Positions 1 through 64,000 of a stretch of DNA of 64,000 nt are shown here, piece by piece. The notes beneath the pieces were generated by a model. It was not told the origin of the DNA, did not search any database, and was given only the letters and a program-made list of their open reading frames with translations. The stretch's first letter is position 1. Each line of letters opens with the position of its first letter. The position numbers and the translations under genes were made by a program. Source of the stretch: Roseomonas sp. OT10 (GTDB lineage Bacteria > Pseudomonadota > Alphaproteobacteria > Acetobacterales > Acetobacteraceae); NCBI RefSeq assembly GCF_020991085.1, contig NZ_CP087719.1:3740001-3804000 (forward strand), given 5' to 3'.

Positions 1-435
1 GCCGGAGAGCAGGATGGTCGGCAGGTCCACGCTGGCCGCGCCCATCAGCAGCGAGGGCGTCGTCTTGTCGCAGCCGGCCAGCAGCACCACCCCGTCCATC
101 GGGTTGCCGCGGATGGCGCATTCCGCGTCCATGCTGGCGAGGTTGCGGAACAGCATGGTGGTCGGGCGCAGGTTGCTCTCGCCCGGCGAGAAGACGGGGA
201 ACTCCAGCGGGAAGCCGCCCGCCTCGTAGACGCCGCGCTTCACGAACTCGGCGAGCTGGCGCAGGTGGCCGTTGCAGGGGGTGAGGTCGGAGAAGGTGTT
301 GGCGATGCCGATCACCGGCCGCCCGTCGAACATGTGGCTGGGATGGCCCTGGGACTTCATCCAGCTGCGCGGGATGAAGCCGTGGCTGCCCTCGGCGCCG
401 AACCAGGCGCGGCTGCGTCGCGGCTTGTCGCTCAC
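1..435 (-). CDS. IlvD/Edd-family dehydratase (partial, C-terminus off the left edge)
   Basis: The first 145 residues of a dihydroxy-acid/sugar-acid dehydratase of the IlvD/Edd family, which dehydrates hydroxy acids using an Fe-S cluster. Family motifs are visible: NTFSDLTPCNGHL, the segment PVFSPGESNLRPTTMLFRNL, and LAGCDKTTPSLLMGAAS, whose Cys is an expected cluster ligand. The start is GTG at 435-433, chosen because it forms a GTGA overlap with the stop of the upstream amidohydrolase, which suggests translational coupling. It is the last visible gene of the LacI-controlled operon. Operon company (RraA-like aldolase, amidohydrolase) favours a sugar-acid or organic-acid dehydratase over the branched-chain amino acid enzyme, but the substrate cannot be read from this fragment. 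Confidence 0.85.
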   Translation of the reverse strand, partial: MSDKPRRSRAWFGAEGSHGFIPRSWMKSQGHPSHMFDGRPVIGIANTFSDLTPCNGHLRQLAEFVKRGVYEAGGFPLEFPVFSPGESNLRPTTMLFRNLASMDAECAIRGNPMDGVVLLAGCDKTTPSLLMGAASVDLPTILLSG

Positions 436-1286
436 GGCGCCGTCCCGTGCCACCAGTGCTCGAAGGGATTGGAGTGCATGATCGCCTGGATGGTCGCGTC
501 GGAGACGCGGGGCAGGCTAGTGCCCTCGACGAGGTGGTTGGCGCGGCGCAGCCCTTCCAGGCTCTCCTCCACCTCAGCATAGGGGAAGTCCGTGCCCCAG
601 AAGATCTTGTTGCGGTCGGCGACGCCGTATTCCTGGGCGGAGACCAGCATGTTCCAGAACTGCCAGGGCCGGTAGTGCAGCGCCGAGACCTCCGCATAGA
701 CGTTCGGGTTCTTGCGGATCACGGCGATGCACTCGTCCATCCAGGGATGGCCCATATGCGCCATGACGATCTTCAGGTCCGGATGGCGCCGCGCCAGCTC
801 GTCCACATGGATCGGGCGGCCGAATTCCAGCGGCGCGTTGTTGGCGTAGGTGGTGCCCATGTGCATGGTCAGCGGCAGGTCGTGCCTCAGGCAATGCGCG
901 ATCACCGGCTCCAGCCGCGGGTCGAGCACGCTGACGCCGTTGTAGATGGGGCCGAACTTCACCCCGCGCAGGCCCAGCGTGCCGGTGGCGTGGCGCAGCA
1001 GCTCCATCACGTCCGCCCGGCGCGGATCGGCATAGGCGAATCCGACGCAGCGGCCGGGGTCCAGCGCCATCAGCCGGGCGGTGACCTCGTCATCCCCCTC
1101 CACCCCGGCGCTGTCGCCGTAGCGCAGCGAGAAGGCGATGTAGCGGTCCACCCCCGTCATCGACGCCTTCACCCGTTCGGGCGTGGCGCAGGGATCGACG
1201 CCGCCGCTGCGGCTCGCCGTCTGCGCCTTCAGCAACGGCAGGATATGCGCGTCCTCGTAGACGTTGACGTGGCAGTCGACGATCAT
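432..1286 (-). CDS. Amidohydrolase-2 family metal-dependent hydrolase
   Basis: A 284-residue protein of the amidohydrolase_2 (COG2159, TIM-barrel) family, which hydrolyses or decarboxylates cyclic and carboxylic substrates. It begins MIVDCHVNV, where DxHxN/H corresponds to the first metal-binding motif. HMGTTYANNAPLEF, VMAHMGHPW (His motif) and WGTDFPYAE (the C-terminal Asp of the metal site) follow in order. The start at 1286 lies 2 bases beyond the RraA stop, so the two genes are tightly coupled, and its own stop overlaps the GTG start of the dehydratase. Position between an aldolase and a dehydratase suggests a lactonase- or hydratase-like step in a catabolic route. The substrate is not determinable from sequence. 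Confidence 0.88.
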   Translation of the reverse strand: MIVDCHVNVYEDAHILPLLKAQTASRSGGVDPCATPERVKASMTGVDRYIAFSLRYGDSAGVEGDDEVTARLMALDPGRCVGFAYADPRRADVMELLRHATGTLGLRGVKFGPIYNGVSVLDPRLEPVIAHCLRHDLPLTMHMGTTYANNAPLEFGRPIHVDELARRHPDLKIVMAHMGHPWMDECIAVIRKNPNVYAEVSALHYRPWQFWNMLVSAQEYGVADRNKIFWGTDFPYAEVEESLEGLRRANHLVEGTSLPRVSDATIQAIMHSNPFEHWWHGTAP

Positions 1287-1288
1287 GC

Positions 1289-1960
1289 TCAGAGGATCCC
1301 GTGCCGGGCGAAGACCTCGGCCAACGACTGGCCTTCCTGCAGCTCGCGCAGCGTCGTCCGCTCGCCGGCCAGCTTCTCCGCGGCCCGGCGCAGCGCCTCC
1401 GCCTCCGCCTCGCGCGGCACCACCACCACACCGTCGGCATCGCCCAGGACCAGGTCGCCGCTGCGGACCTTCACGCCCGCGCATTCGACCGGCACGTCGA
1501 TGGCCGCGACCCTGCCGCGCCCCTTGCTGTCCAGCGGCGCGATGCCGCCATGGAAGACGGGGAAGCCCATGGCCCGGATCGCCTTGATGTCGCGCACCGC
1601 GCCGTCCATCACCGCGCCCGCCGCGCCGCGCCCCTTGGCCGCCGTGCTCAGCAGCTCGCCCCAGGGGGCGATGCGGCCGCCCGTGCCGCAGGCGAAGACG
1701 GGAATCTCGCCCGGGCGCAGCCCGTCGATCAGGGCGATCTCCAGCTCGTAGGGGTTCTCGCCCTCCGTGTGGTGCCAGACCTCCTGGTACAGCGCGGTGC
1801 GGGCGCGGCCCAGCATCACCAGCGCGTCGTCCAGCGGCCGGATGCGCGCGGCCAGCGCCTGGTGCATCAGCCCCATGCCGTCCAGCACGTCGGAGAGCAG
1901 CGCGGCGAAGAGCGGCGTGCGCTTCGGGTCCAGCAGCGTGTCGAGTTCCGTATCCGTCAT
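1289..1960 (-). CDS. RraA-like 4-hydroxy-4-methyl-2-oxoglutarate aldolase family protein
   Basis: A 223-residue protein of the RraA/HMG-aldolase superfamily (class II pyruvate aldolases, or RNase E inhibitors in enterobacteria). The core ALLSDVLDGMG, the segment GELLSTAAKGRGAAGAVMDGAVRDIKAIR (G-x-x-x-D-G-x-x-R-D signature) and GDLVLGDADGVVVVPREA are typical. The start at 1960 (MTDTEL) is preferred because GCGAGG precedes it. The frame is open to another ATG at 2017, only 8 bases from the operator, which would add 19 residues. It is the first gene of the operon downstream of the LacI operator. In a catabolic operon the aldolase or decarboxylase role is more likely than RNase regulation. Confidence 0.85.
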   Translation of the reverse strand: MTDTELDTLLDPKRTPLFAALLSDVLDGMGLMHQALAARIRPLDDALVMLGRARTALYQEVWHHTEGENPYELEIALIDGLRPGEIPVFACGTGGRIAPWGELLSTAAKGRGAAGAVMDGAVRDIKAIRAMGFPVFHGGIAPLDSKGRGRVAAIDVPVECAGVKVRSGDLVLGDADGVVVVPREAEAEALRRAAEKLAGERTTLRELQEGQSLAEVFARHGIL

Positions 1961-2022
1961 GCGCCTCGCCATCGGGTCGTCGGGTGCGCGGCCGGCGGGG
2001 TAGGCTGCCCGCCTCATCGCCC

Positions 2023-2042
2023 ATGCTTTATCGTTAAAGCGT
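2023..2042. promoter_or_regulatory. LacI-family operator between the regulator and its operon
   Basis: The 16-bp core GCTTTATCGTTAAAGC at 2025-2040 is palindromic except for one base pair and has the central CpG typical of LacI/PurR operators. It lies just downstream of the lacI-type stop and upstream of the RraA-like start. A TTGACA at 2067-2062 (minus strand) is a possible -35, but no -10 sits 17 bases downstream of it, so only the operator is claimed. Confidence 0.7.
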
Positions 2043-2063
2043 GCGACCCGGCGCCGGCGCCTG

Positions 2064-3128
2064 TCAAGCGGATTCGCCGGGCCGCAACGTCACCGGCAGC
2101 ACGATCTCCGCCGCCGGGAAGGCCCCGGCCAGCCGCGCCAGCACGGCCTCCCCCGCGCGCATCCCGACCTCGTAGGCGGGCGAGACGATGGTGGTCAGGC
2201 TCGGCTCGGCATAGCGGAAGACGGAGAAGCCGTTGAAGCCGGCCACGCGGGTGCGCCCCGGCACCTCCACCCCCCGGTCGCGCAGCAGCCGCATCGCCGC
2301 CAGCGCCATCTGGTCGTTGCCGCCGACCACCGCATCCGGGACGCCATGGCGGTCCAGCCAACGCCCCACCGCCTCCCGGGTGTCCTCCCAGCCCTCGTTG
2401 CCGCAGCGCAGGATGGCCAGGCGCGCCTTGCGCCCCAGGCCCTGGGCCAGCCCGGCGGCGCGCTGGCTCTGCGCGTCCCATTCCGCGTCCGGGCGCAGCA
2501 CCAGCACGCGCGGCGCCTCCGGCAGGCGCGGCCGCAGGTGCTCGCCGAGAAGCACCCCGCCGCCCTGGTCGTCCTGCCGCACCAGGCAGCAATCGGGCAG
2601 GCCGCCCTGCGTCTCCTGCAACAGCACCACCGGCTGGCGCAGCGCGGCCACGGCCTCCAGCGCCGCGGCCCGGGCCGCGGCGCTGCCGGAGAGCAGGACG
2701 CAGAGCGCATCCGTCTCCACCCGCGCCAGCAGCGGCGCCTGCCGCCCCAGCGCGGCGGGCCGCGCCCCCTGCACCAGCAGCGACAGCCCCTGCGCCGAGG
2801 CCACGTTGCCCAGCCCGGCCGCGAGGTTGCTGGTGAAGGGATCGCGCAGGAAGTCCGGCTGCTGGTCCACGATCAGCAGCCCGATGGTGCCGTGCGTGGC
2901 CGTGCGCAGCCGCCGGGCGCTGGCATGCGGGCGGTAGCCCAGCGCCTCGGCGCAGGCCAGGACGCGCGCCCGGGTGTCCTCGGCCGCCCCGGCCCGGCCC
3001 CGCAGCACGTTGGACACCGTCATCATCGACACGCCCGCCGCCCGCGCCACGTCGCGCAGCGTGCCCCGGGCGGTCTCCCCGGCCGGGCGGGCATCCTGCT
3101 GGGGCGGGGCGGGGGGGGTCCGGGTCAC
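2064..3128 (-). CDS. LacI-family transcriptional regulator
   Basis: A 354-residue repressor. Residues about 20-75 form the LacI helix-turn-helix and hinge: [23 protein letters not shown], then [26 protein letters not shown]. The rest is a periplasmic-binding-protein-like sensor domain ([49 protein letters not shown]), a normal length for the family. The N-terminus is a little long and proline-rich, so a slightly later start is possible. It is co-directional with and immediately upstream of the RraA-amidohydrolase-dehydratase operon, and the palindrome at 2025-2040 is its likely site. The inducer is probably a pathway intermediate (inference). Confidence 0.93.
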
Positions 3129-3358
3129 GTCACGGCCTTCGGTCTGTCGGCGGCCGTGCCGGCCGGGGCTGCCCGCCCGACCATAGGCAGGCCGCGGCGG
3201 GCCGCAAACCGCCGGTCCCGCGGCGCAACCGGGCGGCCTGCGGGGCGGGAGGCTGCCTTGCCCCGGCCCGGGACCCTTGTCCCTCGACGGGAAACGGCCC
3301 GCGCGGTAAGGGCATTGTCCCGCTTCCGTTCCCTGCCCGAGAAGACCAGCGCCGGCCG

Positions 3359-6004
3359 ATGACCAGCAGCAACGACATCCGCGCCACCTTCCTGGACTAC
3401 TTCGCGCGCAACGGCCACCAGGTGGTCGAGAGCAGCCCGCTGGTCCCGCGCAACGACCCGACCCTGATGTTCGCGAACTCGGGGATGGTCCAGTTCAAGA
3501 ACGTCTTCACCGGCCAGGAGAAGCGGCCCTACGTCCGGGCGACGACGGCGCAGAAATGCGTCCGGGCGGGGGGCAAGCACAACGACCTGGACAATGTCGG
3601 CTACACCGCCCGGCACCACACCTTCTTCGAGATGCTGGGGAACTTCTCCTTCGGCGACTACTTCAAGGAACAGGCGATCACCCATGCCTGGACCCTGCTG
3701 ACGAAGGACTTCGCGCTTCCGAAGGACAAGCTGCTCGTCACCGTCTATTCCGAGGACGAGGACGCGGCCGCGCTGTGGCGCAAGGTCGCCGGCCTGCCGG
3801 ACGGCCGGATCATCCGCATCCCGACCTCCGACAATTTCTGGCGCATGGGCGATACCGGCCCCTGCGGCCCCTGCTCGGAAATCTTCTACGACCATGGCGC
3901 GCACATCCCCGGCGGCCCGCCCGGCAGCCCGGACGAGGATGGCGACCGCTTCATCGAGATCTGGAACCTCGTCTTCATGCAGTACGAGGAGGGGCCGCCG
4001 GGCGTCCGCGCCCCCCTGCCCCGGCCCTCGATCGACACGGGCATGGGGCTGGAGCGCTTCGCCGCCATCCTCCAGGGCAAGCACGACAACTACGATACGG
4101 ACACGCTGCGCGCCCTGATCCTGGCCAGCGCCGAGGCGACCGGGCAGGAGCCGGACGGGCCCTTCCGCGTCAGCCACCGCGTCGTCGCCGACCACCTGCG
4201 CTCCGGCGCCTTCCTGGTGGCGGACGGGGTGCTGCCCTCCAACGAGGGCCGCGGCTACGTCCTGCGCCGCATCCTGCGTCGCGCCATGCGCCACGCCCAC
4301 CTGATGGGCACGCAGGAGCCGCTGCTCTACCGCCTCGTCCCCGCGCTGGTGCGCCAGATGGGCACCGCCTATCCGGAGTTGGTCCGCGCCCAGCCGCTGA
4401 TCGAGGAGACGCTGCGGCTGGAGGAGACGCGCTTCCGCACCCTGCTCGCCCGCGGCCTCGGCCTGCTGGCGGAGGAGACGGCGCGGCTGGGCGAGGGCGG
4501 CACCCTCTCCGGCGAGGTCGCCTTCCGCCTCTACGACACCTACGGCTTCCCGCTGGACCTGACCCAGGACGCGCTGCGCACCGAGGGGCGGGTGGTGGAC
4601 GTGGAGGGCTTCAACGCCGCCATGGCCGAGCAGCGCGAGCGCGCCCGCGCCGCCTGGGCCGGCACGGGCGAGGCCGCGACGGAGACGCTGTGGTTCGACC
4701 TGAAGGAGGCGGTCGGCGTCACCGAGTTCCTCGGCTACTCCACCGAGACGGCGGAGGGCGAGATCCTGGCCATCATCGCCGACGGCAAGGTGGTGGAGAG
4801 CGCCCCGGCCGGCACGGAGGTCGCAGTGGTGCTGAACCAGACGCCCTTCTACGCCGAGAGCGGCGGCCAGGTGGGCGATGCCGGGCTGATCTCGGCGGGC
4901 GACGCCTGCCGCATCGTGGTCCGCGACACCCAGAAGAAGCTGGGCCTCTTCGTGCATCTGGGCACCGTCTCCCATGGCGAGGCGAAGTCCGGCCTCGCCG
5001 TCCAGGCGGAGGTGGACCATGCCCGCCGCGGCGACATCCGCGCCCACCACTCCGCCACCCACCTGCTGCACGAGGCGCTGCGGCGGCGCCTCGGCACCCA
5101 TGTCTCGCAGAAGGGTTCGCTGAACGCGCCGGACCGGCTCCGCTTCGACGTCTCCCAGCCCAGCCCGATGACGCCCGAGGACCTGGCCTGGGTGGAGGGG
5201 GAGGTGAACGCCCGCATCCGCCAGAACACCCCCGTCGTCACGCGGCTGATGACGCCGGAAGCCGCCGTCGAGGCGGGCGCCATGGCGCTGTTCGGCGAGA
5301 AGTACGGCGACGAGGTCCGCGTGGTCGGCATGGGCGAGGACCCGGAGGCCACCGCCAAGCACGGCGTCTACTCGCTGGAGCTGTGCGGCGGCACCCATGT
5401 GAGCCGCACGGGCGATATCGGCCTGTTCAAGATCGTCTCCGAGGGCGCCGTCTCGGCCGGGGTGCGCCGCGTGGAGGCGGTCACCGGCAGCGCTGCCCTC
5501 TCCCTGGTCGAGGGCGCCGAGCGCCAGCTCCGCGAGGCGGCGGCGGCGCTGAAATCCACCACCGCCGAGGTCCCCGCCCGCGTCGCCACCCTGCTGGAGG
5601 AGCGCCGCCGGATGGAGCGCGAGATGGCGGAACTGCGCAAGCAGCTCGCCACCGGCGGCGCGGCCGCGGCGATCGAGGAGGTCGGCGGCCTGCGCCTCGC
5701 GCTGCGCGAGGTGGGCGAGACCCCGCCGCGCGACCTGAAGGGCATCGCCGAGGCCATCCTGAAGGGCGGCACGGCGGATGTGGTGGCCCTGGTCTCCACC
5801 GCCGAGGGCAAGGCCAGCATCGTGGTCGGCGTCGGCGAGGGCGGGAAGGGCAAGGCCGATGCGGTCGCCCTGGTCCGCGCCGCCTCGGCCGCCGTGGGCG
5901 GCAAGGGCGGCGGCGGCCGGCCGGACATGGCCCAGGCCGGCGGGCCGGAGGCGGCGAAGGCCGCCGAGGCGCTGGCCGCGGTTCGCGACGCCCTGGCCGG
6001 CTGA
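3359..6004 (+). CDS. alaS: Alanyl-tRNA synthetase
   Basis: An 881-residue enzyme, the usual length, that charges tRNA-Ala in the cytoplasm. The class II catalytic core begins at the N-terminus ([20 protein letters not shown], then the [11 protein letters not shown] and [18 protein letters not shown] segments). The editing domain has [11 protein letters not shown] near residue 563, and the zinc/editing motif CGGTH lies near residue 675. A glycine-rich C-Ala domain ends the protein ([16 protein letters not shown]). No strong Shine-Dalgarno sequence is visible before the ATG. The 230 bases upstream separate it from the divergent LacI gene, and I see no clear promoter hexamers there. Confidence 0.98.
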
Positions 6005-6010
6005 GACCCG

Positions 6011-6073
6011 GCCCGCCCGCGAGCGGCGCCGGCGGGCCCCGGCGCCAGGCCCGGGACCCAGGGGGGCCTGGCG
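6011..6073. terminator. Two GC-rich hairpins after alaS
   Basis: GCCCGCC at 6011-6017 pairs with GGCGGGC at 6031-6037, and CGCCAGGC at 6043-6050 pairs with GCCTGGCG at 6066-6073. They follow the alaS stop directly. Neither has a T-tract, so the intrinsic-terminator role is inferred from position only. Confidence 0.35.
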
Positions 6074-6216
6074 AAGGGGGCTTATCGCGATCGAGGCACC
6101 GCGTCGCTCATGGAGGCTTTCCCCCGCGGGGACGGCGCCGGGCCCCGCCGCCCACGCCCCCTGGCGCGGCGCCCCCGGGCGCCATAAGCAGGACAGGGCG
6201 CGATCGCGGAGGGCGG

Positions 6217-8055
6217 ATGCCGGGGCACGACGCAGGGCAGGAGAGGCCGGCACCGGGCGTGGCCGAGGCGACCGCGGCCGCGCCCCTGCCGCTGGATCTC
6301 GTCTTCGACGTCTCGGACCTGGTGCTGCACTTCCACCACCGGCGCATGCCGACGGGCATTCAGCGTGTGCAGTGCGGGCTGGTCGGCGCCGCGCTCCGGG
6401 GCCCGGCGGCAGCGGAGACGCGGCTGGGCTGCGTGGTCTTCAACCCGGATTCCTGTGCCTGGCAGGCCCTGCCGGCGCCGCTGCTGCTGGACCTGATCCG
6501 GCTGTCCGGCACCGGCACGGAGCTTGCGGCACCGGACTGGCAGGCGGCGCTGGAGGCGGCCGATGCGGCGCTGCGCGCCGCGCCGCGCCATGCCTTCGCG
6601 CGCGGGACGATGCTGGTGAACCTGGGCAACTCCTGGGGCCTGCCGGACTACTTCCGCGGCCTGCGTGCCGCCCAGCGCGACAGCGGGCTGCGCTACATCC
6701 CCTTCCTGCACGACTGCGTGCCGCTGGTGGTGCCGGAGCACTGCGAACTGCGCATGGTGCAGGACTATGCCCGCTGGTTCTCCGCCATGGCGGTGCATGC
6801 CCACGGCATCCTGTGCAACTCGCAGAGCACGCTGGCCGAGGGCCGGGACCAGCTCGCCCGCCTCCTGCCGGGGCTCGACCTGCCGATGGGGGTGATCCGG
6901 CTGGATGCCGATCCACGCCCGGACGGCGCCCCGCCCGATCCCGGGGCCCTGGCCGGGCTGCCGGGCTTCCGGCCGGGGCAGCCCTATGCCCTCTTCGTCG
7001 CCACGGTGGAAAGCCGCAAGGACCACCTGCTGGTGTTCCGTGCCTGGCTCTCGCTGATCCGCCGGCTCGGCGCGGCCCGGGTGCCGCAGCTCGTCTGCGT
7101 CGGCCACAAGGGCTGGCACGCCGAGGCGGCGCTGGCCTTCCGCGAGAACAGCCGGGAGCTGCGGCGGCAGGTGGTGCTGCTGCACGACGTGCCGGACAAC
7201 GCCCTGGCCGCGCTCTACGAGGGCTGCCGCTTCACCATCTACAACTCCTTCCACGAGGGCTGGGGCCTGCCGGTCACGGAGAGCCTGGCGCACGGCAAGG
7301 TGCCCGTGGTGCCGCGCCACTCCGCCCTCATCGAGTCCGGCGCGCCCGGCGCCGTCTTCTTCACCCCGCAGCATGAGCCGGAGCTGACGGACACCCTGGA
7401 GCGGCTGATCGCCGAGCCGGGCGCGCTGGAGGCAACGGAGGCGGCGATCCCGCCCGGCGGCGGCCTGCGCCACTGGGCGGTGCTGAAGGACGAGATGCTG
7501 GCGGACCTGCGCGCCATGGCGGCCCGCCCCGCCACCACGCCGGAGAACCGGCTGCAGATCGAGCCTGGCCGGGCCTATGACATGGTGCAGGGCGAGGAGA
7601 CGCAACCCGCCCTGGCCGTGGCGCTGCGCCAGATGCTGCGCGAGGGACCCGGCTGGAACCTGCCCGAGGCGTGGGGCGTCTGGAGCCGCGGCGGCACGGC
7701 GACGCTGGCGGTGCCGCTGCCGGCCGGGGCGAGCGGACGCTGGCGCCTCTACCTCGACATCGTGGCCCCCGTCGGCGGCGGCCCGGTGCATGTCCGGGTG
7801 GAGGCGCTGGGCGAGGAGCTGGCCGGGGGCGAGGTGGCGCCGGCCCGCGGCCAGGGCGGCTGCGTCCTCTCCTTCGACCTGCCGGAGGAGGCGCGGCTGC
7901 TGCTGGCGGAGATCGAGAGCACGCCGTTCCGCCCGGCGGGGGAAATCCGCATCCTGGGCGCCGGGCTGCGCCGGGTGATGCTGTGCCGGGAGGACGACCT
8001 GCTCTCCCGCCTCGGCTGGCTGGAACACCACCAGCTCGCGCCCCTGATCGGCTGA
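6217..8055 (+). CDS. GT4-like glycosyltransferase with an extra C-terminal domain
   Basis: A 612-residue protein. Residues about 1-430 look like a retaining GT-B glycosyltransferase of the GT4 type: YALFVATVESRKDHL near residue 265, then NSFHEGWGLPVTES near residues 342-356 with the E-x7-E donor-site motif, followed by HGKVPVVPRHSALIESG. Residues about 430-612 are an added region, probably beta-rich, that I do not recognise (WRLYLDIVAPVGGGPVHVRVEAL and similar); a carbohydrate-binding or jelly-roll module is a guess. The start at 6217 has GGAGGG at 6208-6213. With the adjoining nucleotide-sugar epimerase it probably acts in capsule, exopolysaccharide or LPS synthesis; the sugar is unknown. 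Confidence 0.85.
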   Translation: MPGHDAGQERPAPGVAEATAAAPLPLDLVFDVSDLVLHFHHRRMPTGIQRVQCGLVGAALRGPAAAETRLGCVVFNPDSCAWQALPAPLLLDLIRLSGTGTELAAPDWQAALEAADAALRAAPRHAFARGTMLVNLGNSWGLPDYFRGLRAAQRDSGLRYIPFLHDCVPLVVPEHCELRMVQDYARWFSAMAVHAHGILCNSQSTLAEGRDQLARLLPGLDLPMGVIRLDADPRPDGAPPDPGALAGLPGFRPGQPYALFVATVESRKDHLLVFRAWLSLIRRLGAARVPQLVCVGHKGWHAEAALAFRENSRELRRQVVLLHDVPDNALAALYEGCRFTIYNSFHEGWGLPVTESLAHGKVPVVPRHSALIESGAPGAVFFTPQHEPELTDTLERLIAEPGALEATEAAIPPGGGLRHWAVLKDEMLADLRAMAARPATTPENRLQIEPGRAYDMVQGEETQPALAVALRQMLREGPGWNLPEAWGVWSRGGTATLAVPLPAGASGRWRLYLDIVAPVGGGPVHVRVEALGEELAGGEVAPARGQGGCVLSFDLPEEARLLLAEIESTPFRPAGEIRILGAGLRRVMLCREDDLLSRLGWLEHHQLAPLIG

Positions 8056-8068
8056 CCGGGGATCGAGG

Positions 8069-9133
8069 ATGGGATCGCATGGCAGGAATCGCATGACGGG
8101 CACGCCGGCAGCGGGCGGCGCGGCGCCGCTGGCGGGGGCGCGGGTGCTGGTCACCGGCGCGGCGGGATTCATCGGCGCGCACCTGGCGCGGCGGCTGCTG
8201 GGGGACGGCGCCACCGTGCTCGGGCTGGACAGCCTGAACGCCTATTACGATCCGGCGCTCAAGCGGGACCGGCTGGCGGCCCTGACCGACCATCCGGCCT
8301 TCGCCTTCCGCCCGCTCGACATCGCGGAACCCGGGGCGCTGGAGGCCGCCTGGGCGGCGTTCCGCCCGGACATGGTCGCGCACCTCGCCGCCCAGGCCGG
8401 CGTGCGGTACTCGCTGAAGGCACCGCGCGACTACGCCCGCGCCAATCTCGACGGCTTCCTGGAGGTGCTGGAGGCGGCGCGTGCCCATCCGGTGCGCCAC
8501 TTGGTCTATGCCTCCTCCTCCTCCGTCTACGGCTCCTCGACCCGTGTGCCGTTCCGCGAGGACGATCCGGTCGACCGCCCCTCCTCCCTCTACGCCGCCA
8601 CCAAGCGGGCGAACGAGCTGATGGCGGCGAGCTACGGCCACCTGTTCGGGCTGCCGCTGACGGGGTTGCGGTTCTTCACCGTCTACGGCCCCTGGGGCCG
8701 GCCCGACATGGCCTATTGGGGCTTCACCCAGGCGCTGTTCGAGGGGCGGGAGATCCAACTCTTCAACCACGGCAAGGTCTGGCGCGACTTCACCTATGTG
8801 GACGAGGTGGTGGAGGCCATTGCCCGCCTCCTCCCCCTCCCCCCCTCCGCCCCCGGGGAGCCGGGGCGGCCGGTGCCGGAGGTGCCGCACCGGATCTTCA
8901 ACATCGGCAACCACACCCCCGTCCCGGTGGGCGAGATGATCGACATCCTGGAGCGCCACACCAACCGCGAGGCGATCCGCCGCGAGGTGCCGATGCAGCC
9001 GGGCGATGTCGAGCGCACCTGGGCCGATGTCTCCGCCCTGCAGGCGGCCGTCGGCTTCGCCCCGCGCACGTCGCTGGAGGAGGGGCTGGGACGCTTCGTG
9101 GCCTGGTATCGGCACTATCACGGCGTCGTCTGA
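8069..9133 (+). CDS. UDP-glucuronate 4-epimerase-like NAD-dependent epimerase
   Basis: An extended short-chain dehydrogenase of 354 residues. The Rossmann motif GAAGFIGAHLA is near the N-terminus, followed by AAQAGVRYSLKAPRDYA, SSSSVYG, the catalytic YAATK, and RFFTVYGPWGRPDMA. The last segment together with the C-terminal YVDEVVEAI and HRIFNIGNH is characteristic of UDP-glucuronate 4-epimerases, which make UDP-galacturonate. The first ATG (8069) has a GGGG seven bases upstream; an alternative ATG at 8093 has AGGA and would give 346 residues. It starts 14 bases after the glycosyltransferase, so the two are probably co-transcribed and supply and use an activated uronic acid for surface polysaccharide. 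Confidence 0.88.
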   Translation: MGSHGRNRMTGTPAAGGAAPLAGARVLVTGAAGFIGAHLARRLLGDGATVLGLDSLNAYYDPALKRDRLAALTDHPAFAFRPLDIAEPGALEAAWAAFRPDMVAHLAAQAGVRYSLKAPRDYARANLDGFLEVLEAARAHPVRHLVYASSSSVYGSSTRVPFREDDPVDRPSSLYAATKRANELMAASYGHLFGLPLTGLRFFTVYGPWGRPDMAYWGFTQALFEGREIQLFNHGKVWRDFTYVDEVVEAIARLLPLPPSAPGEPGRPVPEVPHRIFNIGNHTPVPVGEMIDILERHTNREAIRREVPMQPGDVERTWADVSALQAAVGFAPRTSLEEGLGRFVAWYRHYHGVV

Positions 9134-9199
9134 CGCCTTGCCCGGAATACAGCCACAGGTTGCTGGAGTGTTAACGACCCCTGGCCCCATCCAGGGGGC

Positions 9200-9502
9200 A
9201 TGGACACCACCCCCGACAGCTGGGAACGCCTCCGCGCCGATCGCAGGAAAGCAGTCCGGTCAAGGAAGGATTCAGAGCTTTCAGCGATCATCCTGCGCAT
9301 GATCGCGCTGAACTCGCTCTCCGCCTTCACGCCGGACGTCAGCCCGACCGGCACCCCGGGCGGCGTCGCGCCCGCCCGCCGCCGGGACACCGGCAGCACC
9401 ACGCCGGAGCCCGGACAGGACACGCAGCGCCCGCTGGCCGCAACGCCTGTCCAGGCCGGCAGCATCCTGCCGCGTGGCTCGCTGCTCGACATCCGGGTGT
9501 GA
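9200..9502 (+). CDS. Small hypothetical protein ending at a repeat element
   Basis: A 100-residue reading frame I do not recognise. It begins MDTTPDSWERLRADRRKA, has no signal peptide or membrane segment, a proline-rich middle, and ends SILPRGSLLDIRV. GGGGG just before the ATG is a good ribosome-binding sequence, but it is the 3' arm of a 7-bp stem (CCCCTGG at 9178-9184 with CCAGGGG at 9191-9197). Translation could therefore be controlled by this hairpin, or the hairpin may terminate the epimerase transcript. The stop codon at 9500-9502 is the first three bases of repeat copy A. Coding status is uncertain. Confidence 0.5.
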   Translation: MDTTPDSWERLRADRRKAVRSRKDSELSAIILRMIALNSLSAFTPDVSPTGTPGGVAPARRRDTGSTTPEPGQDTQRPLAATPVQAGSILPRGSLLDIRV

Positions 9503-9945
9503 TACCGGCGGCGGGATGAGCTGACCCGTGGTGCTGTGGTGTAACGGCAGCGGACCGGGAGGGGCCGGCCTGCGGCATCGACGCCGTGCGTCGATCCCCG
9601 TCCCAGGCCTTCCCCTGCCGGGGCCACAAGCGGGCCTCGGTCCCCGCTGGGAGTCTGGTGCTGCGCGGCTGCCGTCAGCCTACGGGCTGAACCCTGACGG
9701 GGCGCGGACAGGCGGGACGCCATAAGAACTTCGTAGGCGTCAGCGAGGGCTGAGGCCGGTCCCGCCGAGGAGCCATGCTCCTCGGCGCATTGACCCCGTG
9801 TCCGGCTGTCCCGCGGCAGCGCTGATCGGGTCCAGGGCCCGCAGGGTCCTGGCGGAGTGGGGGTACGGGGGCGAGGCAGCGCCTTGCCCCCGGGGAACGG
9901 ACGCACCCCGCGCTGGCATGCGGGCGGGCCCTACCGCCGGGCTGC
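9500..9945 (+). repeat. MITE-like intergenic repeat, copy A
   Basis: One of four similar non-coding elements of about 420-450 bp. The left end is TGATACCGGCGGCGGGATGA, with TGA doubling as the stop codon of the preceding frame. Shared blocks follow: GGGGCCACAAGCGGGC near 9620, the hairpin CCGAGGAGC-cat-GCTCCTCGG near 9765-9785, CCAGG...CCTGG near 9833-9853, and a long G5C stem near 9868-9892. The right end is less well conserved than in B and C, so its boundary is approximate. It fills the 456-base space between convergent genes; no gene is seen inside. Confidence 0.75.
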
Positions 9946-9958
9946 CGTCCCGTTTCAC

Positions 9959-10531
9959 TCAGATCACCCGGTAGACCCGGATCAGCACGGCGGCGCGTGC
10001 CGGGCGCAGGCTGTTCAGCGTGCCGACATAGACGCCACGGTTCAGCCAGCCATGCGGGCCCTCCGGCGCCGTGATTTCCAGGGTCGAGAAGGCGTAGCGC
10101 GGCTGGCCCGGCGGGTCGTCGACCAGCACCCGGTTGTGGACGGTGATTACCGCCCCGTCCTCCGCCTGCAGCTCGTAGAGCGCGTTCAGGATGCGCACTC
10201 CGTCCTTGCGCACCAGTTGCCGGTCGGCGCCGCCGGGCAGCACCTTGCCGCGGATGCGCGGCCCCTCGAAGCTGCCGCCGCTGATGGGAACCATGCGCCG
10301 CTCGCCCAGCGGCGAGTCGCCCAGCATCAGCGTGGGCTCCAGGTCGCAGATCGCCTCGTAGACGAACTCCGTGCGCGGCAGCACCAGCGGCACCGTCCCA
10401 GCCATCGGCGGGGCGTAGTCGGCCGCCTGGACGCCTGCCGCGACCGGCGCGGCGGCCAGCGCCACGCTCCCGGCCAACAGCCTGCGCCGCCCCGTCTCCT
10501 CCCTGCCGTCCATCGGATTCCGCTCGGTCAT
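9959..10531 (-). CDS. Exported DUF3237-like protein (TAT signal)
   Basis: A 190-residue protein from ATG 10531, preceded by GGAGGAACAGG. The N-terminus carries a twin-arginine signal (GRRRLLAGSVALAAAPVAAGVQA), so it is probably exported folded. The mature part resembles DUF3237 beta-barrel proteins: LEPTLMLGDSPLGERRMVPISGGSFEGPRIRGKVLPGG, then VRILNALYELQAEDGAVITVHNRV and a C-terminal GVYVGTLNSLRPARAAVLIRVYRVI. The function of the family is unknown. It diverges from the tannase-like esterase across 101 bases, so shared regulation and a common aromatic-ester or lactone pathway are plausible (inference). Confidence 0.8.
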   Translation of the reverse strand: MTERNPMDGREETGRRRLLAGSVALAAAPVAAGVQAADYAPPMAGTVPLVLPRTEFVYEAICDLEPTLMLGDSPLGERRMVPISGGSFEGPRIRGKVLPGGADRQLVRKDGVRILNALYELQAEDGAVITVHNRVLVDDPPGQPRYAFSTLEITAPEGPHGWLNRGVYVGTLNSLRPARAAVLIRVYRVI

Positions 10532-10632
10532 CCTGTTCCTCCCCGCCATCCAGCCGGTCACGACGGGCTGGACGGAATTGCTATGCTTCTTAATGATCCG
10601 GATCGGGACAGAGATCCCGGGAGGAAGCAAGC

Positions 10633-12342
10633 ATGCCGTCCATCCGTCCCCCAGCCGCCCGTCCCGGCATTCTCCAACCCGGCACGGCCCGACCCCGGGC
10701 CACCCGCCGCGGCTGGGGCGCCGCCCTGGGCACCCTCGCCCTGCTCGCCCCGGACGCCGCCCGTGCCCAGCGCGCCTGTGCCGACCTCATGGCCCTGGCC
10801 CGCCCGGACCTGCGGATCACCCGGTCGGAGGCGCTGCCCGCCGGGACCCTGCCGGCGGAAAATCCCGGCCGCGCCGCGCTGACCGGCGCCGCCCGCAGCC
10901 GTGCCGCCCTGCCGGCGCATTGCGTGGTGGAGGGCATGATCGCCCCGCGCACGGCCGCTGATGGGCGGTTCTTCGGCATCGGCTTCCAGCTGCGGCTGCC
11001 GGAGGCGTGGAACGGCCGCTTCCTGTTCCAGGGCGGCGGCGGCATGGACGGCGTGGTCAGCGAGGCGATCGGCGCGATCCCGGTGGCGGGCGCCACCGGG
11101 GTGCCGGCGCTGAACCGCGGCTATGCCGTGGTCTCCACCGATTCCGGGCACCAGGGGCGGGATGCCAGCGATGCCTCCTTCGGCACCGACCAGCAGGCGC
11201 GGCTGGACCATGCCGGCGGCTCGATCGGCCCGGTGGCGCGGGAGGCGCGGGCGCTGATCGCGGCCCGGTACGGGCGGGGACCGGACCACGCCTACTTCAT
11301 GGGCTGCTCCAATGGCGGCCGCTCCGCGATGATGGCGGCCCAGCGCTTCCCGCTGGAGTTCGACGGGATCGTCGCCGGCAATCCCGGCTTCCGCCTCAGT
11401 CGCGCCGCCATCGCCCAGGCCTGGGACGTGAAGGCCCTCACCGCCGCCGCGCCGCGCAATGAGGCGGGCCAGCCGGTCCTCGCCGCCGCCCTCACCCCAG
11501 CGGACATGACGCTGCTGGCCGAGGGCATCGCGAAGGCCTGCGACGCGGCGGACGGCCTGGCGGACGGGACGGTGGAAGCCATGTCCGCCTGCCGCTTCGA
11601 CCCCGCCACCCTGCGCTGCCCGGGCGAGAAGGCGGCGGGCTGCCTGAGCGACCCGCAGCTTCGCGCGCTGGAGCGGGTCTTCGGCGGGGCACGGGATTCG
11701 CAGGACCGGCCGCTCTACGCCGGCTGGCCCTGGGATCCGGGGATCGCCGCGCCGGGCTGGCGCGCCTGGAAGCTGGGCACGGCGACGGGCGGCACGCCGA
11801 ACGCCCGCAACGCCACCCTCGCCGCCGCCTCGCTCGGCCTCTACTTCATGACGCCGCCGGTGGACGGGCTGGACCTGCGCAGCTTCGACTTCGACCGCGA
11901 CCCGCCGCGAACCGCCCAGACCGCGGCGATCAACGACGCCACCGCGACCTTCCTCAACAGCTTCAGCGGCCATGGCGGCCGGCTGCTGGTCTTCCACGGC
12001 CAGGCCGACCCGGTCTTCTCCGCCACGGACCTGCGCGACCACTGGGCGGAGCTGGCGCGGGACAATGGCGGGGCGGAGGCGCTGTCCGCCTGGGCCCGGC
12101 TCTTCGTGGTGCCCGGCATGAACCATTGCGGCGGCGGCCCGGCGATGGACGATTTCGACCCGCTGGCGGCCATCGAGGCCTGGGTCGAGCGGGGCCAGGC
12201 CCCGGACCGCCTGCTGGCCCGGGGCAGCGCCTTCCCCGGCCGCAGCCGCCCGCTCTGCCCCGCCCCGCAGGAGGCCCGCTACCGCGGCGGCGATCCGCAG
12301 GAGGCGGCGAGCTTCGCCTGCGAGGCCCCCGCCGCGCCCTGA
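10633..12342 (+). CDS. Tannase / feruloyl esterase family protein
   Basis: A 569-residue secreted serine esterase expected to hydrolyse hydroxycinnamate or gallate esters. A signal peptide ends near AARAQ. The family's CS-D-HC arrangement is present: catalytic Ser about residue 226 in GCSNGGRS, Asp about 459 in FHGQADPVFS, and His about 498 in PGMNHCGGG. The flanking Cys residues (about 225 and 499) are expected to form the family's disulfide. A lid-like region with several Cys (CDAADGLADG, CRFDPATLRC, CLSDPQLRALE) matches tannase-type calcium and lid segments. GGGAGGAAGC lies upstream of the ATG. It diverges from the DUF3237-like gene. Confidence 0.93.
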   Translation: MPSIRPPAARPGILQPGTARPRATRRGWGAALGTLALLAPDAARAQRACADLMALARPDLRITRSEALPAGTLPAENPGRAALTGAARSRAALPAHCVVEGMIAPRTAADGRFFGIGFQLRLPEAWNGRFLFQGGGGMDGVVSEAIGAIPVAGATGVPALNRGYAVVSTDSGHQGRDASDASFGTDQQARLDHAGGSIGPVAREARALIAARYGRGPDHAYFMGCSNGGRSAMMAAQRFPLEFDGIVAGNPGFRLSRAAIAQAWDVKALTAAAPRNEAGQPVLAAALTPADMTLLAEGIAKACDAADGLADGTVEAMSACRFDPATLRCPGEKAAGCLSDPQLRALERVFGGARDSQDRPLYAGWPWDPGIAAPGWRAWKLGTATGGTPNARNATLAAASLGLYFMTPPVDGLDLRSFDFDRDPPRTAQTAAINDATATFLNSFSGHGGRLLVFHGQADPVFSATDLRDHWAELARDNGGAEALSAWARLFVVPGMNHCGGGPAMDDFDPLAAIEAWVERGQAPDRLLARGSAFPGRSRPLCPAPQEARYRGGDPQEAASFACEAPAAP

Positions 12343-12449
12343 CCGCGCGGCGCCGGCCAACGGCCGATCCGTCAGGCGTGATGGCGGCCGCACGGGCCGG
12401 CCGCCGGGCGTTCTTGCGATGCTTCCGCCCGCGCCACATCATCCGCGCC

Positions 12450-13010
12450 ATGAGCGGCCGCTTCGAGAAGGTCCGGCACGAGGGGGACGAGCGCGACCGG
12501 CTCACCTGCCTGGATTGCGGCCATATCGCCTATGAGAATCCGAAGGTCGTCGTCGGCGCCGTGGTGGAGGCGCCGGGCGGCCTGCTGCTCTGCCGCCGGG
12601 CGATCGAGCCGCGCGCCGGCTTCTGGACCCTGCCGGCCGGCTACATGGAGATGGGGGAGACGGCGGCGGAGGGAGCGGCGCGCGAGGCCTGGGAGGAGGC
12701 GCGCGCCCGAATCGCCATCGACGGGGTGCTGGCGGTCTATTCCATCGCCCGGATCGGGCAGGTGCAGATCCTGTTCCGCGCCCGGCTGCAACCCGGCCCG
12801 GGCCCGGGCTATGCGCCGGGGCCGGAGAGCCTGGAGGTGCGGGTCTTCCCCTGGGAGGCACTGCCCTGGGAGAGCCTGGCCTTCCCCTCGGTGCGCTGGG
12901 CGCTGCGCGCCTGGCAGGGCTCGCGGGGCGGCCCGCTCCCGGCCACCGTCCTGAACCCAGCGGAAGACCCGCGCGGCATGCGCAGCATCACGGAGGAGCA
13001 CCCGACATGA
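12450..13010 (+). CDS. NUDIX hydrolase
   Basis: A 186-residue hydrolase of nucleoside diphosphate derivatives. The N-terminus has CLDCGHIAYENPKVVVGAVVE, typical of NUDIX proteins with a degenerate zinc-ribbon start. The NUDIX box lies near residues 63-85: GYMEMGETAAEGAAREAWEEARA. The G-x5-E-x7-RE-x2-EE core is intact, although Gly of the final EExG is replaced by Ala. The start MSGRFEK matches where family members begin; earlier in-frame ATGs exist. Its TGA overlaps the ATG of the next gene (ATGA), so both are translated from one message. The substrate is unknown. Confidence 0.9.
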   Translation: MSGRFEKVRHEGDERDRLTCLDCGHIAYENPKVVVGAVVEAPGGLLLCRRAIEPRAGFWTLPAGYMEMGETAAEGAAREAWEEARARIAIDGVLAVYSIARIGQVQILFRARLQPGPGPGYAPGPESLEVRVFPWEALPWESLAFPSVRWALRAWQGSRGGPLPATVLNPAEDPRGMRSITEEHPT

Positions 13011-13495
13011 GGATCGCCGCCTGGCCGACCCGCACGGGGCTGTTCCTGGGTCTGCTCCTGGCCGGGCTGGCCACGGGGCAGCCCGGCCGCGGACAGGCCG
13101 CGCCCGACCCGGCGCCGGCCGCGGCCGGGCCGGCCCCGCAGGCCGCGCCGGCGGAAGCGGCGCGGCCGGCGCAGCAGCGGCGCCGGCGCGCGCGCATCGT
13201 CCGCCCCGCCCGCCCCCGGGCGCAGCAACCGGAGCCGGTGCCGCCCGCCACGCTGGCGGTGCCGACGACACCCCAGCCGGAACTGGCGCCGATGCCCAAC
13301 CGCAGCCTGGAGGCGCCGATCGCGCGCAACGACAATGACGGGCGGCCGACCTTCTCGCCCAGCCTGATCCAGCCGCGCGAGGTGCCGGGGCAGGGCGGCT
13401 CGACCCTCAACCAGGACGACCTGGCACGGCGCGAGGACCGGCTGTTCCGGGAGCCGGCCGCAGGCGGGACGCTGCGGCTGCCCTTCAGCTACTGA
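13007..13495 (+). CDS. Proline/alanine-rich exported protein of unknown function
   Basis: A 162-residue protein with an N-terminal signal sequence (TGLFLGLLLAGLATG). A low-complexity Pro/Ala/Arg stretch follows ([19 protein letters not shown]), then a more ordered C-terminus ending REPAAGGTLRLPFSY. The C-terminal TPQPELAPMPNRSLEAP segment suggests a periplasmic or outer-membrane-associated protein; no known family is recognised. It overlaps the NUDIX gene by ATGA. Its stop codon (13493-13495) is the first three bases of repeat copy B, so the natural C-terminus may have been set by the element. Confidence 0.75.
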   Translation: MRIAAWPTRTGLFLGLLLAGLATGQPGRGQAAPDPAPAAAGPAPQAAPAEAARPAQQRRRRARIVRPARPRAQQPEPVPPATLAVPTTPQPELAPMPNRSLEAPIARNDNDGRPTFSPSLIQPREVPGQGGSTLNQDDLARREDRLFREPAAGGTLRLPFSY

Positions 13496-13942
13496 TACGG
13501 GCGGCGGGACGACCTGACCGGTCGTGCCGCGGTGTTCGGGCGGAGGACCTGGAGGGGACGCCGGTCTGCGGCATCGACGCCGCGCGTCGATCCCCGTCCC
13601 GGACCCTCCCCCGCCGGGGCCACAAGCGGGCCCCGGTCCCCGCTGGGAGTCTGGTGCTTTTGGTGGGTGTCAGCCCGCGGGCTGAACCTTGGCGGCGCGC
13701 GGACAGGCGGGACGCTGAAAAAGTCTCATAGGCGTCAGCGAGTGCGGAGGCCGTACCCGCCGAGGAGCATGGCTCCTCGGCGCCGTGATCCCGTTACAGA
13801 CAGCCTCGCGGCAGCGCCTCTCGGGTCCAGGGCCCGCAGGGTCCTGGCGGAGTGGGGGACCGGGGGCGAGGCAGCGCCTTGCCCCCGGGCCACGGGCACC
13901 CCCCACGCCGGCACGGATCGAGGCATCCCGCCGGCTGTATGA
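13493..13942 (+). repeat. MITE-like intergenic repeat, copy B
   Basis: A 450-bp copy with both ends visible. The left end TGATACGGGCGGCGGGA and the reverse complement of the right end, TCATACAGCCGGCGGGA, match at most positions, giving terminal inverted repeats of about 17 bp. Internally it shares the CCGAGGAGC-atg-GCTCCTCGG hairpin (near 13760-13782) and the G/C-rich stems of copies A, C and D. No credible gene lies inside. Bases 13943-14108 that follow show no gene either. Confidence 0.78.
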
Positions 13943-14108
13943 GACGGAAGGTCCCGTCCATCCTCCGGGCTGGCACCCTCGCAGGCGCGGCGCCGGGCAG
14001 GGCGGACCATGCTGCCATGGGAGCGGGATGATCCCGCGTGGGCCACCACCCGAGGCCGTGGCGGCTTCCACCTTCCGACGATCGTCATCTGGCGGGCGGT
14101 TCCCGGCG

Positions 14109-14144
14109 GGGCCGGTTGTCCTCTAGAAGCGGAGGAGCCGGCCC
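14109..14144 (+). promoter_or_regulatory. Hairpin in the corA upstream region
   Basis: GGGCCGG at 14109-14115 pairs with CCGGCCC at 14138-14144, with an inner CCTC/GAGG pairing, ending 30 bases before the corA ATG. A CTAGAA at 14123-14128 could instead be a -10 (compare the metZ promoter), but its -35 is poor. Whether it is a leader structure or promoter DNA cannot be decided here. Confidence 0.3.
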
Positions 14145-14174
14145 ACCCGCTGACCGGGAGTCTCCCGCGACACC

Positions 14175-15161
14175 ATGCTGACGACCTACACCGTCGCGAA
14201 CGGGGCCCTCGTCGTGGGCAATGGCGCGCAGACGCCGGAGCAGTTGCGCGGCGCGGTCTGGCTGGACCTGCTGGCGCCGACCCGCGAGGAGGAGCGCGCC
14301 GTGCAGGAGGCGCTGGGGCTGGAGGTCCCGACGCGGGAGGAGATGCAGGAGATCGAGAGCTCCTCGCGCCTGTACCGGGAGGAGGAGGCGCTCTTCCTGA
14401 CCGCGAACTTCCTCTACGGGGTGGAGGAGGGGGATTTCGGCTCCACTCCTATCACCTTCGTCCTGGCCGGGCAGCACCTCGTCACCGTCCGCTATGCCAC
14501 GCCCAAGGCCTTCGCGGTCTTCGCGGCGCGCTGCAAGCGGACCCCGGTGGGGCTGCTGCGCACGCCGGACCTGGTGATGCTGAGCCTGTTCGAGCAGGTG
14601 GTGGATCGCCTGGCCGACGTGCTGGAGCGCGTGGGCGCGGACATGGACCGCTCCAGCCGCGCCGCCTTCCAGAGCAGCCGCTCCAAGGTCAAGGCCAACA
14701 AGCGCGACGAGAGCCTGCGGGAGGCGCTGATCGTGCTCGGCCAGGTGGGCGAGGTCACCAGCCGCGCCACGGAGACGCTGCTGGGCCTGTCGCGCATCCT
14801 CACCTTCCTGGGCACCGAGAAGGACGCGCTGATCCGCAAGGAGAACAACGCGGCGGTGAAGACGCTGGTGCGCGACCTGCGCTCGCTGGTGGACCACGCG
14901 AACTTCCTGACCAACAAGGCCACCTTCTCGCTCGATGCGATCCTGGGGATCATCAACATCGACCAGAGCAGCATCATCAAGACCTTCACCGTGGCCTCGG
15001 TGGCGCTGATGCCGCCCACCCTGGTCGCCAGCGTCTACGGCATGAACTTCAAGGAGATGCCGGAGCTGGACTGGTCCTTCGGCTATCCGCTGGCGATCGC
15101 CATCATGGTGGGCAGCGCGCTGCTGCCGGTGCTGTACTTCAAGCGCAAGGGCTGGCTGTAG
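14175..15161 (+). CDS. corA: CorA-family divalent metal ion transporter
   Basis: A 328-residue inner-membrane Mg2+/Co2+/Ni2+ channel. A long cytoplasmic alpha/beta and helical region (residues 1-260) precedes two C-terminal membrane helices. The diagnostic YGMNF lies at the end of the first (VASVALMPPTLVASVYGMNF), and the protein ends with the basic KRKGWL after the second helix. It lacks the extended N-terminus of some CorA proteins but is otherwise of normal size. It follows repeat B and a hairpin, and appears to be transcribed alone or with the next small gene 77 bases downstream. Confidence 0.95.
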   Translation: MLTTYTVANGALVVGNGAQTPEQLRGAVWLDLLAPTREEERAVQEALGLEVPTREEMQEIESSSRLYREEEALFLTANFLYGVEEGDFGSTPITFVLAGQHLVTVRYATPKAFAVFAARCKRTPVGLLRTPDLVMLSLFEQVVDRLADVLERVGADMDRSSRAAFQSSRSKVKANKRDESLREALIVLGQVGEVTSRATETLLGLSRILTFLGTEKDALIRKENNAAVKTLVRDLRSLVDHANFLTNKATFSLDAILGIINIDQSSIIKTFTVASVALMPPTLVASVYGMNFKEMPELDWSFGYPLAIAIMVGSALLPVLYFKRKGWL

Positions 15162-15238
15162 CGGCGCGCCCGGGGGCCGGTTTGCATCGCCGGGCCGATC
15201 GTTGTCAGATCGCTCCGAACCTCGCCGGACTGGCCCCG

Positions 15239-15664
15239 ATGCGACCCCCGATGCGACGCTGCGCCCTTGCCGCCCTGCTCCTTCTCGCCCTCCACGGCGC
15301 GGCGCGGGCACAGGAGGCGAGTTGGACCGGGCGGCTTCGCTGCGACCCGATCCCCGGGATGACGGCAGGAAGCCTGAATGCCGCCATCACCGTGACGGTC
15401 GTGGAGGGCCTCGCCCGCTACGAGCGGGAGGTGCAGACCCCCACCGGCCAGAATCGCGGCCTGCCGGAGACGGGCCAGGGGCGCGTGGCCGCGGATGGCG
15501 CGGTGGTGCTGGAGGGGCGGGTCCAGGGGCCGAGCTGGTCCTACACGGCACGCTATGCCGGGCGGCTCGCCGGGCGGGTGGCGGTGCTGGAGGGCGCCCA
15601 GTCCTGGGCGATGGCCGGGCGCAGCGTGGAACGTCCCTGCTCGGCCCGGCTGGAGCGGCGATAG
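15239..15664 (+). CDS. Small exported protein of unknown function
   Basis: A 141-residue protein with a clear signal peptide (MRRCALAALLLLALHGAARAQ); the start is ATG 15239 or the nearby ATG 15251. The mature domain (ASWTGRLRCDPIPGMTAGSLNA ... RPCSARLERR) has two Cys that could form a disulfide and alternating hydrophobic strands suggesting a small beta domain. I do not recognise the family. It is convergent with the MFS gene, whose stop lies 22 bases away. Confidence 0.72.
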   Translation: MRPPMRRCALAALLLLALHGAARAQEASWTGRLRCDPIPGMTAGSLNAAITVTVVEGLARYEREVQTPTGQNRGLPETGQGRVAADGAVVLEGRVQGPSWSYTARYAGRLAGRVAVLEGAQSWAMAGRSVERPCSARLERR

Positions 15665-15686
15665 GGCCTCCCCCGCACGGCCATCG

Positions 15687-16919
15687 TCAGTCCGGGGTCG
15701 CCCGCGGCCGCAGGACCGCGAGCCGCGCCGCCCCCGCCAGCGCTGTCAGCAGCAGGCCGCCCGCCAGCGCGGCGATCCCCGGCCAGCCGCCGGCGGACCA
15801 GCACAGCCCGCCCAGGGCGCCGATCACGCTGCCGCCCATGTAGTAGCTGAACAGGTAGAGCGAGGAGGCCTGGGCCCGCGCCCGCTGGGCCCGCCGGCCG
15901 ACCCAGCTGCTGGCCAGGGAATGCGCGCCGAAGAAGCCGAAGGTCAGCACCGCCAGCCCGCCGATCACCAGCGGCAGCGCACCGGCCAGGGTCAGCGCCA
16001 GCCCGGCCAGCATGACCACCACCATGATCCAGAAGATCCGCGCCCGGCCGAGCCGGTCGGCCAGCCGGCCGACCAGGGTCGAGGAGCCGACCCCCACCAG
16101 GTAGCAGAGCGACACCAGCCCCACGACCGCCTGGCTCAGCCCGAATTCCGGGCCGAGCAGGCGGAAGCCCAGGAAGTTGTACACGGTCACCAGGCTGCCC
16201 ATCAGCAGCGCGCCCTGGAGGAAGAGCAGCCGCAGCCCGGGGTCGCGCAGGTGCTCGACGAAGGCGACCAGCATCGCCCGCGGCGCCAGCGCCTGGCGGC
16301 GGAAGTGGCGCGAGGGGGGCAGCAGCCGCCAGAACAGCACCGCCGCCGCCAGCCCCAGCAGCCCGATCGCCGCGACCGCCCAGCGCCAGGAGCCGAGATC
16401 GGCCAGCAGCCCGGTGATCACCCGCCCGCCCATGCCGCCCAGGGCGCTGCCGCTGATGTAGAGGCCCATGGCGTAGCCGCTGGATTTCGGGTCCACCTCC
16501 TCGCTGACATAGGCCATGGCGACGGCGGGCAGGCCGCTGAAGGTCAGGCCCTGCAGGGCACGCAGCGCCAGGAACTGGTCCCACCCCGGCACCATCGCCG
16601 ACACCGTGGTCAGCGCCGCGGAGACGAGCAGCGAGGCCACCATCACCGGCTTGCGCCCCAGCGATTCCGAGAGGGCCGAGGCGAAGAGCATGGCCACCGC
16701 CAGCATGCCGGTGGTCAGGGACAGGGCCATGGCGGCGCTGGCCGGCCCCACCCCGAACTCCGCCGAGAAAAGCGGCATCAGCGGCTGGACCGAATACATC
16801 AGCGCGAAGGTGGAGAAGCCGGCCGCCAGCATCGCCACGTTGACGCGGCGGAACGCCGGCGTGCCCGCCTGGATGAAGGAGGGCGGGGCGGCGGGCGGGG
16901 CGGGTTCGGGGCTGGCCAT
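15687..16919 (-). CDS. MFS transporter (drug/arabinose-efflux type)
   Basis: A 410-residue major facilitator with twelve predicted membrane helices, probably an efflux permease. The MFS signature between helices 2 and 3 is seen in SALSESLGRKPVMVASLL, and a second-half equivalent in GRLADRLGRARIFWIMVV. ALRALQGLTFSGLPAVAMAYVSEEV is typical of the YnfM/AraJ-like group. The start MASPEPAPP at 16919 is preferred over an in-frame ATG 126 bases upstream, which would add an Arg/Pro-rich leader. It is convergent with the preceding small exported protein; the substrate is unknown. Confidence 0.88.
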   Translation of the reverse strand: MASPEPAPPAAPPSFIQAGTPAFRRVNVAMLAAGFSTFALMYSVQPLMPLFSAEFGVGPASAAMALSLTTGMLAVAMLFASALSESLGRKPVMVASLLVSAALTTVSAMVPGWDQFLALRALQGLTFSGLPAVAMAYVSEEVDPKSSGYAMGLYISGSALGGMGGRVITGLLADLGSWRWAVAAIGLLGLAAAVLFWRLLPPSRHFRRQALAPRAMLVAFVEHLRDPGLRLLFLQGALLMGSLVTVYNFLGFRLLGPEFGLSQAVVGLVSLCYLVGVGSSTLVGRLADRLGRARIFWIMVVVMLAGLALTLAGALPLVIGGLAVLTFGFFGAHSLASSWVGRRAQRARAQASSLYLFSYYMGGSVIGALGGLCWSAGGWPGIAALAGGLLLTALAGAARLAVLRPRATPD

Positions 16920-17205
16920 CGTCTCGGGTCCGGCGTCCTGGCTGCGGCGTCCTCGGTGCGGCCTCCCCCGGGGAGATCCCGGCGGGGCGACCCGGCTCGG
17001 GCACCCCCGGCGGGGCATCCCCACCCGGCACGTGGCGGCCGCCATTCGCTGCGCCGCAGCATGCCTCCCCGGCCCCGGTCAGGCCACCCCCGCGCAGCCC
17101 GGGGCAGGAGGTGCGGGGCAGCCATGCCAGCGGCGGGATGGGCGCCATGGCAACGAAGCATAACCCGGCGTGACGCCTGCGCCCCGGCTCTGCTACAGGC
17201 GCGGC

Positions 17206-17766
17206 ATGACCTGGGTGGATGGCGTCCTCCTGGCGGTGCTCGTCCTCTCGGCCGCCATCGCCTACTCGCGTGGCCTCGTGCGCGAGGTGCTGGGTGTCGG
17301 CGCCTGGGTGGGGGCGCTCGTCTTCGCGTTCCTCCTGCTGCCCGGCATGCGCGTCGCGCTGGGCCGCGCCGTGGAGCCTGCGTGGCTTGCAGACGTGGTG
17401 GCGGTCGGAAGTGTCTTCATCGTCTCGCTTTTGGTCCTCAAGCTGCTGATCGCTTGGCTGGCACGCCGGGTGCAGGCGTCCGTGCTGGGGGGCGTGGACC
17501 GGGCGCTGGGCACGGTCTTCGGCCTCGCCAGGGGTGCATTCCTCGCCGTGGTCGCCTACATCGTTGCCGGGCTGTTCCTGCCCGCCACGGACCGCTGGCC
17601 CGAGCCGGTGCGCGACGCCCGCGCCCTGCCGCTCGTCGCCGACGGGGCGCGGTGGCTGGTCGGCAGCCTGCCGCCCGACTACCGACCACGCGTGCCGGAC
17701 GCCCCAGCCCGTCCGCTGCCGCCCATGGAGGACCTGCTGCGCCCCCCCGCCCGCAGCCGGACCTGA
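17206..17766 (+). CDS. cvpA: CvpA family membrane protein
   Basis: A 186-residue inner-membrane protein with four hydrophobic segments (MTWVDGVLLAVLVLSAAIAYSRGLVREVLGVGAWVGA start, typical of CvpA). In enterobacteria CvpA affects colicin V production and envelope tolerance; the biochemical role is unclear. It lies 10 bases upstream of purF, the classic cvpA-purF operon order. A CTACAG at 17193-17198 with GTGACG 17 bases upstream would be a promoter placing transcription start almost at the ATG, suggesting a leaderless message (weak inference). Confidence 0.93.
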   Translation: MTWVDGVLLAVLVLSAAIAYSRGLVREVLGVGAWVGALVFAFLLLPGMRVALGRAVEPAWLADVVAVGSVFIVSLLVLKLLIAWLARRVQASVLGGVDRALGTVFGLARGAFLAVVAYIVAGLFLPATDRWPEPVRDARALPLVADGARWLVGSLPPDYRPRVPDAPARPLPPMEDLLRPPARSRT

Positions 17767-17776
17767 GGACCGCCGC

Positions 17777-19300
17777 ATGGAGCTCACCACCAACCCTTTC
17801 GCCCTCGCCCACCCCGACGGGGATGCCCCGGGCCGGGATGCCGAGGATGACGGCTTCCACGAGGAGTGCGGCGTCGTCGGCGTCTGGGGCGTCTCCGGCC
17901 GCAACGACGCGGCGGCGCTGACCGCGCTGGGGCTGCACGCGCTGCAGCACCGCGGCCAGGAAGCCGCCGGCATCACCTCGCTGGAGAAGGGCGGGGCCTT
18001 CCACAGCCACAAGGGCCGCGGCCTGGTGGGCGACAATTTCGGCGACGCCAAGATCATGGCCGGCCTGCCCGGCCATGCCGCGATCGGCCACAACCGCTAC
18101 GCCACCACGGGCGAATCCGCGCTCCGCAACGTCCAGCCGCTCTATGCCGATTTCGAGTTCGGCGGGCTCGCGGTCGCGCACAACGGCAACCTGACCAACG
18201 CCTTCCAGCTCAAGCGCGCCCTGGTCCGGCGCGGCTGCCTGTTCCAGAGCACGACGGATTCCGAGGTCTTCGTCCACCTCATCGCCATCAGCCTCTACTC
18301 CACCGTGCTGGACCGGCTGATCGACGCGCTGAAGCAGGTGCAGGGCGCCTATTCCCTGGTCACGCTGCACGAGGGCGCGCTGATCGGCGCGCGCGACCCG
18401 CTGGGCGTCCGCCCGCTGGTGCTGGGCCGCCTCGGGGGCCCCGAGAGCAATTCCTGGGTGATGGCGAGCGAGACCTGCGCCCTCGACATCGTCGGCGCCG
18501 AGTTCGTCCGCGACGTCGAGCCGGGCGAGGTGGTGATCGCCGATGCCAGCGGGCTGCGCTCCGTGAAGCCCTTCGGACGGCAGCAGGAGCGCTTCTGCAT
18601 CTTCGAGTACATCTACTTCGCCCGCCCCGATTCCGTGATCGAGGGCACCTCCGTCTACGACACGCGCAAGCGTATCGGCGCGGAGCTGGCCCGCGAATCC
18701 GGGGTGGAGGCGGACGTCGTCGTGCCGGTGCCCGATTCCGGCGTGCCGGCGGCGATGGGCTATGCGGTGGAGGCGGGGATTCCCTTCGAGCTGGGGATCA
18801 TCCGCAACCACTATGTCGGCCGCACCTTCATCGAGCCGACGGACCAGATCCGCCACCTGGGCGTGAAGCTGAAGCATTCCGCCAACCGGGTGATGATCGA
18901 GGGGCGCCGGGTGATCCTGGTCGACGATTCCATCGTCCGCGGCACCACCAGCAAGAAGATCGTGGAGATGGTCCGCCAGGCCGGCGCGGCCGAGGTCCAC
19001 ATGCGCATCGCCGCCCCGCCCACGACGCACCCGTGCTTCTACGGCATCGACACGCCGGACCGGGACAAGCTGCTCGCCGCCAACCACTCCGTCGAGGAGA
19101 TGGCGCGCTTCATCGGCGCCGACAGCCTCGCCTTCATCTCGCTCGACGGGCTCTACCGCGCCCTCGGCCGCCCGGGCCGCGACGCGCGCGCGCCCAGCTT
19201 CTGCGACGCCTGCTTCACCGGCGACTACGCCATCCCCCTGACCGACATGCAGGAGGACCCGGCCCGGGTGCCCTCGCTGCTCGCCGCCAACGGCGCCTGA
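17777..19300 (+). CDS. purF: Amidophosphoribosyltransferase (first step of purine synthesis)
   Basis: A 507-residue enzyme that makes 5-phosphoribosylamine from PRPP and glutamine. About 30 N-terminal residues form a propeptide that is cleaved in many PurF proteins to expose the catalytic Cys, here residue 31 in EECGVVGVWG. The glutaminase domain continues with LQHRGQEAAGI, GHNRYATTG and AHNGNLTN. The phosphoribosyltransferase domain has the PRPP loop VILVDDSIVRGTT. C-terminal Cys residues (SFCDACFTG) and the Cys in ERFCIFEYIYFARPDS suggest an Fe-S cluster of the Bacillus type. It is co-transcribed with cvpA. Confidence 0.97.
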   Translation: MELTTNPFALAHPDGDAPGRDAEDDGFHEECGVVGVWGVSGRNDAAALTALGLHALQHRGQEAAGITSLEKGGAFHSHKGRGLVGDNFGDAKIMAGLPGHAAIGHNRYATTGESALRNVQPLYADFEFGGLAVAHNGNLTNAFQLKRALVRRGCLFQSTTDSEVFVHLIAISLYSTVLDRLIDALKQVQGAYSLVTLHEGALIGARDPLGVRPLVLGRLGGPESNSWVMASETCALDIVGAEFVRDVEPGEVVIADASGLRSVKPFGRQQERFCIFEYIYFARPDSVIEGTSVYDTRKRIGAELARESGVEADVVVPVPDSGVPAAMGYAVEAGIPFELGIIRNHYVGRTFIEPTDQIRHLGVKLKHSANRVMIEGRRVILVDDSIVRGTTSKKIVEMVRQAGAAEVHMRIAAPPTTHPCFYGIDTPDRDKLLAANHSVEEMARFIGADSLAFISLDGLYRALGRPGRDARAPSFCDACFTGDYAIPLTDMQEDPARVPSLLAANGA

Positions 19301-19568
19301 CACGAACGGCGCCGTTCGCCGGCCGGCAGCCTTGGCCCCCGGGGCGTGGCGCCTTCCGGGGAACGGACGCCGCGGCAGCCGACGCCACGCGCCGCTTGGC
19401 GCGCGCACCGGGCAGCGCCCCGGCCTGACCCATCGGCAGGCCCGGGCATCCGTACGCCCGCCGGGGACGTGACGGCCGCGCCCCCAGGCCCTACATGCGC
19501 GGACAGCGCGTCCGGCGCCGGGGCCCTCCCCGCGCCGCCGGACCACCCCGTTCCTGGCCGAGATTCCC

Positions 19569-20339
19569 ATGCCCGACCCGAATCCGAACGAGCCCAACCC
19601 GGGCGCGGCCCCAGGCGCCACGCCCCCGCGGACGCGGGCCCTGAACGGGCGCATCGCCCTGGTCACCGGCGCCTCGCGCGGGATCGGCGCGGCGGTCGCG
19701 GTGGAGCTGGGGCGGCTTGGCGCGCATTGCGTGCTGATCGCCCGCAGCCAGGGCGGGCTGGAGGAGACGGACGACGCGATCCGTGCCGAAGGCGGCGACC
19801 GCGCCACCCTCCTCCCCTTCGACCTGGCCAAGGGCGCCGACCGCATCGACGCGATCGGCCCCTCCATCGTGGACCGCTTCGGCCGGCTGGACATCCTGGT
19901 GCACGCCGCCGGCACGCTCGGCACGCTGACGCCGGTGGCACATGTCACCCCGCGCGACTGGGACGACGTGGTGGGGGTGAACCTGACCGCCACCTGGCGG
20001 CTGATCCGCACCTGCGACCCGCCCCTGCGCCATTCCGATGCCGGGCGGGCGGTGCTGCTGACGGACCTGCGGGCGGAGGAGCCGCGCGCCTACTGGGGTG
20101 CCTACGGCGCGACCAAGGCGGGGCTGGAGCACCTGGCGCTGACCTGGGCGCAGGAGACGGGCGACAGCCCCCTGCGCGTGAACCTGCTCGACCCCGGCCC
20201 CACCGCCACGCGCCTGCGGGCCACGGCCATGCCGGGAGAGGACCCCGCCACCCTGCGCCAGCCGGCGGAGGTCGCCGCCCTCGTCGCAGCTCTCTGCCTG
20301 CCGGGAGAGACGCGGAACGGCGCCCTCGTTCGGGCCTGA
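19569..20339 (+). CDS. SDR family NAD(P)-dependent oxidoreductase
   Basis: A 256-residue classical short-chain dehydrogenase/reductase. An extra proline-rich N-terminus (about 25 residues) precedes the cofactor motif TGASRGIG. HAAGTLG corresponds to the NAG-type motif, and YGATK is the catalytic Tyr/Lys pair. The usual catalytic Ser position reads LLTDLRAEEPRAYWGAYGATK, without an obvious Ser two strands before Tyr, so activity may be altered. It follows purF by 268 bases with no recognisable feature in that gap. Its stop TGA (20337-20339) is shared with the end of repeat copy C. Confidence 0.88.
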   Translation: MPDPNPNEPNPGAAPGATPPRTRALNGRIALVTGASRGIGAAVAVELGRLGAHCVLIARSQGGLEETDDAIRAEGGDRATLLPFDLAKGADRIDAIGPSIVDRFGRLDILVHAAGTLGTLTPVAHVTPRDWDDVVGVNLTATWRLIRTCDPPLRHSDAGRAVLLTDLRAEEPRAYWGAYGATKAGLEHLALTWAQETGDSPLRVNLLDPGPTATRLRATAMPGEDPATLRQPAEVAALVAALCLPGETRNGALVRA

Positions 20340-20757
20340 TACGCACGGCGCGATGCCTTGATCCGTGCCTGCGTGGGGGCGCCCGTGGCCCGGGGGCAAG
20401 GCTCTGCCTCGCCCCCGATACCCCCACTCCGCCAGGACCCTGCGGGCCCTGGACCCGATGGGCGCTGCCGCGCGGATGACTGCGACGGGGTCGAGGCGCC
20501 GAGGAGCCATGCTCCTCGGCGGGTACGGCCGCAGCCCTCGCTGACGCCTTTGATGTTTCTTTCAGAGTCCCGCCTGTCCGCGTTCCGTCAGGGTTGAGCC
20601 CGGAGGCTGACGCTACCGGAAGCACCAGACTCCCAGCGGGGTCCGGAGCCCGCTTGTGGCCCCGGCAGGGGAGGGTTTGGGAGGGGACGGCGTCCCCTCC
20701 CGGTCCGCCACTGGAACACCACAGCACGACCGGTCAGGTCATCATGCCATCGGCACA
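20337..20757 (-). repeat. MITE-like intergenic repeat, copy C (inverted)
   Basis: A 421-bp copy in the opposite orientation to A, B and D. Its low-coordinate end reads TGATACGCACGGCGCGATGC, the same terminal repeat, with TGA as the SDR stop codon. The other end is near 20757 (CGGCACA). Internal blocks match D closely in reverse complement, including the hairpin CCGAGGAGC-cat-GCTCCTCGG (near 20497-20519) and the perfect stem GGGAGGGGAC/GTCCCCTCCC near 20680-20702. It lies between convergent genes (SDR and lptM). No gene is seen inside. Confidence 0.77.
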
Positions 20758-20816
20758 GGGGGTGGCGGCCCCGGCCCGTGGGGCCCCTGCGTCGCGGGGG
20801 CCGCCGGTGCAGGCCC

Positions 20817-20945
20817 TCAGCGGCTGGGATACTGCCGCGGGTAGGTGATCTCCTCCTTCGGCCCCGGAGGGTGGATCGGTCCCACCCGGCCGCAGGCGAC
20901 GAGCAGCGCCGCCCCGGCCAGGAGGATCAGGATCGGCCGGGTCAC
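20817..20945 (-). CDS. lptM: LptM-like small lipoprotein
   Basis: A 42-residue lipoprotein from a GTG start at 20945 that forms a GTGA overlap with the argH stop. It begins with a hydrophobic signal ([17 protein letters not shown]) whose lipobox LVAC is followed by [11 protein letters not shown], the hallmark CGxxGPxxPP of LptM (YifL), a factor that aids LPS-transport LptDE maturation. The GTG start is chosen for the overlap and because the signal then begins immediately; an ATG 63 bases upstream would lie inside the argH tail repeat. The argH-lptM order is widespread, usually with lysA next, which is absent here. Confidence 0.85.
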
Positions 20946-22375
20946 GCCAGCCGCTCCTGCCCCGACCTTTCCTGCTCCAGCCTTTCCTGCCCCAGCCTTT
21001 CCTGCCACTGCGCCGCCATGGCCGCGACGTTGGCGGGCGCCGTGCCGCCGAAGGAGGTACGCGAGGCGACGGAGGCTTCCACGCTCAACACGTCGTAGAC
21101 GCCGGCATGGATGCGCGCATCACCCGATTGCAGCTCCTCCAGCGTCAGGCCGGAGAGGTCCACGCCCTTCTGCTCCGCCAGCGCGACGAGGCGGCCGGTG
21201 ACGTGGTGCGCGTCGCGGAAGGGCAGCTTCAGCTCCCGCACCAGCCAGTCGGCGAGGTCGGTGGCGGTGGAGAAGCCCGCCCCGGCGGCCGCCTTCAGCC
21301 GCGCCGCGTCGGGCTGCATGTCGCGCACCATGCCGGCGGTGGCGGCCAGCGAGAGGGAGAGCGAGGCGGCGGCGTCGAAGATGCCCTCCTTGTCCTCCTG
21401 CATGTCCTTGCCGTAGGTCAGCGGCAGGCCCTTCATCACCGTCAGCAGCCCGACCAGCGCGCCGGTGATCCGGCCCGGCTTGGCGCGGACCAGCTCGGCC
21501 GCATCCGGGTTGCGCTTCTGCGGCATGATCGAGGAGCCGGTGGTATAGGCGTCGGAGAGCCGCACGAAGCCGAAATACGGGTTCGTCCAGATCACGAACT
21601 CCTCCGCCAGCCGCGACAGGTGCGTCGCGCAGATGGCGCAGGCGGCGAGGAACTCCAGCGCGTAGTCGCGGGACGCCACGCTATCCAGGCTGTTGCGCGT
21701 CGGGCCGTCGAAGCCCAGCGCCTCGGCCGTCATGTGCCGGTCGATCGGAAAGCCCGTGCCGCACAGCGCGGCTGCCCCCAGCGGGCTCTCGTTCAGCCGG
21801 GCGCGGCAATCGGCGAGGCGCCCGCGGTCGCGCGAGAGCATCTCGACATAGGCCAGCAGGTGGTGGCCCAGCGTGGTCGGCTGCGCCGGCTGGAGATGGG
21901 TGAAGCCCGGCATCACCGTGCCCGCGTGCTCCACCGCGCGCTCCACCAGCGCGCGCATCGTGTCGGCCACCTGCGCGTCCAGCCCGTCGATGGCGTCGCG
22001 GGTCCAGAGCCGCACGTCCAGCGCCACCTGGTCGTTGCGCGAGCGCGCGGTGTGCAGCCGCTTGCCCGCCTCGCCGATGCGCTCGGTCAGCCGGGCCTCC
22101 ACGTTCATGTGGATGTCCTCCAGCGCCTCGGAGAAGGGGAACTCGCCCCGCTCGATCTCGCCGGCGATCGCCTCCAGCCCGTCGCGGATGGCGGTCTCGT
22201 CCCCGGGCGCGATGATCCCCACATGCGCCAGCATGGCGGCGTGGGCGAGGCTGCCCCGGATGTCCTGGCGCCACATCTCGCGGTCGAAGCCGATCGAGGC
22301 GTTGATGGCCTGCATGACGGCCGAGGGGCCGGCGGCGTAGCGTCCGCCCCACTGGCTGTTGCTTTTGTCGGACAC
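20942..22375 (-). CDS. argH: Argininosuccinate lyase
   Basis: A 477-residue enzyme that splits argininosuccinate into arginine and fumarate, the last step of arginine synthesis. The fumarase/aspartase-family signature [12 protein letters not shown] is near residue 282, [17 protein letters not shown] carries the catalytic His region, and [16 protein letters not shown] is typical. The extreme C-terminus is a repeat ([20 protein letters not shown]) encoded by four 15-bp units and absent from ordinary ArgH. The start at 22375 is only 17 bases from the divergent tlpA start, so the promoters must overlap the genes. Confidence 0.97.
20951..21010 (-). repeat. 15-bp tandem repeat in the 3' end of argH
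   Basis: Four imperfect 15-base units (20951-20965, 20966-20980, 20981-20995, 20996-21010), e.g. CCTTTCCTGCCCCAG on the plus strand, encode the Gln-Glu-Arg-rich C-terminal tail of ArgH. Because the unit is a multiple of three, changes in copy number keep the frame and the lptM overlap. Confidence 0.8.
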
Positions 22376-22392
22376 GAAGGGAGGGTTTCCCG

Positions 22393-23019
22393 TTGCTGAG
22401 GATCGGACGCCGCCACGCCATGGCCCTGGCGGCCCTGGCGCCCGCGGCAGGCGGAACGTTGAGCATGACCCCCCTGTCCCGTCCAGCGCGGGCGCAGGGC
22501 AACGCCCCCACGGCCGGCAGTGCCGCGGCCAGCCTGGGCCAGCTGGTCGAGGTGCCCGGCGGCCGGCCCGTTCCCGAACTGGCCTTCACCGACGGCGAGG
22601 GCGCCCCGAAGAGCCTGGCCAGCTTCGCGGGCCAGGGCGTCGTGCTGAACCTCTGGGCCACCTGGTGCCCGCCCTGCGTCGCGGAGATGCCGGCGCTGGA
22701 CCGGCTGCAGGCGATGCTGCAGGCGGAGGGGATCGTGGTGGTGCCGCTCTCCTCCGACCGGGGCGGGAGGGCGCAGGTCGCCCCCTTCTATGCCGCGCGC
22801 GGGCTGAAGCACCTGGGCATGTGGCTGGACCCCCGCGGCGCCGTGGGGCGGGCGCTCGGCGTCCGCGGGCTGCCGACCACCCTGGTGCTGGACCGGCAGG
22901 GGCGGGAACGGGCGCGGCTGGAGGGCGCGGCCGACTGGGACTCCGCCCCGCTGGCCGCCGCCATCCGGCGCCTGGTCGCGGCCGGCGATCCGGCGGGGGA
23001 CAAGCCGGCCGCCACCTGA
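22393..23019 (+). CDS. TlpA-family thiol:disulfide oxidoreductase
   Basis: A 208-residue exported thioredoxin-like protein. An N-terminal signal region ([19 protein letters not shown]...SRPARAQ) has two Arg and could be a TAT or Sec signal. The active site is [18 protein letters not shown] near residue 87, and the cis-Pro loop is [15 protein letters not shown]. Such proteins reduce periplasmic disulfides, for example in cytochrome c or oxidase assembly. The TTG start at 22393 is preferred because GAGGG lies 7 bases upstream; ATG 22420 is the alternative. The divergent tlpA-argH arrangement is common in Alphaproteobacteria. Confidence 0.88.
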
Positions 23020-23102
23020 GGGGCCCGCCACGGGAGGGGGTTGGCATCCCTGGCCGGCCCGGCGCGTAATTTCCTGGTCCACGGCAATTGGGGAGATCAG
23101 CC

Positions 23103-23330
23103 TTGAGCGACGAGATGAGCATCAAGATCGAGGGCGACAGCGAGCCGGCGGTGGCCCTGGCGCTGCTGCAGATCATCATGCGGGCCGAGGGCGAGACCCG
23201 GCCGGACCGCGACTGGGTGCTCTCGACCTACGCCGACTGCCTGGCGGTGGTGGGCGGCGCCGAGGTCGAGTTCGACGAGGAGGAGGAAGAGGACGAGGAG
23301 GAGGAGGAAGTCCCCGCCCGGAAGGTCTGA
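23103..23330 (+). CDS. Small acidic protein of unknown function
   Basis: A 75-residue protein with an ordered N-terminal part (MSIKIEGDSEPAVALALLQIIMRAEGE...WVLSTYADCLAVV) and a tail of almost continuous Glu/Asp (EVEFDEEEEEDEEEEEVPARKV). TTG 23103 is preferred because GGGGAG precedes it by eight bases; TTG 23088 and ATG 23115 are alternatives. It is cytoplasmic by appearance, with no signal or membrane segment. The acidic tail suggests a protein- or metal-binding or nucleic-acid-mimic role, but this is only inference. It stands alone between tlpA and the convergent sigma factor gene. Confidence 0.65.
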   Translation: MSDEMSIKIEGDSEPAVALALLQIIMRAEGETRPDRDWVLSTYADCLAVVGGAEVEFDEEEEEDEEEEEVPARKV

Positions 23331-23504
23331 CGGCCTGCCGGATCCGGTGGCGGGCCGTGTCGGCGGCGCCGCCCGTCCCCGGGTGCCGGATCGGTGGCGA
23401 AGCCGGCCGGGCCCGTGCTGCGGGCCGGCATGGCTCCCGCCCTGTGCCGGCGGCGTCAAGCGCAACGCCTCCGCGCGGGCGGCGCCGGCGGCCGGGCAGG
23501 CCGG

Positions 23505-24395
23505 TCACGGCCGCAGCGCGCGCAGCTTCTCCGGGTTCCGCACCACGTAGATCGCCACGATCCGGCCGTCCCGGCATTCCAGGGCGGTGGTCTGCGGCAG
23601 CCCGTCGGCCTCCAGCGTAACGTAGCCGGGCAGGGTGTTGATCCGGCCCAGATGGAGCAGGGGCGGCCGGGCCGGGCCATGCTTGCGGGCCAGGCCGGCG
23701 AAGAATCGCCCCACCCGCTCCGCCCCCAGGATCGGGTTCAGCGCCGCGGGACGCGCGCCCCCGCCATCCGTGTGCAGCACCACTTCGGCGGCGAGCAGGT
23801 CGCGCAGCGCCGCCTCGTCGCCGTCGCGGGAGGCGGCGAAGAAGGCGCGCGCGATGCGCCGGGCCTCCGCCTCGTCCACCGGATGGCGCGGGGCGGGCTC
23901 GCCCAGGTGGTCGCGGGCGCGGGTGGCGAGCTTGCGGCAGGCGGCCTCGCTGCGGCCGAGCAGGGAGGCGATCTCGGCGAAGGGCGTCTCGAACAGGTCG
24001 TGGAGGATGAAGACGGCGCGCTCGGCGGGGGAGAGGCGCTGCAGGGTCAGCAGGAAGGCGACGGAGATGTCCTGCGCCCGGCCCAGCGCCGCCTGCTGCG
24101 GCGCCTCCGCCGCCTCCAGCGCCGGCTCGGGCAGCCAGGGGCCGACATAGGTCTCGCGCCGGTGCCGGGCGGATTTCAGCCGGTCGAGGCTGAGCCGGGC
24201 GGCGGTGGTCAGCAGCCAGGCGCGCGGCACCTCCACCCGGCCGCGGTCGGCGGCGTTCCAGCGCAGGAAGGCGTCCTGCGCGATGTCCTCCGCCTCGGCC
24301 AGGGAGCCGGTCATGCGGTAGGCGAGGCCGACCAGCTCCGCCCGCAGCGGCAGGAAGTCCACGACCGCGTCCTGCCCGGCCCCGCCCATCGCCAT
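23505..24395 (-). CDS. ECF41-type RNA polymerase sigma factor (SigJ-like)
   Basis: A 296-residue extracytoplasmic-function sigma factor. Region 2 (LVGLAYRMTGSLAEAEDIAQDAFLRW) and region 4 (LSPAERAVFILHDLFETPFAEIASLLGRSEAACRKLATRAR) are followed by a SnoaL-like C-terminal domain. The ECF41 signatures are visible: WLPEP between regions 2 and 4, DGGG in the extension, and a terminal NPEKL close to the NPDKL motif. In this group the C-terminal domain itself modulates activity and no separate anti-sigma factor is needed. It starts 5 bases after the carboxymuconolactone-decarboxylase-like gene, the typical ECF41 partner and usual regulatory target. Confidence 0.93.
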   Translation of the reverse strand: MAMGGAGQDAVVDFLPLRAELVGLAYRMTGSLAEAEDIAQDAFLRWNAADRGRVEVPRAWLLTTAARLSLDRLKSARHRRETYVGPWLPEPALEAAEAPQQAALGRAQDISVAFLLTLQRLSPAERAVFILHDLFETPFAEIASLLGRSEAACRKLATRARDHLGEPAPRHPVDEAEARRIARAFFAASRDGDEAALRDLLAAEVVLHTDGGGARPAALNPILGAERVGRFFAGLARKHGPARPPLLHLGRINTLPGYVTLEADGLPQTTALECRDGRIVAIYVVRNPEKLRALRP

Positions 24396-24400
24396 GGCGG

Positions 24401-24859
24401 TCAGGCCGCCTCCGCCCGGCGGCGCGGCGGGACGGAACGGAAGCCGATGGCGATGCGGTTCCAGACGTTGATGGCGCCGATCAGGAGGGTGAGCTGCACG
24501 ACCTCCTCCGGCGTGAACTGCGCCTGCACCGCCGCGTAGTCCTCGTCCGGGGCGCGGGTCTGCGCCACCAGGGTCAGGGCCTCGGTCCAGGCCAGGGCGG
24601 CGCGCTCGCGCGGGGTGTAGTGCGGCGCCTCGCGCCAGGCGTCGAGCAGGAAGAGGCGCGCCGCGCTTTCCCCCTGCCGCATCGCGTCGCGGCTGTGCAT
24701 GTCGATGCAGAAGGCGCAGCCGTTGACCTGCGAGGCGCGGGTCTTCACCAGCTCCACCAGGCCGTGCTCCAGGCCGGAGGAGGCGACGGCCGCCTCGAAG
24801 TCGCGCATGGCCTGCATGGCCCTGGGGGCGGCGGCGAAATAGTCCATCCGGGGGCTCAT
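24401..24859 (-). CDS. AhpD-like carboxymuconolactone decarboxylase family protein
   Basis: A 152-residue protein of the CMD/AhpD superfamily. The motif NGCAFCIDMHSRDAMRQGE contains the CxxC and downstream His of AhpD-type peroxidase partners, which implies a redox role rather than decarboxylation. The rest (LFLLDAWREAPHYTPRERAALAWTEALTLV ... EEVVQLTLLIGAINVWNRIAIGFR) matches the all-helical fold. It is co-transcribed upstream of the ECF41 sigma factor; such pairs are usually autoregulated by the sigma factor. The physiological signal is unknown. Confidence 0.92.
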   Translation of the reverse strand: MSPRMDYFAAAPRAMQAMRDFEAAVASSGLEHGLVELVKTRASQVNGCAFCIDMHSRDAMRQGESAARLFLLDAWREAPHYTPRERAALAWTEALTLVAQTRAPDEDYAAVQAQFTPEEVVQLTLLIGAINVWNRIAIGFRSVPPRRRAEAA

Positions 24860-25187
24860 CGGCCTCCCTCCTCTGCGGTTGCCATCCCCAGGACGAGGCA
24901 GCCCCGCCCATTGTGACAGGCAGCAGGCGTGACAGGGGCCGGTGCGACAGGGATGCCGCGGATGTCCTGCCCGGGTCCGGGGGCGGGGCCCGGCGCAAGG
25001 CTGCGCTGCGGCGGCATCGCTTGCCCCCTCCCCCGCCCCCCGCTATACGCGCCCCCTCTCCGTGCGTCCGGGCCGTGTTGGGCTGCCCGGCCATGGAAGC
25101 GTCCCCCCGCCACGCGGTGTGGTCGGGCCCTCCCCTTCCGGGGGCGGGGCCGCAGGGAGGCGCCGGCCCGATGTCAGGAGGTCCGAA
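24860..25187 (+). promoter_or_regulatory. Promoter and leader of rpmI-rplT
   Basis: This 328-base gene-free stretch contains a good promoter: TTGCCC at 25021-25026, 17 bases, TATACG at 25044-25049. Transcription would start near 25056, giving a leader of about 130 bases before rpmI. That length leaves room for ribosomal-protein autoregulation, but no known leader fold is identified. AGGAGG lies just before the rpmI ATG. The infC gene often found upstream of rpmI is not here. Confidence 0.6.
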
Positions 25188-25394
25188 ATGCCCAAGATGA
25201 AGACGAAGTCTTCGGTCAAGAAGCGCTTCAAGATCACCGCGACCGGCAAGGTTCTCGCCGGCCCGGGCAAGAAGCGGCACAACCTCTCCGCCCGCCCCCA
25301 GAAGGCCAAGCGGCAGAACCGCGGCACCCAGGTGCTGCGCCACCAGGACGGGCTGACCGTCATGCAGTGGCTGCCCTACGGGCTGGACCGGTAA
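25188..25394 (+). CDS. rpmI: 50S ribosomal protein L35
   Basis: A 68-residue, very basic protein: [20 protein letters not shown] at the start and [14 protein letters not shown] later match bL35. AGGAGG precedes the ATG. It is the first gene of an rpmI-rplT-pheS-pheT cluster and binds the large ribosomal subunit. Confidence 0.97.
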
Positions 25395-25413
25395 GAGAGA
25401 GGGGTAGAAGACC

Positions 25414-25776
25414 ATGGCTCGCGTCAAGCGCGGCGTCACCAAGCACGCCCGTCACAAGAAGATCCTCAAGCTCGCCAAGGGCTATGTGGGTCGGTCCTCC
25501 ACCGCCTTCCGGCCCGCTCTCGAGCGCGTCGAGAAGGGCCTCCAGTACGCCTACCGCGACCGCCGCAACAAGAAGCGCGAGTTCCGGGGCCTCTGGATCC
25601 AGCGCATCAACGCGGCCGTGCGTGAGCACGGGCTGACCTATTCGCGCTTCATCGCCGGCCTGAAGGCCGCGGGGATCGAGCTGGACCGCAAGGTCCTGGC
25701 CACGATCGCCTATGACGACGCGACCTCCTTTGGCGCCCTGGTCGAGAAGGCCAAGGCGTCCCTGCCCGCGGCGTAA
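25414..25776 (+). CDS. rplT: 50S ribosomal protein L20
   Basis: A 120-residue basic protein matching bL20 throughout ([19 protein letters not shown] ... [33 protein letters not shown]). It binds 23S rRNA early in large-subunit assembly and in several bacteria represses its own operon through the mRNA leader. It follows rpmI by 19 bases and is separated from pheS by a hairpin. Confidence 0.97.
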
Positions 25777-25798
25777 GCCGCCTTTTCTTCCGGCACAG

Positions 25799-25836
25799 GG
25801 GCCGCCTTCGCCTTCGCGGGCGAAGCGCGGCCCTTT
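25799..25836 (+). terminator. Terminator or attenuator hairpin between rplT and pheS
   Basis: GGGCCGC at 25799-25805 pairs with GCGGCCC at 25827-25833, and TTCGCC at 25807-25812 pairs with GGCGAA at 25819-25824. The long stem has one bulge and is followed by TTT. It should stop or reduce transcription into pheST; an attenuator is possible but no Phe-rich leader peptide was seen. Confidence 0.6.
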
Positions 25837-25860
25837 GCGCTTTCTGGGGGGTGAGTACCG

Positions 25861-26946
25861 ATGCCCGACGACCTCGCGACGCTGCGGGCCGAGACGGAAG
25901 CCGCCATCGCCGCCGCCGCCGACCTGCGCGCGCTGGATGCCGTGCGCGTGGCCGCGCTGGGCAAGAGCGGCCAGGTGACGGCGCTGCTCAAGGGGCTGGG
26001 CGCCGTGCCCGCCGAGGACCGCAAGGCGCGTGGCGCCGCGGTGAACGCGGTGAAGCAGGCGCTGGAGGCGGCGCTGGAGACGCGGCGCACCGCCCTGGAG
26101 GCGGCGGCGCTGGCCGCGAAGCTGGCCGCCGAGCGGCTGGACGTCTCGCTGCCGCCGCGCCCGCACCCGCCCGCCGGCGCCGAGGCCGGCGCCATCCACC
26201 CCATCGCGCGCACGGTGGAGGAGCTGACGGCGATCTTCGGCGCCATGGGCTTCGCGGTCGCCGAGGGCCCGGACATCGAGAGCGACTGGCTGAACTTCGG
26301 CGCGCTGAACATCCCGCCGCACCACCCGGCGCGGCAGGACCAGGACACCTTCTATCTGCCCGACGCGCATGGCGCGGGCTTCGAGACGGTGCTGCGCACC
26401 CACACCTCGCCGGTGCAGGCGCGCACCATGCTGGCCGGCGATCCGCCGATCCGCGTCATCGTGCCCGGCCGCACCTACCGCGCGGACCACGACGCGACCC
26501 ATTCGCCGATGTTCCACCAGGTGGAGGGGCTGGTGCTGGACCGCGGCATCACACTGGGCCACCTCAAGGGCTGCCTGATCGACTTCCTCCGCGCCTTCTT
26601 CGGGATCGCCGAGCTGCCGGTGCGCTTCCGCTCCTCCTACTTCCCCTTCACCGAGCCCTCGATGGAGGTGGATATCGGCTGGGACCGGAAGACCGGCGAG
26701 CTGGGCAAGGGCTCGGACTGGCTGGAGATCCTGGGCTCCGGCATGGTGCATCCGAAGGTGCTGGCCAATTCCGGGATCGACCCGCGGGAGTGGCAGGGCT
26801 TCGCCTTCGGCATGGGCATCGAGCGCATCACCATGCTCAAGCACGGCATCGCCGACCTGCGCCCTTTCTACGAGAGCGACGTGCGCTGGCTGCGCCATTA
26901 CGGCGCGCCGGTGCTCTCCCCCTACACGCTGCATGACGCGGGCTGA
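25861..26946 (+). CDS. pheS: Phenylalanyl-tRNA synthetase alpha subunit
   Basis: A 361-residue catalytic subunit. The N-terminal coiled coil (residues 1-85) contacts tRNA. Class II motifs follow: motif 2 in FHQVEGLVLDRGITLGHLKG with RVIVPGRTYRADHDATHSPMFHQ just before, and motif 3 in GFAFGMGIERITMLKHGI. FRSSYFPFTEPSMEVDI is typical. It forms an (alpha-beta)2 tetramer with PheT, whose gene starts 9 bases downstream. Confidence 0.97.
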   Translation: MPDDLATLRAETEAAIAAAADLRALDAVRVAALGKSGQVTALLKGLGAVPAEDRKARGAAVNAVKQALEAALETRRTALEAAALAAKLAAERLDVSLPPRPHPPAGAEAGAIHPIARTVEELTAIFGAMGFAVAEGPDIESDWLNFGALNIPPHHPARQDQDTFYLPDAHGAGFETVLRTHTSPVQARTMLAGDPPIRVIVPGRTYRADHDATHSPMFHQVEGLVLDRGITLGHLKGCLIDFLRAFFGIAELPVRFRSSYFPFTEPSMEVDIGWDRKTGELGKGSDWLEILGSGMVHPKVLANSGIDPREWQGFAFGMGIERITMLKHGIADLRPFYESDVRWLRHYGAPVLSPYTLHDAG

Positions 26947-26955
26947 GGCCGGACG

Positions 26956-29475
26956 ATGAAGTTCACCCTTTCCTGGCTGCGCGAGCACCTCGACACCGAC
27001 GCGACGCTGGAGCGCATCGCCACCACCCTCTCCGCCATCGGGCTGGAGGTGGAGGGGATCGAGGATCGCGGCGCCGCCCTCGCCCCCTTCCGCATCGCCG
27101 AGGTGGTGGAGGCGGTGCAGCACCCGAACGCCGACCGGCTCCGCGCCCTGGTGGTGCGGACCGCCGAGGGGCAGCGCCTCTCTGTCGTCTGCGGCGCGCC
27201 GAACGCGCGGGCGGGGATGAAGGCGGTGCTGGCCATGCCCGGCAGCTTCATCCCCGGCACGGGCATCACGCTCAAGACTGGCGAGATCCGCGGGGTGAAG
27301 AGCGAGGGCATGCTGCTCTCCGCCCGCGAGATGGGGCTGGGCGACGACCACAGCGGCATCGTGGACCTGCCGGCGGATGCGCCGCTGGGCGAGCCCTATG
27401 CACGCTGGGCCGGGCTGGACGATCCGGTGATCGAGATCGCCGTCACCCCGAACCGCGGCGATGCGCTGGCCGTGCGCGGCGTGGCGCGCGACCTGGCGGC
27501 GGCCGGGCTGGGCACGCTGAAGCCCTGGAACCCCGAAGCCGTGCCGGGCGCCTATCCCTCCCCTCTGCGCTGGGCGATCGAGGATTCCCGCGCCGGGCTC
27601 TGGGTGCTGGGGCGCGCGGTGCGCGGCCTGCGCAACGGCCCCTCCCCCGCCTGGCTGCGCGACCGGCTGACGGCGATCGGGCTGCGGCCGATCAACGCGC
27701 TGGTGGACGTGACCAACTGGTTCACCCATGACCTCGGCCGCCCGCTGCACGTCTTCGACGTGGCCAAGGTGACGGGCGACACGCTGACGCTCCGCATGGG
27801 GCGCGAGGGCGAGCGTTTCCTGGCGCTGAACGGCAAGGAGGTCGCCGTCACGCCGGAGGATGGCGTGATCGCCGATGCGGCGGGGGTCGAATCCCTGGCC
27901 GGCATCGTCGGCGGCGAGCATTCCGGCTGCGACGAGGCCACCACCGAATGCTTCATCGAGGTCGCGCTGTTCGACCCGGTGCGCATCGCCCTGTCCGGCC
28001 GACGCCACGGCGTGCATTCCGACGCCCGCGCCCGCTTCGAGCGCGGCGTGGACCCGTCCCTGCCGCCCGAGGCGCTGGAGGCGGCGACGCGGCTGATCCA
28101 GGAGCTGTGCGGCGGCGAGGCGAGCGAGGTGGTCTCCGCCGGCGCCGAGCCGTCCTGGCGGCGCGAGGCGACGCTGCGCTTCGAGCGGCTCTCCGGCCTC
28201 GGCGGGGCGCAGGTGCCGGCCGACGAGGCGGTGGCCTCGCTGGAGCGGCTGGGCTTCGGGCTGGTGTCGCGCGACGACGCCCGCGTCACCGTCGCCGTGC
28301 CGCCCTGGCGCAACGACGTCGCCTCCTCCGCCAGCGGCTACGGCGCCGGGCGGACGGAGCTGGTGCAGGCGCCGTCGCTGGCGCCGGAGCGCGCCGCCAG
28401 GGCCGCCGAGGGCTGCGCCGCCATCGAGGCGGAGTGCGACTTGGTGGAGGAGGTGCTGCGGCTGCGCGGGCTGGATGCCGTCCCCGCCGTCTCGCTGCCC
28501 GTCGCCACCCCCGTGCCGCGCCCGGCGCTGACCCCGGCGCAGTCCCGCGCCACCCTGGCGCGACGGGTGCTGGCCGCACGCGGCACGCTGGACTGCGTCT
28601 CCTTCGGCTTCCTGGCGCGGGATTCGGCGGCGCTGTTCGGCCCCGCCGCGGAGCGGCAAGGCTGGAGTCCGCCGGATTCGCTGCGGCTGCTGAACCCCAT
28701 CGCCGCCGATCTCGACCAGATGCGCCCGACGCCCGTCGCCAGCCTGCTGCTGGCCGCCGGGCGCAACGCCGCGCGCGGCTACCCCGACGTGGCGCTGAGC
28801 GAGGTCGGCGGCGCCTATTCCAGCCCGCTGCCGGAGGGCCAGGCGCTGGTCGCGGCCGCCGTGCGCACCGGCCATACCCCGCGCCACTGGTCCGAGCCGT
28901 CGCGCCCCGTGGACGCGATGGATGCGAAGGGCGACGCGCTGGCGGTGCTGGCCGCGCTCGGCGCGCCGCTGGCGGGGGTGACGGTGACGACGGACGCGCC
29001 GGGCTTCTACCACCCCGGCCGGTCCGGCGTGCTGCGCCAGGGGCCGAAGCTCGTGCTCGCCACCTTCGGCGAGCTGCACCCCTCCGTCCTGGCGGCGCTG
29101 GACATCGCGGGGCCGGCCGTGGCCTGCGAGGTCTTCCTTGACGCCATCGCCGAGCCGAAGCGCAGGAAGCGCGCGGCGCCGGACATTCCGCCCTTCCAGC
29201 CGGTGCGGCGCGACTTCGCCTTCCTGGCGGAGGCGACGGTCCCGGCCGAGGCGGTGCTGCGCGCCGCGCGCGGCGCCGAGCGGAGCCTGATCGCAGAGGT
29301 CTCGCTCTTCGACCGCTATGCCGGCGAGCGCCTGCCCGAGGGGAAGGTGTCGCTGGGCGTCGAGGTGGTGATCCAGCCACGCGAGAAGACGCTGACCGAG
29401 GCGGAGATCGAGGCGGTGTCGAAGAAGGTGGCCGAGGCGGTGGCCAAGGCGACGGGCGCCACGCTCCGGTCGTAG
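26956..29475 (+). CDS. pheT: Phenylalanyl-tRNA synthetase beta subunit
   Basis: An 839-residue subunit. MKFTLSWLREHLDTDA begins the protein, followed by the tRNA-binding EMAP-like domain (VVEAVQHPNADRLRALVV), the B3/B4 editing domain, the B5 domain, the catalytic-like core, and the C-terminal ferredoxin-fold anticodon-binding domain (PPFQPVRRDFAFLAEATVPAEAVLRAARG). About 30 extra residues interrupt the B5 region near residues 457-487, between PPWRNDV and ECDLVEEVLRLRGLDAVP, where most homologues have a short join. The insertion is in frame and rich in Ala and Gly. It is translationally linked to pheS. Confidence 0.97.
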   Translation: MKFTLSWLREHLDTDATLERIATTLSAIGLEVEGIEDRGAALAPFRIAEVVEAVQHPNADRLRALVVRTAEGQRLSVVCGAPNARAGMKAVLAMPGSFIPGTGITLKTGEIRGVKSEGMLLSAREMGLGDDHSGIVDLPADAPLGEPYARWAGLDDPVIEIAVTPNRGDALAVRGVARDLAAAGLGTLKPWNPEAVPGAYPSPLRWAIEDSRAGLWVLGRAVRGLRNGPSPAWLRDRLTAIGLRPINALVDVTNWFTHDLGRPLHVFDVAKVTGDTLTLRMGREGERFLALNGKEVAVTPEDGVIADAAGVESLAGIVGGEHSGCDEATTECFIEVALFDPVRIALSGRRHGVHSDARARFERGVDPSLPPEALEAATRLIQELCGGEASEVVSAGAEPSWRREATLRFERLSGLGGAQVPADEAVASLERLGFGLVSRDDARVTVAVPPWRNDVASSASGYGAGRTELVQAPSLAPERAARAAEGCAAIEAECDLVEEVLRLRGLDAVPAVSLPVATPVPRPALTPAQSRATLARRVLAARGTLDCVSFGFLARDSAALFGPAAERQGWSPPDSLRLLNPIAADLDQMRPTPVASLLLAAGRNAARGYPDVALSEVGGAYSSPLPEGQALVAAAVRTGHTPRHWSEPSRPVDAMDAKGDALAVLAALGAPLAGVTVTTDAPGFYHPGRSGVLRQGPKLVLATFGELHPSVLAALDIAGPAVACEVFLDAIAEPKRRKRAAPDIPPFQPVRRDFAFLAEATVPAEAVLRAARGAERSLIAEVSLFDRYAGERLPEGKVSLGVEVVIQPREKTLTEAEIEAVSKKVAEAVAKATGATLRS

Positions 29476-29516
29476 CGCCCGCCTGCCGGGGAAGGCGCCG
29501 ACTTCCCCGCGCGCGG

Positions 29517-30536
29517 TCAGAACATCGCCAGGGGGTTCACCGCGGACCCGGTGCCACCCTTGAAGCGCCAGGGCGCGACGGTGACGAAGAAGGCCCAGCG
29601 GCCTTCCTCGGCGCAGGCCGCCGCGAGCCCGTCCAGCTCCGCATGGTCGAGCAGGGTCAGGCCGAGATAGGGGATGCCCACCATGTGGATGGGTTCCGCC
29701 CAGCGCGCGAAGCCCGGGATGGGCGGATGCGCGTCGCTGTCGGAATCGCTGCTCAGCACGGCGACCCGGCGCTCGTGCAGCCAGGGCAGGCAGGCGGCGT
29801 GCAGCCCCGTGCCGTGCCGGTAGGTATTGCGGGAGCCGGCGCCGTTGCGGACGAAGAGGATGTCGCCCTCCCCTGCCCGCACGCCATGCCGTCGCTCGGC
29901 CGCCTCCAGCTCCTCCGGGGCGATCGCCGTCCCGAGCGGCAGGGCGCCGCCCCGCACCGCCGCCACGTCCAGCAGCACGCCGCGGCCGACGATGCCCAGG
30001 GCGCCCGCATGCTCGATGCCCAGCTTCAGCGCGCCCTCCGGCGTCACCGCCTCGATCGGATGGCCGTTGTACATGCTCTCGCGCCCCTCGGGCGTGAACA
30101 TGTGGCAGAGCGCATCGACATGGGTGATGGCGAAGCCGTGGCAGGTCATGCCGACGGTGTCGAGGCTGCCGGATTCCTCCGGCAGGGCGTCCTCGTAGCG
30201 CTGCATCCGGTAGCTGAAGTTGCGCAGCTCCGGCGTGGTCGGGGAGAACTCGCGGCCCAGCGGCACCACGCGCCCCGTGCGGATGAGCGCCGCGGCGGCC
30301 AGCCGCTTCTCCGCCGAGAGGAAGTTCAGCGTCCCGAGCTGGTCCTCCTTCCCCCAGCGCCCCCAGTTGGACAGGGCCGGCAGAGCCTGTTCCAGCGCGC
30401 GGTCATCGGTGATCGCAGGCGGGGTGACAAAGGTGGGAGCCGCCACGGCTGACTGTCCCCGTCCCGCTCCCGCCGCCAGCGCGGCGGCCCCGCTCAGGCA
30501 GGAGCGGCGGGACAGGGGATGCTCCGGCTCCGTCAT
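29517..30536 (-). CDS. Exported cyclase-family metal-dependent hydrolase (TAT signal)
   Basis: A 339-residue protein of the cyclase/kynurenine-formamidase superfamily, which hydrolyses amide or lactone bonds. From ATG 30536 it has a twin-arginine signal (PLSRRSCLSGAAALAAGAG). The expected metal-binding HxGTHxDxxxH motif appears as GFAITHVDALCHMFTPEG, keeping His-x-Asp-x3-His but lacking the usual Gly. GRGVLLDVAAVRGG and GDILFVRNGAGSR match the family fold. An upstream ATG at 30593 would add an Arg-rich leader and is less likely. The substrate is unknown, and export is unusual enough to note. Confidence 0.85.
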   Translation of the reverse strand: MTEPEHPLSRRSCLSGAAALAAGAGRGQSAVAAPTFVTPPAITDDRALEQALPALSNWGRWGKEDQLGTLNFLSAEKRLAAAALIRTGRVVPLGREFSPTTPELRNFSYRMQRYEDALPEESGSLDTVGMTCHGFAITHVDALCHMFTPEGRESMYNGHPIEAVTPEGALKLGIEHAGALGIVGRGVLLDVAAVRGGALPLGTAIAPEELEAAERRHGVRAGEGDILFVRNGAGSRNTYRHGTGLHAACLPWLHERRVAVLSSDSDSDAHPPIPGFARWAEPIHMVGIPYLGLTLLDHAELDGLAAACAEEGRWAFFVTVAPWRFKGGTGSAVNPLAMF

Positions 30537-30635
30537 GCGACCCCGCTGGCCTCTCGAAAGGGAACGTCCGCCGCGCGCCGGCCCCCTGCCCATAGGGCAG
30601 ATCGCATCGGCGACGCAACGAAGGGCGCGGGGGGT

Positions 30636-30932
30636 TCAGCGCTCCAGCAGCGCCGCCCCGATGGCCCGGCCTTCCGCATCGGTATCGCCCCGGGCCACGG
30701 GCCTGCCGGCGCGGCGGTACCAGTAGCCGGCATTGGGCAGGTCGCCCTCGATCCGGTGCAGCCAGGCATGCACCCAGGAGCCGTCGGCGCCTTCGTCGTC
30801 CTGGGCGATGCCGTGCGCCGCCTCCCACTCCCCGCGCAGTCCGTGCCAGATGGCGCGCAGCAGCGGCGCGGCGCCGGGCGGCGGCTCGGCCTCCTGCGGG
30901 TGGTCGAGGAACGGGGGCGGGGACGCGTCCAT
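30636..30932 (-). CDS. Conserved hypothetical protein, about 100 residues
   Basis: A 98-residue soluble protein (MDASPPPFLDHPQEAEPPP start). The region LLRAIWHGLRGEWEAAHGIAQDDEGADGSWVHAWLHRIEGDLPNAGYWYRRAGRPVA has regular helical periodicity resembling one or two TPR-like helices. It looks like a family of small proteobacterial proteins of unknown role that I recall from other genomes. It lies between the cyclase gene and the MarR-GNAT gene on the same strand, with about 40 bases to the latter. Confidence 0.8.
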   Translation of the reverse strand: MDASPPPFLDHPQEAEPPPGAAPLLRAIWHGLRGEWEAAHGIAQDDEGADGSWVHAWLHRIEGDLPNAGYWYRRAGRPVARGDTDAEGRAIGAALLER

Positions 30933-30972
30933 GATGGCTTCCCGGAAGGGCCGGCGGTGGCTCGTCGCGACC

Positions 30973-31959
30973 TTAGGCACACCCCCGGCCGGGCACCATC
31001 GCCCCCTGCCCTGCGCCGAGCCTCCGCACGAAGCGCTGCTCCAGCACCTCTTCGCCCCATTGCCGCCCGGGTCGCTCCTCCGCCAGGGCGAAGCCCGCCG
31101 CCTCGTAGAGGTGCCGCGCGGCGTCCAGGCCGCGGAAGGTCCACAGATGGGTCTCGCGGAACCCGCCGTCGTCGACGCAGCGCAGCGCGGCCGAGAGCAG
31201 CCGCCGCCCGAGCCCCGCCCCGCGCGCGGCCTCCGCGACGATGAACCAGCGCAGGTGCGCGAGGCCGGGGCCCAGATCCTCGCCGTCGATGGCCACGGTG
31301 CCGAGGACATCCTCCCCCCGCAGCGCGAGCCAGAACCCGTTGCCCGGGCGGTCCAGCCGGCCGGAGAACTCCGCCAGCCCCGCGGCCACCAGCGCCTCGA
31401 AGGCACGGCCGAAGCCGGCCGTCCGGGCATAGTGCCGCGCGTGCAGCCCGGCGCAGGCGGCCAGGGCGCCGGGGCGATGGCCCGCGACGATGGCGATCCC
31501 GGGCGCGGGCTCCAGCGCGGCGCCCCCGGCCAGGGCATCGGCGTAGAGGGCGAGCCCCGTCGCAACGGCCCCGCGCTGGCGCGGCTCCAGGCGATCCAGC
31601 GCGGCTGCGACCTGCCGCCGCGCGAAGCCGTCGATCTGCGCGGCCCGCTCCCGCCCGGAGGGGGTGAGGGCCAGGCGCTTGGTCCGGCCGTCCGCCTGCT
31701 CCGGCCTCTCCTCCACCAGCCCGGCCTGCACCAGCTTGCGCAGCATCCGGCTCACGCTCGACTTCTCCAGGCGAAGCAGTTCGCACAGGCCGCCCGCCGT
31801 CATCGCCGGGGCGGCCGCGATCTCCAGCAGCGCATGCACCGCCGAGGGCGGCAGGGGCGTACCGGCCAGGGAGCCGCGCAGGAAGCCCAGCTCGCGGACG
31901 AGCCGGCGCGAGGCATTCCGCACCGGCTCGACCAGATCCATGGCAGATGGTTGTATCAT
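30973..31959 (-). CDS. MarR-type regulator fused to a GNAT acetyltransferase
   Basis: A 328-residue two-domain protein. Residues about 15-150 form a winged helix (LEIAAAPAMTAGGLCELLRLEKSSVSRMLRKLVQAGLVEER, then DGRTKRLALTPSGRE). Residues about 165-320 form a GNAT fold with the acetyl-CoA loop VAEAARGAGLGRRLL. Such fusions are predicted regulators that also acetylate a small molecule or themselves; the ligand is unknown. ATG 31959 lies inside the palindrome at 31949-31965; ATG 31941 (MDLVEPVRN), just outside it, is an equally good start. It diverges from the RidA-family gene. Confidence 0.88.
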   Translation of the reverse strand: MIQPSAMDLVEPVRNASRRLVRELGFLRGSLAGTPLPPSAVHALLEIAAAPAMTAGGLCELLRLEKSSVSRMLRKLVQAGLVEERPEQADGRTKRLALTPSGRERAAQIDGFARRQVAAALDRLEPRQRGAVATGLALYADALAGGAALEPAPGIAIVAGHRPGALAACAGLHARHYARTAGFGRAFEALVAAGLAEFSGRLDRPGNGFWLALRGEDVLGTVAIDGEDLGPGLAHLRWFIVAEAARGAGLGRRLLSAALRCVDDGGFRETHLWTFRGLDAARHLYEAAGFALAEERPGRQWGEEVLEQRFVRRLGAGQGAMVPGRGCA

Positions 31960-31965
31960 GCAACC
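31949..31965. promoter_or_regulatory. Palindromic operator at the MarR-GNAT start
   Basis: GGTTGTATCATGCAACC is a 17-bp palindrome with a central base and one mismatch between its half-sites. MarR-family proteins bind such sites, so this is a likely autoregulatory operator covering the divergent region to the RidA gene. Confidence 0.6.
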
Positions 31966-32066
31966 AACCTGCGTCGGTGGAACCGCCCCTGGCAAGACCG
32001 GACCCGTCCTCCGGCGTGGTGCGCGGTTTGCTTCGCGGGCCCCTCACGGACCGGGAGCCGACACCC

Positions 32067-32456
32067 ATGCCCAAGCGCATCATCGAGACCGACAGGCTGC
32101 CCCGGGGCCGCCTGCCCTTCGCCCAGGCCACCGTCGCGGGCGGCTTCATGTTCGTCTGCTGCATCGGCTACGACGCCAAGGGCCAGGTCGCCCTCGGCGA
32201 TGCGCGGGCGCAGACGCAGCAGGCCATCGACAACATCCGCCTCCTGCTGGAGGAGGCGGGCGGCACGTTGCGCGACGTGGTGAAGTGCACCGTCTACGTC
32301 ACCGACCGCGCCTATTGGGAGCCGATGAACGAGGTCTACTTCGCCAACTTCGCCGAGGACCCGCCGCACCGCATCTCCTGCATCGTCCAGGGGCTGGGCT
32401 CCCCGGACGTGCTGGTGGAGATCGACGCGACGGCGTATCTCGGGCCGGAGGCCTGA
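32067..32456 (+). CDS. RidA family protein (enamine/imine deaminase-like)
   Basis: A 129-residue protein of the YjgF/YER057c/UK114 family, which hydrolyses reactive enamine/imine intermediates. Typical segments are FAQATVAGGFMFVCCIGYDAKGQVALGDARAQTQQAIDNIRLLLEEAGGTLRDVVKCTVYVTD and LGSPDVLVEIDATAYL. The catalytic Arg of archetypal RidA would lie near the final strands, where EDPPHRISCIVQGLG carries an Arg; the assignment to the active RidA subfamily is uncertain. The start MPKRIIET is taken from family length. It diverges from the MarR-GNAT gene and may be regulated by it. Confidence 0.9.
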   Translation: MPKRIIETDRLPRGRLPFAQATVAGGFMFVCCIGYDAKGQVALGDARAQTQQAIDNIRLLLEEAGGTLRDVVKCTVYVTDRAYWEPMNEVYFANFAEDPPHRISCIVQGLGSPDVLVEIDATAYLGPEA

Positions 32457-32460
32457 GGGA

Positions 32461-33633
32461 TCAGGACGGGGCGCGGCGCACGAAGCGCTGCACCCGCTGC
32501 CCGTTGTCCACCTCGGTGATGTAGAGGCTGCCCTCGCTGTCCTGGGCGATGTTGTGCGGCACGTGGAACTGCCCGGCCCAGCGGCCGGGCCGCCCGAAGG
32601 TGGACAGCACCGCGCCGTCGCGCCGCCGGATCACCCGCGCCACGCCGTTGGAATTGTCCACGCTGAACAGGAATTCCTGCGACGGGTCGCGCGAGGGGAT
32701 CAGGTCCGCCACCGAGCCGTTCAGCCGTGTCTGCGGCGCGATGAAATGCTCCTCCACGAAGGTCCCGTCCGGCCGGAACACCTGGTAGCGGTCGTTGGTG
32801 CGGTCGCAGACATAGACCAACTGGTCGCGCGTCAGCCGCACGCAATGCACCGGGCTCGCGAACTGGCGCGAGGGCGCCTGGCCCGGCGTATAGGCGGCCG
32901 TGCCGCCATAGGCCTCGGGGCCTCCGTCCACCGGCGGCTGGCCATAGGCGCCCCAGTGCCGCTTGTACGCCCCCGTCTCGCTGTCGAAGACGATGACGCG
33001 GCGGTTGCCGTAGCCGTCGGCGACGTAGACCTCGCGCGCCTCGGTATCCACCTCGACATCGGCGGGGCGGTTCAGGTTCGCGGTGTCGGCGTTGCCCTTC
33101 GACTGGCCGGACCGCCCGATCTGCATCACGAACCTGCCGTCCAGCGTGAACTTCAGAAGCTGGTGGTCCTTCGCCCCGCTGCCCGCCAGCCAGACGAAGT
33201 CGTTGGCGTCGACATAGATGCCGTGCTCGACCTCCGGCCATTCGTAGCCCTGGCCGGGGCCGCCCCAGTGGCGCACCAGGTTCCCCTGCCGGTCGAAGAC
33301 CAGCACGGAGGGGGCGCGGACGCAGCATTCCGTCTCCGGCGGGTTGCGCTCGGCGAGAAGCTGGCGCTGCGCGATGGTGCCGGGGCGATGGACGATCCAG
33401 ATGTGGTCGCGCTTGTCCACGGCCACGCCGGAGACGGCGCCGATGATCCACCTGTTGGGCAGCGGCTTGGGCCAGAAGGGATCGACCTGGAATTCCGGCA
33501 CCGGGCCGGCCGGCGCCTGGCCGGCGGCACCGCCGCCCTGGCCCTGCGCCAGGACCGGCCCGCCGGCCATCATCAGCCCGAGCCCGAAAGCGCCCCGCAG
33601 CGCAGAGCGCCGTGTGGTCGAACGCATGGTCAT
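32461..33633 (-). CDS. Exported six-bladed beta-propeller (NHL-repeat) protein
   Basis: A 390-residue secreted protein. An N-terminal signal with two Arg (STTRRSALRGAFGLGLMMAGG) precedes repeated blades: SGVAVDKRDHIWIVHRPG, EHGIYVDANDFVWLAG, DVEVDTEAREVYVADGYGNRRVIVFD and HNIAQDSEGSLYITEVDNGQRVQRF. The NHL/peptidylamidoglycolate-lyase-like pattern suggests a sugar- or lactone-binding propeller, but no catalytic residues can be named. It converges on the RidA gene with 4 bases between stops and diverges from modABC. Confidence 0.85.
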   Translation of the reverse strand: MTMRSTTRRSALRGAFGLGLMMAGGPVLAQGQGGGAAGQAPAGPVPEFQVDPFWPKPLPNRWIIGAVSGVAVDKRDHIWIVHRPGTIAQRQLLAERNPPETECCVRAPSVLVFDRQGNLVRHWGGPGQGYEWPEVEHGIYVDANDFVWLAGSGAKDHQLLKFTLDGRFVMQIGRSGQSKGNADTANLNRPADVEVDTEAREVYVADGYGNRRVIVFDSETGAYKRHWGAYGQPPVDGGPEAYGGTAAYTPGQAPSRQFASPVHCVRLTRDQLVYVCDRTNDRYQVFRPDGTFVEEHFIAPQTRLNGSVADLIPSRDPSQEFLFSVDNSNGVARVIRRRDGAVLSTFGRPGRWAGQFHVPHNIAQDSEGSLYITEVDNGQRVQRFVRRAPS

Positions 33634-33712
33634 TTCCTCCCGGTTGCAGTCCGGGCGAGGCTACACCGTTCGCGCCGGATGGACAGCCGGCCCGCCCCCG
33701 CCCCGGCCCGTG

Positions 33713-33756
33713 TTGCGTGGCCCCGCCCGCACCGATATAGCCGAACGGGAATATCG
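33713..33756 (+). promoter_or_regulatory. modA promoter overlapped by a ModE-like (Mo-box) palindrome
   Basis: TTGCGT at 33713-33718 and TATAGC at 33736-33741 are exactly 17 bases apart. Half-sites CGATATAGCC (33733-33742) and GGGAATATCG (33747-33756) form an inverted repeat matching at 8 of 10 positions. It resembles known ModE sites built on CG-TATA half-sites. The operator covers the -10 and start region, as expected for repression when molybdate is plentiful. Confidence 0.65.
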
Positions 33757-33772
33757 AGGCCGGAGCAGCCCC

Positions 33773-34561
33773 ATGATTCGTCGTCGGTTCCTCGTGCTGG
33801 CCCTGGCGGCCGCCTTCGCCGCCTCGTCGCCCCTGGCCCGGGCGCAGGAGGCGACGGGTCCGACCGTCTTCGCCGCCGCCAGCCTGACGGATGCGATGCG
33901 CGCGCTGGGCGAGGCCTGGCGCGCCAAGGGGCATCCCCTGCCGCGCTTCTCCTTCGCCGCCTCCTCGGCGCTGGCGCGGCAGATGGAGCAGGGGGCGCCG
34001 GCGGCCATCTTCGCCTCGGCCGACGAGCCCTGGATGGACTACGTGCAGCAGCGCGGCCTGATCGTGGACGCCACCCGGCGCAGCGTGCTGGCGAACAGCC
34101 TGGTGCTGATCGCCCCGGCCGACAGCGCCACCGCCGCCATTCCCCTTGCCCGCGGCACCGACCTCGCCGCGTTGCTGGGCCCGAACGGGCGGCTGGCCAC
34201 GGGCGACCCGGCGCATGTGCCGGTCGGCAAGTACGCCCAGGCGGCACTGACCTGGATGGGCCAGTGGGATGCTCTCTCGCCCCGCATCGCCCGCGCCGAC
34301 AACGTGCGCTCCGCCCTCCTGCTGGTGGAGCGGGGCGAGGCGCCGCTGGGCATCGTCTACGCGACGGATGCCGCCGCGTCGCGCGGGGTGAAGGTGGTCG
34401 GGACCTTCCCGGCCGGAAGCCACCCGGCCGTCACCTATCCCTTCGCCCTGGCGCGTGGCGCGGCCGACAACGCGGAGGCCAAGGCCTTCCTGGCCTTCAT
34501 CACCGGCGCCGAGGCCGCCCCGACCTGGCGCCGCTTCGGCTTCGCCCTGTCGGAGCCATGA
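33773..34561 (+). CDS. modA: Molybdate ABC transporter substrate-binding protein
   Basis: A 262-residue periplasmic binding protein. A signal peptide (MIRRRFLVLALAAAFAASSPLARAQ) precedes FAAASLTDAMRALGEAWRAKG, the oxyanion-binding start typical of ModA. FSFAASSALARQMEQGAPAAIFASADEPWMDYVQQRGLI and ATGDPAHVPVGKYAQAAL are also diagnostic. It delivers molybdate to ModBC. GGAG precedes the ATG. It opens modABC behind a ModE-like operator and supports the molybdenum need of the formate dehydrogenase encoded 20 kb away. Confidence 0.96.
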   Translation: MIRRRFLVLALAAAFAASSPLARAQEATGPTVFAAASLTDAMRALGEAWRAKGHPLPRFSFAASSALARQMEQGAPAAIFASADEPWMDYVQQRGLIVDATRRSVLANSLVLIAPADSATAAIPLARGTDLAALLGPNGRLATGDPAHVPVGKYAQAALTWMGQWDALSPRIARADNVRSALLLVERGEAPLGIVYATDAAASRGVKVVGTFPAGSHPAVTYPFALARGAADNAEAKAFLAFITGAEAAPTWRRFGFALSEP

Positions 34562-34580
34562 CGCCGGGAGCCTTCCCCGC

Positions 34581-35291
34581 GTGAATCCCGGCACCTGGCT
34601 GACGCCCGAGGAGTGGCAGGCGGTCCGGCTGAGCCTCTCCGTGGCGCTGCGCTCCGTGGCCTTCGGCCTGCCGCCGGCGGTGCTGGCGGCGATGCTGCTC
34701 GCGCGCGGGCGCTTCCCGGGCCGCGCGCTGCTCGACGCGCTGGTCCACCTGCCACTGGTGATGCCGCCCGTGGTGGTGGGCTGGCTGCTGCTGGTCACCT
34801 TCGGCCTGCGCGGCCCGGTCGGCGCCCTGCTGCACGACTGGTTCGGCCTGCGCCTGGTCTTCACCACCGCCGGTGCCTCGCTGGCGACCGGGGTGATGGC
34901 CTTCCCCCTGATCGTGCGCGCGGTGCGGCTGAGCCTGGAGGGCGTGGACCGCGGTCTGGAGGCGGCGGCGCGTACCCTCGGCGCCGGGCCGCTGGACCGC
35001 TTCGTCACCGTCACCCTGCCGCTGATGGCGCCCGGCATCCTGTCGGGCGCCATCACCGCCTTCGCCGCCGGGCTGGGCGAGTTCGGCGCGGTGATCACCT
35101 TCGCCTCCAACATTCCCGGCGAGACGCAGACCCTGCCGCTGGCGATCTACACCGCCACCCAGAGCCCCGGCGGCGAGGCCACCGCCGCCCGGCTGGCGGC
35201 CGTCTCCTTCGCCCTGGCCGTGGCCGGGCTGCTGCTGGCCGACTGGGCGGGGCGGCGGATGCAACGGCTGCTCGGCCGCGCCCCCGGCTGA
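34581..35291 (+). CDS. modB: Molybdate ABC transporter permease
   Basis: A 236-residue inner-membrane permease with five to six helices. The EAA cytoplasmic loop is seen in GLEAAARTLGAGPLDRFVTVTLPLMAPGIL, and the segment GLGEFGAVITFASNIPGETQTLPLAIY is characteristic of ModB. GTG 34581 (VNPGTWLTPEE, start read as Met) is chosen because it begins 19 bases after the modA stop and matches family length. It forms the channel of the ModABC complex. Confidence 0.95.
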   Translation: MNPGTWLTPEEWQAVRLSLSVALRSVAFGLPPAVLAAMLLARGRFPGRALLDALVHLPLVMPPVVVGWLLLVTFGLRGPVGALLHDWFGLRLVFTTAGASLATGVMAFPLIVRAVRLSLEGVDRGLEAAARTLGAGPLDRFVTVTLPLMAPGILSGAITAFAAGLGEFGAVITFASNIPGETQTLPLAIYTATQSPGGEATAARLAAVSFALAVAGLLLADWAGRRMQRLLGRAPG

Positions 35292-35356
35292 GGCGGCAAA
35301 GGGATGCGCAGCACCGGACGGGCAGCCCCCGCCCGCCCCGGCCGGCCGCACCGCTG

Positions 35357-36454
35357 ATGCTGGAGGTCGCGCTGCGCCACCGCTTCCCCGGCCCGGGCGG
35401 CTTCCTGCTGGAGGCGGGCTTCACCGCGCCGGTGCCGGGGGTCACCGCCCTGTTCGGTCCCTCGGGCTGCGGCAAGTCCACCCTGCTCGCGGCGGTGGCC
35501 GGGCTGCTGCGCCCCGATTCCGGCCGGATCGCCCTGGGGGAGGAGGTGCTGCTGGACACCGCGCGCCGGATCGCCCTGCCGCCCGAACGCCGGCGCTGCG
35601 GCGTGGTGTTCCAGGATTCCCGCCTGTTCCCGCACCTCTCGGTGAAGGGCAACCTGCGCTACGGGCTGCGCCGGGCGCCGCGCGGGGTGGCGGGGCCGGA
35701 GTTCGGCGCGGTGGTGGATCTGCTCGGCATCGGCCACCTGCTGGGCCGGCGCCCGGTCACCCTGTCGGGGGGCGAGCGGCAACGGGTGGCGCTGGGTCGC
35801 GCACTGCTGTCGCGGCCGCGCCTGCTGCTGATGGACGAGCCGCTGGCCGCGCTGGACGCGGCACGCAAGGCGGAGGTGCTGCCCTTCCTGGCGCGGCTGC
35901 GCGGGACCCTGCGCGTGCCCCTCCTCTACGTCACCCATGCGCTGGACGAGGTGGATCGCCTGGCCGACACGCTGGTGCTGATGCAGGCCGGGCGGGTGGT
36001 GGCCAGCGGCAGCGTCGAGGCGCTCTCCACCCGCACCGACCTGCCGCTGCTGTCCGCGCGGCCGGATACGGGTGCCGTGCTGGCCTGCACCGTGCTGGCG
36101 CGCGACGCCGCCGGCATGCTGCTCCGCCTGGGCTTCGCCGGCGGCACGCTGCTGGTGCCGCCGGGGCCGGAGGACGCGCCGCCCGGCACCCGGCTGCGGG
36201 TCCGCATCCGGGCGCGCGACGTCTCCGTGGCCATCGCCGAGCCGCAGGGGCTGTCCGTGCAGAACGTGCTGCCCGCCACGCTGGAATCCCTGGAAGCGCG
36301 CCCGCCCACCGAGGTCATGCTGCGCCTGCGCCTGGGCGGATCGGTGCTGCTGTCCCGCGTGACGGCCGACGCCGCCACCCGGCTGGCGCTGCGCCCCGGC
36401 CAGCCCGTCTGGGCCCTGGTGAAGTCGGTCGCCATCGGGCCCGACCCGGGCTGA
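35357..36454 (+). CDS. modC: Molybdate ABC transporter ATP-binding protein
   Basis: A 365-residue ATPase. Walker A GPSGCGKST lies near residues 34-42, the ABC signature LSGGERQR near 137, Walker B LLLMDEPLAALD near 155, and the switch His in YVTHALDEVDRL near 193. The last 120 residues form a TOBE/Mop-like regulatory domain (GLSVQNVLPATLESLEARPPTEVMLRLRLGG) that can bind molybdate and inhibit the transporter. It starts 65 bases after modB in the same operon. Confidence 0.96.
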   Translation: MLEVALRHRFPGPGGFLLEAGFTAPVPGVTALFGPSGCGKSTLLAAVAGLLRPDSGRIALGEEVLLDTARRIALPPERRRCGVVFQDSRLFPHLSVKGNLRYGLRRAPRGVAGPEFGAVVDLLGIGHLLGRRPVTLSGGERQRVALGRALLSRPRLLLMDEPLAALDAARKAEVLPFLARLRGTLRVPLLYVTHALDEVDRLADTLVLMQAGRVVASGSVEALSTRTDLPLLSARPDTGAVLACTVLARDAAGMLLRLGFAGGTLLVPPGPEDAPPGTRLRVRIRARDVSVAIAEPQGLSVQNVLPATLESLEARPPTEVMLRLRLGGSVLLSRVTADAATRLALRPGQPVWALVKSVAIGPDPG

Positions 36455-36562
36455 TCCGGGCCGGCCCGCGCCGCCGGCTCATGGCGGCGGGCGCGCCGCG
36501 CCGGGTCCCGGCAGGGGAGGAAGCGGCGCCGCCCGTGGTCCCGCGCGCCCCGGACGGCCGCG

Positions 36563-37660
36563 CTACTGCTCGCAGCGGATGAAGACGGTGGAGCGTCCGG
36601 CGACCTCGCCCACATCCGCCGCGCTGCGGTCCGGGCCGCGGCTCTCCGCCGTGGCGGGCGGCACGCCGGCCGCGCGCAGGAAGGCGGCCGCGCGCTCCCC
36701 CTTCACCGCGAAGTTGATGTTCTGCGCGATGTCGCCGGTGCGCTGCGCCACGCGCTGGGCGTTCAGCTTGGACACCACGACGCCCACCACGTTCCCCTGC
36801 ATGTCCAGCAGCGGCCCGCCGGAATTGCCCGGCTGGACCGGGGCGCTGATCTGGAACTGGTTCGGGTCGTCGCCCAGCCCGGCGAGGCCGTTGATCTCGC
36901 CCCGCGTCAGCTTCGGGTCGGAGGAGAGCAGCCCGGCCAGGGGGAAGCCGTAGGCCACCACGCCCTCGCCGCGGCGGACGGGATTGCTGCGGAAGGCCAG
37001 GACGGAGCCGGTCAGGCCGGGCACGCGCAGCAGGGCGAGGTCCAGCCGGGGGTCCACCTGCACCGGCGGCACGGCGGCGTGGCTGCGGCCATCGGGGCCG
37101 CGGACCAGCAGCCGGTCGCAGCCGTTGACCACGTGCTGGTTGGTCATCACCCGCTCGTCCGCCACCAGGAAGCCGGTGCCGGAGGCGGCGCGGGCGCCGG
37201 GGTTGGGCTGGGCGGACGGCGGGGTGGGGCGGCCGCGGGGCGGAGCGGGGGCGGCCGCCAGGGCGGCGTCGATCGCCACGCTGCGGTCGCCCTCGCAGAT
37301 CTCGGTGTTCCGCTGCACCGCCTCGCGGCCATCCGCCAGCACCAGGCGGATGTCGAAGCGGCACCCCGCCTCGGCATTGGGGCGCAGGGAGAAGGCGGCG
37401 CCGGACGGCATCGGGCGGGGCAGCAGGTTGCGCCCCCAGTCCGCCCGGCCCGAGCGCACGGCGTAGAGCTGCGATGCCTCCACCCCCGTCCGGTTCAGCA
37501 CGCGGAAGGGCTGGCTCGCCGGCGCGGCGGGCGCGGCCGGCTGGGCCCAGGCGGCGGGCGCCAGGGCGATGGAGGCCAAGGCGATGGAGGCCAGGGCGGC
37601 GGGGGAGAGGGCCGGCGCGGCGCGGAGCAGCGAGCCGGCAAGGATCAGGGCGAAACGCAT
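36563..37660 (-). CDS. Exported trypsin-like serine protease
   Basis: A 365-residue secreted protease. The signal region contains a short internal repeat (ASIALASIALAP). After an N-terminal domain of about 110 residues (VLNRTGVEASQLYAVRSGRADWG...) the catalytic triad appears: His near residue 176 in MTNQHVVNG, Asp near 208 in PRLDLALLRV, and Ser near 281 in QPGNSGGPLLD. There is no PDZ domain, so it is not a full DegP. A C-terminal GDIAQNINFAVKGERAAAFLRAAGV matches the trypsin-2 family. It is convergent with modC. Confidence 0.88.
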   Translation of the reverse strand: MRFALILAGSLLRAAPALSPAALASIALASIALAPAAWAQPAAPAAPASQPFRVLNRTGVEASQLYAVRSGRADWGRNLLPRPMPSGAAFSLRPNAEAGCRFDIRLVLADGREAVQRNTEICEGDRSVAIDAALAAAPAPPRGRPTPPSAQPNPGARAASGTGFLVADERVMTNQHVVNGCDRLLVRGPDGRSHAAVPPVQVDPRLDLALLRVPGLTGSVLAFRSNPVRRGEGVVAYGFPLAGLLSSDPKLTRGEINGLAGLGDDPNQFQISAPVQPGNSGGPLLDMQGNVVGVVVSKLNAQRVAQRTGDIAQNINFAVKGERAAAFLRAAGVPPATAESRGPDRSAADVGEVAGRSTVFIRCEQ

Positions 37661-37716
37661 GGCGCGCTGATCTGGCCCGCGTCCCGGCCGCGGTCAATCG
37701 CGGGCCGGCCCGGACG

Positions 37717-38388
37717 CTACTCGGCCCGGATCATGCCGCGATAGGCGCCATCGGTGCGCAGGGTCAGGGTCACCGTCGCATCGGACCGGTTGCGCCAGGA
37801 CCAGCCGTGCCGCCCGGCAAAGGCCGCCACCAGCTCGCCCTTGTCGCCCCGCACGCCGGCGCCGCGGGAATAGGTGAGCGTGCCGGAGAGGGTCGGGTCG
37901 TAGGGCTCGCCATAGGCGTCGAAATTCACCCGCCCGCCCTGGACGGTCCAGTCGAAGGCGACGGCCGCGCCCTCGTCCATGTCCAGCTCCAGCTCCGCCG
38001 CCGCCTTCGGGCCCAGGGTCAGCACCGTCCGGTCCTGCCGCGCCTCCGGCGCCGTGGCGGCCAGCGCCGCATCCTCGGGCGTCATGGCCAGGTCCACCAG
38101 CGGCTGCAAGCGGGCGAGTTGCAGCTCCACCGCGGCCAGCCGGCGCTCCAGCGCCAGCATCGCGCGCGGCCGCTCCGCGGCGGCCTCCGCGGCCAGCGCC
38201 GCCTTGGTCTCGCCCATGCGGGTCAGGCCGAGGAGGCGGCCGGCGCCGAGGGGATCCACCCCGCGCTCGGCCGGCAGCACCACGGCCAGCAGGACCAGTG
38301 CGGCCAGCAGCGCGGCGAAGAGGGTGGAGAGGCGAAGCTGTCCCCCGGTCGGCAGCGCGGCATCGCGGGGATCGGGCGGCAGGGCCAT
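37717..38388 (-). CDS. Membrane-anchored protein of unknown function
   Basis: A 223-residue protein with one N-terminal membrane helix (STLFAALLAALVLLAVVLP), a helical linker with heptad-like spacing (ALAAEAAAERPRAMLALERRLAAVELQLARLQPLVDLA), and a C-terminal beta-rich domain (AVAFDWTVQGGRVNFDAYGEPYDPTLSGTLTYSRG ... GWSWRNRSDATVTLTL). The last part looks like a periplasmic domain with Trp-Arg-Asn motifs. I do not recognise the family by name. It is followed (same strand, 27 bases upstream) by the next membrane gene, so they may act together. Confidence 0.72.
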   Translation of the reverse strand: MALPPDPRDAALPTGGQLRLSTLFAALLAALVLLAVVLPAERGVDPLGAGRLLGLTRMGETKAALAAEAAAERPRAMLALERRLAAVELQLARLQPLVDLAMTPEDAALAATAPEARQDRTVLTLGPKAAAELELDMDEGAAVAFDWTVQGGRVNFDAYGEPYDPTLSGTLTYSRGAGVRGDKGELVAAFAGRHGWSWRNRSDATVTLTLRTDGAYRGMIRAE

Positions 38389-38415
38389 GCGGTCTTGTCC
38401 TCCGAAGCGGATGGG

Positions 38416-39102
38416 TCAGGCGATGAGCAGGGCGGCGAGGCCGCGCCCGGCCAGGACGAAGCCCAGGGCCAGCAGCGCGACATTCGCCGGATAGGCGGGG
38501 CCGGCATGGCCGGCGTCCGGCCGGGCCGGATCCAGCGGCCCGCCGGGGCGGCGCCAGCCGCGCAGCACCCGGGCGCAGGCCAGCAGGGCGAGCGCCAGCC
38601 CCAGCCCGGCGCCCAGCCGGAAGGACAGGGCGTTGGCCAGCGCGCCCTGCGGCGAAAGGGGCAGGGCGGCCAGCGCCGCGGCGGCCGCCACCCCGAGCGC
38701 CCCGCGGGCCACCAGGGCGGCCAGCCGTCCGCTGTGGCGCCAGCCCAGCCAGCGGCGCCAGGCGCCGAGATTGTCCAAGGCCAGCCAGGCCAGGGCGGCC
38801 CCGAGCAGCGCGGCGCCGGCCTCCGATCCTGGCCCGGGCGCCCCCGGCCAGCCCAGCGCCACGATCGCGCCGAGGGCAAGGAGCGCGGCCCGCCCGGCGA
38901 CATCGCGCCAGGGAAGCAGCAGCAGGGCGAGGAGCAGCAGCCACGCCGCGGGATCGGTCAGCACCTGCTTGGCGCCGAGGTAGAGGAAGGGCGCCGGCAG
39001 GACGCCGGCGCTCTCCGCCACGAAGCCGGCATCGCCCGTCACGACCACCCGTGCCAGGGCGGGGGACAGGGGCAGCGCGGCGGCCGCCAGGGCCAGGAGC
39101 AT
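38416..39102 (-). CDS. Polytopic membrane protein, possibly HupE/UreJ-like
   Basis: A 228-residue protein with about six hydrophobic segments. The start MLLALAAAALPLSPALARVVVTG may be a signal peptide. The segment YLGAKQVLTDPAAWLLLLALLLLPW is reminiscent of HupE/UreJ-type metal permeases (compare the LG-x3-HL motif of that family), but the metal-binding His residues are absent, so the assignment is weak. It is in tandem with the membrane-anchored protein downstream. The 261 bases between it and the metallochaperone gene show no clear feature. Confidence 0.6.
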   Translation of the reverse strand: MLLALAAAALPLSPALARVVVTGDAGFVAESAGVLPAPFLYLGAKQVLTDPAAWLLLLALLLLPWRDVAGRAALLALGAIVALGWPGAPGPGSEAGAALLGAALAWLALDNLGAWRRWLGWRHSGRLAALVARGALGVAAAAALAALPLSPQGALANALSFRLGAGLGLALALLACARVLRGWRRPGGPLDPARPDAGHAGPAYPANVALLALGFVLAGRGLAALLIA

Positions 39103-39363
39103 GGGAGGCGGCGGTCTCGGCACGGCGGAGATCTCCGATCCTGTGGGGGCGGGGAACGGCGCGGAGGGCCCGTCGCCGCCGGCCCGGGCCGCGGCGGAAC
39201 CGCACTGCCCGGGCCTGCACCGGGCCTCCTTGCCCCGAACCGGCCGGATGGTCGAGCCCGCGGCGGGGCGGAAGCCGCCATCCCGGTGCCATGGCGGCCA
39301 TGGCCCTTCCGGCGGCCGGGGCGCGATCCCAGATGCGGGGGAGAGCAGGCAGGAGCCGGATCG

Positions 39364-39558
39364 ATGATCGAGCTGCAGGTGACGGGCATGGACTGCCAGC
39401 ATTGCGTGAAGGCGGTGACGGAGGCCGTGCGCGGCCTGGACCCGGCCGCGAAGGTCGAGATCGACCTGCCCACCGGCCGGGTGCGGGCCGAAACCACGGC
39501 CACCCGCCCGGCCCTCGTCGATGCGATCGAGGCGGAGGGCTACACGGTCGCGGCGTAG
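39364..39558 (+). CDS. Heavy-metal-associated (CopZ-like) metallochaperone
   Basis: A 64-residue HMA-domain protein. MIELQVTGMDCQHCVKAVTEAVRGLDPAAKVEIDLP contains the GMDCxxC copper-binding motif, followed by the usual beta-alpha-beta pattern and a final EAEGYTVAA. It probably binds Cu(I) in the cytoplasm and hands it to a P-type ATPase that is not in this window. It stands alone, convergent with the Lrp gene. Confidence 0.9.
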   Translation: MIELQVTGMDCQHCVKAVTEAVRGLDPAAKVEIDLPTGRVRAETTATRPALVDAIEAEGYTVAA

Positions 39559-39587
39559 CCCGCCCGGAGGCCGCCCCCCCGACGCGG

Positions 39588-40064
39588 TCAGGCCGGCAGG
39601 GGCAGCCGGCGCGTGTCCTTCAGGCGGTCCAGCACGATGGAGGAGCGGACCCGCGCGACGCTCTCATGCGGCAGCAGCCGCTCGTTCACCAGGACGGACA
39701 GGGCCTTCAGGTCCGGCACCACCGCCTTCATCAGGTAGTCCGTGTCCCCGGTCATGGCATAGGCCTCCTGCACCTCGTCCAGGCGGGCCACCAGGTCCCG
39801 GAAGCGGCGGGCGTTGTCGTGGCTGTGGGCGGAGAGCGTCACCTGGATGAAGACGCGCACGTGCAGCCCCACCGCCCCGGCCTCCAGTTCCGCCCGGTAG
39901 CCGCGGATCACCCCGGCCGCCTCCAGCGCCGCGCGCCGCCGCGAGCATTGCGAGGCGGAGAGGCCGATGCGCTCCGCCAGCTGTTGGTTGGTCAGCCGCC
40001 CCTCCTCCTGCAACGCCGCAAGGAGGCGCAGGTCGAAACGGTCCAGCCCAGAGACTTCGTGCAT
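39588..40064 (-). CDS. Lrp/AsnC-family transcriptional regulator
   Basis: A 158-residue regulator. The N-terminal helix-turn-helix (LDRFDLRLLAALQEEGRLTNQQLAERIGLSASQCSRRRAALEAAGVI) is followed by the ligand-binding RAM domain (VRVFIQVTLSAHSHDNARRFRDLV ... AYAMTGDTDYLMKAVVPDLKAL). ATG 40064 (MHEVSGLD) is preferred over the longer frame. It diverges from 4-hydroxyphenylpyruvate dioxygenase; such pairs commonly control tyrosine or phenylalanine breakdown, with the amino acid as ligand (inference). Confidence 0.92.
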   Translation of the reverse strand: MHEVSGLDRFDLRLLAALQEEGRLTNQQLAERIGLSASQCSRRRAALEAAGVIRGYRAELEAGAVGLHVRVFIQVTLSAHSHDNARRFRDLVARLDEVQEAYAMTGDTDYLMKAVVPDLKALSVLVNERLLPHESVARVRSSIVLDRLKDTRRLPLPA

Positions 40065-40088
40065 GATCGGGCCTCCCGGCGCAGGATC

Positions 40089-40180
40089 CTTGCATCCTCC
40101 GGCCCGGGACGTCCATGGAATGCGCCCCTCTTGCACCGGGGCGCGGCTAGCCTCGCGGGATCGAACACGACCCCCGCAAG
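40089..40180. promoter_or_regulatory. Repeated TTGCA/GCAAG motifs between lrp-like gene and hppD
   Basis: TTGCA occurs at 40090-40094 (in CCTTGCATCC) and 40131-40135 (in CTCTTGCACC), 41 bases apart or about four helical turns, with an inverted GCAAG at 40176-40180. Spacing on one DNA face is typical of Lrp-type binding, but the sites are inferred. Confidence 0.35.
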
Positions 40181-40192
40181 AGGAGCACGTCC

Positions 40193-41302
40193 ATGGGCCC
40201 CTTCCCGCATGACGCGCCGCGCGCGACGATCAGCGCGCACAACCCGGCCGGCACGGATGGCTTCGCCTTCGTCGAATACGCCAGCCCGGAGCCGGAGAAG
40301 CTGCATGCCCTGTTCCGGCAGATGGGCTTCACCGCCGTCGCGCGGCACCGGCACAAGGCCAGCACCCTCTACCGCCAGGGCGACATCGACTACCTGCTGA
40401 CGGAGGAGCCCGGCTCCCACGCCGCGCGCTTCGCGGCGGAGCACGGCCCCGCCGTCCCCTCCATGGCCTTCCGCGTGGTCGACGCGCAGCACGCCTACCG
40501 CCGCGCGGTGGAGCTGGGCGCGGAGCCGGCGCCGGAGGCGGGCCGGAGCATGGACCTGCCGGCCGTGGTCGGCATCGGCGGCAGCCTGCTCTACTTCGTG
40601 GACCGCTACGGCGCCGCCGGCTCGGCCTATGACGACGAGTTCGAGTGGCTGGGCGAGCGTGACCCGAGGCCGCAGGGCGCGGGCCTGTTCTACATCGACC
40701 ACCTGACCCACAACGTGTTCCGTGGCCGGATGGACGTCTGGTACGAGTTCTACCGGACGATCTTCAACTTCCGGCAGATCCGCTACTTCGACATCAAGGG
40801 CGAATATACCGGCCTCTTCTCCCGCGCCCTGACCAGCCCGGACGGCCGCATCCGCATCCCGCTGAACGAATCCGCCGACGACGAGAGCCAGATCGAGGAA
40901 TACCTGCGCGCCTACAAGGGCGAGGGCATCCAGCACATCGCCTGCGGCTGCAACGACATCTACGGCACCATCGAGGGACTGCGCGGCAAGGGGCTGGCCT
41001 TCATGCCCAGCCCACCCGACACCTACTATGAGCGCGTGGACGCCCGCCTGCCCGGCCATGGCGAGGACCTCGCACGGCTGAAGGCGAACGGCATCCTGGT
41101 GGATGGGGAAGGCGTGGTGGAGGACCGCCAGGCGCGGCTGCTGCTGCAGATCTTCTCGGCCAACGTGATCGGGCCGGTCTTCTTCGAGTTCATCGAGCGC
41201 AAGGGCGACGACGGCTTCGGCGAGGGCAACTTCCGCGCGTTGTTCGAGAGCATCGAAGAAGACCAGATCCGCCGCGGCGTCCTCACCCGCGCGGCGGCCT
41301 GA
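40193..41302 (+). CDS. hppD: 4-hydroxyphenylpyruvate dioxygenase
   Basis: A 369-residue Fe(II) enzyme that converts 4-hydroxyphenylpyruvate to homogentisate in tyrosine catabolism. It has two vicinal-oxygen-chelate halves. The iron ligands are His near residue 169 in YIDHLTHNV, His near 247 in GIQHIACGCNDI, and Glu near 332 in FFEFIERKGDDGFGEGNFRALFESIE, which is also the conserved C-terminus. AGAGGAGCACGTCC precedes the ATG. It is divergent from an Lrp regulator; the other homogentisate-pathway genes are not in the window. Confidence 0.97.
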   Translation: MGPFPHDAPRATISAHNPAGTDGFAFVEYASPEPEKLHALFRQMGFTAVARHRHKASTLYRQGDIDYLLTEEPGSHAARFAAEHGPAVPSMAFRVVDAQHAYRRAVELGAEPAPEAGRSMDLPAVVGIGGSLLYFVDRYGAAGSAYDDEFEWLGERDPRPQGAGLFYIDHLTHNVFRGRMDVWYEFYRTIFNFRQIRYFDIKGEYTGLFSRALTSPDGRIRIPLNESADDESQIEEYLRAYKGEGIQHIACGCNDIYGTIEGLRGKGLAFMPSPPDTYYERVDARLPGHGEDLARLKANGILVDGEGVVEDRQARLLLQIFSANVIGPVFFEFIERKGDDGFGEGNFRALFESIEEDQIRRGVLTRAAA

Positions 41303-41332
41303 CCGCCCCGGCACGCCCGGCGTCCATGCCAG

Positions 41333-41754
41333 TGATGCGGACGACGGGATGACCTGACCCGTCATGCTGTGGTGTTCCAGCTGCGGACCGGGAGGGGACG
41401 CCGTCCCCTCCCAGACCCTCCCCTGCCGGGGCCACAAGCGGGCCCCGGTCCCCGCTGGGAATTGGCTCTTCGCGGTAGGCGTCAGCCTGCGGGCTGAACC
41501 CTGACGGAACACGGACAGGCGGGACTCCGAAGAAAGCTTTCAGAGGGCGTCAGCGAGTGCGGCGGCCGTACCCGCCGAGGAGCATGGCTCCTCGGCGCCT
41601 CGACCCCGTCGCAATCATCCGCGCGGCAGCGCCTCTCGGGTCCAGGGCCCGCAGGGTCCTGGCGGAGTGGGGGTATCGGGGGCGAGGCGGAGCCTTGCCC
41701 CCGGGGCACGGGCACCACGCCGGCAGACGTCAGCGCATCACCCCGCGCGTATGG
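41333..41754 (+). repeat. MITE-like intergenic repeat, copy D
   Basis: A 422-bp copy between the convergent hppD and apaG genes. The left end TGATGCGGACGACGGGATGA begins 30 bases after the hppD stop, so here the TGA is not used as a stop codon. The right end near 41754 (GCGCGTATGG) is the inverted counterpart. Internally it has the perfect stem GGGAGGGGAC/GTCCCCTCCC near 41390-41412, the CCGAGGAGC/GCTCCTCGG hairpin near 41576-41598, and the G/C stems shared with A-C. The remaining bases to apaG hold nothing recognisable. Confidence 0.77.
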
Positions 41755-41798
41755 TCCGAGCCAGGGGGTCTGGGGGCTGCGGCACCGGGGGGGAAGGT

Positions 41799-42209
41799 TC
41801 AGTTCAGCACGCTGGGCTGGTGCGGGCTATCCAGGCTGAAGGCCGGGATCTCCACATCGAAGGTCTCGCCACTGGCTGGCACGACCATGTGGTAGGCACC
41901 CCGCATGATGCCCGAAGGGGTCGGGAGCGGGGTGCCGGAGGTGTATTCGAAGCTCTCCCCCGGCTCCAGGACCGGCTGCTCGCCGACCACGCCGTCGCCG
42001 TGGACGCGCTGGGTCCGGGCCAGGGCGTCCGTGATCATCCAGGTGCGCCGGAGCAACTGGACGGTCTCGCGCCCCTGGTTCTCGATGGCGACGCGGTAGG
42101 CCCAGACGAAGCGGCCTTCCTCGGCCGACGACTGGTCGGCGAGGTAGAAGGGGCGCACCGAGACGCGAATGTTCCGCGTGGTGGCGGCGTAGGCATCCTG
42201 GCTGGACAT
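41799..42209 (-). CDS. apaG: ApaG domain protein (Co2+/Mg2+ efflux associated)
   Basis: A 136-residue single-domain protein with an immunoglobulin-like fold. TTRNIRVSVRPFYLADQSSAEEGRFVWAYRVAIENQGRETVQLLRRTWMITD and LEPGESFEYTSGTPLPTPSGIMRGAYHMV are strongly diagnostic. Its molecular role is uncertain; mutants elsewhere affect cobalt resistance. It lies 115 bases downstream of metZ on the same strand and may be part of its transcript. Confidence 0.95.
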   Translation of the reverse strand: MSSQDAYAATTRNIRVSVRPFYLADQSSAEEGRFVWAYRVAIENQGRETVQLLRRTWMITDALARTQRVHGDGVVGEQPVLEPGESFEYTSGTPLPTPSGIMRGAYHMVVPASGETFDVEIPAFSLDSPHQPSVLN

Positions 42210-42324
42210 GGCGTTTCCGCAGCAATAGCGCGCTTCGCGGCTCCGGCGGAACCGCCCGCGCGGCGGCGGGGAGGTCCTCACCGGATTGTTCGCGGCGGGC
42301 GGAGGGACCGCCCGCCACCCCGGC

Positions 42325-43560
42325 TCACTCGGCGGCCCGGCGTTCCCCGTGGCCCTGGGCGGCATCGAGCGCGGCGCCCAGATCCTCGATCAGGTCCTGC
42401 ACGTCCTCCAGCCCGACGGAGAGCCGCACGGAGCCGTCGGTGATGCCCAGCCGCGCCCGCTCCTCCGCGCCCACGCGCATATGGGTGGTGGTGGCGGGGT
42501 GGGTCACCAGGCTGCGCGAATCGCCCAGGTTGTTGGAAACGTCGATCAGCCGCAGCGCGTCGAGGACGCGGAAGGCCGTCTCCTTCTGCCCCCCCGGCCC
42601 GCCCTTGATGTCAAAGGTGACGACGGTGCCGCCCGCCGACATCTGCCGCTGCGCCAGCTCGCGCTGCGGGTGGGAGGCGAGGGTGGGGTAGTGGACGCGC
42701 GCCACCTCGCCCCGGCTTTCCAGATAGGCGGCCACCGCGGCGGCGCTGGCGCACATGGCGGGGATGCGTAGGTGCAGCGTCTCCAGCCCCTTCAGGATCA
42801 CCCAGGCGTTGAAGGGGGAGATGGCCGGGCCGGTGTTGCGGGTGAAGGGCTGCAGCACCTCCTCCACCCACTTGGCCGTCCCCAGCACGGCGCCGCCCAG
42901 CACGCGGCCCTGGCCGTCGAAGTGCTTGGTGGCGGAATAGACGACGACGTCGGCGCCGAGCTCGATCGGGCGCTGCAGCAGCGGCGTGGCGAAGACGTTG
43001 TCCACCACCACGATCGCGCCCGCCGCATGGGCGAGGTCGCTGACCGCGCGCAGGTCCACGATCTCCAGCATGGGGTTGGAGGGCGTTTCCAGCAGCACCA
43101 GCGCCGTGGGCTGCGACAGGGCGCGCTTCCACTGGTCGAGGTCGGCGCCGTCCACGAACTCCGTCTGGATGCCGTAGCGCGGCAGCAGGGTGGAGACGAT
43201 CCAGTGGCAGGAGCCGAACAGCGCCCGCGCGGCCACCACGCGGTCGCCCGTCTTCAGGTGCGACAGCAGCGCCGCGTTCACCGCCGCCATGCCGGTCGCG
43301 GTGCAGCGGCAGGCTTCGGCGCCTTCCAGCCGCGCCAGCTTCTCCTCCAGCGCCGCCACGGTGGGGTTGGCGAAGCGGGAGTACTGGAAGCGCTTCACCG
43401 CGCCGGTGAAGGTGTCCTCCGCCTGGCGGGCGGTGTCGTAGACGAAGCCGGAGGTGAGGAAGAGCGCCTCGGACGTCTCGCCGTGCTCGGTGCGGTTCTG
43501 GCCGCCGCGGACGAGGAGGGTCGCGGGGCGGAGCGGCTTGTCGGGGAGGGTCTTGGCCAT
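42325..43560 (-). CDS. metZ: O-succinylhomoserine sulfhydrylase
   Basis: A 411-residue PLP enzyme that makes homocysteine from O-succinylhomoserine and sulfide. The Cys/Met-metabolism fold is clear: FLTSGFVYDTARQAEDTFTG, SRFANPTVAALEEKLARLEG, and the PLP Lys near residue 209 in VYSATKHFDGQGRVLGG. THMRVGAEERARLGITDGSVRLSVGLE is typical. The start MAKTLPDKP at 43560 follows a leader with a SAM-II riboswitch, so expression should fall when S-adenosylmethionine is high. O-acetylhomoserine as an alternative substrate cannot be excluded. Confidence 0.96.
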   Translation of the reverse strand: MAKTLPDKPLRPATLLVRGGQNRTEHGETSEALFLTSGFVYDTARQAEDTFTGAVKRFQYSRFANPTVAALEEKLARLEGAEACRCTATGMAAVNAALLSHLKTGDRVVAARALFGSCHWIVSTLLPRYGIQTEFVDGADLDQWKRALSQPTALVLLETPSNPMLEIVDLRAVSDLAHAAGAIVVVDNVFATPLLQRPIELGADVVVYSATKHFDGQGRVLGGAVLGTAKWVEEVLQPFTRNTGPAISPFNAWVILKGLETLHLRIPAMCASAAAVAAYLESRGEVARVHYPTLASHPQRELAQRQMSAGGTVVTFDIKGGPGGQKETAFRVLDALRLIDVSNNLGDSRSLVTHPATTTHMRVGAEERARLGITDGSVRLSVGLEDVQDLIEDLGAALDAAQGHGERRAAE

Positions 43561-43633
43561 GCCGGGTTCCCATCGGATCAAGCCGGCCCGGTCGGGCGGC
43601 GCGCCCGGGATGGCCCCGGAGGCACCGCCACGG

Positions 43634-43689
43634 CCGTTTAGCGCGCTTCTTTCACCTCGCCGCAAGCTGGCCGGACAAATCGCGAGGGC
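43634..43689 (-). ncRNA. SAM-II riboswitch in the metZ leader
   Basis: On the minus strand the leader shows the conserved blocks of the alphaproteobacterial SAM-II aptamer: CGCGATTTG, GCTTGC, GGTGAAAG and GCTAAACG. The P1 stem is CCTCGC (43688-43683) with GCGAGG (43660-43655), and the 3' GCTAAA (43641-43636) can make the pseudoknot with the P1 loop. It ends about 74 bases before the metZ ATG. Control of translation start or transcription in cis is expected. Confidence 0.88.
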
Positions 43690-43712
43690 GCCCGTTCCCG
43701 GACGCGCAGCGC

Positions 43713-43741
43713 TTCTAGACCCGGCCCGGCCGCAGGGGCAA
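43713..43741 (-). promoter_or_regulatory. metZ promoter
   Basis: On the minus strand TTGCCC (43741-43736) and CTAGAA (43718-43713) are separated by 17 bases. Transcription would start near 43706, about 17 bases before the SAM-II aptamer, which fits the aptamer being the 5' end of the message. Confidence 0.55.
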
Positions 43742-43764
43742 GGGCAGGCGGGGTGCGGGGTGGC

Positions 43765-43793
43765 TTGCCCGGGGGAGGATGGCAGGCTAGACC
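43765..43793 (+). promoter_or_regulatory. tRNA-Gly promoter
   Basis: TTGCCC at 43765-43770, 17 bases, TAGACC at 43788-43793. The predicted start lies a few bases before the tRNA at 43806. It is divergent from the metZ promoter. Confidence 0.55.
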
Positions 43794-43805
43794 TTGTCTG
43801 CTGGC

Positions 43806-43880
43806 GCGGGCGTAGTTCAGAGGTAGAACGTCAGCTTCCCAAGCTGAATGTCGTGGGTTCGATTCCCATCGCCCGCTCCA
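43806..43880 (+). tRNA. tRNA-Gly (anticodon CCC)
   Basis: A 75-base tRNA including encoded CCA (43878-43880). The acceptor stem is GCGGGCG/CGCCCGC, the D arm GTTC...GAAC, and the anticodon stem TCAGC/GCTGA with loop TTCCCAA giving anticodon CCC, which reads GGG. The T arm contains GGGTTCGATTCCC. Confidence 0.97.
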
Positions 43881-43913
43881 CGTCCCCGGCTCTCCGATGC
43901 CCCACGCGGCGGA

Positions 43914-44732
43914 TCAACGCGCCACGCGCCCCGGGTGGGTGAAGACCTCGAAGCCGTCCTCCCGGGCGATGCCGATCAGGGTCAGCCCCGCCGCCTCCGC
44001 CAGTTCCAGCGCCAGCCCGGTCGGCGCCGAGACGGCAGCCAGCACCGCGGCGCCCATCGCCGTCGCCTTCTGCACCAGCTCGACGCTGACGCGGCTGGTC
44101 ATCACCACGATCCCCTTCCCCGCGTCATGCCCGCCGCGCGCCGCGGCGCCCGCCAGCTTGTCCAACGCGTTGTGGCGGCCGACATCCTCGCGCAGCGCGA
44201 CCAGCCCCGCTTCCGGCAGCCAGAGCCCGGCGGCATGCACCGCGCGCGTCACCCGGTTCAGCCGCTGGGCCGGCGCCAGGCTGGCCATGGCGGCCGCCAC
44301 CTCCTCCGCCGTGACGCGCGGCCCGGCCGGGGCGGCCGCCAGCTCGGGGAAGGCGGCGGCCAGACTCTCCAGCCCGCACAAGCCGCAGCCGGTCGGGCCC
44401 GCCATGCGACGGCGCCTCGCCTCCAGCACGCCCATCCGCTCCTCGCGGATCCACATGCGCAGCTCGACGCCCTTCGGCGCCGGCACGACCTCCAGCTCCT
44501 CGATCTCCGCCGGGCGGCGCACGATGCCCTCGGCCAGGCTGAAGCCGGTCGCGAAATCCTCCAGGTCGGCAGGGGTGGCCATCATCACGGCATGGCTCAG
44601 CCGGTTGTAGGTGAAGGCCACCGCCACCTCGGCCGGCAGGTCGCGCCGCCCCGCGCTCCAGGCGCCGCGGCGCCAGGCCAGCCGGTCCTCCACCCGTCGG
44701 AACGCCTGCTCCGGCACCGCGTGCTGATCCAT
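43914..44732 (-). CDS. fdhD: Formate dehydrogenase sulfurtransferase FdhD
   Basis: A 272-residue accessory protein that moves sulfur to the molybdenum cofactor of formate dehydrogenase. The Cys motif GCGLCG near residue 130 carries the sulfur-transfer residues. [31 protein letters not shown] and [15 protein letters not shown] are family signatures. An alternative ATG three codons earlier (44741) is possible. It is divergent from selD across 84 bases and belongs functionally with the fdh and sel genes nearby. Confidence 0.95.
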
Positions 44733-44816
44733 GGGGTGCATGTGGCCCGCGGCGGCGGCAGCGTCCAGGGACGGGACCGGCTGGCACGGGTGCAGCGGAA
44801 CCGGCACACTGCCGCG

Positions 44817-45878
44817 ATGTCCGAGAACCCGATCCGGCTGACCGAACTGGCGCATGGCGGCGGCTGCGGCTGCAAGCTCGCGCCCGCCGTCCTGCAGGGC
44901 CTCCTGGCCGGCCAGCCGGCCGCCGGCCCCTTCGCCCAGCTCCTGGTCGGCACCGAGACGGCCGACGACGCCGCCGTCTGGCAGGTGGACGAGAACCTCG
45001 CCGTCATCGCCACCACGGACTTCTTCATGCCGATGGTGGACGATCCGCGCGACTTCGGCCGGATCGCCGCGGCCAACGCCATCTCCGACGTCTATGCCAT
45101 GGGCGGCAGGCCCGTCATGGCGCTCGCCATCCTGGGCATGCCGATCAACAAGCTGGCCCCGGAGGTGATCCGGGAGATCCTGGCCGGCGGCGCCTCCGTC
45201 TGCGCCGAGGCGGGCATCCCCGTCGCCGGCGGCCATTCGATCGACGCGCCGGAGCCGATCTACGGCCTCGCCGTCATCGGGCTGATCCATCCCGACCGGG
45301 TGCGGCGCAACAGCGGGGCGCGGCCGGGGGATGCGCTGATCCTGACCAAGGGGCTCGGCATCGGCATCTATTCCGCCGCGATCAAGCAGGGGGTGCTGCC
45401 CCAGGGCGGGACGGACAGCGCCTATGCGGAGATGCTGGCCTCCACCACGTTGCTGAACCGCATCGGCACGGAGCTGGCCGAGGACCCGGCGGTGCACGGC
45501 ATCACCGACGTGACCGGCTTCGGCATCCTGGGCCATGCGCTGGAGATGGCGCGCGGCTCCGGCGTGACCGTGACGCTGCGGCTCGCCGACCTGCCCTGGC
45601 TGCGGCACGCGCCGGAGCTGGCGGAACGGGGCGTGTTCACCGGCGCCTCCACGCGCAACTGGGCCAGCTACGGCGAGGCCGTCACCCTGCCGGAAGGGCT
45701 GGCGGAGGGGCCGCGCCGGCTGCTGACCGACCCGCAGACCTCGGGCGGGCTGCTGGTCGCCTGCGCGCCGGAGGCGGCGGAGGGGCTGGCGGCCCGCATC
45801 CGCGCGGCGGGGTATCCGCTGGCGCGGATCGTGGGCGGGGTATCGGCCGGGGAGCCGCGGGTGGTGGTGGCCGGGTGA
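44817..45878 (+). CDS. selD: Selenide, water dikinase (selenophosphate synthase)
   Basis: A 353-residue enzyme that makes selenophosphate, the selenium donor for SelA, from selenide and ATP. The catalytic loop HGGGCGCK has Cys rather than Sec, so it does not depend on its own product. [48 protein letters not shown] is highly conserved, and [21 protein letters not shown] and [15 protein letters not shown] follow. It is transcribed away from fdhD, towards the selB-side operon but on the opposite strand. Confidence 0.97.
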
Positions 45879-45942
45879 AAACCCCGGGGGTCCGCGAACG
45901 CTTGGGTTCCGAGACGAGGCTGTCCTGGGAAGGAGACGAGAG

Positions 45943-46293
45943 ATGCGCCACGCCCCGCTGCTGCTGACCGGCCTGCTGGCCCTCGGGCTGGCCGCGCCCG
46001 CCCTGGGACAGGGCCGGGACCAGGGCAGGCCGCCCTCCTCACAGAGCCTGGTCACCAATCCCGGCTGCCAGGATGCGGGCCGGGCCACCCCAGCCACACC
46101 GCCGGCCCAGGGGAGCCGCGATGGGACGGCGCCCGGAAATGCCGGCAACACGGGTTGGAGCGGAGGCACGGGCGGGTCGATGATCGGCACGAACCCGAGC
46201 GGGGCGCGGCCGGAGTCGAGAACCTGGCAGCCCGCGACGGCGCGGGGGCTAGACCCTATCGCGGCGCCGACGCGGCCGGACTCGGTGTGCTGA
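45943..46293 (+). CDS. Small exported protein downstream of selD
   Basis: A 116-residue protein with a signal peptide (LLLTGLLALGLAAPALGQ). A low-complexity region rich in Gly, Pro and Thr ends in NTGWSGGTGGSMIGTN and a C-terminal RTWQPATARGLDP. I recall similar small exported proteins in Alphaproteobacteria but no function. AAGGAG lies upstream of the ATG. It marks the last normal-GC gene before the AT-rich islet. Confidence 0.72.
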   Translation: MRHAPLLLTGLLALGLAAPALGQGRDQGRPPSSQSLVTNPGCQDAGRATPATPPAQGSRDGTAPGNAGNTGWSGGTGGSMIGTNPSGARPESRTWQPATARGLDPIAAPTRPDSVC

Positions 46294-47520
46294 GGGTGGA
46301 ACACATCCCTTCTCGATCTCCATTCCAATAACGGGGCGATGCAACCGCTTTGGCATTCAACTTCATTTTTTGGAAGACGAAACTTGAATTTGGCTGTTTA
46401 TAGTCTATTTTCTCGCAACTCCGAGATTGCTTTGGCCAAATCGTGGGCGTTTGGATAAAAATATCGGCCTCTATCGCGCAGTCGTCGAACAAGTTCCGCA
46501 TCTATACGCTGAGCATCGGTGAAGGACGGCGCATCTGTAGGTAGCATTGATCGAACCGAACGAGTATCTTGTACAGAAAAAACCCAACCCTCTTTATGGT
46601 CTAGCATTCGAACAATTCTAGGGTAAATACGAAGTGAATTCCTCGGAATCCAAAATTCGAGAAATATAGGCCTCCAGCGTAAAACGTCTCGCGCTTGCCA
46701 ATTGGTAAATACGCCATTCTTGGGCATAGCGTCAATTTCTTCTTTTTCATCTGGCCGTATTTTTTTCGCCTTTTGTCGTGCGTTCGATATATCCTCCTCA
46801 TCAGAGGCAATACGACTCACTACAAAGCTGAGATCACCAAATTCTTCGGGTTTTAGGCAGATCATATCAAGAAGTGAACCGGGTCGGCTAACTTCCGATA
46901 CCATAGAATTTCGAGATTTAACAAAGCGCGCACGAGCTAATTCAACCGCGGCTTCATCTACTTTGTGAGAGCTTTCAAAGACCTTTTCAAACCAATTAGC
47001 GGTTGCTTGCCAGACAGGTGTATTTGGCTCGTGGAACGTTGCCGCTTCGATTAGTTTAGCGCCTTCACTGTCAAAGCCAATTCCATTGTCGGATGCGTTG
47101 GCTGACCCGATGATGACGCCTTGATCAGAAATATAGACTTTAGTGTGCAAACCAGACTTATGCCGCAATCGATTGTTCTCTGGCGCGCCAAGTTCAATCA
47201 GGGCATCAGGGCTAGTGCCACCCAGGTCAATGTTGCATACAACCCGCCAATCCTGCGGTCGGGCACCCATGCTCTCGAAAAACGAATGAGATCCTTTGCC
47301 CCAGAATGCAACAGCGCACCGGAGATTTTTGCCTCCTATAATACTTTGCAACGCTTTAGACAATTCCGCCCCAACAAGAAAATCCGCCATGAAGTTGCCC
47401 CCCAACCTGCCGTTCGTTAAGCAATGGCAAATACATATGCGATCCGCAGAAGCCTAAGACTCATGCCCATTCAGATCGTTAAACCACCCACGATCTTCGC
47501 GTAAATCAGAAAATAATCTA
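46294..47520. other. AT-rich horizontally acquired islet
   Basis: Base composition falls from above 70% GC to roughly 45% GC within about 50 bases at each side. The islet carries a single gene (PLD family, 46398-47390). A 7-bp inverted repeat AGATCGT/ACGATCT (47473-47479 and 47490-47496) lies near its right border. No integrase, transposase or flanking direct repeat was found, so the mode of arrival is unknown. Confidence 0.75.
46398..47390 (-). CDS. Phospholipase D-family (HKD) protein, likely nuclease
   Basis: A 330-residue protein of the PLD superfamily with one HKD motif: LHTKVYISDQGVIIGSANAS has H82, K84, D89 and the following G-S-x-N. Single-motif members usually dimerise to build the active site, and many are nucleases of restriction or defence systems. 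N-terminal residues (SKALQSIIGGKNLRCAVAFWGKGS) match the first strand-helix of such nucleases. The C-terminal half is unrecognised. ATG 47390 has GGGGGG upstream. Codon use and low GC mark it as foreign compared with the sel genes on each side. No partner gene is present. Confidence 0.8.
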   Translation of the reverse strand: MADFLVGAELSKALQSIIGGKNLRCAVAFWGKGSHSFFESMGARPQDWRVVCNIDLGGTSPDALIELGAPENNRLRHKSGLHTKVYISDQGVIIGSANASDNGIGFDSEGAKLIEAATFHEPNTPVWQATANWFEKVFESSHKVDEAAVELARARFVKSRNSMVSEVSRPGSLLDMICLKPEEFGDLSFVVSRIASDEEDISNARQKAKKIRPDEKEEIDAMPKNGVFTNWQARDVLRWRPIFLEFWIPRNSLRIYPRIVRMLDHKEGWVFSVQDTRSVRSMLPTDAPSFTDAQRIDAELVRRLRDRGRYFYPNAHDLAKAISELRENRL

Positions 47521-47521
47521 C

Positions 47522-47893
47522 TCAGGTTGGATCAAGCCGCAGCCTCAACCCCTCGGCGTTGAAGAACTCCCCCTCCCCCACCAGCGACCGATCCTCGTAC
47601 AGCGCCCGCGTCAGCGACCGCAGCCGGCCCCGCGCCTCCGCATCCGGCACCAGCCCCTCGCGCCCGGCGCGGTAGAAGACCGCCGCCGACCATTCCACCC
47701 CCGCCCCGGCGAAGAGCCGCAGCATGTCCGGCCAGCGAGTCTCCTCCCCCACCACATGCAGCCAGGCGCCGCGCAGCGGCTCCACCGTGCGCCCGGTCTC
47801 CCGCAGCAGCACGAACAGCAGCGTGAAGTCCCCCGTCTCGCGGTGGGCGGCGACCATCCACTCGTCGAAATCGGTGGTTATGGGCGGGGTCAT
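47522..47893 (-). CDS. Hypothetical protein coupled to selB
   Basis: A 123-residue soluble protein ([34 protein letters not shown]...). WLHVVGEETRWPDMLRLFAGAGVEWSAAVFYRAGREGLVPDAEARGRL and FFNAEGLRLRLDPT suggest a compact alpha/beta domain. I do not recognise the family. Its ATG (47893) forms an ATGA overlap with the selB stop (47890-47892), so it is probably translated by ribosomes finishing selB. A selenium-related role is inferred only from this position as the last gene of the sel operon. Confidence 0.78.
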   Translation of the reverse strand: MTPPITTDFDEWMVAAHRETGDFTLLFVLLRETGRTVEPLRGAWLHVVGEETRWPDMLRLFAGAGVEWSAAVFYRAGREGLVPDAEARGRLRSLTRALYEDRSLVGEGEFFNAEGLRLRLDPT

Positions 47894-49950
47894 GCGGGGT
47901 CCCCCGATGGCGCGCCGGGTGGCGGAAGAGAATGGGAGTCGAACCCACCCGGGACAGTCTCGCTGCCCCACCCGGATTTGAAGTCCGGACGCCCCACCGG
48001 GGACGCCTCTCTTCCAGCGGGATCGGCCGGCACGCGGCGGAACTGGTCGGCCCGGTGCGGATTCATGCGCCGCAGGTCGCCGCGCCGCAAGGTGACGCCC
48101 AGCCGGTCGAGGAAGTCCAGGATCTGGATCGCCACCTTCCGCCCGTTGTCCATGCGGTCGCGGAAGGCGGCGGCGGCGATCCAGCCGTCCGGGGCCTGCG
48201 CGGCCACGTCGCGGGCGATCTCCACCATCTCCGCCGTGGTGGCGCGCAGGAAGAAGTGGTCGTGCGCGATCTGGTCCACCCGCCCGAGGCGCGCGCAGAG
48301 CTTCAGCACGCGCCGCACCTCCGGCTCCGCCGCCTCCACCAGCGGCACCAGGTCGCGCACGCGCGGCGGCCGGAAGCGCGCCTCGCCGCCCAGCAGCGGC
48401 GCGATGCGGGCGAACAGCGCCTCGTCCGCCTCGGCCAGCGTCACCTCGTGGCCCGGCAGACGGAGGAAGGCGCCGTCCAGCACCAGCGCCCCGGCCCGCG
48501 CCTCGCGCTCCAGCACGGCGGTGAAGGCGGATGCCGGTAGCCGGGGCTGGAGGAGGAGGCGCAGCCGCTCGCGCCCGATGCCCTGCTGGTCCGGGTTCTC
48601 CGCGTGGAAGCCGGCCAGGGTCTCGGCCAGCCGGGCGCGATAGGCGTCCCAGCGCGGGCGGGACAGGGCCGTGCGCGTGCCCGCCGCCTCGATCACCACG
48701 AGGTCCAGTGCGGCCGCCATCGCCTCCGTCTCGCGCGCCGTCATCCCATGGTCGCGGCCGAAGGCGGCGAGGTCGAGGTGGTACGGCGGCAGCTCCAGCA
48801 GCCGCGCCAGCGCCACGGCCGGCTCCGGCAGGGCCAGCGCGTCGAGCTGGGCGAGGCGTTCCGGCGTGCGCCGCTTGCGCGCGGGGGCGCGCAGGTCGAG
48901 GAACCGCCCGCCGCCGATGGTCCGCTGCGCCGAGACGTCGCGCAGGATGAAGCGGTCCCCCGCGACGGCGGCGACGGGTGCGTCGAGCACGAGCTGGACG
49001 AAGCCACCCTCGCCCGGCGCGATGGGGTCGGCCAGCGGCACGACGCGGGCGCCCACCTCGGCGCTGGCATGGTGCAGCCGCGCGGGGAACCAGGTGCCGA
49101 TGGGCTTCGGCTCGGAGGGCAGGGCGCGGAACCAGGCGTCGATGCGGTCCGTGGGCGCGTGCAGCGCCGGGTCCAGCACCATGTCGCCGCGCGCGATGCC
49201 GTCCTTGCCCACCCCCTCGCCGGCGAGGTTGAGGGCGCAGCGCTGCCCCGTCAGGCCACGCTCGGCGGGGCGGTTCTGCGCGTGGAGGGAGCGCACCCGC
49301 GCCGCGAGCCCGGATGGGCTGATCCGCACCGCCTCCCCCACCGCGACGGCGCCGCCCAGCACCGTGCCCGTCACCACCGTCCCCGCCCCGGCCAGGGTGA
49401 AGCAGCGGTCGACGGAGAGGCGGAAGGCCCCCTCCCCGCCCCGCTGTCCGGTCGCCTCGGCCGCCGCGTCCAGCGCCGCGCGCAGGGCGCCGATCCCCTC
49501 CCCCGTCAGGGTGGAGACGGGCAGGACCGTCGCCCCCGCCAAGCCGGTCGGCGCCAGCAGCGCGCGCAGCTCCGCCGTCACCGCCGCCCGGCGCGCCTCG
49601 TCCGCGAGGTCCGCCTTGGACAGCGCCACGATGCCGCGCCGGATGCCGAGCAGGTCCAGGATCGCCAGGTGCTCGCGCGTCTGCGGCATGATGCCGTCAT
49701 CGGCCGCCACCACCAGCAGGGCGAAGTCGATCCCGCCCGCGCCCGCCAGCATGGTGTGGACGAAGCGCTCATGGCCGGGGACGTCGACGAAGCCCAGGCT
49801 GCGCGCGCCCTCCCCGGCATAGGCGAAGCCCAGCTCGATGGTGATGCCGCGCGCCTTCTCCTCCTTGAGGCGGTCGGTGTCGACGCCGGTCAGGGCGCGC
49901 ACCAGCGCGGTCTTGCCGTGGTCGATATGGCCGGCGGTGCCGACGATCAT
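47890..49950 (-). CDS. selB: Selenocysteine-specific elongation factor SelB, frame continuing through selC
   Basis: A 686-residue GTPase that brings Sec-tRNA to UGA codons by binding the SECIS hairpin. The N-terminus has [20 protein letters not shown] (G1), the DVPGHERF G3 motif and SKAD (G4). EF-Tu-like domains follow, and C-terminal winged helices end near [22 protein letters not shown]. Normal SelB would end there, at about residue 640. Here the frame stays open through the entire tRNA-Sec gene (about 45 further residues, including [14 protein letters not shown]) to a stop at 47890-47892, which overlaps the next gene. Its ATG overlaps the Sel1-repeat gene (ATGA). Confidence 0.93.
47920..48015 (-). 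tRNA. selC: tRNA-Sec (anticodon TCA)
   Basis: A 96-base tRNA including encoded CCA (47922-47920). The 8-bp acceptor stem is GGAAGAGA/TCTCTTCC with discriminator G. The anticodon arm CCGGA-CTTCAAA-TCCGG gives anticodon TCA, a long variable arm follows (CAGCGAGACTG region), and the T arm has GTTCGACTC. All are hallmarks of selenocysteine tRNA, and the sequence is close to that of E. coli selC as remembered. It lies wholly inside the selB reading frame on the same strand, so mature tRNA must be cut from the sel operon transcript or have its own promoter. Confidence 0.97.
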
Positions 49951-50732
49951 CCGGGGGTCTCCACGACGGGGGGCAGCGGCTGCTGCGCCCGGTCCTGCGC
50001 CGCCATGATCTCCGCCACGCCCATCCCCGCGCGCACGGCGGGGATGAAGGGGCGCGAGAGCGTGCTGCCGCCCCGCGTCGCCCGGATCAGCCATTCCAGC
50101 GCCGCCACCCGGTCCACCGGCACCCCGGCGCCGAGATGCAGCGCCGCCCCCAGCATGGCCTGGGCATCCGCCTCGCCCCGCGCCGCCGCCTTCGCCCACC
50201 AGCGCGCGGCGAGCGCCACGTCGCGCGGGCCGCCCTGGGCATTGTGCGCCATCATGCCCAGCCGCGTCATGGCGGCGGGGAGGCCCGCCTCGGCCGCCGC
50301 CTGCGCCCAGCGCCGGGCGGCCACGGGGTCGGGCGGGTCGCGGTCCAGCAGATGCGCGCTGAGCGCGTCCTGCGCCGGGGCGTCGCCCGCCTCGGCGGCG
50401 GCGGCCAGCAGGGACTGCGCCCGGGCGGGGTCGGCGGGGACACCCGCGCCGCCCTCGCGCAGCAGCAGCGCCAGGTCGCGCAACGCCGGCGGATAGCCAC
50501 GCTCCGCCGCAGGCGCCAGCCAGCGCGCGGCCAGGGCGGGATCGGGCGCCACGCCCAGCCCCGCGCGGAAGCAGGCGCCGATCCGCGCCTGGGCCCGCGC
50601 GTCGCCGGCCCGGGCCAGCGGCTCCCACAGGGCGAGTGCCTCCGCATGGGCGCCTGCGGCGAAGGCAGCCTCCGCCTGGGCGAAGGCGTCCGGCGCCAAG
50701 CCGCGCCCGAAGAGGCGCTCAAGCCAGGGCAT
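49947..50732 (-). CDS. Sel1-repeat (TPR-like) protein in the sel operon
   Basis: A 261-residue protein of tandem Sel1-like repeats of about 35 residues, e.g. [75 protein letters not shown] and [30 protein letters not shown]. Such solenoids bind proteins; no signal peptide is seen. The gene lies between selA and selB, overlapping selA by 14 bases and selB by ATGA. It is not part of the classical selAB operon, and its role there is unknown. The name Sel1 refers to a yeast/worm protein, not selenium. Confidence 0.88.
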
Positions 50733-52092
50733 CGGCCGGCAGCGCGTCCAGGCTGGCCAGGAAGCCTGCCGCGTCCTCCAGGCAGCGCAGGTCCAGCCAC
50801 AGCGCTCCGTCCCGCACCCGGCCGATCACCGGCCGCGGCAGGGCGCGCAGCGCGGCGGCCAGGCGCTCCAGCGCGGCGCCGCCCGGCGGGGTCAGGCGCA
50901 GCGCGGCGCTGGGGATCGTCTCCACCGGCAAGGCGCCGGAGCCGATCTGGCTGGCGCAGGGCACGACCTCCACCGCGATCCCCGGCAGGCGGGACGCGAC
51001 GTGCGGCCGCAGGTGCTGCGCCAGGGCTTCGATCTCCGCCACGGGGCGGGAGAGCAGGCGCAGGGTCGGCAGGCGCTCCGCCAGCCGGTCCGGGTCGCGG
51101 TAGAGGCGCAGCGTCGCCTCCAGCGCGGCGAGGCGGAGCTTGTCCACCCGCAGCGCCCGCTTCAGCGGGTTACGGTTGATGGCGGCGATCAGGTCGCGCC
51201 GGCCGACGAGGAAGCCCGCCTGCGGCCCGCCCAGCAGCTTGTCGCCGGAGAAGGTGACGAGGTCCGCCCCCTCCGCCACCGCCTCGCGCACCGTCGGCTC
51301 CCGCGCCAGGCCGAAGCGGGACAGGTCCACCAGCGTGCCGGAGCCGAGGTCGTTCAGCAGCGGCAGCCCCGCCTCGCGCGCGATGGCGGCCAGCTCCGCG
51401 CCCGCCACCGCCTTGGTGAAGCCCTCGATCCGGTAGTTGGACGGGTGCACCTTCACCAGCAGCCCCGTCTCCGGCCCGATCGCGTCGCGGTAGTCGCGGG
51501 CATGGGTGCGGTTGGTGGTGCCGACCTCGACGAGCTTTACCTCAGCCCGGGCCATGATGTCGGGCATGCGGAAGGCGCCGCCGATCTCGATCAGCTCGCC
51601 GCGCGAGACGATGGCCGACCGCCCCGCCCCCAGCGTGTTCAGCGCGATCAGCACCGCGGCGGCGTTGTTGTTGACGAGGGTCGCGTCCTCCGCCCCCGTC
51701 AGCTCCCGCAGCAGGCCGCGCAGGTGGTCGTCCCGCTCGCCGCGCTTCCCCGTGTCCAGGTCGAATTCCAGCGCCACCGCGTCGCGCATCGCGGCCGTCG
51801 CCGCCTCGATCGCCGCCTCGGCCAGCAGGGCGCGGCCCAGGTTGGTGTGCAGCACCGTGCCGGTGAGGTTGAACAGCGGCCGCAGCTTCGACCGCTCCCG
51901 CGCGGCCAGCGCCCCCTCCGCCAGCGCCGCCACCCCCGCCGCGTCGGGCAGCGGATCGGGCGGCGCGCGGCGCAGCGCGGCCAGGGCGTCGCGGATGGCG
52001 GCCGTCGCCTCGGCCCGGCCATGGCGCCCAACCAGCGGCGCGGCGGCGGCGAGGACGCGGTCCACGGAAGGAAGCGCACGGAGGTCGGTCAT
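50719..52092 (-). CDS. selA: L-seryl-tRNA(Sec) selenium transferase
   Basis: A 457-residue PLP enzyme that turns Ser-tRNA(Sec) into Sec-tRNA(Sec) using selenophosphate. [44 protein letters not shown] and the PLP Lys near residue 284 in [14 protein letters not shown] are diagnostic. The N-terminal domain (residues 1-70) that binds tRNA-Sec is present. It is the first gene of the sel operon that continues through the Sel1-repeat protein, selB/selC and the 123-residue protein. Confidence 0.97.
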
Positions 52093-52115
52093 CGGGCGTC
52101 GCGCCGGTGGAACCA

Positions 52116-52426
52116 TCCCGGGGTGAGGCGCTGCCTCCCCCCGAGACCCCCCTCCGCCGGGGAGGCAACGGCCTCCCCGGACCCCGCGTGGGGTTTGGCG
52201 CCGGGTGGCGGGGTCATGACAATGGCGGCACCCGGGGAGCGCGTGGTCAGGTGGGGCGCCAGCAGAAGAACCCGATGACCGCCCGGACGGAGGCCGCCAT
52301 CGCCGAGGCGCCATGCGCCTCGGCGCGACCCCGCCCCTTGAATGGAGGTCCAGGGGCTCTGCTCCTGGCGGATGGGGGGCACCGGGGGGAAGGCGGCGCC
52401 TTCCCCCCGGGGGGCCGGCGCCACCG
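52116..52426 (+). repeat. Diverged relic of the intergenic repeat, copy E
   Basis: The 334 bases between fdhE and selA hold hairpins in the same order as the right half of copies A-D, with paired changes: CCGAGGCGC-cat-GCGCCTCGG (instead of CCGAGGAGC/GCTCCTCGG), CCAGG...CCTGG, and GGGGGGAAGGC/GCCTTCCCCCC (instead of the GGGGGC-GAGGC stem). The terminal TGATAC is not recognisable. No gene lies inside. Membership in the family is inferred from order and compensating changes. Confidence 0.5.
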
Positions 52427-53341
52427 TCAGTACCCCAGCAGGAAGGGATCGAACCCGGCGCGGCTGTATTCCGTCTCCCGCATCAGCAGGTCGAGGCCGA
52501 GGCTGGCGACATCGTCGGCCACCGCCTCCAGGGCGGCGTTGCGGTTCTGGTAGAGGATCTTCACCCAGCTCCGGCAGGAATCGCAGACCTCCGCCTTCAC
52601 CGTGTCGTCCTCCTCGGGCGAGCGGTAGCCGATGCCCTTGGTGGAGCCGCAGGCGAGGCAGGTGATGCGCACCTCGTTCCAGTGGGTGCCGCAGCAGGAA
52701 CAGGCGGCGTAGCGCGCGCCTTCCGCACCCTGGTGCGCGACAACCAGCGAGGCGACGGGCGGGCCGCCGCAGGCGGGGCAGACGCCGTGGCCGATGCGGA
52801 CCAGCCCGCCCGCCTCCAGCGTCGCGGCCAGGCGCGCGGCGTGGATCTGCACGGCGGCGGCGAGGAAGAGGTATTGCGGCAGCGCCTCGAAGGGGACGGC
52901 GTCGGACAGGACATCGGCCAGGGCGCCGTCCAGTTCGGCGGGCGCCGCGTGGCGCAGCGCGTCGAGCGCGGCCGCCGCCGGGGCGGGCATGGGGATCGCC
53001 GCCGCCGCGTCCAGGAAGCGCGTCACCGTCTCGCGCAGCAGCGGGTCGCGGAGCAGCGCGGCGCGGTCGATCGGCGGCATGGCGTTCTCCCGCGCGCGTT
53101 CGACCTGGGCGGCGGGAAGGGGATCGACGGCCGGGAGCTCCGCCGCGAGCGCCGACTGGATGGCGCAGAGCTGCCCCAGCAGGGTGAGGTAGGGGGCCAG
53201 GTCGCCCGATTGCGCCAGCCTCGCGAAGCGCTCCGCCCGGAGGCGGAACAGCGCCGCCGGGTCGGGCAGGAGGGCATAGGGAGGCTGGGCGAGGCGCCCG
53301 ATCATGGAGGGATCGGGCTGGATGTTCTGGAAGCCTGACAT
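52427..53341 (-). CDS. fdhE: Formate dehydrogenase accessory protein FdhE
   Basis: A 304-residue cytoplasmic protein needed for active respiratory formate dehydrogenase. Four Cys-x2-Cys motifs in the C-terminal half ([30 protein letters not shown]) make two rubredoxin-like metal sites. The N-terminal helical region is as in the family. MSGFQNIQ at 53341 is chosen as start; an ATG 27 bases upstream is possible. It follows the gamma subunit gene by 43 bases on the same strand. Confidence 0.95.
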
Positions 53342-53384
53342 GGTTCCTCGGCGGGCCGGACCGGCCACGCATCAGGGGGGGGTG

Positions 53385-54074
53385 TTACTCGGCCGGGTCG
53401 ACCCGCCGCTGCCCGGCCAGCTCCTTCAGCCACTTGCGGTGGTGACGCCAGGCCCAGCCGCCGGTCACCGAGCCCCGCGTCATGGCCCGCAGCGTGCCGC
53501 GCGTCCAGATGGCCGCGTAGACGTGCAGGATGAAGACGCAGATGATCAGCACCGCCGCGACGGAGTGCACCAGCACCGCGATCCGCCGCGCGGGGATGGA
53601 GACGTAGGCGGCGAAGTACTGCTCCCAGATGGCCAGGCCGCTGGCGATCAGCACCAGGATCAGCCCGGTCATCGCCCAGAAGATGAACTTCTGCCCGGCA
53701 TTGTACTTGCCCAGCTCGGGCAGCTTCTCCTCGTCCCCGCGGACCACGTCCTTGATCTGCGACAGCCAGACCCAGTCCACCCGCGCGGGCAGGTTGGCGC
53801 GCCAGAGCTGGAAGAAGAAGATGAAGAAGCTGAAGAACAGCACCACGCCGATCCAGGGATGGAAGGCGCGCGTGTTCTGGCCGCCGCCGAACAGGCCGGT
53901 CAGGAAGAACAGCGTGGGGGTGAACAGGGCGAGGCCGGAGACCGCCAGCAGGATGAGGCTGATGGCGGTGACCCAGTGGTTGAGACGCGCCAGCGGCCCG
54001 TAGCGGTCCACCGTGACCGGCGGGCCGGGGTGGATCGCGTCGCCCGGCTGGACGTGCTCCGTCTGCGCGCTCAT
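53385..54074 (-). CDS. fdoI: Formate dehydrogenase cytochrome b556 (gamma) subunit
   Basis: A 229-residue inner-membrane diheme cytochrome with four helices. [22 protein letters not shown] and [23 protein letters not shown] carry the His residues expected to bind heme b. It anchors the alpha-beta dimer to the membrane and passes electrons to quinone. Its ATG overlaps the beta-subunit stop (ATGA). Confidence 0.94.
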
Positions 54075-55078
54075 CGCGGCCGCTCCTCCGGCGGCACGGC
54101 GGGCGGGGCGTGCGGCAGGGCGGTCTCGACCAGCTTCTCCGCGTTCTCCTCATCCTCGTGGGTCACGCGGTTCGGCTTGGCGAAGACGCCGTGCAGCACG
54201 CTGCCCACCGCGAGCATGCTCATCGCGGCGAGGCCGACATACTTGGTCATGCCCTTCCAGGCCTGCACCACCGGGGAGATGCGCGGGTTCTCCGGCAGGT
54301 CGGCATAGATGCCCGGCTGGTCGGCGTGGTGCAGCACGTACATGACATGCGTGCCGCCCACGCCCGGCGGGTCGTAGAGCCCGGCATTGGCGAAGCCGCG
54401 GGACTTCAGGTCGGCGATCCGCCCCTCCGCGTGCTTCTTCATGTCCTCCTTGGTGCCGAAGACGATGGCCTGGGTCGGGCAGGCCTTGGCGCAGGCCGGG
54501 CCCGATCCCACCGCCACGCGGTCGGAGCAGAGGGTGCACTTGTAGGCGCGGTGGTCCGCCTTGGAGATGCGCGGGATGTTGAAGGGGCATCCCTTGATGC
54601 AGTAGCCGCAGCCGATGCAGTTCTCGTGGATGAAGTCCACGATGCCGTTGGTGTACTGCACGATGGCGCCGGGCGCCGGGCAGGCCTTCAGACAGCCCGG
54701 ATCGGCGCAGTGCATGCAGCCGTCCTTGCGGATCAGCCACTCCAGATTGTCCGTCTGCGGGTTCACCCATTCGGTGAAGCGCATCAGCGTGAACATGTCG
54801 GCGGTCAGGTCGTGGGGGTTGGTGTAGCTCCCCACATTCTCCTCCATCGCGGGGTGGGTGTCGTTCCACTCCACGCAGGCGGACTGGCACGCCTTGCAGC
54901 CGATGCACTTGGAGACGTCGATCAGCTTGGCGACGGGCGTGAGCTGGCGCTGCGGCGCCGGCAGGTTGTCCGTCGCCGAGCGGCGGAACAGGTCGGCCTC
55001 GCCGAAATGCGCCGCCACCGGCTGCGTCGGCGGGTTGGTCACCGCCGTCCGCGGGCTGTCGGTCAGGTTGCCGCTCAT
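54071..55078 (-). CDS. fdoH: Formate dehydrogenase iron-sulfur (beta) subunit
   Basis: A 335-residue protein with four ferredoxin-type Cys clusters: [50 protein letters not shown] and CTLCSDRV...[12 protein letters not shown]-terminal membrane helix ([21 protein letters not shown]) fits the single transmembrane anchor of FdnH/FdoH. It carries electrons from the alpha subunit to the cytochrome. It overlaps both neighbours by ATGA. Confidence 0.96.
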
Positions 55079-58000
55079 GACGTCACCCTCACCCGGTCCA
55101 CCGGCGCCGTGGAGGGCTCCAGATTGACCTGGAACGCCTTGACCGCCGGCGTCTCGATGTTCGCCTCACCCACGAACAGCGTCAGCGAGTTGGGGCCGAA
55201 GCCCTTCCGCGCCGCGCCGGTGAAGCCCCAGTGCAGCGGGATGCCCACCACATGCACCGTCTTGCCGTCGCAGATCAGCGGCCGGATGCGCTTGGTGACC
55301 ACGGCCCGGGCCTTCACCTCGCCCCGCTTCGACCACACCCGCACCCAGCCGCCGTTCGTCACGTTGCGCAGCCTGGCGAGTTCCTCGCTGATCTCGACGA
55401 AGAACTCGGGCTGCAGCACCGCATTCACCCGGTTGTGCTTGGTCCAGTAGTGGAAGTGCTCGGTCAGCCGGTAGGAGGTCGCCGCGAAGGGGAACTCCTC
55501 CGAATTGCCGAACTGGGGCACGTCGCTCTGGAAGATCCGTGCCACCGGGTTGCCGCGCATGCGCGGGTTCAGCGGGTTCGCGATGGGGCTCTCGAAGGGC
55601 TCCATGTGGCTGGGGAAGGGCCCGTCGCGCAGCATGCCCCGGCTGAACAGGCGCGAGACGCCCTCCGGGTTCATGATGAAGGGCATCACGTCGCGCGGCT
55701 TGGCCGTCGGCGCGATGTCCGGCACGTCGTCGCCCACCCACTTGGCGCCGTCCCATTCCAGGATCTTGCGCGTCGGATCCCAGGGCTTGCCGTCCAGGTC
55801 CGCCGAGGCCCGGTTGTAGAGCGTGCGGCGGTTGAGCGGCCAGGCCCAGGTCCAGTTGGAATAGGTCCCCAGCCCGCCGGGATCGCTGTTGTCCCGCCGG
55901 GCCATGTTGTTGCCCGCCTCGTTGAAGCAGCCGGAGTAGATCCAGCAGCCGCACATGGTCGAGCCGTCGTCGCGCAGCTGGCTGAAGTTCAGCACCTGCC
56001 TGCCGGCGGGCACGATCACCTTGGACGGGTCGGCCGGGTCCGTCAGGTCGGTCAGCGCCCGCCCGTTGATCTCCTTCGCCAGCTCCTCGGGCTCCGGCTC
56101 CTTCGGGTCGTGGTACGCCCAGGACAGGTTCAGGATCGGGTCGGGGAAGGCGCCCCCTTCCTTGCGGTACAGCTCGCGCATGCGGAGGAAGATTTCCGCC
56201 ATGATCCGCGTGTCGTGCCGCGCCTCGCCCGGCGGGGAGGCCGCCGGCCAGAACCATTGCAGCCAGCGGCCGGAGTTGGTCAGCGAGCCCTCGTCCTCGG
56301 CGAAGCAGACGGTGGGAAGCTGGATGACCTCCGTCTGGATCGCGGCGGTGTTCACCGGGTTGAAGTCGCCGTGGTTCTCCCAGAACCGCGCCGTCTCCGT
56401 CTCCAGCGGATCCATGGTGATGAGGAACTTCAGCTTCGACAGGCCGGCCACCACCTTGTCCCGGTTGGGGAAGGCGAGCAGCGGGTTGAAGCCCTGGCAG
56501 ATGTAGCCGTTCACGCGCCCGGCGTTCATCAGTTCGAACATGCGTAGCACGTCGTAGGCGGGCACGTCCAGCTTGGGCAGGTAGTCGTAGGCCCAGCCGT
56601 TCTCCGCCGTCGCGGCGTCGCCCCACATGGCCTTCTGGAAGCTGACCATGAACTTGCGGTAGTTCTGCCAGTAGCTGGTCTGGCCGGGGCGCAGCGGCTT
56701 GAACTGCCGCGACTTCATGTAGGTCTCGAAATCCGGCTCCGCCTCGGTCGGCATGTTCAGGTAGCCGGTGAGCAGGTGCGACATCAGGCCCAGATCGGTC
56801 AGGCCCTGGATGTTGGAATGCCCGCGCAGCGCGTTCATGCCGCCGCCGCGCACGCCGATATTGCCCAGGATGAGCTGGAGCATCGCCATGCCGCGGATGT
56901 TCTGGGCGCCGTGCGTGTGCTGCGTCCAGCCCAGCGCGTACATCGAGGTCATGGTCTTCGTGGGCGAGGAGCACTCGGCCACCATCTGCGCGACGCGGAG
57001 GAACTTCTCCTTCGGCGTGCCGCAGATGCGCTCCACCATCTCGGGCGTGTAGATCGAGACGTGCTGCTTCAGCAGGTTCCAGACGCAGCGCGGGTGCTGC
57101 AGCGTCGGGTCGACCTTCGCGAAGCCGTCCTCGCCGATCTCGTAGTCCCAGGAGGAGCGGTCATAGTCGCGCTTCTCCGGGTCGTAGCCGGTGAAGAGCC
57201 CGTCGGACCAGCCATAGCCCTCCTTCACGATGAAGGCGGCGTTGGTGAAGGCGCGGGTGTACTCCCACTGCACCTTGTCGTTCTCGATGCAGTGGCGGAT
57301 CAGCCCCATCAGGAAGGCGATGTCCGTCCCCTGCCGGATCGGCGCGTAGACGTCCGCGACCGAGGCGGTGCGGGTGTAGCGCGGGTCGACGACGATCAGC
57401 CGGGCGCCACGGTGGGCCTTCGCCTCCGTCACCCACTTGAAGCCGCACGGATGCGCTTCCGCCGCGTTGCCGCCCATGACGACGACGAGGTCGGTGTTGC
57501 GGATATCGGTCCAGGAGTTCGTCATCGCTCCACGGCCAAATGTCGGGCCCAAACTGGACACCGTGGGGCCGTGTCAGACGCGCGCCTGGTTATCGAATCC
57601 GACGATCCCGAGGGTCTTGGCGACCTTGAAGGTGCACCAGGCCGTCTCGTTGGTGGTGGCGGAGGCCGCGAGCATGCCGGTGGTGGTCCACCGGTTCACC
57701 GGAACGCCCGCGTCGTTGCGCGCCACGAAGTTGGCGTCGCGATCGTCCTTCATCAGCCGCGCGATGCGGTCCAGGGCGACGTCCCAGGACACCCGCTCGA
57801 ACCGGTCGGAACCGGGCTTGCGGATCATCGGGTATTGCAGCCGCGTGTCGGAGCGGACGAAATCCTTCAGCGCCGCGCCCTTGGGGCACAGCGTGCCGCG
57901 GTTGGTGGGGTGGTCCACGTCGCCTTCGACATGGAGCAGCTCCGCCCGCTCGCCCTTCCGGACGTCGCCGCGGGAATACATGATGACCCCGCAGGCGACC

Positions 58001-58173
58001 GAGCAGTAGGTGCAGGTGTTGCGGGTCTCGGTGGTGCTGGCGAGCTTCAGTGGCCTCACATGCGCCTCGACCGCGGCTTCCGCCTGATCGAATCCCATGG
58101 ATACGAGCGAAGTCGTCGCCACACCCGCGCCGGCAGCCTTGACCAGGCTACGCCGCGAGAGTTGCATGTTCAC
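55075..58173 (-). CDS. fdoG: Formate dehydrogenase catalytic (alpha) subunit, selenoprotein with UGA at 57576-57574
   Basis: A molybdopterin enzyme of about 1032 residues that oxidises formate on the periplasmic side. It has a TAT signal ([15 protein letters not shown]), a 4Fe-4S motif ([17 protein letters not shown]...CPKG), and an in-frame TGA at codon 200 in [23 protein letters not shown]. This is the same place as Sec-196 of E. coli FdnG. Bases just after the TGA form a short hairpin with an AGTTT loop (57559-57547), a likely SECIS. Reading continues without a break to 55075. GTG 58173 has AGGG six bases upstream; ATG 58167 is the alternative. It starts the fdo operon. Confidence 0.95.
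57530..57576 (-). promoter_or_regulatory. Selenocysteine codon and SECIS hairpin of fdoG
   Basis: The TGA (57576-57574) is followed by CACGGCCCCACGGTGTCC, whose distal GTCC pairs with GGGC around an AGTTT loop about 20 bases after the TGA. That distance and a GU-bearing loop are what SelB needs in bacterial SECIS elements. Confidence 0.75.
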
Positions 58174-58282
58174 GGCACCCTCCCGTCTTAGAGCTTCCCA
58201 GTCCGGCATTTGTGGCGGGGCCTCTGCATCCGTCAAGAAGAGACGGAGTTCGTTCCGGGCAAACCCACGCGAGGACTTCCGC

Positions 58283-58311
58283 CGTATATTGATGATGCAA
58301 TGCAATCGCAA
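58283..58311 (-). promoter_or_regulatory. Promoter of the formate dehydrogenase operon
   Basis: On the minus strand TTGCGA (58311-58306) and TATACG (58288-58283) are 17 bases apart, giving a leader of about 100 bases to fdoG. Three ATTGC repeats on that strand (58312-58308, 58306-58302, 58301-58297) overlap the -35 and spacer and may be regulatory. This is the only AT-richer DNA in the 198-base gap. Confidence 0.6.
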
Positions 58312-58371
58312 TTGAAGCGCCCCACGCACGACGTCCGACTTGGCGCGCGACTTGCGCACCGGCCCGCGACG

Positions 58372-59181
58372 TCAGAGCGGGGCGCGCAGGGTCAGGTCCC
58401 CGCCATCGTCCGGCATCGGCGGCAGCGCCGGCGTCGCGACGGCGACCGGGACCGCCTTCGGCACCCGCCCGCCCTCGCGCAGGGCAACGGCGCTGACATT
58501 GTCCCGCGCCCCGGCGGCCAGCGCCGCCTCGACCAGCGCGGCGGCGCCCTGCCCGGCCTGCAGCCGGGCCGCGATGGCGGATTCCGGCAGCGCCTTGAAC
58601 AGCCCGTCGCTGCACAGCAGGAAGGCGTCGCCCGGCGCGATGTGGCCGGAGACCTTGTCGAGCTCCAGCGCCCCGTTGGCCCCCACCGCGCGCAGGATGA
58701 TGTTCGCCTGCGGGTGGCTCTCCGCCTCCTCCTCCGCCAGCTCGCCGCGATCCACCATCTCCTGCACCAGGCTGTGGTCCCGGGTCAGACGCAGCAGCGT
58801 GCCGTCCCGCAGCAGGTAGGCGCGGCTGTCCCCCGCCCAGAGGCAGGCGTAGTGCCCGTTGCGCGCCAGCAGCGCCACCACCGTGGTGGCGATCAGCCGG
58901 CCGCGCCCGGCGGCCTCCGCCCGGGCGTGCAGCTCCGCATGCACGCCCATCAGCCGCAGCCGCAGCTGCGCCAGCAGCTCCGCCGCCGACAGGCCAGGCG
59001 GGATCGCCTCCAGCGCCGCGGCCACGGCGGCGGAGGCCACGTCCCCCGCCCCGTGCCCGCCCGCGCCATCCGCCACGGCCCAGAGGCCGAGATCGGGCCG
59101 CTCCACGATCGCATCCTCGTTGCGCTGTCGGACGGTGCCGACATGGGTGCACGACTCGGAGACGAAGGGCGATATCGTCAC
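58372..59181 (-). CDS. PP2C-family serine/threonine phosphatase of the T6SS locus
   Basis: A 269-residue metal-dependent phosphatase. The metal-binding motifs are RNEDAIVERPDLGLWAVADGAGGHGAGDVAS, LWAGDSRAYLLRDGTLLRLTRDHSLVQ, LCSDGLFKALPE and ARDNVSAVALR. GTG 59181 (VTISPFVSESC) forms a GTGA overlap with tagF and is preferred. In type VI systems PppA-type phosphatases reverse the PpkA kinase's activation of Fha, switching secretion off; PpkA is not in the window. Confidence 0.93.
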   Translation of the reverse strand: MTISPFVSESCTHVGTVRQRNEDAIVERPDLGLWAVADGAGGHGAGDVASAAVAAALEAIPPGLSAAELLAQLRLRLMGVHAELHARAEAAGRGRLIATTVVALLARNGHYACLWAGDSRAYLLRDGTLLRLTRDHSLVQEMVDRGELAEEEAESHPQANIILRAVGANGALELDKVSGHIAPGDAFLLCSDGLFKALPESAIAARLQAGQGAAALVEAALAAGARDNVSAVALREGGRVPKAVPVAVATPALPPMPDDGGDLTLRAPL

Positions 59182-59693
59182 GTCGGGGCGTCCAGCAGAA
59201 GGGTGAAGTCCGCGCTGTCCGGGAGGACGGGCAGCGGCCATTCCAGGGCCTCGGTCCACCAGCCCGGCGCCTCCTCGCCCTCGCCCTCCGGCGGCGGCAG
59301 GGCGGCGGCGAGCGCATCGGCGTCGACCGTCCCGGCCAGGGCATCGGCGGCCAGGGCCTCGAGCGCGGCGAACCAGGCCGGGCCGGGCGGCCGCTCGTCG
59401 GGCCGCAGCGCCGCCAGGGTCAGGGGGAAGCGGCGGCCCACGGAATCCCGGCTCGTCGCCAGCAGCCCGGCCACGGCCCCGGGACCGCAGGCTCCGGCGG
59501 GCAGGGCGAAGCGCCAGCGGGGCGCGGCATCCCAGGCCGCCTCCCACCCCTCGCCCAGGGCCGCGCGGGCGGCCGCCATGCCCGATTGCAGCCAGGCATC
59601 CCAGGGCGCCACGAACCCCGCCGGCAGGCCGCGGCGCACGAAATCGCCATGCGCCGGCATCTTGCCGTAGAGGCCCGTGGCGGCCGGGGTCAC
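59178..59693 (-). CDS. tagF: Type VI secretion-associated protein TagF
   Basis: A 171-residue TagF/ImpM-domain protein: GLYGKMPAHGDFVRRGLPAGFVAPWDAWLQSGMAAAR is diagnostic of the family. TagF is a post-translational repressor of type VI firing that works with Fha and the kinase/phosphatase pair; in some species it is fused to PppA. Here the two are separate but overlap by GTGA. It starts 58 bases after the tssM stop. Confidence 0.95.
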   Translation of the reverse strand: MTPAATGLYGKMPAHGDFVRRGLPAGFVAPWDAWLQSGMAAARAALGEGWEAAWDAAPRWRFALPAGACGPGAVAGLLATSRDSVGRRFPLTLAALRPDERPPGPAWFAALEALAADALAGTVDADALAAALPPPEGEGEEAPGWWTEALEWPLPVLPDSADFTLLLDAPT

Positions 59694-59751
59694 GTCGGCG
59701 GCCCCGCCCGGGGGATCGCCCGGGGGATCGTCAGAGAGATCGGGCCCGCCC

Positions 59752-62700
59752 TCATGGCGCCAGCACCGGGCAGCGGAACTGCGCCAGCTCCGGCAGGGCG
59801 AAGGGGTTCTGGCTGCTCCCCGCCCGCAGCTCGAACACGGCCGAGCGGTCGCCCTGCGTCACCGTCACGCGGTAGCGGTCGCGCACGTTGCGCCCCGCTG
59901 GCTGCATCGACGCCTGCGGCCCCATGACGAGGCGCAGCGAGGACCAGCCGCCGTCGAAGGCCACCGCCCCGGTCGCGGCGGGCGGCTCGAAGGTCAGCGT
60001 CGCATTCCCGCGCGAGGGCCAGCCGAGCAGGATCGGGCGGGAGGAGCCGCCGGCGGGGATGTCGGTCTTCACCCCCTCCGCCTCCAGCGCGGCGGCGGTC
60101 GAGGCGGCGTCGAGCCCCTGCGGCACCAGCTCGAAGCGCAGGCCGGAGCCGGCGACGCCGGGGAAGAAGGCGTCGCGGATCGCCTGCGCCCGCTGGAACT
60201 GCGCCACGTCGGCGGCGGTGACCGGCGGCGCCAGCCCGTCCGTCGCCATCGGGCGCCAGGGGTTCTGCGTGGTGTCCACATAGGGCCGGATGTTCTGGGC
60301 GAAGAACTGGTCCATCACGCCGCCCGGGGCGAAGAGCCGGGTGAAGTCGTCCACCGGGATGTCCGCGCCGGTGCGGCGGAAGGGGAAGCGCGCCTCGATG
60401 CCCCGGCACAGCGGCGCGATCTGCTGCCCGCCCGCCGCGGCGATCGCCGCCTTGGCCCCGCCCGCCCGCGCCTGCTGCACGGAGCCGGCGAGCGCGCGCA
60501 GCCACTTGGCCAGCGGCTCCGGCTGCCGCGCCGCCTCGGCGAGCAGGCGCTGGCCGGGGTCCAGCCCACCCGCGGGCGGCGGCGGCAGCGCCGTGCCGGG
60601 GGGCGCGGAGGCGAGGCGCGCGACCTGCACGTAGAGCTCGCTCACCGTGCGCAGGATGTCGTCCAGCGGCTGGCCCGCTGCCTCGCGCAGGGCGCGGAAG
60701 CGCGCCTCCACCACCTGCGCCACCGGCTCGGCCGGGTTGGCCTCGGCGGCCCCCTGGGCGGCGGCGGCGCGCCCCGGCTGGGCGGCCGGCGCGGCCCCCT
60801 CCGGGGGCGTGCCGGGGGAGAGCTGGCGGGCGATGCCACGCAGCAGGTCGCGCAGCGGCGAGTTCGGCGCGCCGAGCAGGTTCAGCCCCTCGGCGGCCGG
60901 CTGCAGTCCGGCGAAGGGCGGCAGGACGAGGTCGTCCAGCAGCGCCTGCCAGGCATCGCCGTACTCCTTGGCGTAGAGGGCCAGCACCCCCGCCTCCAGC
61001 CGCAGCGGGTCCTCCGCCCCCGCCTGCGCCGCCTCGGGGCCCAGGACCCAGCCCTCGCTCGCCGCCTCGCGCACGGCGCCGGGCAGGGCGGGCAGCAGCG
61101 CCTTGTACAGCCCCTCCACCGTGTAGATGCCGGGCACGCCCTCGGTCAGCGGCTTGCCGGAGGCGCGCACGAAGAACCGCTGCCCGGCGGCGCCCAGCGC
61201 GTCGGCCGGGCGCCAGGGGGGCAGCCCCTGCCCCACCGGGCGCAGGCGGGAATAGACGCGCTCGGACATCGGCAGGCGGGAGAAGACGCGGCGCGCCGTG
61301 TCCACCAGCGCCCCGTCCAGCGGATAGGTGGCGAAGTCGCCGGCCAGCAGCGCGTCGAGATGGCCCAGCAGCGCCTCCCGCTGCGGCTGGTTCACCGCGC
61401 CGGGATAGGCGCGCGACCAGTCGGCGCCCATCCACTCGCGCACCAGCGCCGCATCCATCGGGCCCTGGCGGCCGAGCATCAGGTAGACGCGCACTGCCTC
61501 GTAGAGGAACTCGGCGCGTTGCAGGTTGGCGCGGATCTGCTGCTCCAGTCGGGCCAGCAGGCGCGGCAGGAAGGTGCGGTCGAGCGCATGGCGATAGGCC
61601 AGCGCGCCGCCGGTGCCCAGCTTCTCCGACTGGTCGAAGCCCAGGCTGCCGGGGCCCTCCGCCCGGGCCGCGGCGGGCAGGGCGCGGGCGGCATCGAGGT
61701 AGGGCAGCACCCGCAGCAGCTCGCCATCGGTGACGGGGTCGAAGGGGATGCCCTGCGCCGCCTGCTCCGCCTTGGACAGCGCCTCGGCCAGGATCGCGGC
61801 GCGCTTCTGCTCGCGCGACTGCGCCGTCCAGGCCCAGGCGGCACCGCCCAGGACGACCAGCGCCGCCAGGCTCCAGGCGCCGATGGAGACCAGCTTCCGC
61901 CGCCGCTCGGCGCCGCGGTCGCGGGCGGCCAGCCGGGCCTCGTTGAACACCACGTCCTTCAGCAGCCGGCCGAGGAAGTAGGAGCGCCCCTGCTGGCCGG
62001 CGGCCTGCGCCGCGCGCGCGGGGTTGAGCCCGAAGGCGCGCGACATCGCCCCCGTCAGCCGGTCGATCGGCGAGCCCTCCTGGGTGCCGGAGGCGAGGTA
62101 GACGCCGCGCAGGAAGGGCGCCGGGTCCATGCGCGAGCCGCCGAAGGCCGCCTGGACGAAGCCGGCGAGCGGCGGCTCCAGCGAGGCGAGCTGCGCCGGG
62201 AAGCCGGCGATGGCGGCGCGCTGGGCGGGGCCGCGCTCCGTCTGCAAACGTTCCAGCAGCCGGTCGTTGAGGCGCTTGAGCAGCAGGGAGAATTCCGGGG
62301 CGAAGCGGGCGGCGGCCCCCTCCGGGCCTTCCTCCACCGGGAAGGTGAAGCCCCAGACCTGGTTGCGCGTCTCGCGGTCCAGGTCGTCGAACATCTCGAC
62401 GAAGCCGGGCAGCAGGTCCGCCTTGGTGACGATCAGGTAGACCGGCAGGCGCTGTGCCAGTCCCGTCTCCAGCTCCTTGATCCGGCGCCGCACCGCGCGC
62501 GCATGCGCCTCGCGCTGCGCGGGGTCCAGCTTCGCGATCATGTCCACGCCGAAGGCGACGATCACGCCGTTCAGCGGCTGCCGCGGCCGCGTCCGGCGCA
62601 GCATGCCCAGGAAGTTCTCCCAGCCCGCCTTGTCCGCCTGGGCATCGGAATCCTGGGTGGTGTAGCGGCCGGCGGTGTCGAGCATCACCGCCCGCTCGCT

Positions 62701-63201
62701 CAGCCACCAGTCGCAGTTGCGCGTGCCGCCGACGCCCGCGACCTTGCCCTCCGCCAGCGGGAACTCCAGGCCGGAGCGGGCGATGGCCGTGGTCTTGCCG
62801 GAGCCCGGCGGGCCGATCAGCACGTACCAGGGCAGCTCGTACAGGTAGCTGCCCTTGCCGGCGGAGGTGCGGCGCAGCGCGCCCAGCGCTTCGGCCAGCT
62901 TGCCACGCAGCGCCGCCTCCTCCTCGGCCACCGCGCCGGCGGTGGGGTCGGGGGCGGAGGCCGTCTCGACGATGGCCTGGTCGCGCTTCTGCCGGCGCTT
63001 CCCCTGCCACCAGAGGAAGCCGAGGTAGAGCAGCACGACCAGCAGGCACAGCGCCGCACGGGCCCAGGCCGGCTCGAAGGGGCGGAACTCCCCCGTGCCG
63101 AGCAGGGGTGCGAAGAGCCAGATCACCGGCAGCAGCACCAGAACGGCCAGCAGCCCGGTGAAGCCCGGCACGCTGCGCAGGGCCAGCATCAGGGGGCGCA
63201 T
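59752..63201 (-). CDS. tssM: Type VI secretion system membrane subunit TssM (IcmF)
   Basis: A 1149-residue inner-membrane protein. N-terminal helices (LLAVLVLLPVIWLFAPLLG; AALCLLVVLLYLGFLWWQ) are followed by a cytoplasmic ATPase-like domain with Walker A IGPPGSGKTTAI near residue 130 and VMLDTAGRYTTQD. A third helix near residue 445 (SLAALVVLGGAAWAW) precedes the long periplasmic part, which contacts TssJ and TssL. The C-terminal beta domain is present (NATLTFEPPAATGAVAFDGGWSSLRL). It overlaps tssL by one base (TGATG). Confidence 0.96.
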   Translation of the reverse strand: MRPLMLALRSVPGFTGLLAVLVLLPVIWLFAPLLGTGEFRPFEPAWARAALCLLVVLLYLGFLWWQGKRRQKRDQAIVETASAPDPTAGAVAEEEAALRGKLAEALGALRRTSAGKGSYLYELPWYVLIGPPGSGKTTAIARSGLEFPLAEGKVAGVGGTRNCDWWLSERAVMLDTAGRYTTQDSDAQADKAGWENFLGMLRRTRPRQPLNGVIVAFGVDMIAKLDPAQREAHARAVRRRIKELETGLAQRLPVYLIVTKADLLPGFVEMFDDLDRETRNQVWGFTFPVEEGPEGAAARFAPEFSLLLKRLNDRLLERLQTERGPAQRAAIAGFPAQLASLEPPLAGFVQAAFGGSRMDPAPFLRGVYLASGTQEGSPIDRLTGAMSRAFGLNPARAAQAAGQQGRSYFLGRLLKDVVFNEARLAARDRGAERRRKLVSIGAWSLAALVVLGGAAWAWTAQSREQKRAAILAEALSKAEQAAQGIPFDPVTDGELLRVLPYLDAARALPAAARAEGPGSLGFDQSEKLGTGGALAYRHALDRTFLPRLLARLEQQIRANLQRAEFLYEAVRVYLMLGRQGPMDAALVREWMGADWSRAYPGAVNQPQREALLGHLDALLAGDFATYPLDGALVDTARRVFSRLPMSERVYSRLRPVGQGLPPWRPADALGAAGQRFFVRASGKPLTEGVPGIYTVEGLYKALLPALPGAVREAASEGWVLGPEAAQAGAEDPLRLEAGVLALYAKEYGDAWQALLDDLVLPPFAGLQPAAEGLNLLGAPNSPLRDLLRGIARQLSPGTPPEGAAPAAQPGRAAAAQGAAEANPAEPVAQVVEARFRALREAAGQPLDDILRTVSELYVQVARLASAPPGTALPPPPAGGLDPGQRLLAEAARQPEPLAKWLRALAGSVQQARAGGAKAAIAAAGGQQIAPLCRGIEARFPFRRTGADIPVDDFTRLFAPGGVMDQFFAQNIRPYVDTTQNPWRPMATDGLAPPVTAADVAQFQRAQAIRDAFFPGVAGSGLRFELVPQGLDAASTAAALEAEGVKTDIPAGGSSRPILLGWPSRGNATLTFEPPAATGAVAFDGGWSSLRLVMGPQASMQPAGRNVRDRYRVTVTQGDRSAVFELRAGSSQNPFALPELAQFRCPVLAP

Positions 63202-64000
63202 CAGTTCGTCCCCCCGTTCTGCACCACGATCTCGATGCGCCGGTTCTCCTCACGCCCTTCGGGCGTCCGGTTGTCGGCGATCGGCTCGGCCTCGCCGCGC
63301 CCCTCGGCGCGGAACCGGGCGGGGTCGCCGCCCGTGGCGCGCTGGACCACCGCCATCGCCGATTCCGCGCGGGCCTGGGAGAGGTGGAAGTTGGACGGGA
63401 AGCGCACGGAGCGGATGGGCTGGTTGTCGGAATGGCCCAGCACCACGACGCGCCCCGGCTCCTCGCGCAGCGCCTCGCCGATGCGGGCCAGCAGGGGGGC
63501 GAAGCGCTGGTCCAGCGTGGCGGAGGCGGAGGCGAACATGCCGCTGCCCCGGATGCGGACGAGGGTGCTCTGCGCGTCGCCCGAGACGGTGACGAGGCCC
63601 TGGCGGATCTCCGGCTCCAGGAAGACGCGCGCCTTGTCGGCCAGCGTCGGGCGCGGCGGGGCGGGCGGCGGCGCGGGCGGCACCGGCGGCGCGGTGCGGG
63701 CGATGGCGGGCTGCTTGCCGGGCGGCAGGCCGATCAGCCGCTCGAACAGCCCGTCGGTGGAATCGTTCAGCGAGCTGGACAGGCCGAACCAGCCGAAGCC
63801 CAGCACGGCCAGCACCACCGGGATCGCGGTCCAGGCGGGGATGCCGCGGCGCCCGGGCCGGTGCGGCGCATCCACGCCGCGCCAGTGCGGCGAGACCTCG
63901 CGCTCCCAGGCGCCGCGCAGCTGCGTCAGCGTCTGGTACAGGCCCTCGCGCACGCGATCGAGCTCGGCCGCGCCGCCGCGCGCCAGGCGGTAGCGGCCCT
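63201..64000 (-). CDS. tssL: Type VI secretion protein TssL (DotU) with OmpA domain, partial
   Basis: The last 266 residues of a TssL protein whose N-terminal DotU helical domain begins beyond the right edge. The frame is open to base 64000 (GRYRLARGGAAELDRVREGL), so an internal GTG at 63953 is not taken as the start. A membrane helix (AIPVVLAVLGFGWFGL) and the proline-rich linker PPVPPAPPPAPPRPT precede a C-terminal OmpA-like peptidoglycan-binding domain (VVVLGHSDNQPIRSVRFPSNFHLSQARAESAM, then GRGEAEPIADNRTPEGREENRRIEI). With TssM it forms the membrane complex of the secretion machine. Confidence 0.92.
   Translation of the reverse strand, partial: GRYRLARGGAAELDRVREGLYQTLTQLRGAWEREVSPHWRGVDAPHRPGRRGIPAWTAIPVVLAVLGFGWFGLSSSLNDSTDGLFERLIGLPPGKQPAIARTAPPVPPAPPPAPPRPTLADKARVFLEPEIRQGLVTVSGDAQSTLVRIRGSGMFASASATLDQRFAPLLARIGEALREEPGRVVVLGHSDNQPIRSVRFPSNFHLSQARAESAMAVVQRATGGDPARFRAEGRGEAEPIADNRTPEGREENRRIEIVVQNGGTN

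Follow-up and report, generated by a model that had tools for sequence, protein, structure and literature searches.

How can one stretch of DNA encode both a structured tRNA and the last residues of a protein that works with that very tRNA, an arrangement very unusual in bacteria, and is the double use kept by selection? The question is raised by Roseomonas sp. OT10, in which the tRNA-Sec gene (selC) lies entirely within the selB reading frame. The window analysed here is a stretch of 64,000 nt from this genome (RefSeq assembly GCF_020991085.1, contig NZ_CP087719.1, positions 3,740,001 to 3,804,000 of the forward strand), and coordinates refer to the window.

The nested arrangement is real and already known. 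It was first reported in 2021, and the accessible text of that paper describes selC nested in selB in diverse Alphaproteobacteria, Azorhizobium caulinodans being its type case and Roseomonas lineages among them, with a selB stop that overlaps ORF1 or ORF2, including as ATGA (Mukai 2021; PMC8124441). The same text proposes that tRNA processing produces a non-stop selB message and represses full-length SelB, and it records tRNA remnants as well as a partial selB–selC overlap in Dyella and Luteibacter. The arrangement is restated in the accessible text of reviews of 2022 (PMC9312934) and 2026 (PMC13188914), and no experimental test of nested selB–selC was found among open-licence papers. New here are counts of reading phase and stop distance, and the comparative support, drawn from sequence, that they lend to translation through the tRNA.

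Structure of the selB–selC locus

The selB frame runs on the minus strand from an ATG at 49950 to a TGA at 47890-47892 and encodes 686 residues. The features that identify SelB are present in its core (residues 1-627, 48070..49950), namely an EF-Tu-like GTPase domain (GTP_EFTU), Beta-barrel_SelB, and the winged-helix domains SelB-wing_2 and SelB-wing_3, with a match to NCBIfam TIGR00475 of 393 bits (cut-off 242). The models stop at residue 628 of 686 (TIGR00475 spans 1-628 and Pfam SelB-wing_3 589-628), and in five relatives whose fetched locus lacks tRNA-Sec the protein ends at RLNPHRLDLFG. This places the natural end of SelB at about residue 638, close to the residue 640 of the original prediction. 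The extension is therefore a short spacer, a tRNA-encoded peptide and nine further codons. Comparison with relatives assigns residues 628-645 (48016..48069, minus) to the final 11 SelB residues and a short, non-conserved spacer.

The tRNA-Sec gene occupies 47920..48015 on the minus strand and is 96 nt long including CCA. ARAGORN places it there with anticodon TCA, Rfam RF01852 matches 47924-48015 at 81.6 bits (gathering score 47), and in the selB frame it reads as 32 residues (646-677) from GGA (Gly, 48013-48015) to CCA (Pro, 47920-47922); as predicted, it lies wholly inside the same-strand selB frame. Nine codons follow (residues 678-686, 47893..47919, minus), which double as the leader of the next gene and include the motif GGGGGA at 47900-47905. 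The TGA of selB overlaps the ATG of a 123-residue gene as ATGA at 47890..47893 (minus), as had been claimed. This gene (47522..47893, minus), conserved beside selB in relatives in an alignment of 28 sequences, is referred to below as ORF2.

In the accessible text of Mukai 2021 (PMC8124441), the nested loci share with OT10 a whole tRNA-Sec of 96 (or 93) nt in a same-strand selB frame, GGA (Gly) as its first codon, CCA (Pro) as its last, and a selB stop that overlaps the beginning of the following ORF; nothing in that text sets them apart in kind. In the partial overlap of Dyella and Luteibacter described there, selB enters the tRNA in the identical phase (loci L093, L098, L110 and L113), but its stop is formed by tRNA nucleotides 46-48 and does not lie past the tRNA. 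The tRNA-Lys in cox1 of the Armadillidium vulgare mitochondrion, as cited in PMC8124441, is likewise a complete tRNA that sits within a protein gene and points the same way, but it belongs to a compact mitochondrial genome and involves another tRNA and another protein.

A sigma-70 scan of 47300-48700 gave no promoter for selC inside selB (0.1 expected), a scan that is hardly informative for such a genome. The cloverleaf does appear in the folded RNA, and the 201-nt stretch around the tRNA is no stabler than its own shuffles, the fold being equally good or better for 192 of 200. One fold hinted at a helix that pairs the tRNA leader with the trailer; this was rejected as it is unsupported across loci (mean z -0.25 in 51 nested loci and 0.11 in 66 loci with selB stopping before the tRNA).

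Survey of tRNA-Sec loci

Loci were drawn from the best 80 of 315 named SelB matches, from 397 genomes of the family (places of at least 62 bits) and from 289 genomes of the class (41 places). Among 224 loci fetched, ARAGORN found tRNA-Sec in 210, of which 195 were distinct: 51 are nested, in 12 the selB stop falls within the tRNA (in one case by a single base), in 66 it precedes the tRNA, and 66 have no same-strand selB upstream, counts that are not population frequencies because the named loci were chosen for their likeness to the OT10 locus. An additional phylum-wide sample of 398 genomes, 52 of them with tRNA-Sec, gave 52 loci, of which 3 were congeners already counted; it contributed 2 more nested loci, both in the phase common to all the others, 1 with the stop inside and 25 with the stop before the tRNA. 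Among the best 80 of 315 matches, the nearest named relatives belong to Roseomonas and its kin. Almost all nested loci fall within one clade of the SelB tree, and a clade of 75 rows contains 50 of the 51.

Within the genus of OT10, tRNA-Sec was found in 11 of 15 genomes, and the identical 11 have SelB. The selB frame traverses the tRNA in 8 of these 11, and selC lies away from selB in the other 3. A sequencing error as the source of the missing selB stop, a concern raised in the original prediction, was rejected as unlikely, since the frame also passes through the tRNA in seven congeners of OT10. The prediction had also named relatives with a stop ahead of selC as counter-evidence; such relatives exist (66 of 195 distinct loci), and the overlap is thus not essential.

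Several other configurations were encountered. In one Acetobacteraceae genus (g58; L155, L162, L177 and L202, all four sampled loci), selB uses another phase and reaches its stop within the variable arm of tRNA-Sec, with the tail ...GLQIR.GP; this partial overlap appears to have an origin separate from that of the nested type. In four Paracoccus loci (L066, L072, L074 and L086) the selB stop codon touches the 5' end of the tRNA with zero gap, so that RNase P would leave a message ending exactly in a stop codon. The selB of Mesorhizobium temperatum (L095) closes with 15 residues that correspond to the first half of tRNA-Sec, in a locus where no tRNA-Sec was detected, and resembles the Sinorhizobium meliloti remnant described in the accessible text of PMC8124441. 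In one congener (G236:C2:212585-214464) SelB was matched as two overlapping pieces, residues 1-360 and 355-627, which indicates that the gene is broken or misassembled there.

Reading phase and position of the stop

An open frame through the tRNA is not in itself a signal of selection and was rejected as such, as 58 of the 66 tRNA-Sec genes lacking an upstream selB are open in the same frame. The phase in which selB enters the tRNA, measured with the anticodon as anchor, is a different matter. It is single in all 51 distinct nested loci, whereas the 66 stop-before loci are spread over the three phases (25/24/17), as are the 19 stop-before rows within the 75-row clade (7/6/6), and the 12 inside loci fall evenly into two (6/6). 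Spacer length changed at least 21 times (FastTree) or 22 times (quick IQ-TREE) among nested loci with zero changes of phase; the stop-before loci show 49 length changes and 26 phase changes. Nor does the tRNA sequence dictate this phase. All three frames are open in 40 of the 51 nested tRNAs, and of 102 frameshifts computed at the end of the SelB core, 72 would still run past the tRNA, the median tail then being 160 aa as against the actual 48 aa. If about 0.41 of frame-open length changes kept phase neutrally, 21 out of 21 would have a chance near 1e-8, a figure that assumes this neutral rate and counts changes by parsimony on trees with weak branches for loci that share ancestry.

The stop itself also lies closer in the selB frame than in the others. 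In nested loci the in-frame stop is found at a median of 21 nt past the tRNA (range 9-147), compared with 329 nt in the other two frames, and the selB frame is the earliest of the three to stop in 43 of 51 nested loci as against 17 of 66 stop-before loci. What exceeds chance is the constant phase together with the early stop in frame, and not the openness of the frame.

An ATGA overlap with an ORF of at least 80 aa is present in 26 of the 51 nested loci, although the one in L091 looks spurious, and two further nested loci overlap the next ORF in another manner. The remaining 23 of 51, with no overlapping ORF of 80 aa, still hold the phase, so coupling to a downstream gene cannot be the whole reason for it. 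In these loci the stop is again early (27 vs 124 nt; earliest of the three frames in 18 of 23) and the phase was kept over 10 spacer changes, which makes avoidance of a long nonsense tail a likely second reason.

Codon usage in the extension

Codon-position GC (positions 1/2/3) is 0.69/0.42/0.81 over the final 50 codons of the SelB core, 0.77/0.60/0.69 in the spacer and 0.68/0.71/0.61 after the tRNA. In the spacer, GC3 exceeds the lower of GC1 and GC2 by 0.084, a value reached by a fraction of 0.001 of 2000 per-locus frame shuffles; after the tRNA no codon bias was seen in this measure among nested loci. Since there is little codon bias outside the tRNA, selection more likely acts on termination and on the hand-over to the following gene than on a functional peptide.

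The downstream gene

The gene at 47522-47893 belongs to a family found downstream of selB in Roseomonas and Paracoccus, a placement that fits ORF2 as the accessible text of Mukai 2021 describes it and makes the gene a candidate for that ORF. Within the genus it is present in 10 of 11 SelB-bearing genomes and in none of 4 SelB-free genomes. ORF2 of OT10 has no Pfam or NCBIfam match at 0.001 and none to PDB sequences at E values up to 1, and across the family only weak Pfam matches were obtained, in 1 to 3 of 28 members. ORF1 proteins likewise had neither a Pfam match above cut-off nor any NCBIfam match.

In 24 of 27 ATGA loci the leader between tRNA and ATG measures 9-29 nt. Pairing with the anti-SD is modestly stronger than in shuffles (mean -4.7 vs -3.0 kcal/mol), so some ORF2 copies may rely on ribosomes arriving from selB. 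The OT10 copy has a good SD-like site of its own and could be translated from a cut message without depending on coupling. The link between selB and ORF2 can also outlive the tRNA: in Faunimonas pinastri selB ends in ATGA with ORF2 although the fetched locus has no tRNA-Sec, and in R. mucosa ORF2 begins about 10 nt past the selB stop. In three relatives (L038:6174-7520, L043:6026-7411 and L044:6017-8315), 1.4 to 2.3 kb of other DNA separate selC from ORF2; the L038 stretch encodes a 448-aa protein of repeats, and selB of L038 stops before the tRNA.

Interpretation

The constancy of the phase and the nearness of the in-frame stop suggest that selection probably keeps the selB frame through the tRNA, which would mean that ribosomes indeed travel across the tRNA sequence. 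The reading that we favour, with a probability of about 0.6, is that they translate across it to the shared stop often enough for selection to remove frameshifts, and that the transcript has two fates. Frameshifts would be removed because a shift would in most cases leave SelB with a long nonsense tail and disrupt the ATGA hand-over. Where ribosomes pass, they would make SelB with a non-conserved tail and may feed ORF2 by termination and re-initiation. Where the folded tRNA is cleaved at its 5' end by RNase P, the transcript would yield one tRNA-Sec and no further stop-terminated SelB. The counterweight is that many relatives manage without the overlap, with 66 of 195 loci stopping before the tRNA and 12 inside it. 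The original prediction had reasoned that translation must unfold the tRNA and that the 5' cut removes the selB stop; its anatomy was confirmed, and its reasoning is judged sound and matches the hypothesis in the accessible text of PMC8124441.

That hypothesis, as the original prediction also took it, goes further and holds that the nested tRNA exists to limit SelB and ORF2: maturation of the tRNA would convert the message into a non-stop fragment and thereby keep the SelB:tRNA-Sec ratio steady. Such a purpose follows from the anatomy and from known tRNA processing, as proposed in PMC8124441, and the kept phase agrees with a message that ribosomes read through to its end before it is cut. However, the overlap was lost in many relatives (66 of 195), 3 of the 11 congeners with tRNA-Sec carry selC apart from selB, and the cut ORF2 message would keep its leader (9-29 nt in 24 of 27) and, in OT10, the SD-like site, which argues against a full switch-off of ORF2; we consider such a purpose possible but doubtful. 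Unlikely, in our estimate, is a self-consuming timer in which a race between ribosome and RNase P sets the output of SelB and ORF2 per tRNA, with selection on the race holding the phase across the clade.

The arrangement might also be a neutral by-product, the ancestral selB stop having been lost once ahead of a GC-rich tRNA that happens to be open. Openness is indeed cheap (58 of 66 genes without upstream selB), nearly all nested loci sit in one SelB clade, and stops before the tRNA arose repeatedly. What makes neutrality improbable are the 21 out of 21 phase-keeping changes, with a chance near 1e-8 at about 0.41 each, and in-frame stops far earlier than those of other frames; that account is strained by now. 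A tail that works as part of SelB, for instance as an RNA- or ribosome-binding extension whose peptide is itself selected, would explain why nested loci show almost no variation in the tRNA-encoded peptide, why phase is preserved even without an overlapping ORF and why the spacer bias (0.084) exceeds per-locus frame shuffles. The tRNA alone would conserve those letters, however, while the SelB core has a far stronger bias than the spacer and there is none past the tRNA, and SelB of close relatives ends ahead of the tRNA, so that a working tail appears highly improbable.

Translation to the shared stop, with frameshifts removed by selection, thus remains our preferred reading. The phase test indicates that the coding role of the tRNA stretch is probably real, and the published idea of a competition between tRNA maturation and SelB synthesis for a single transcript therefore merits experiment. 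For annotation, the C-terminal extension of SelB in such genomes should be treated as tRNA-encoded and not as a domain.

Neighbouring features of the window

Two RNA elements elsewhere on the minus strand of the window score above their Rfam gathering scores, SECIS_3 at 57521-57579 and an alpha-proteobacterial SAM riboswitch at 43618-43696. Directly after ORF2 lies a 335-aa gene (46398-47405, minus) with 44-50% GC in surroundings of 70-78%. It has weak PADLOC matches to ZacB and DrmC and none in Pfam or NCBIfam at 0.001, and the region is probably acquired DNA.
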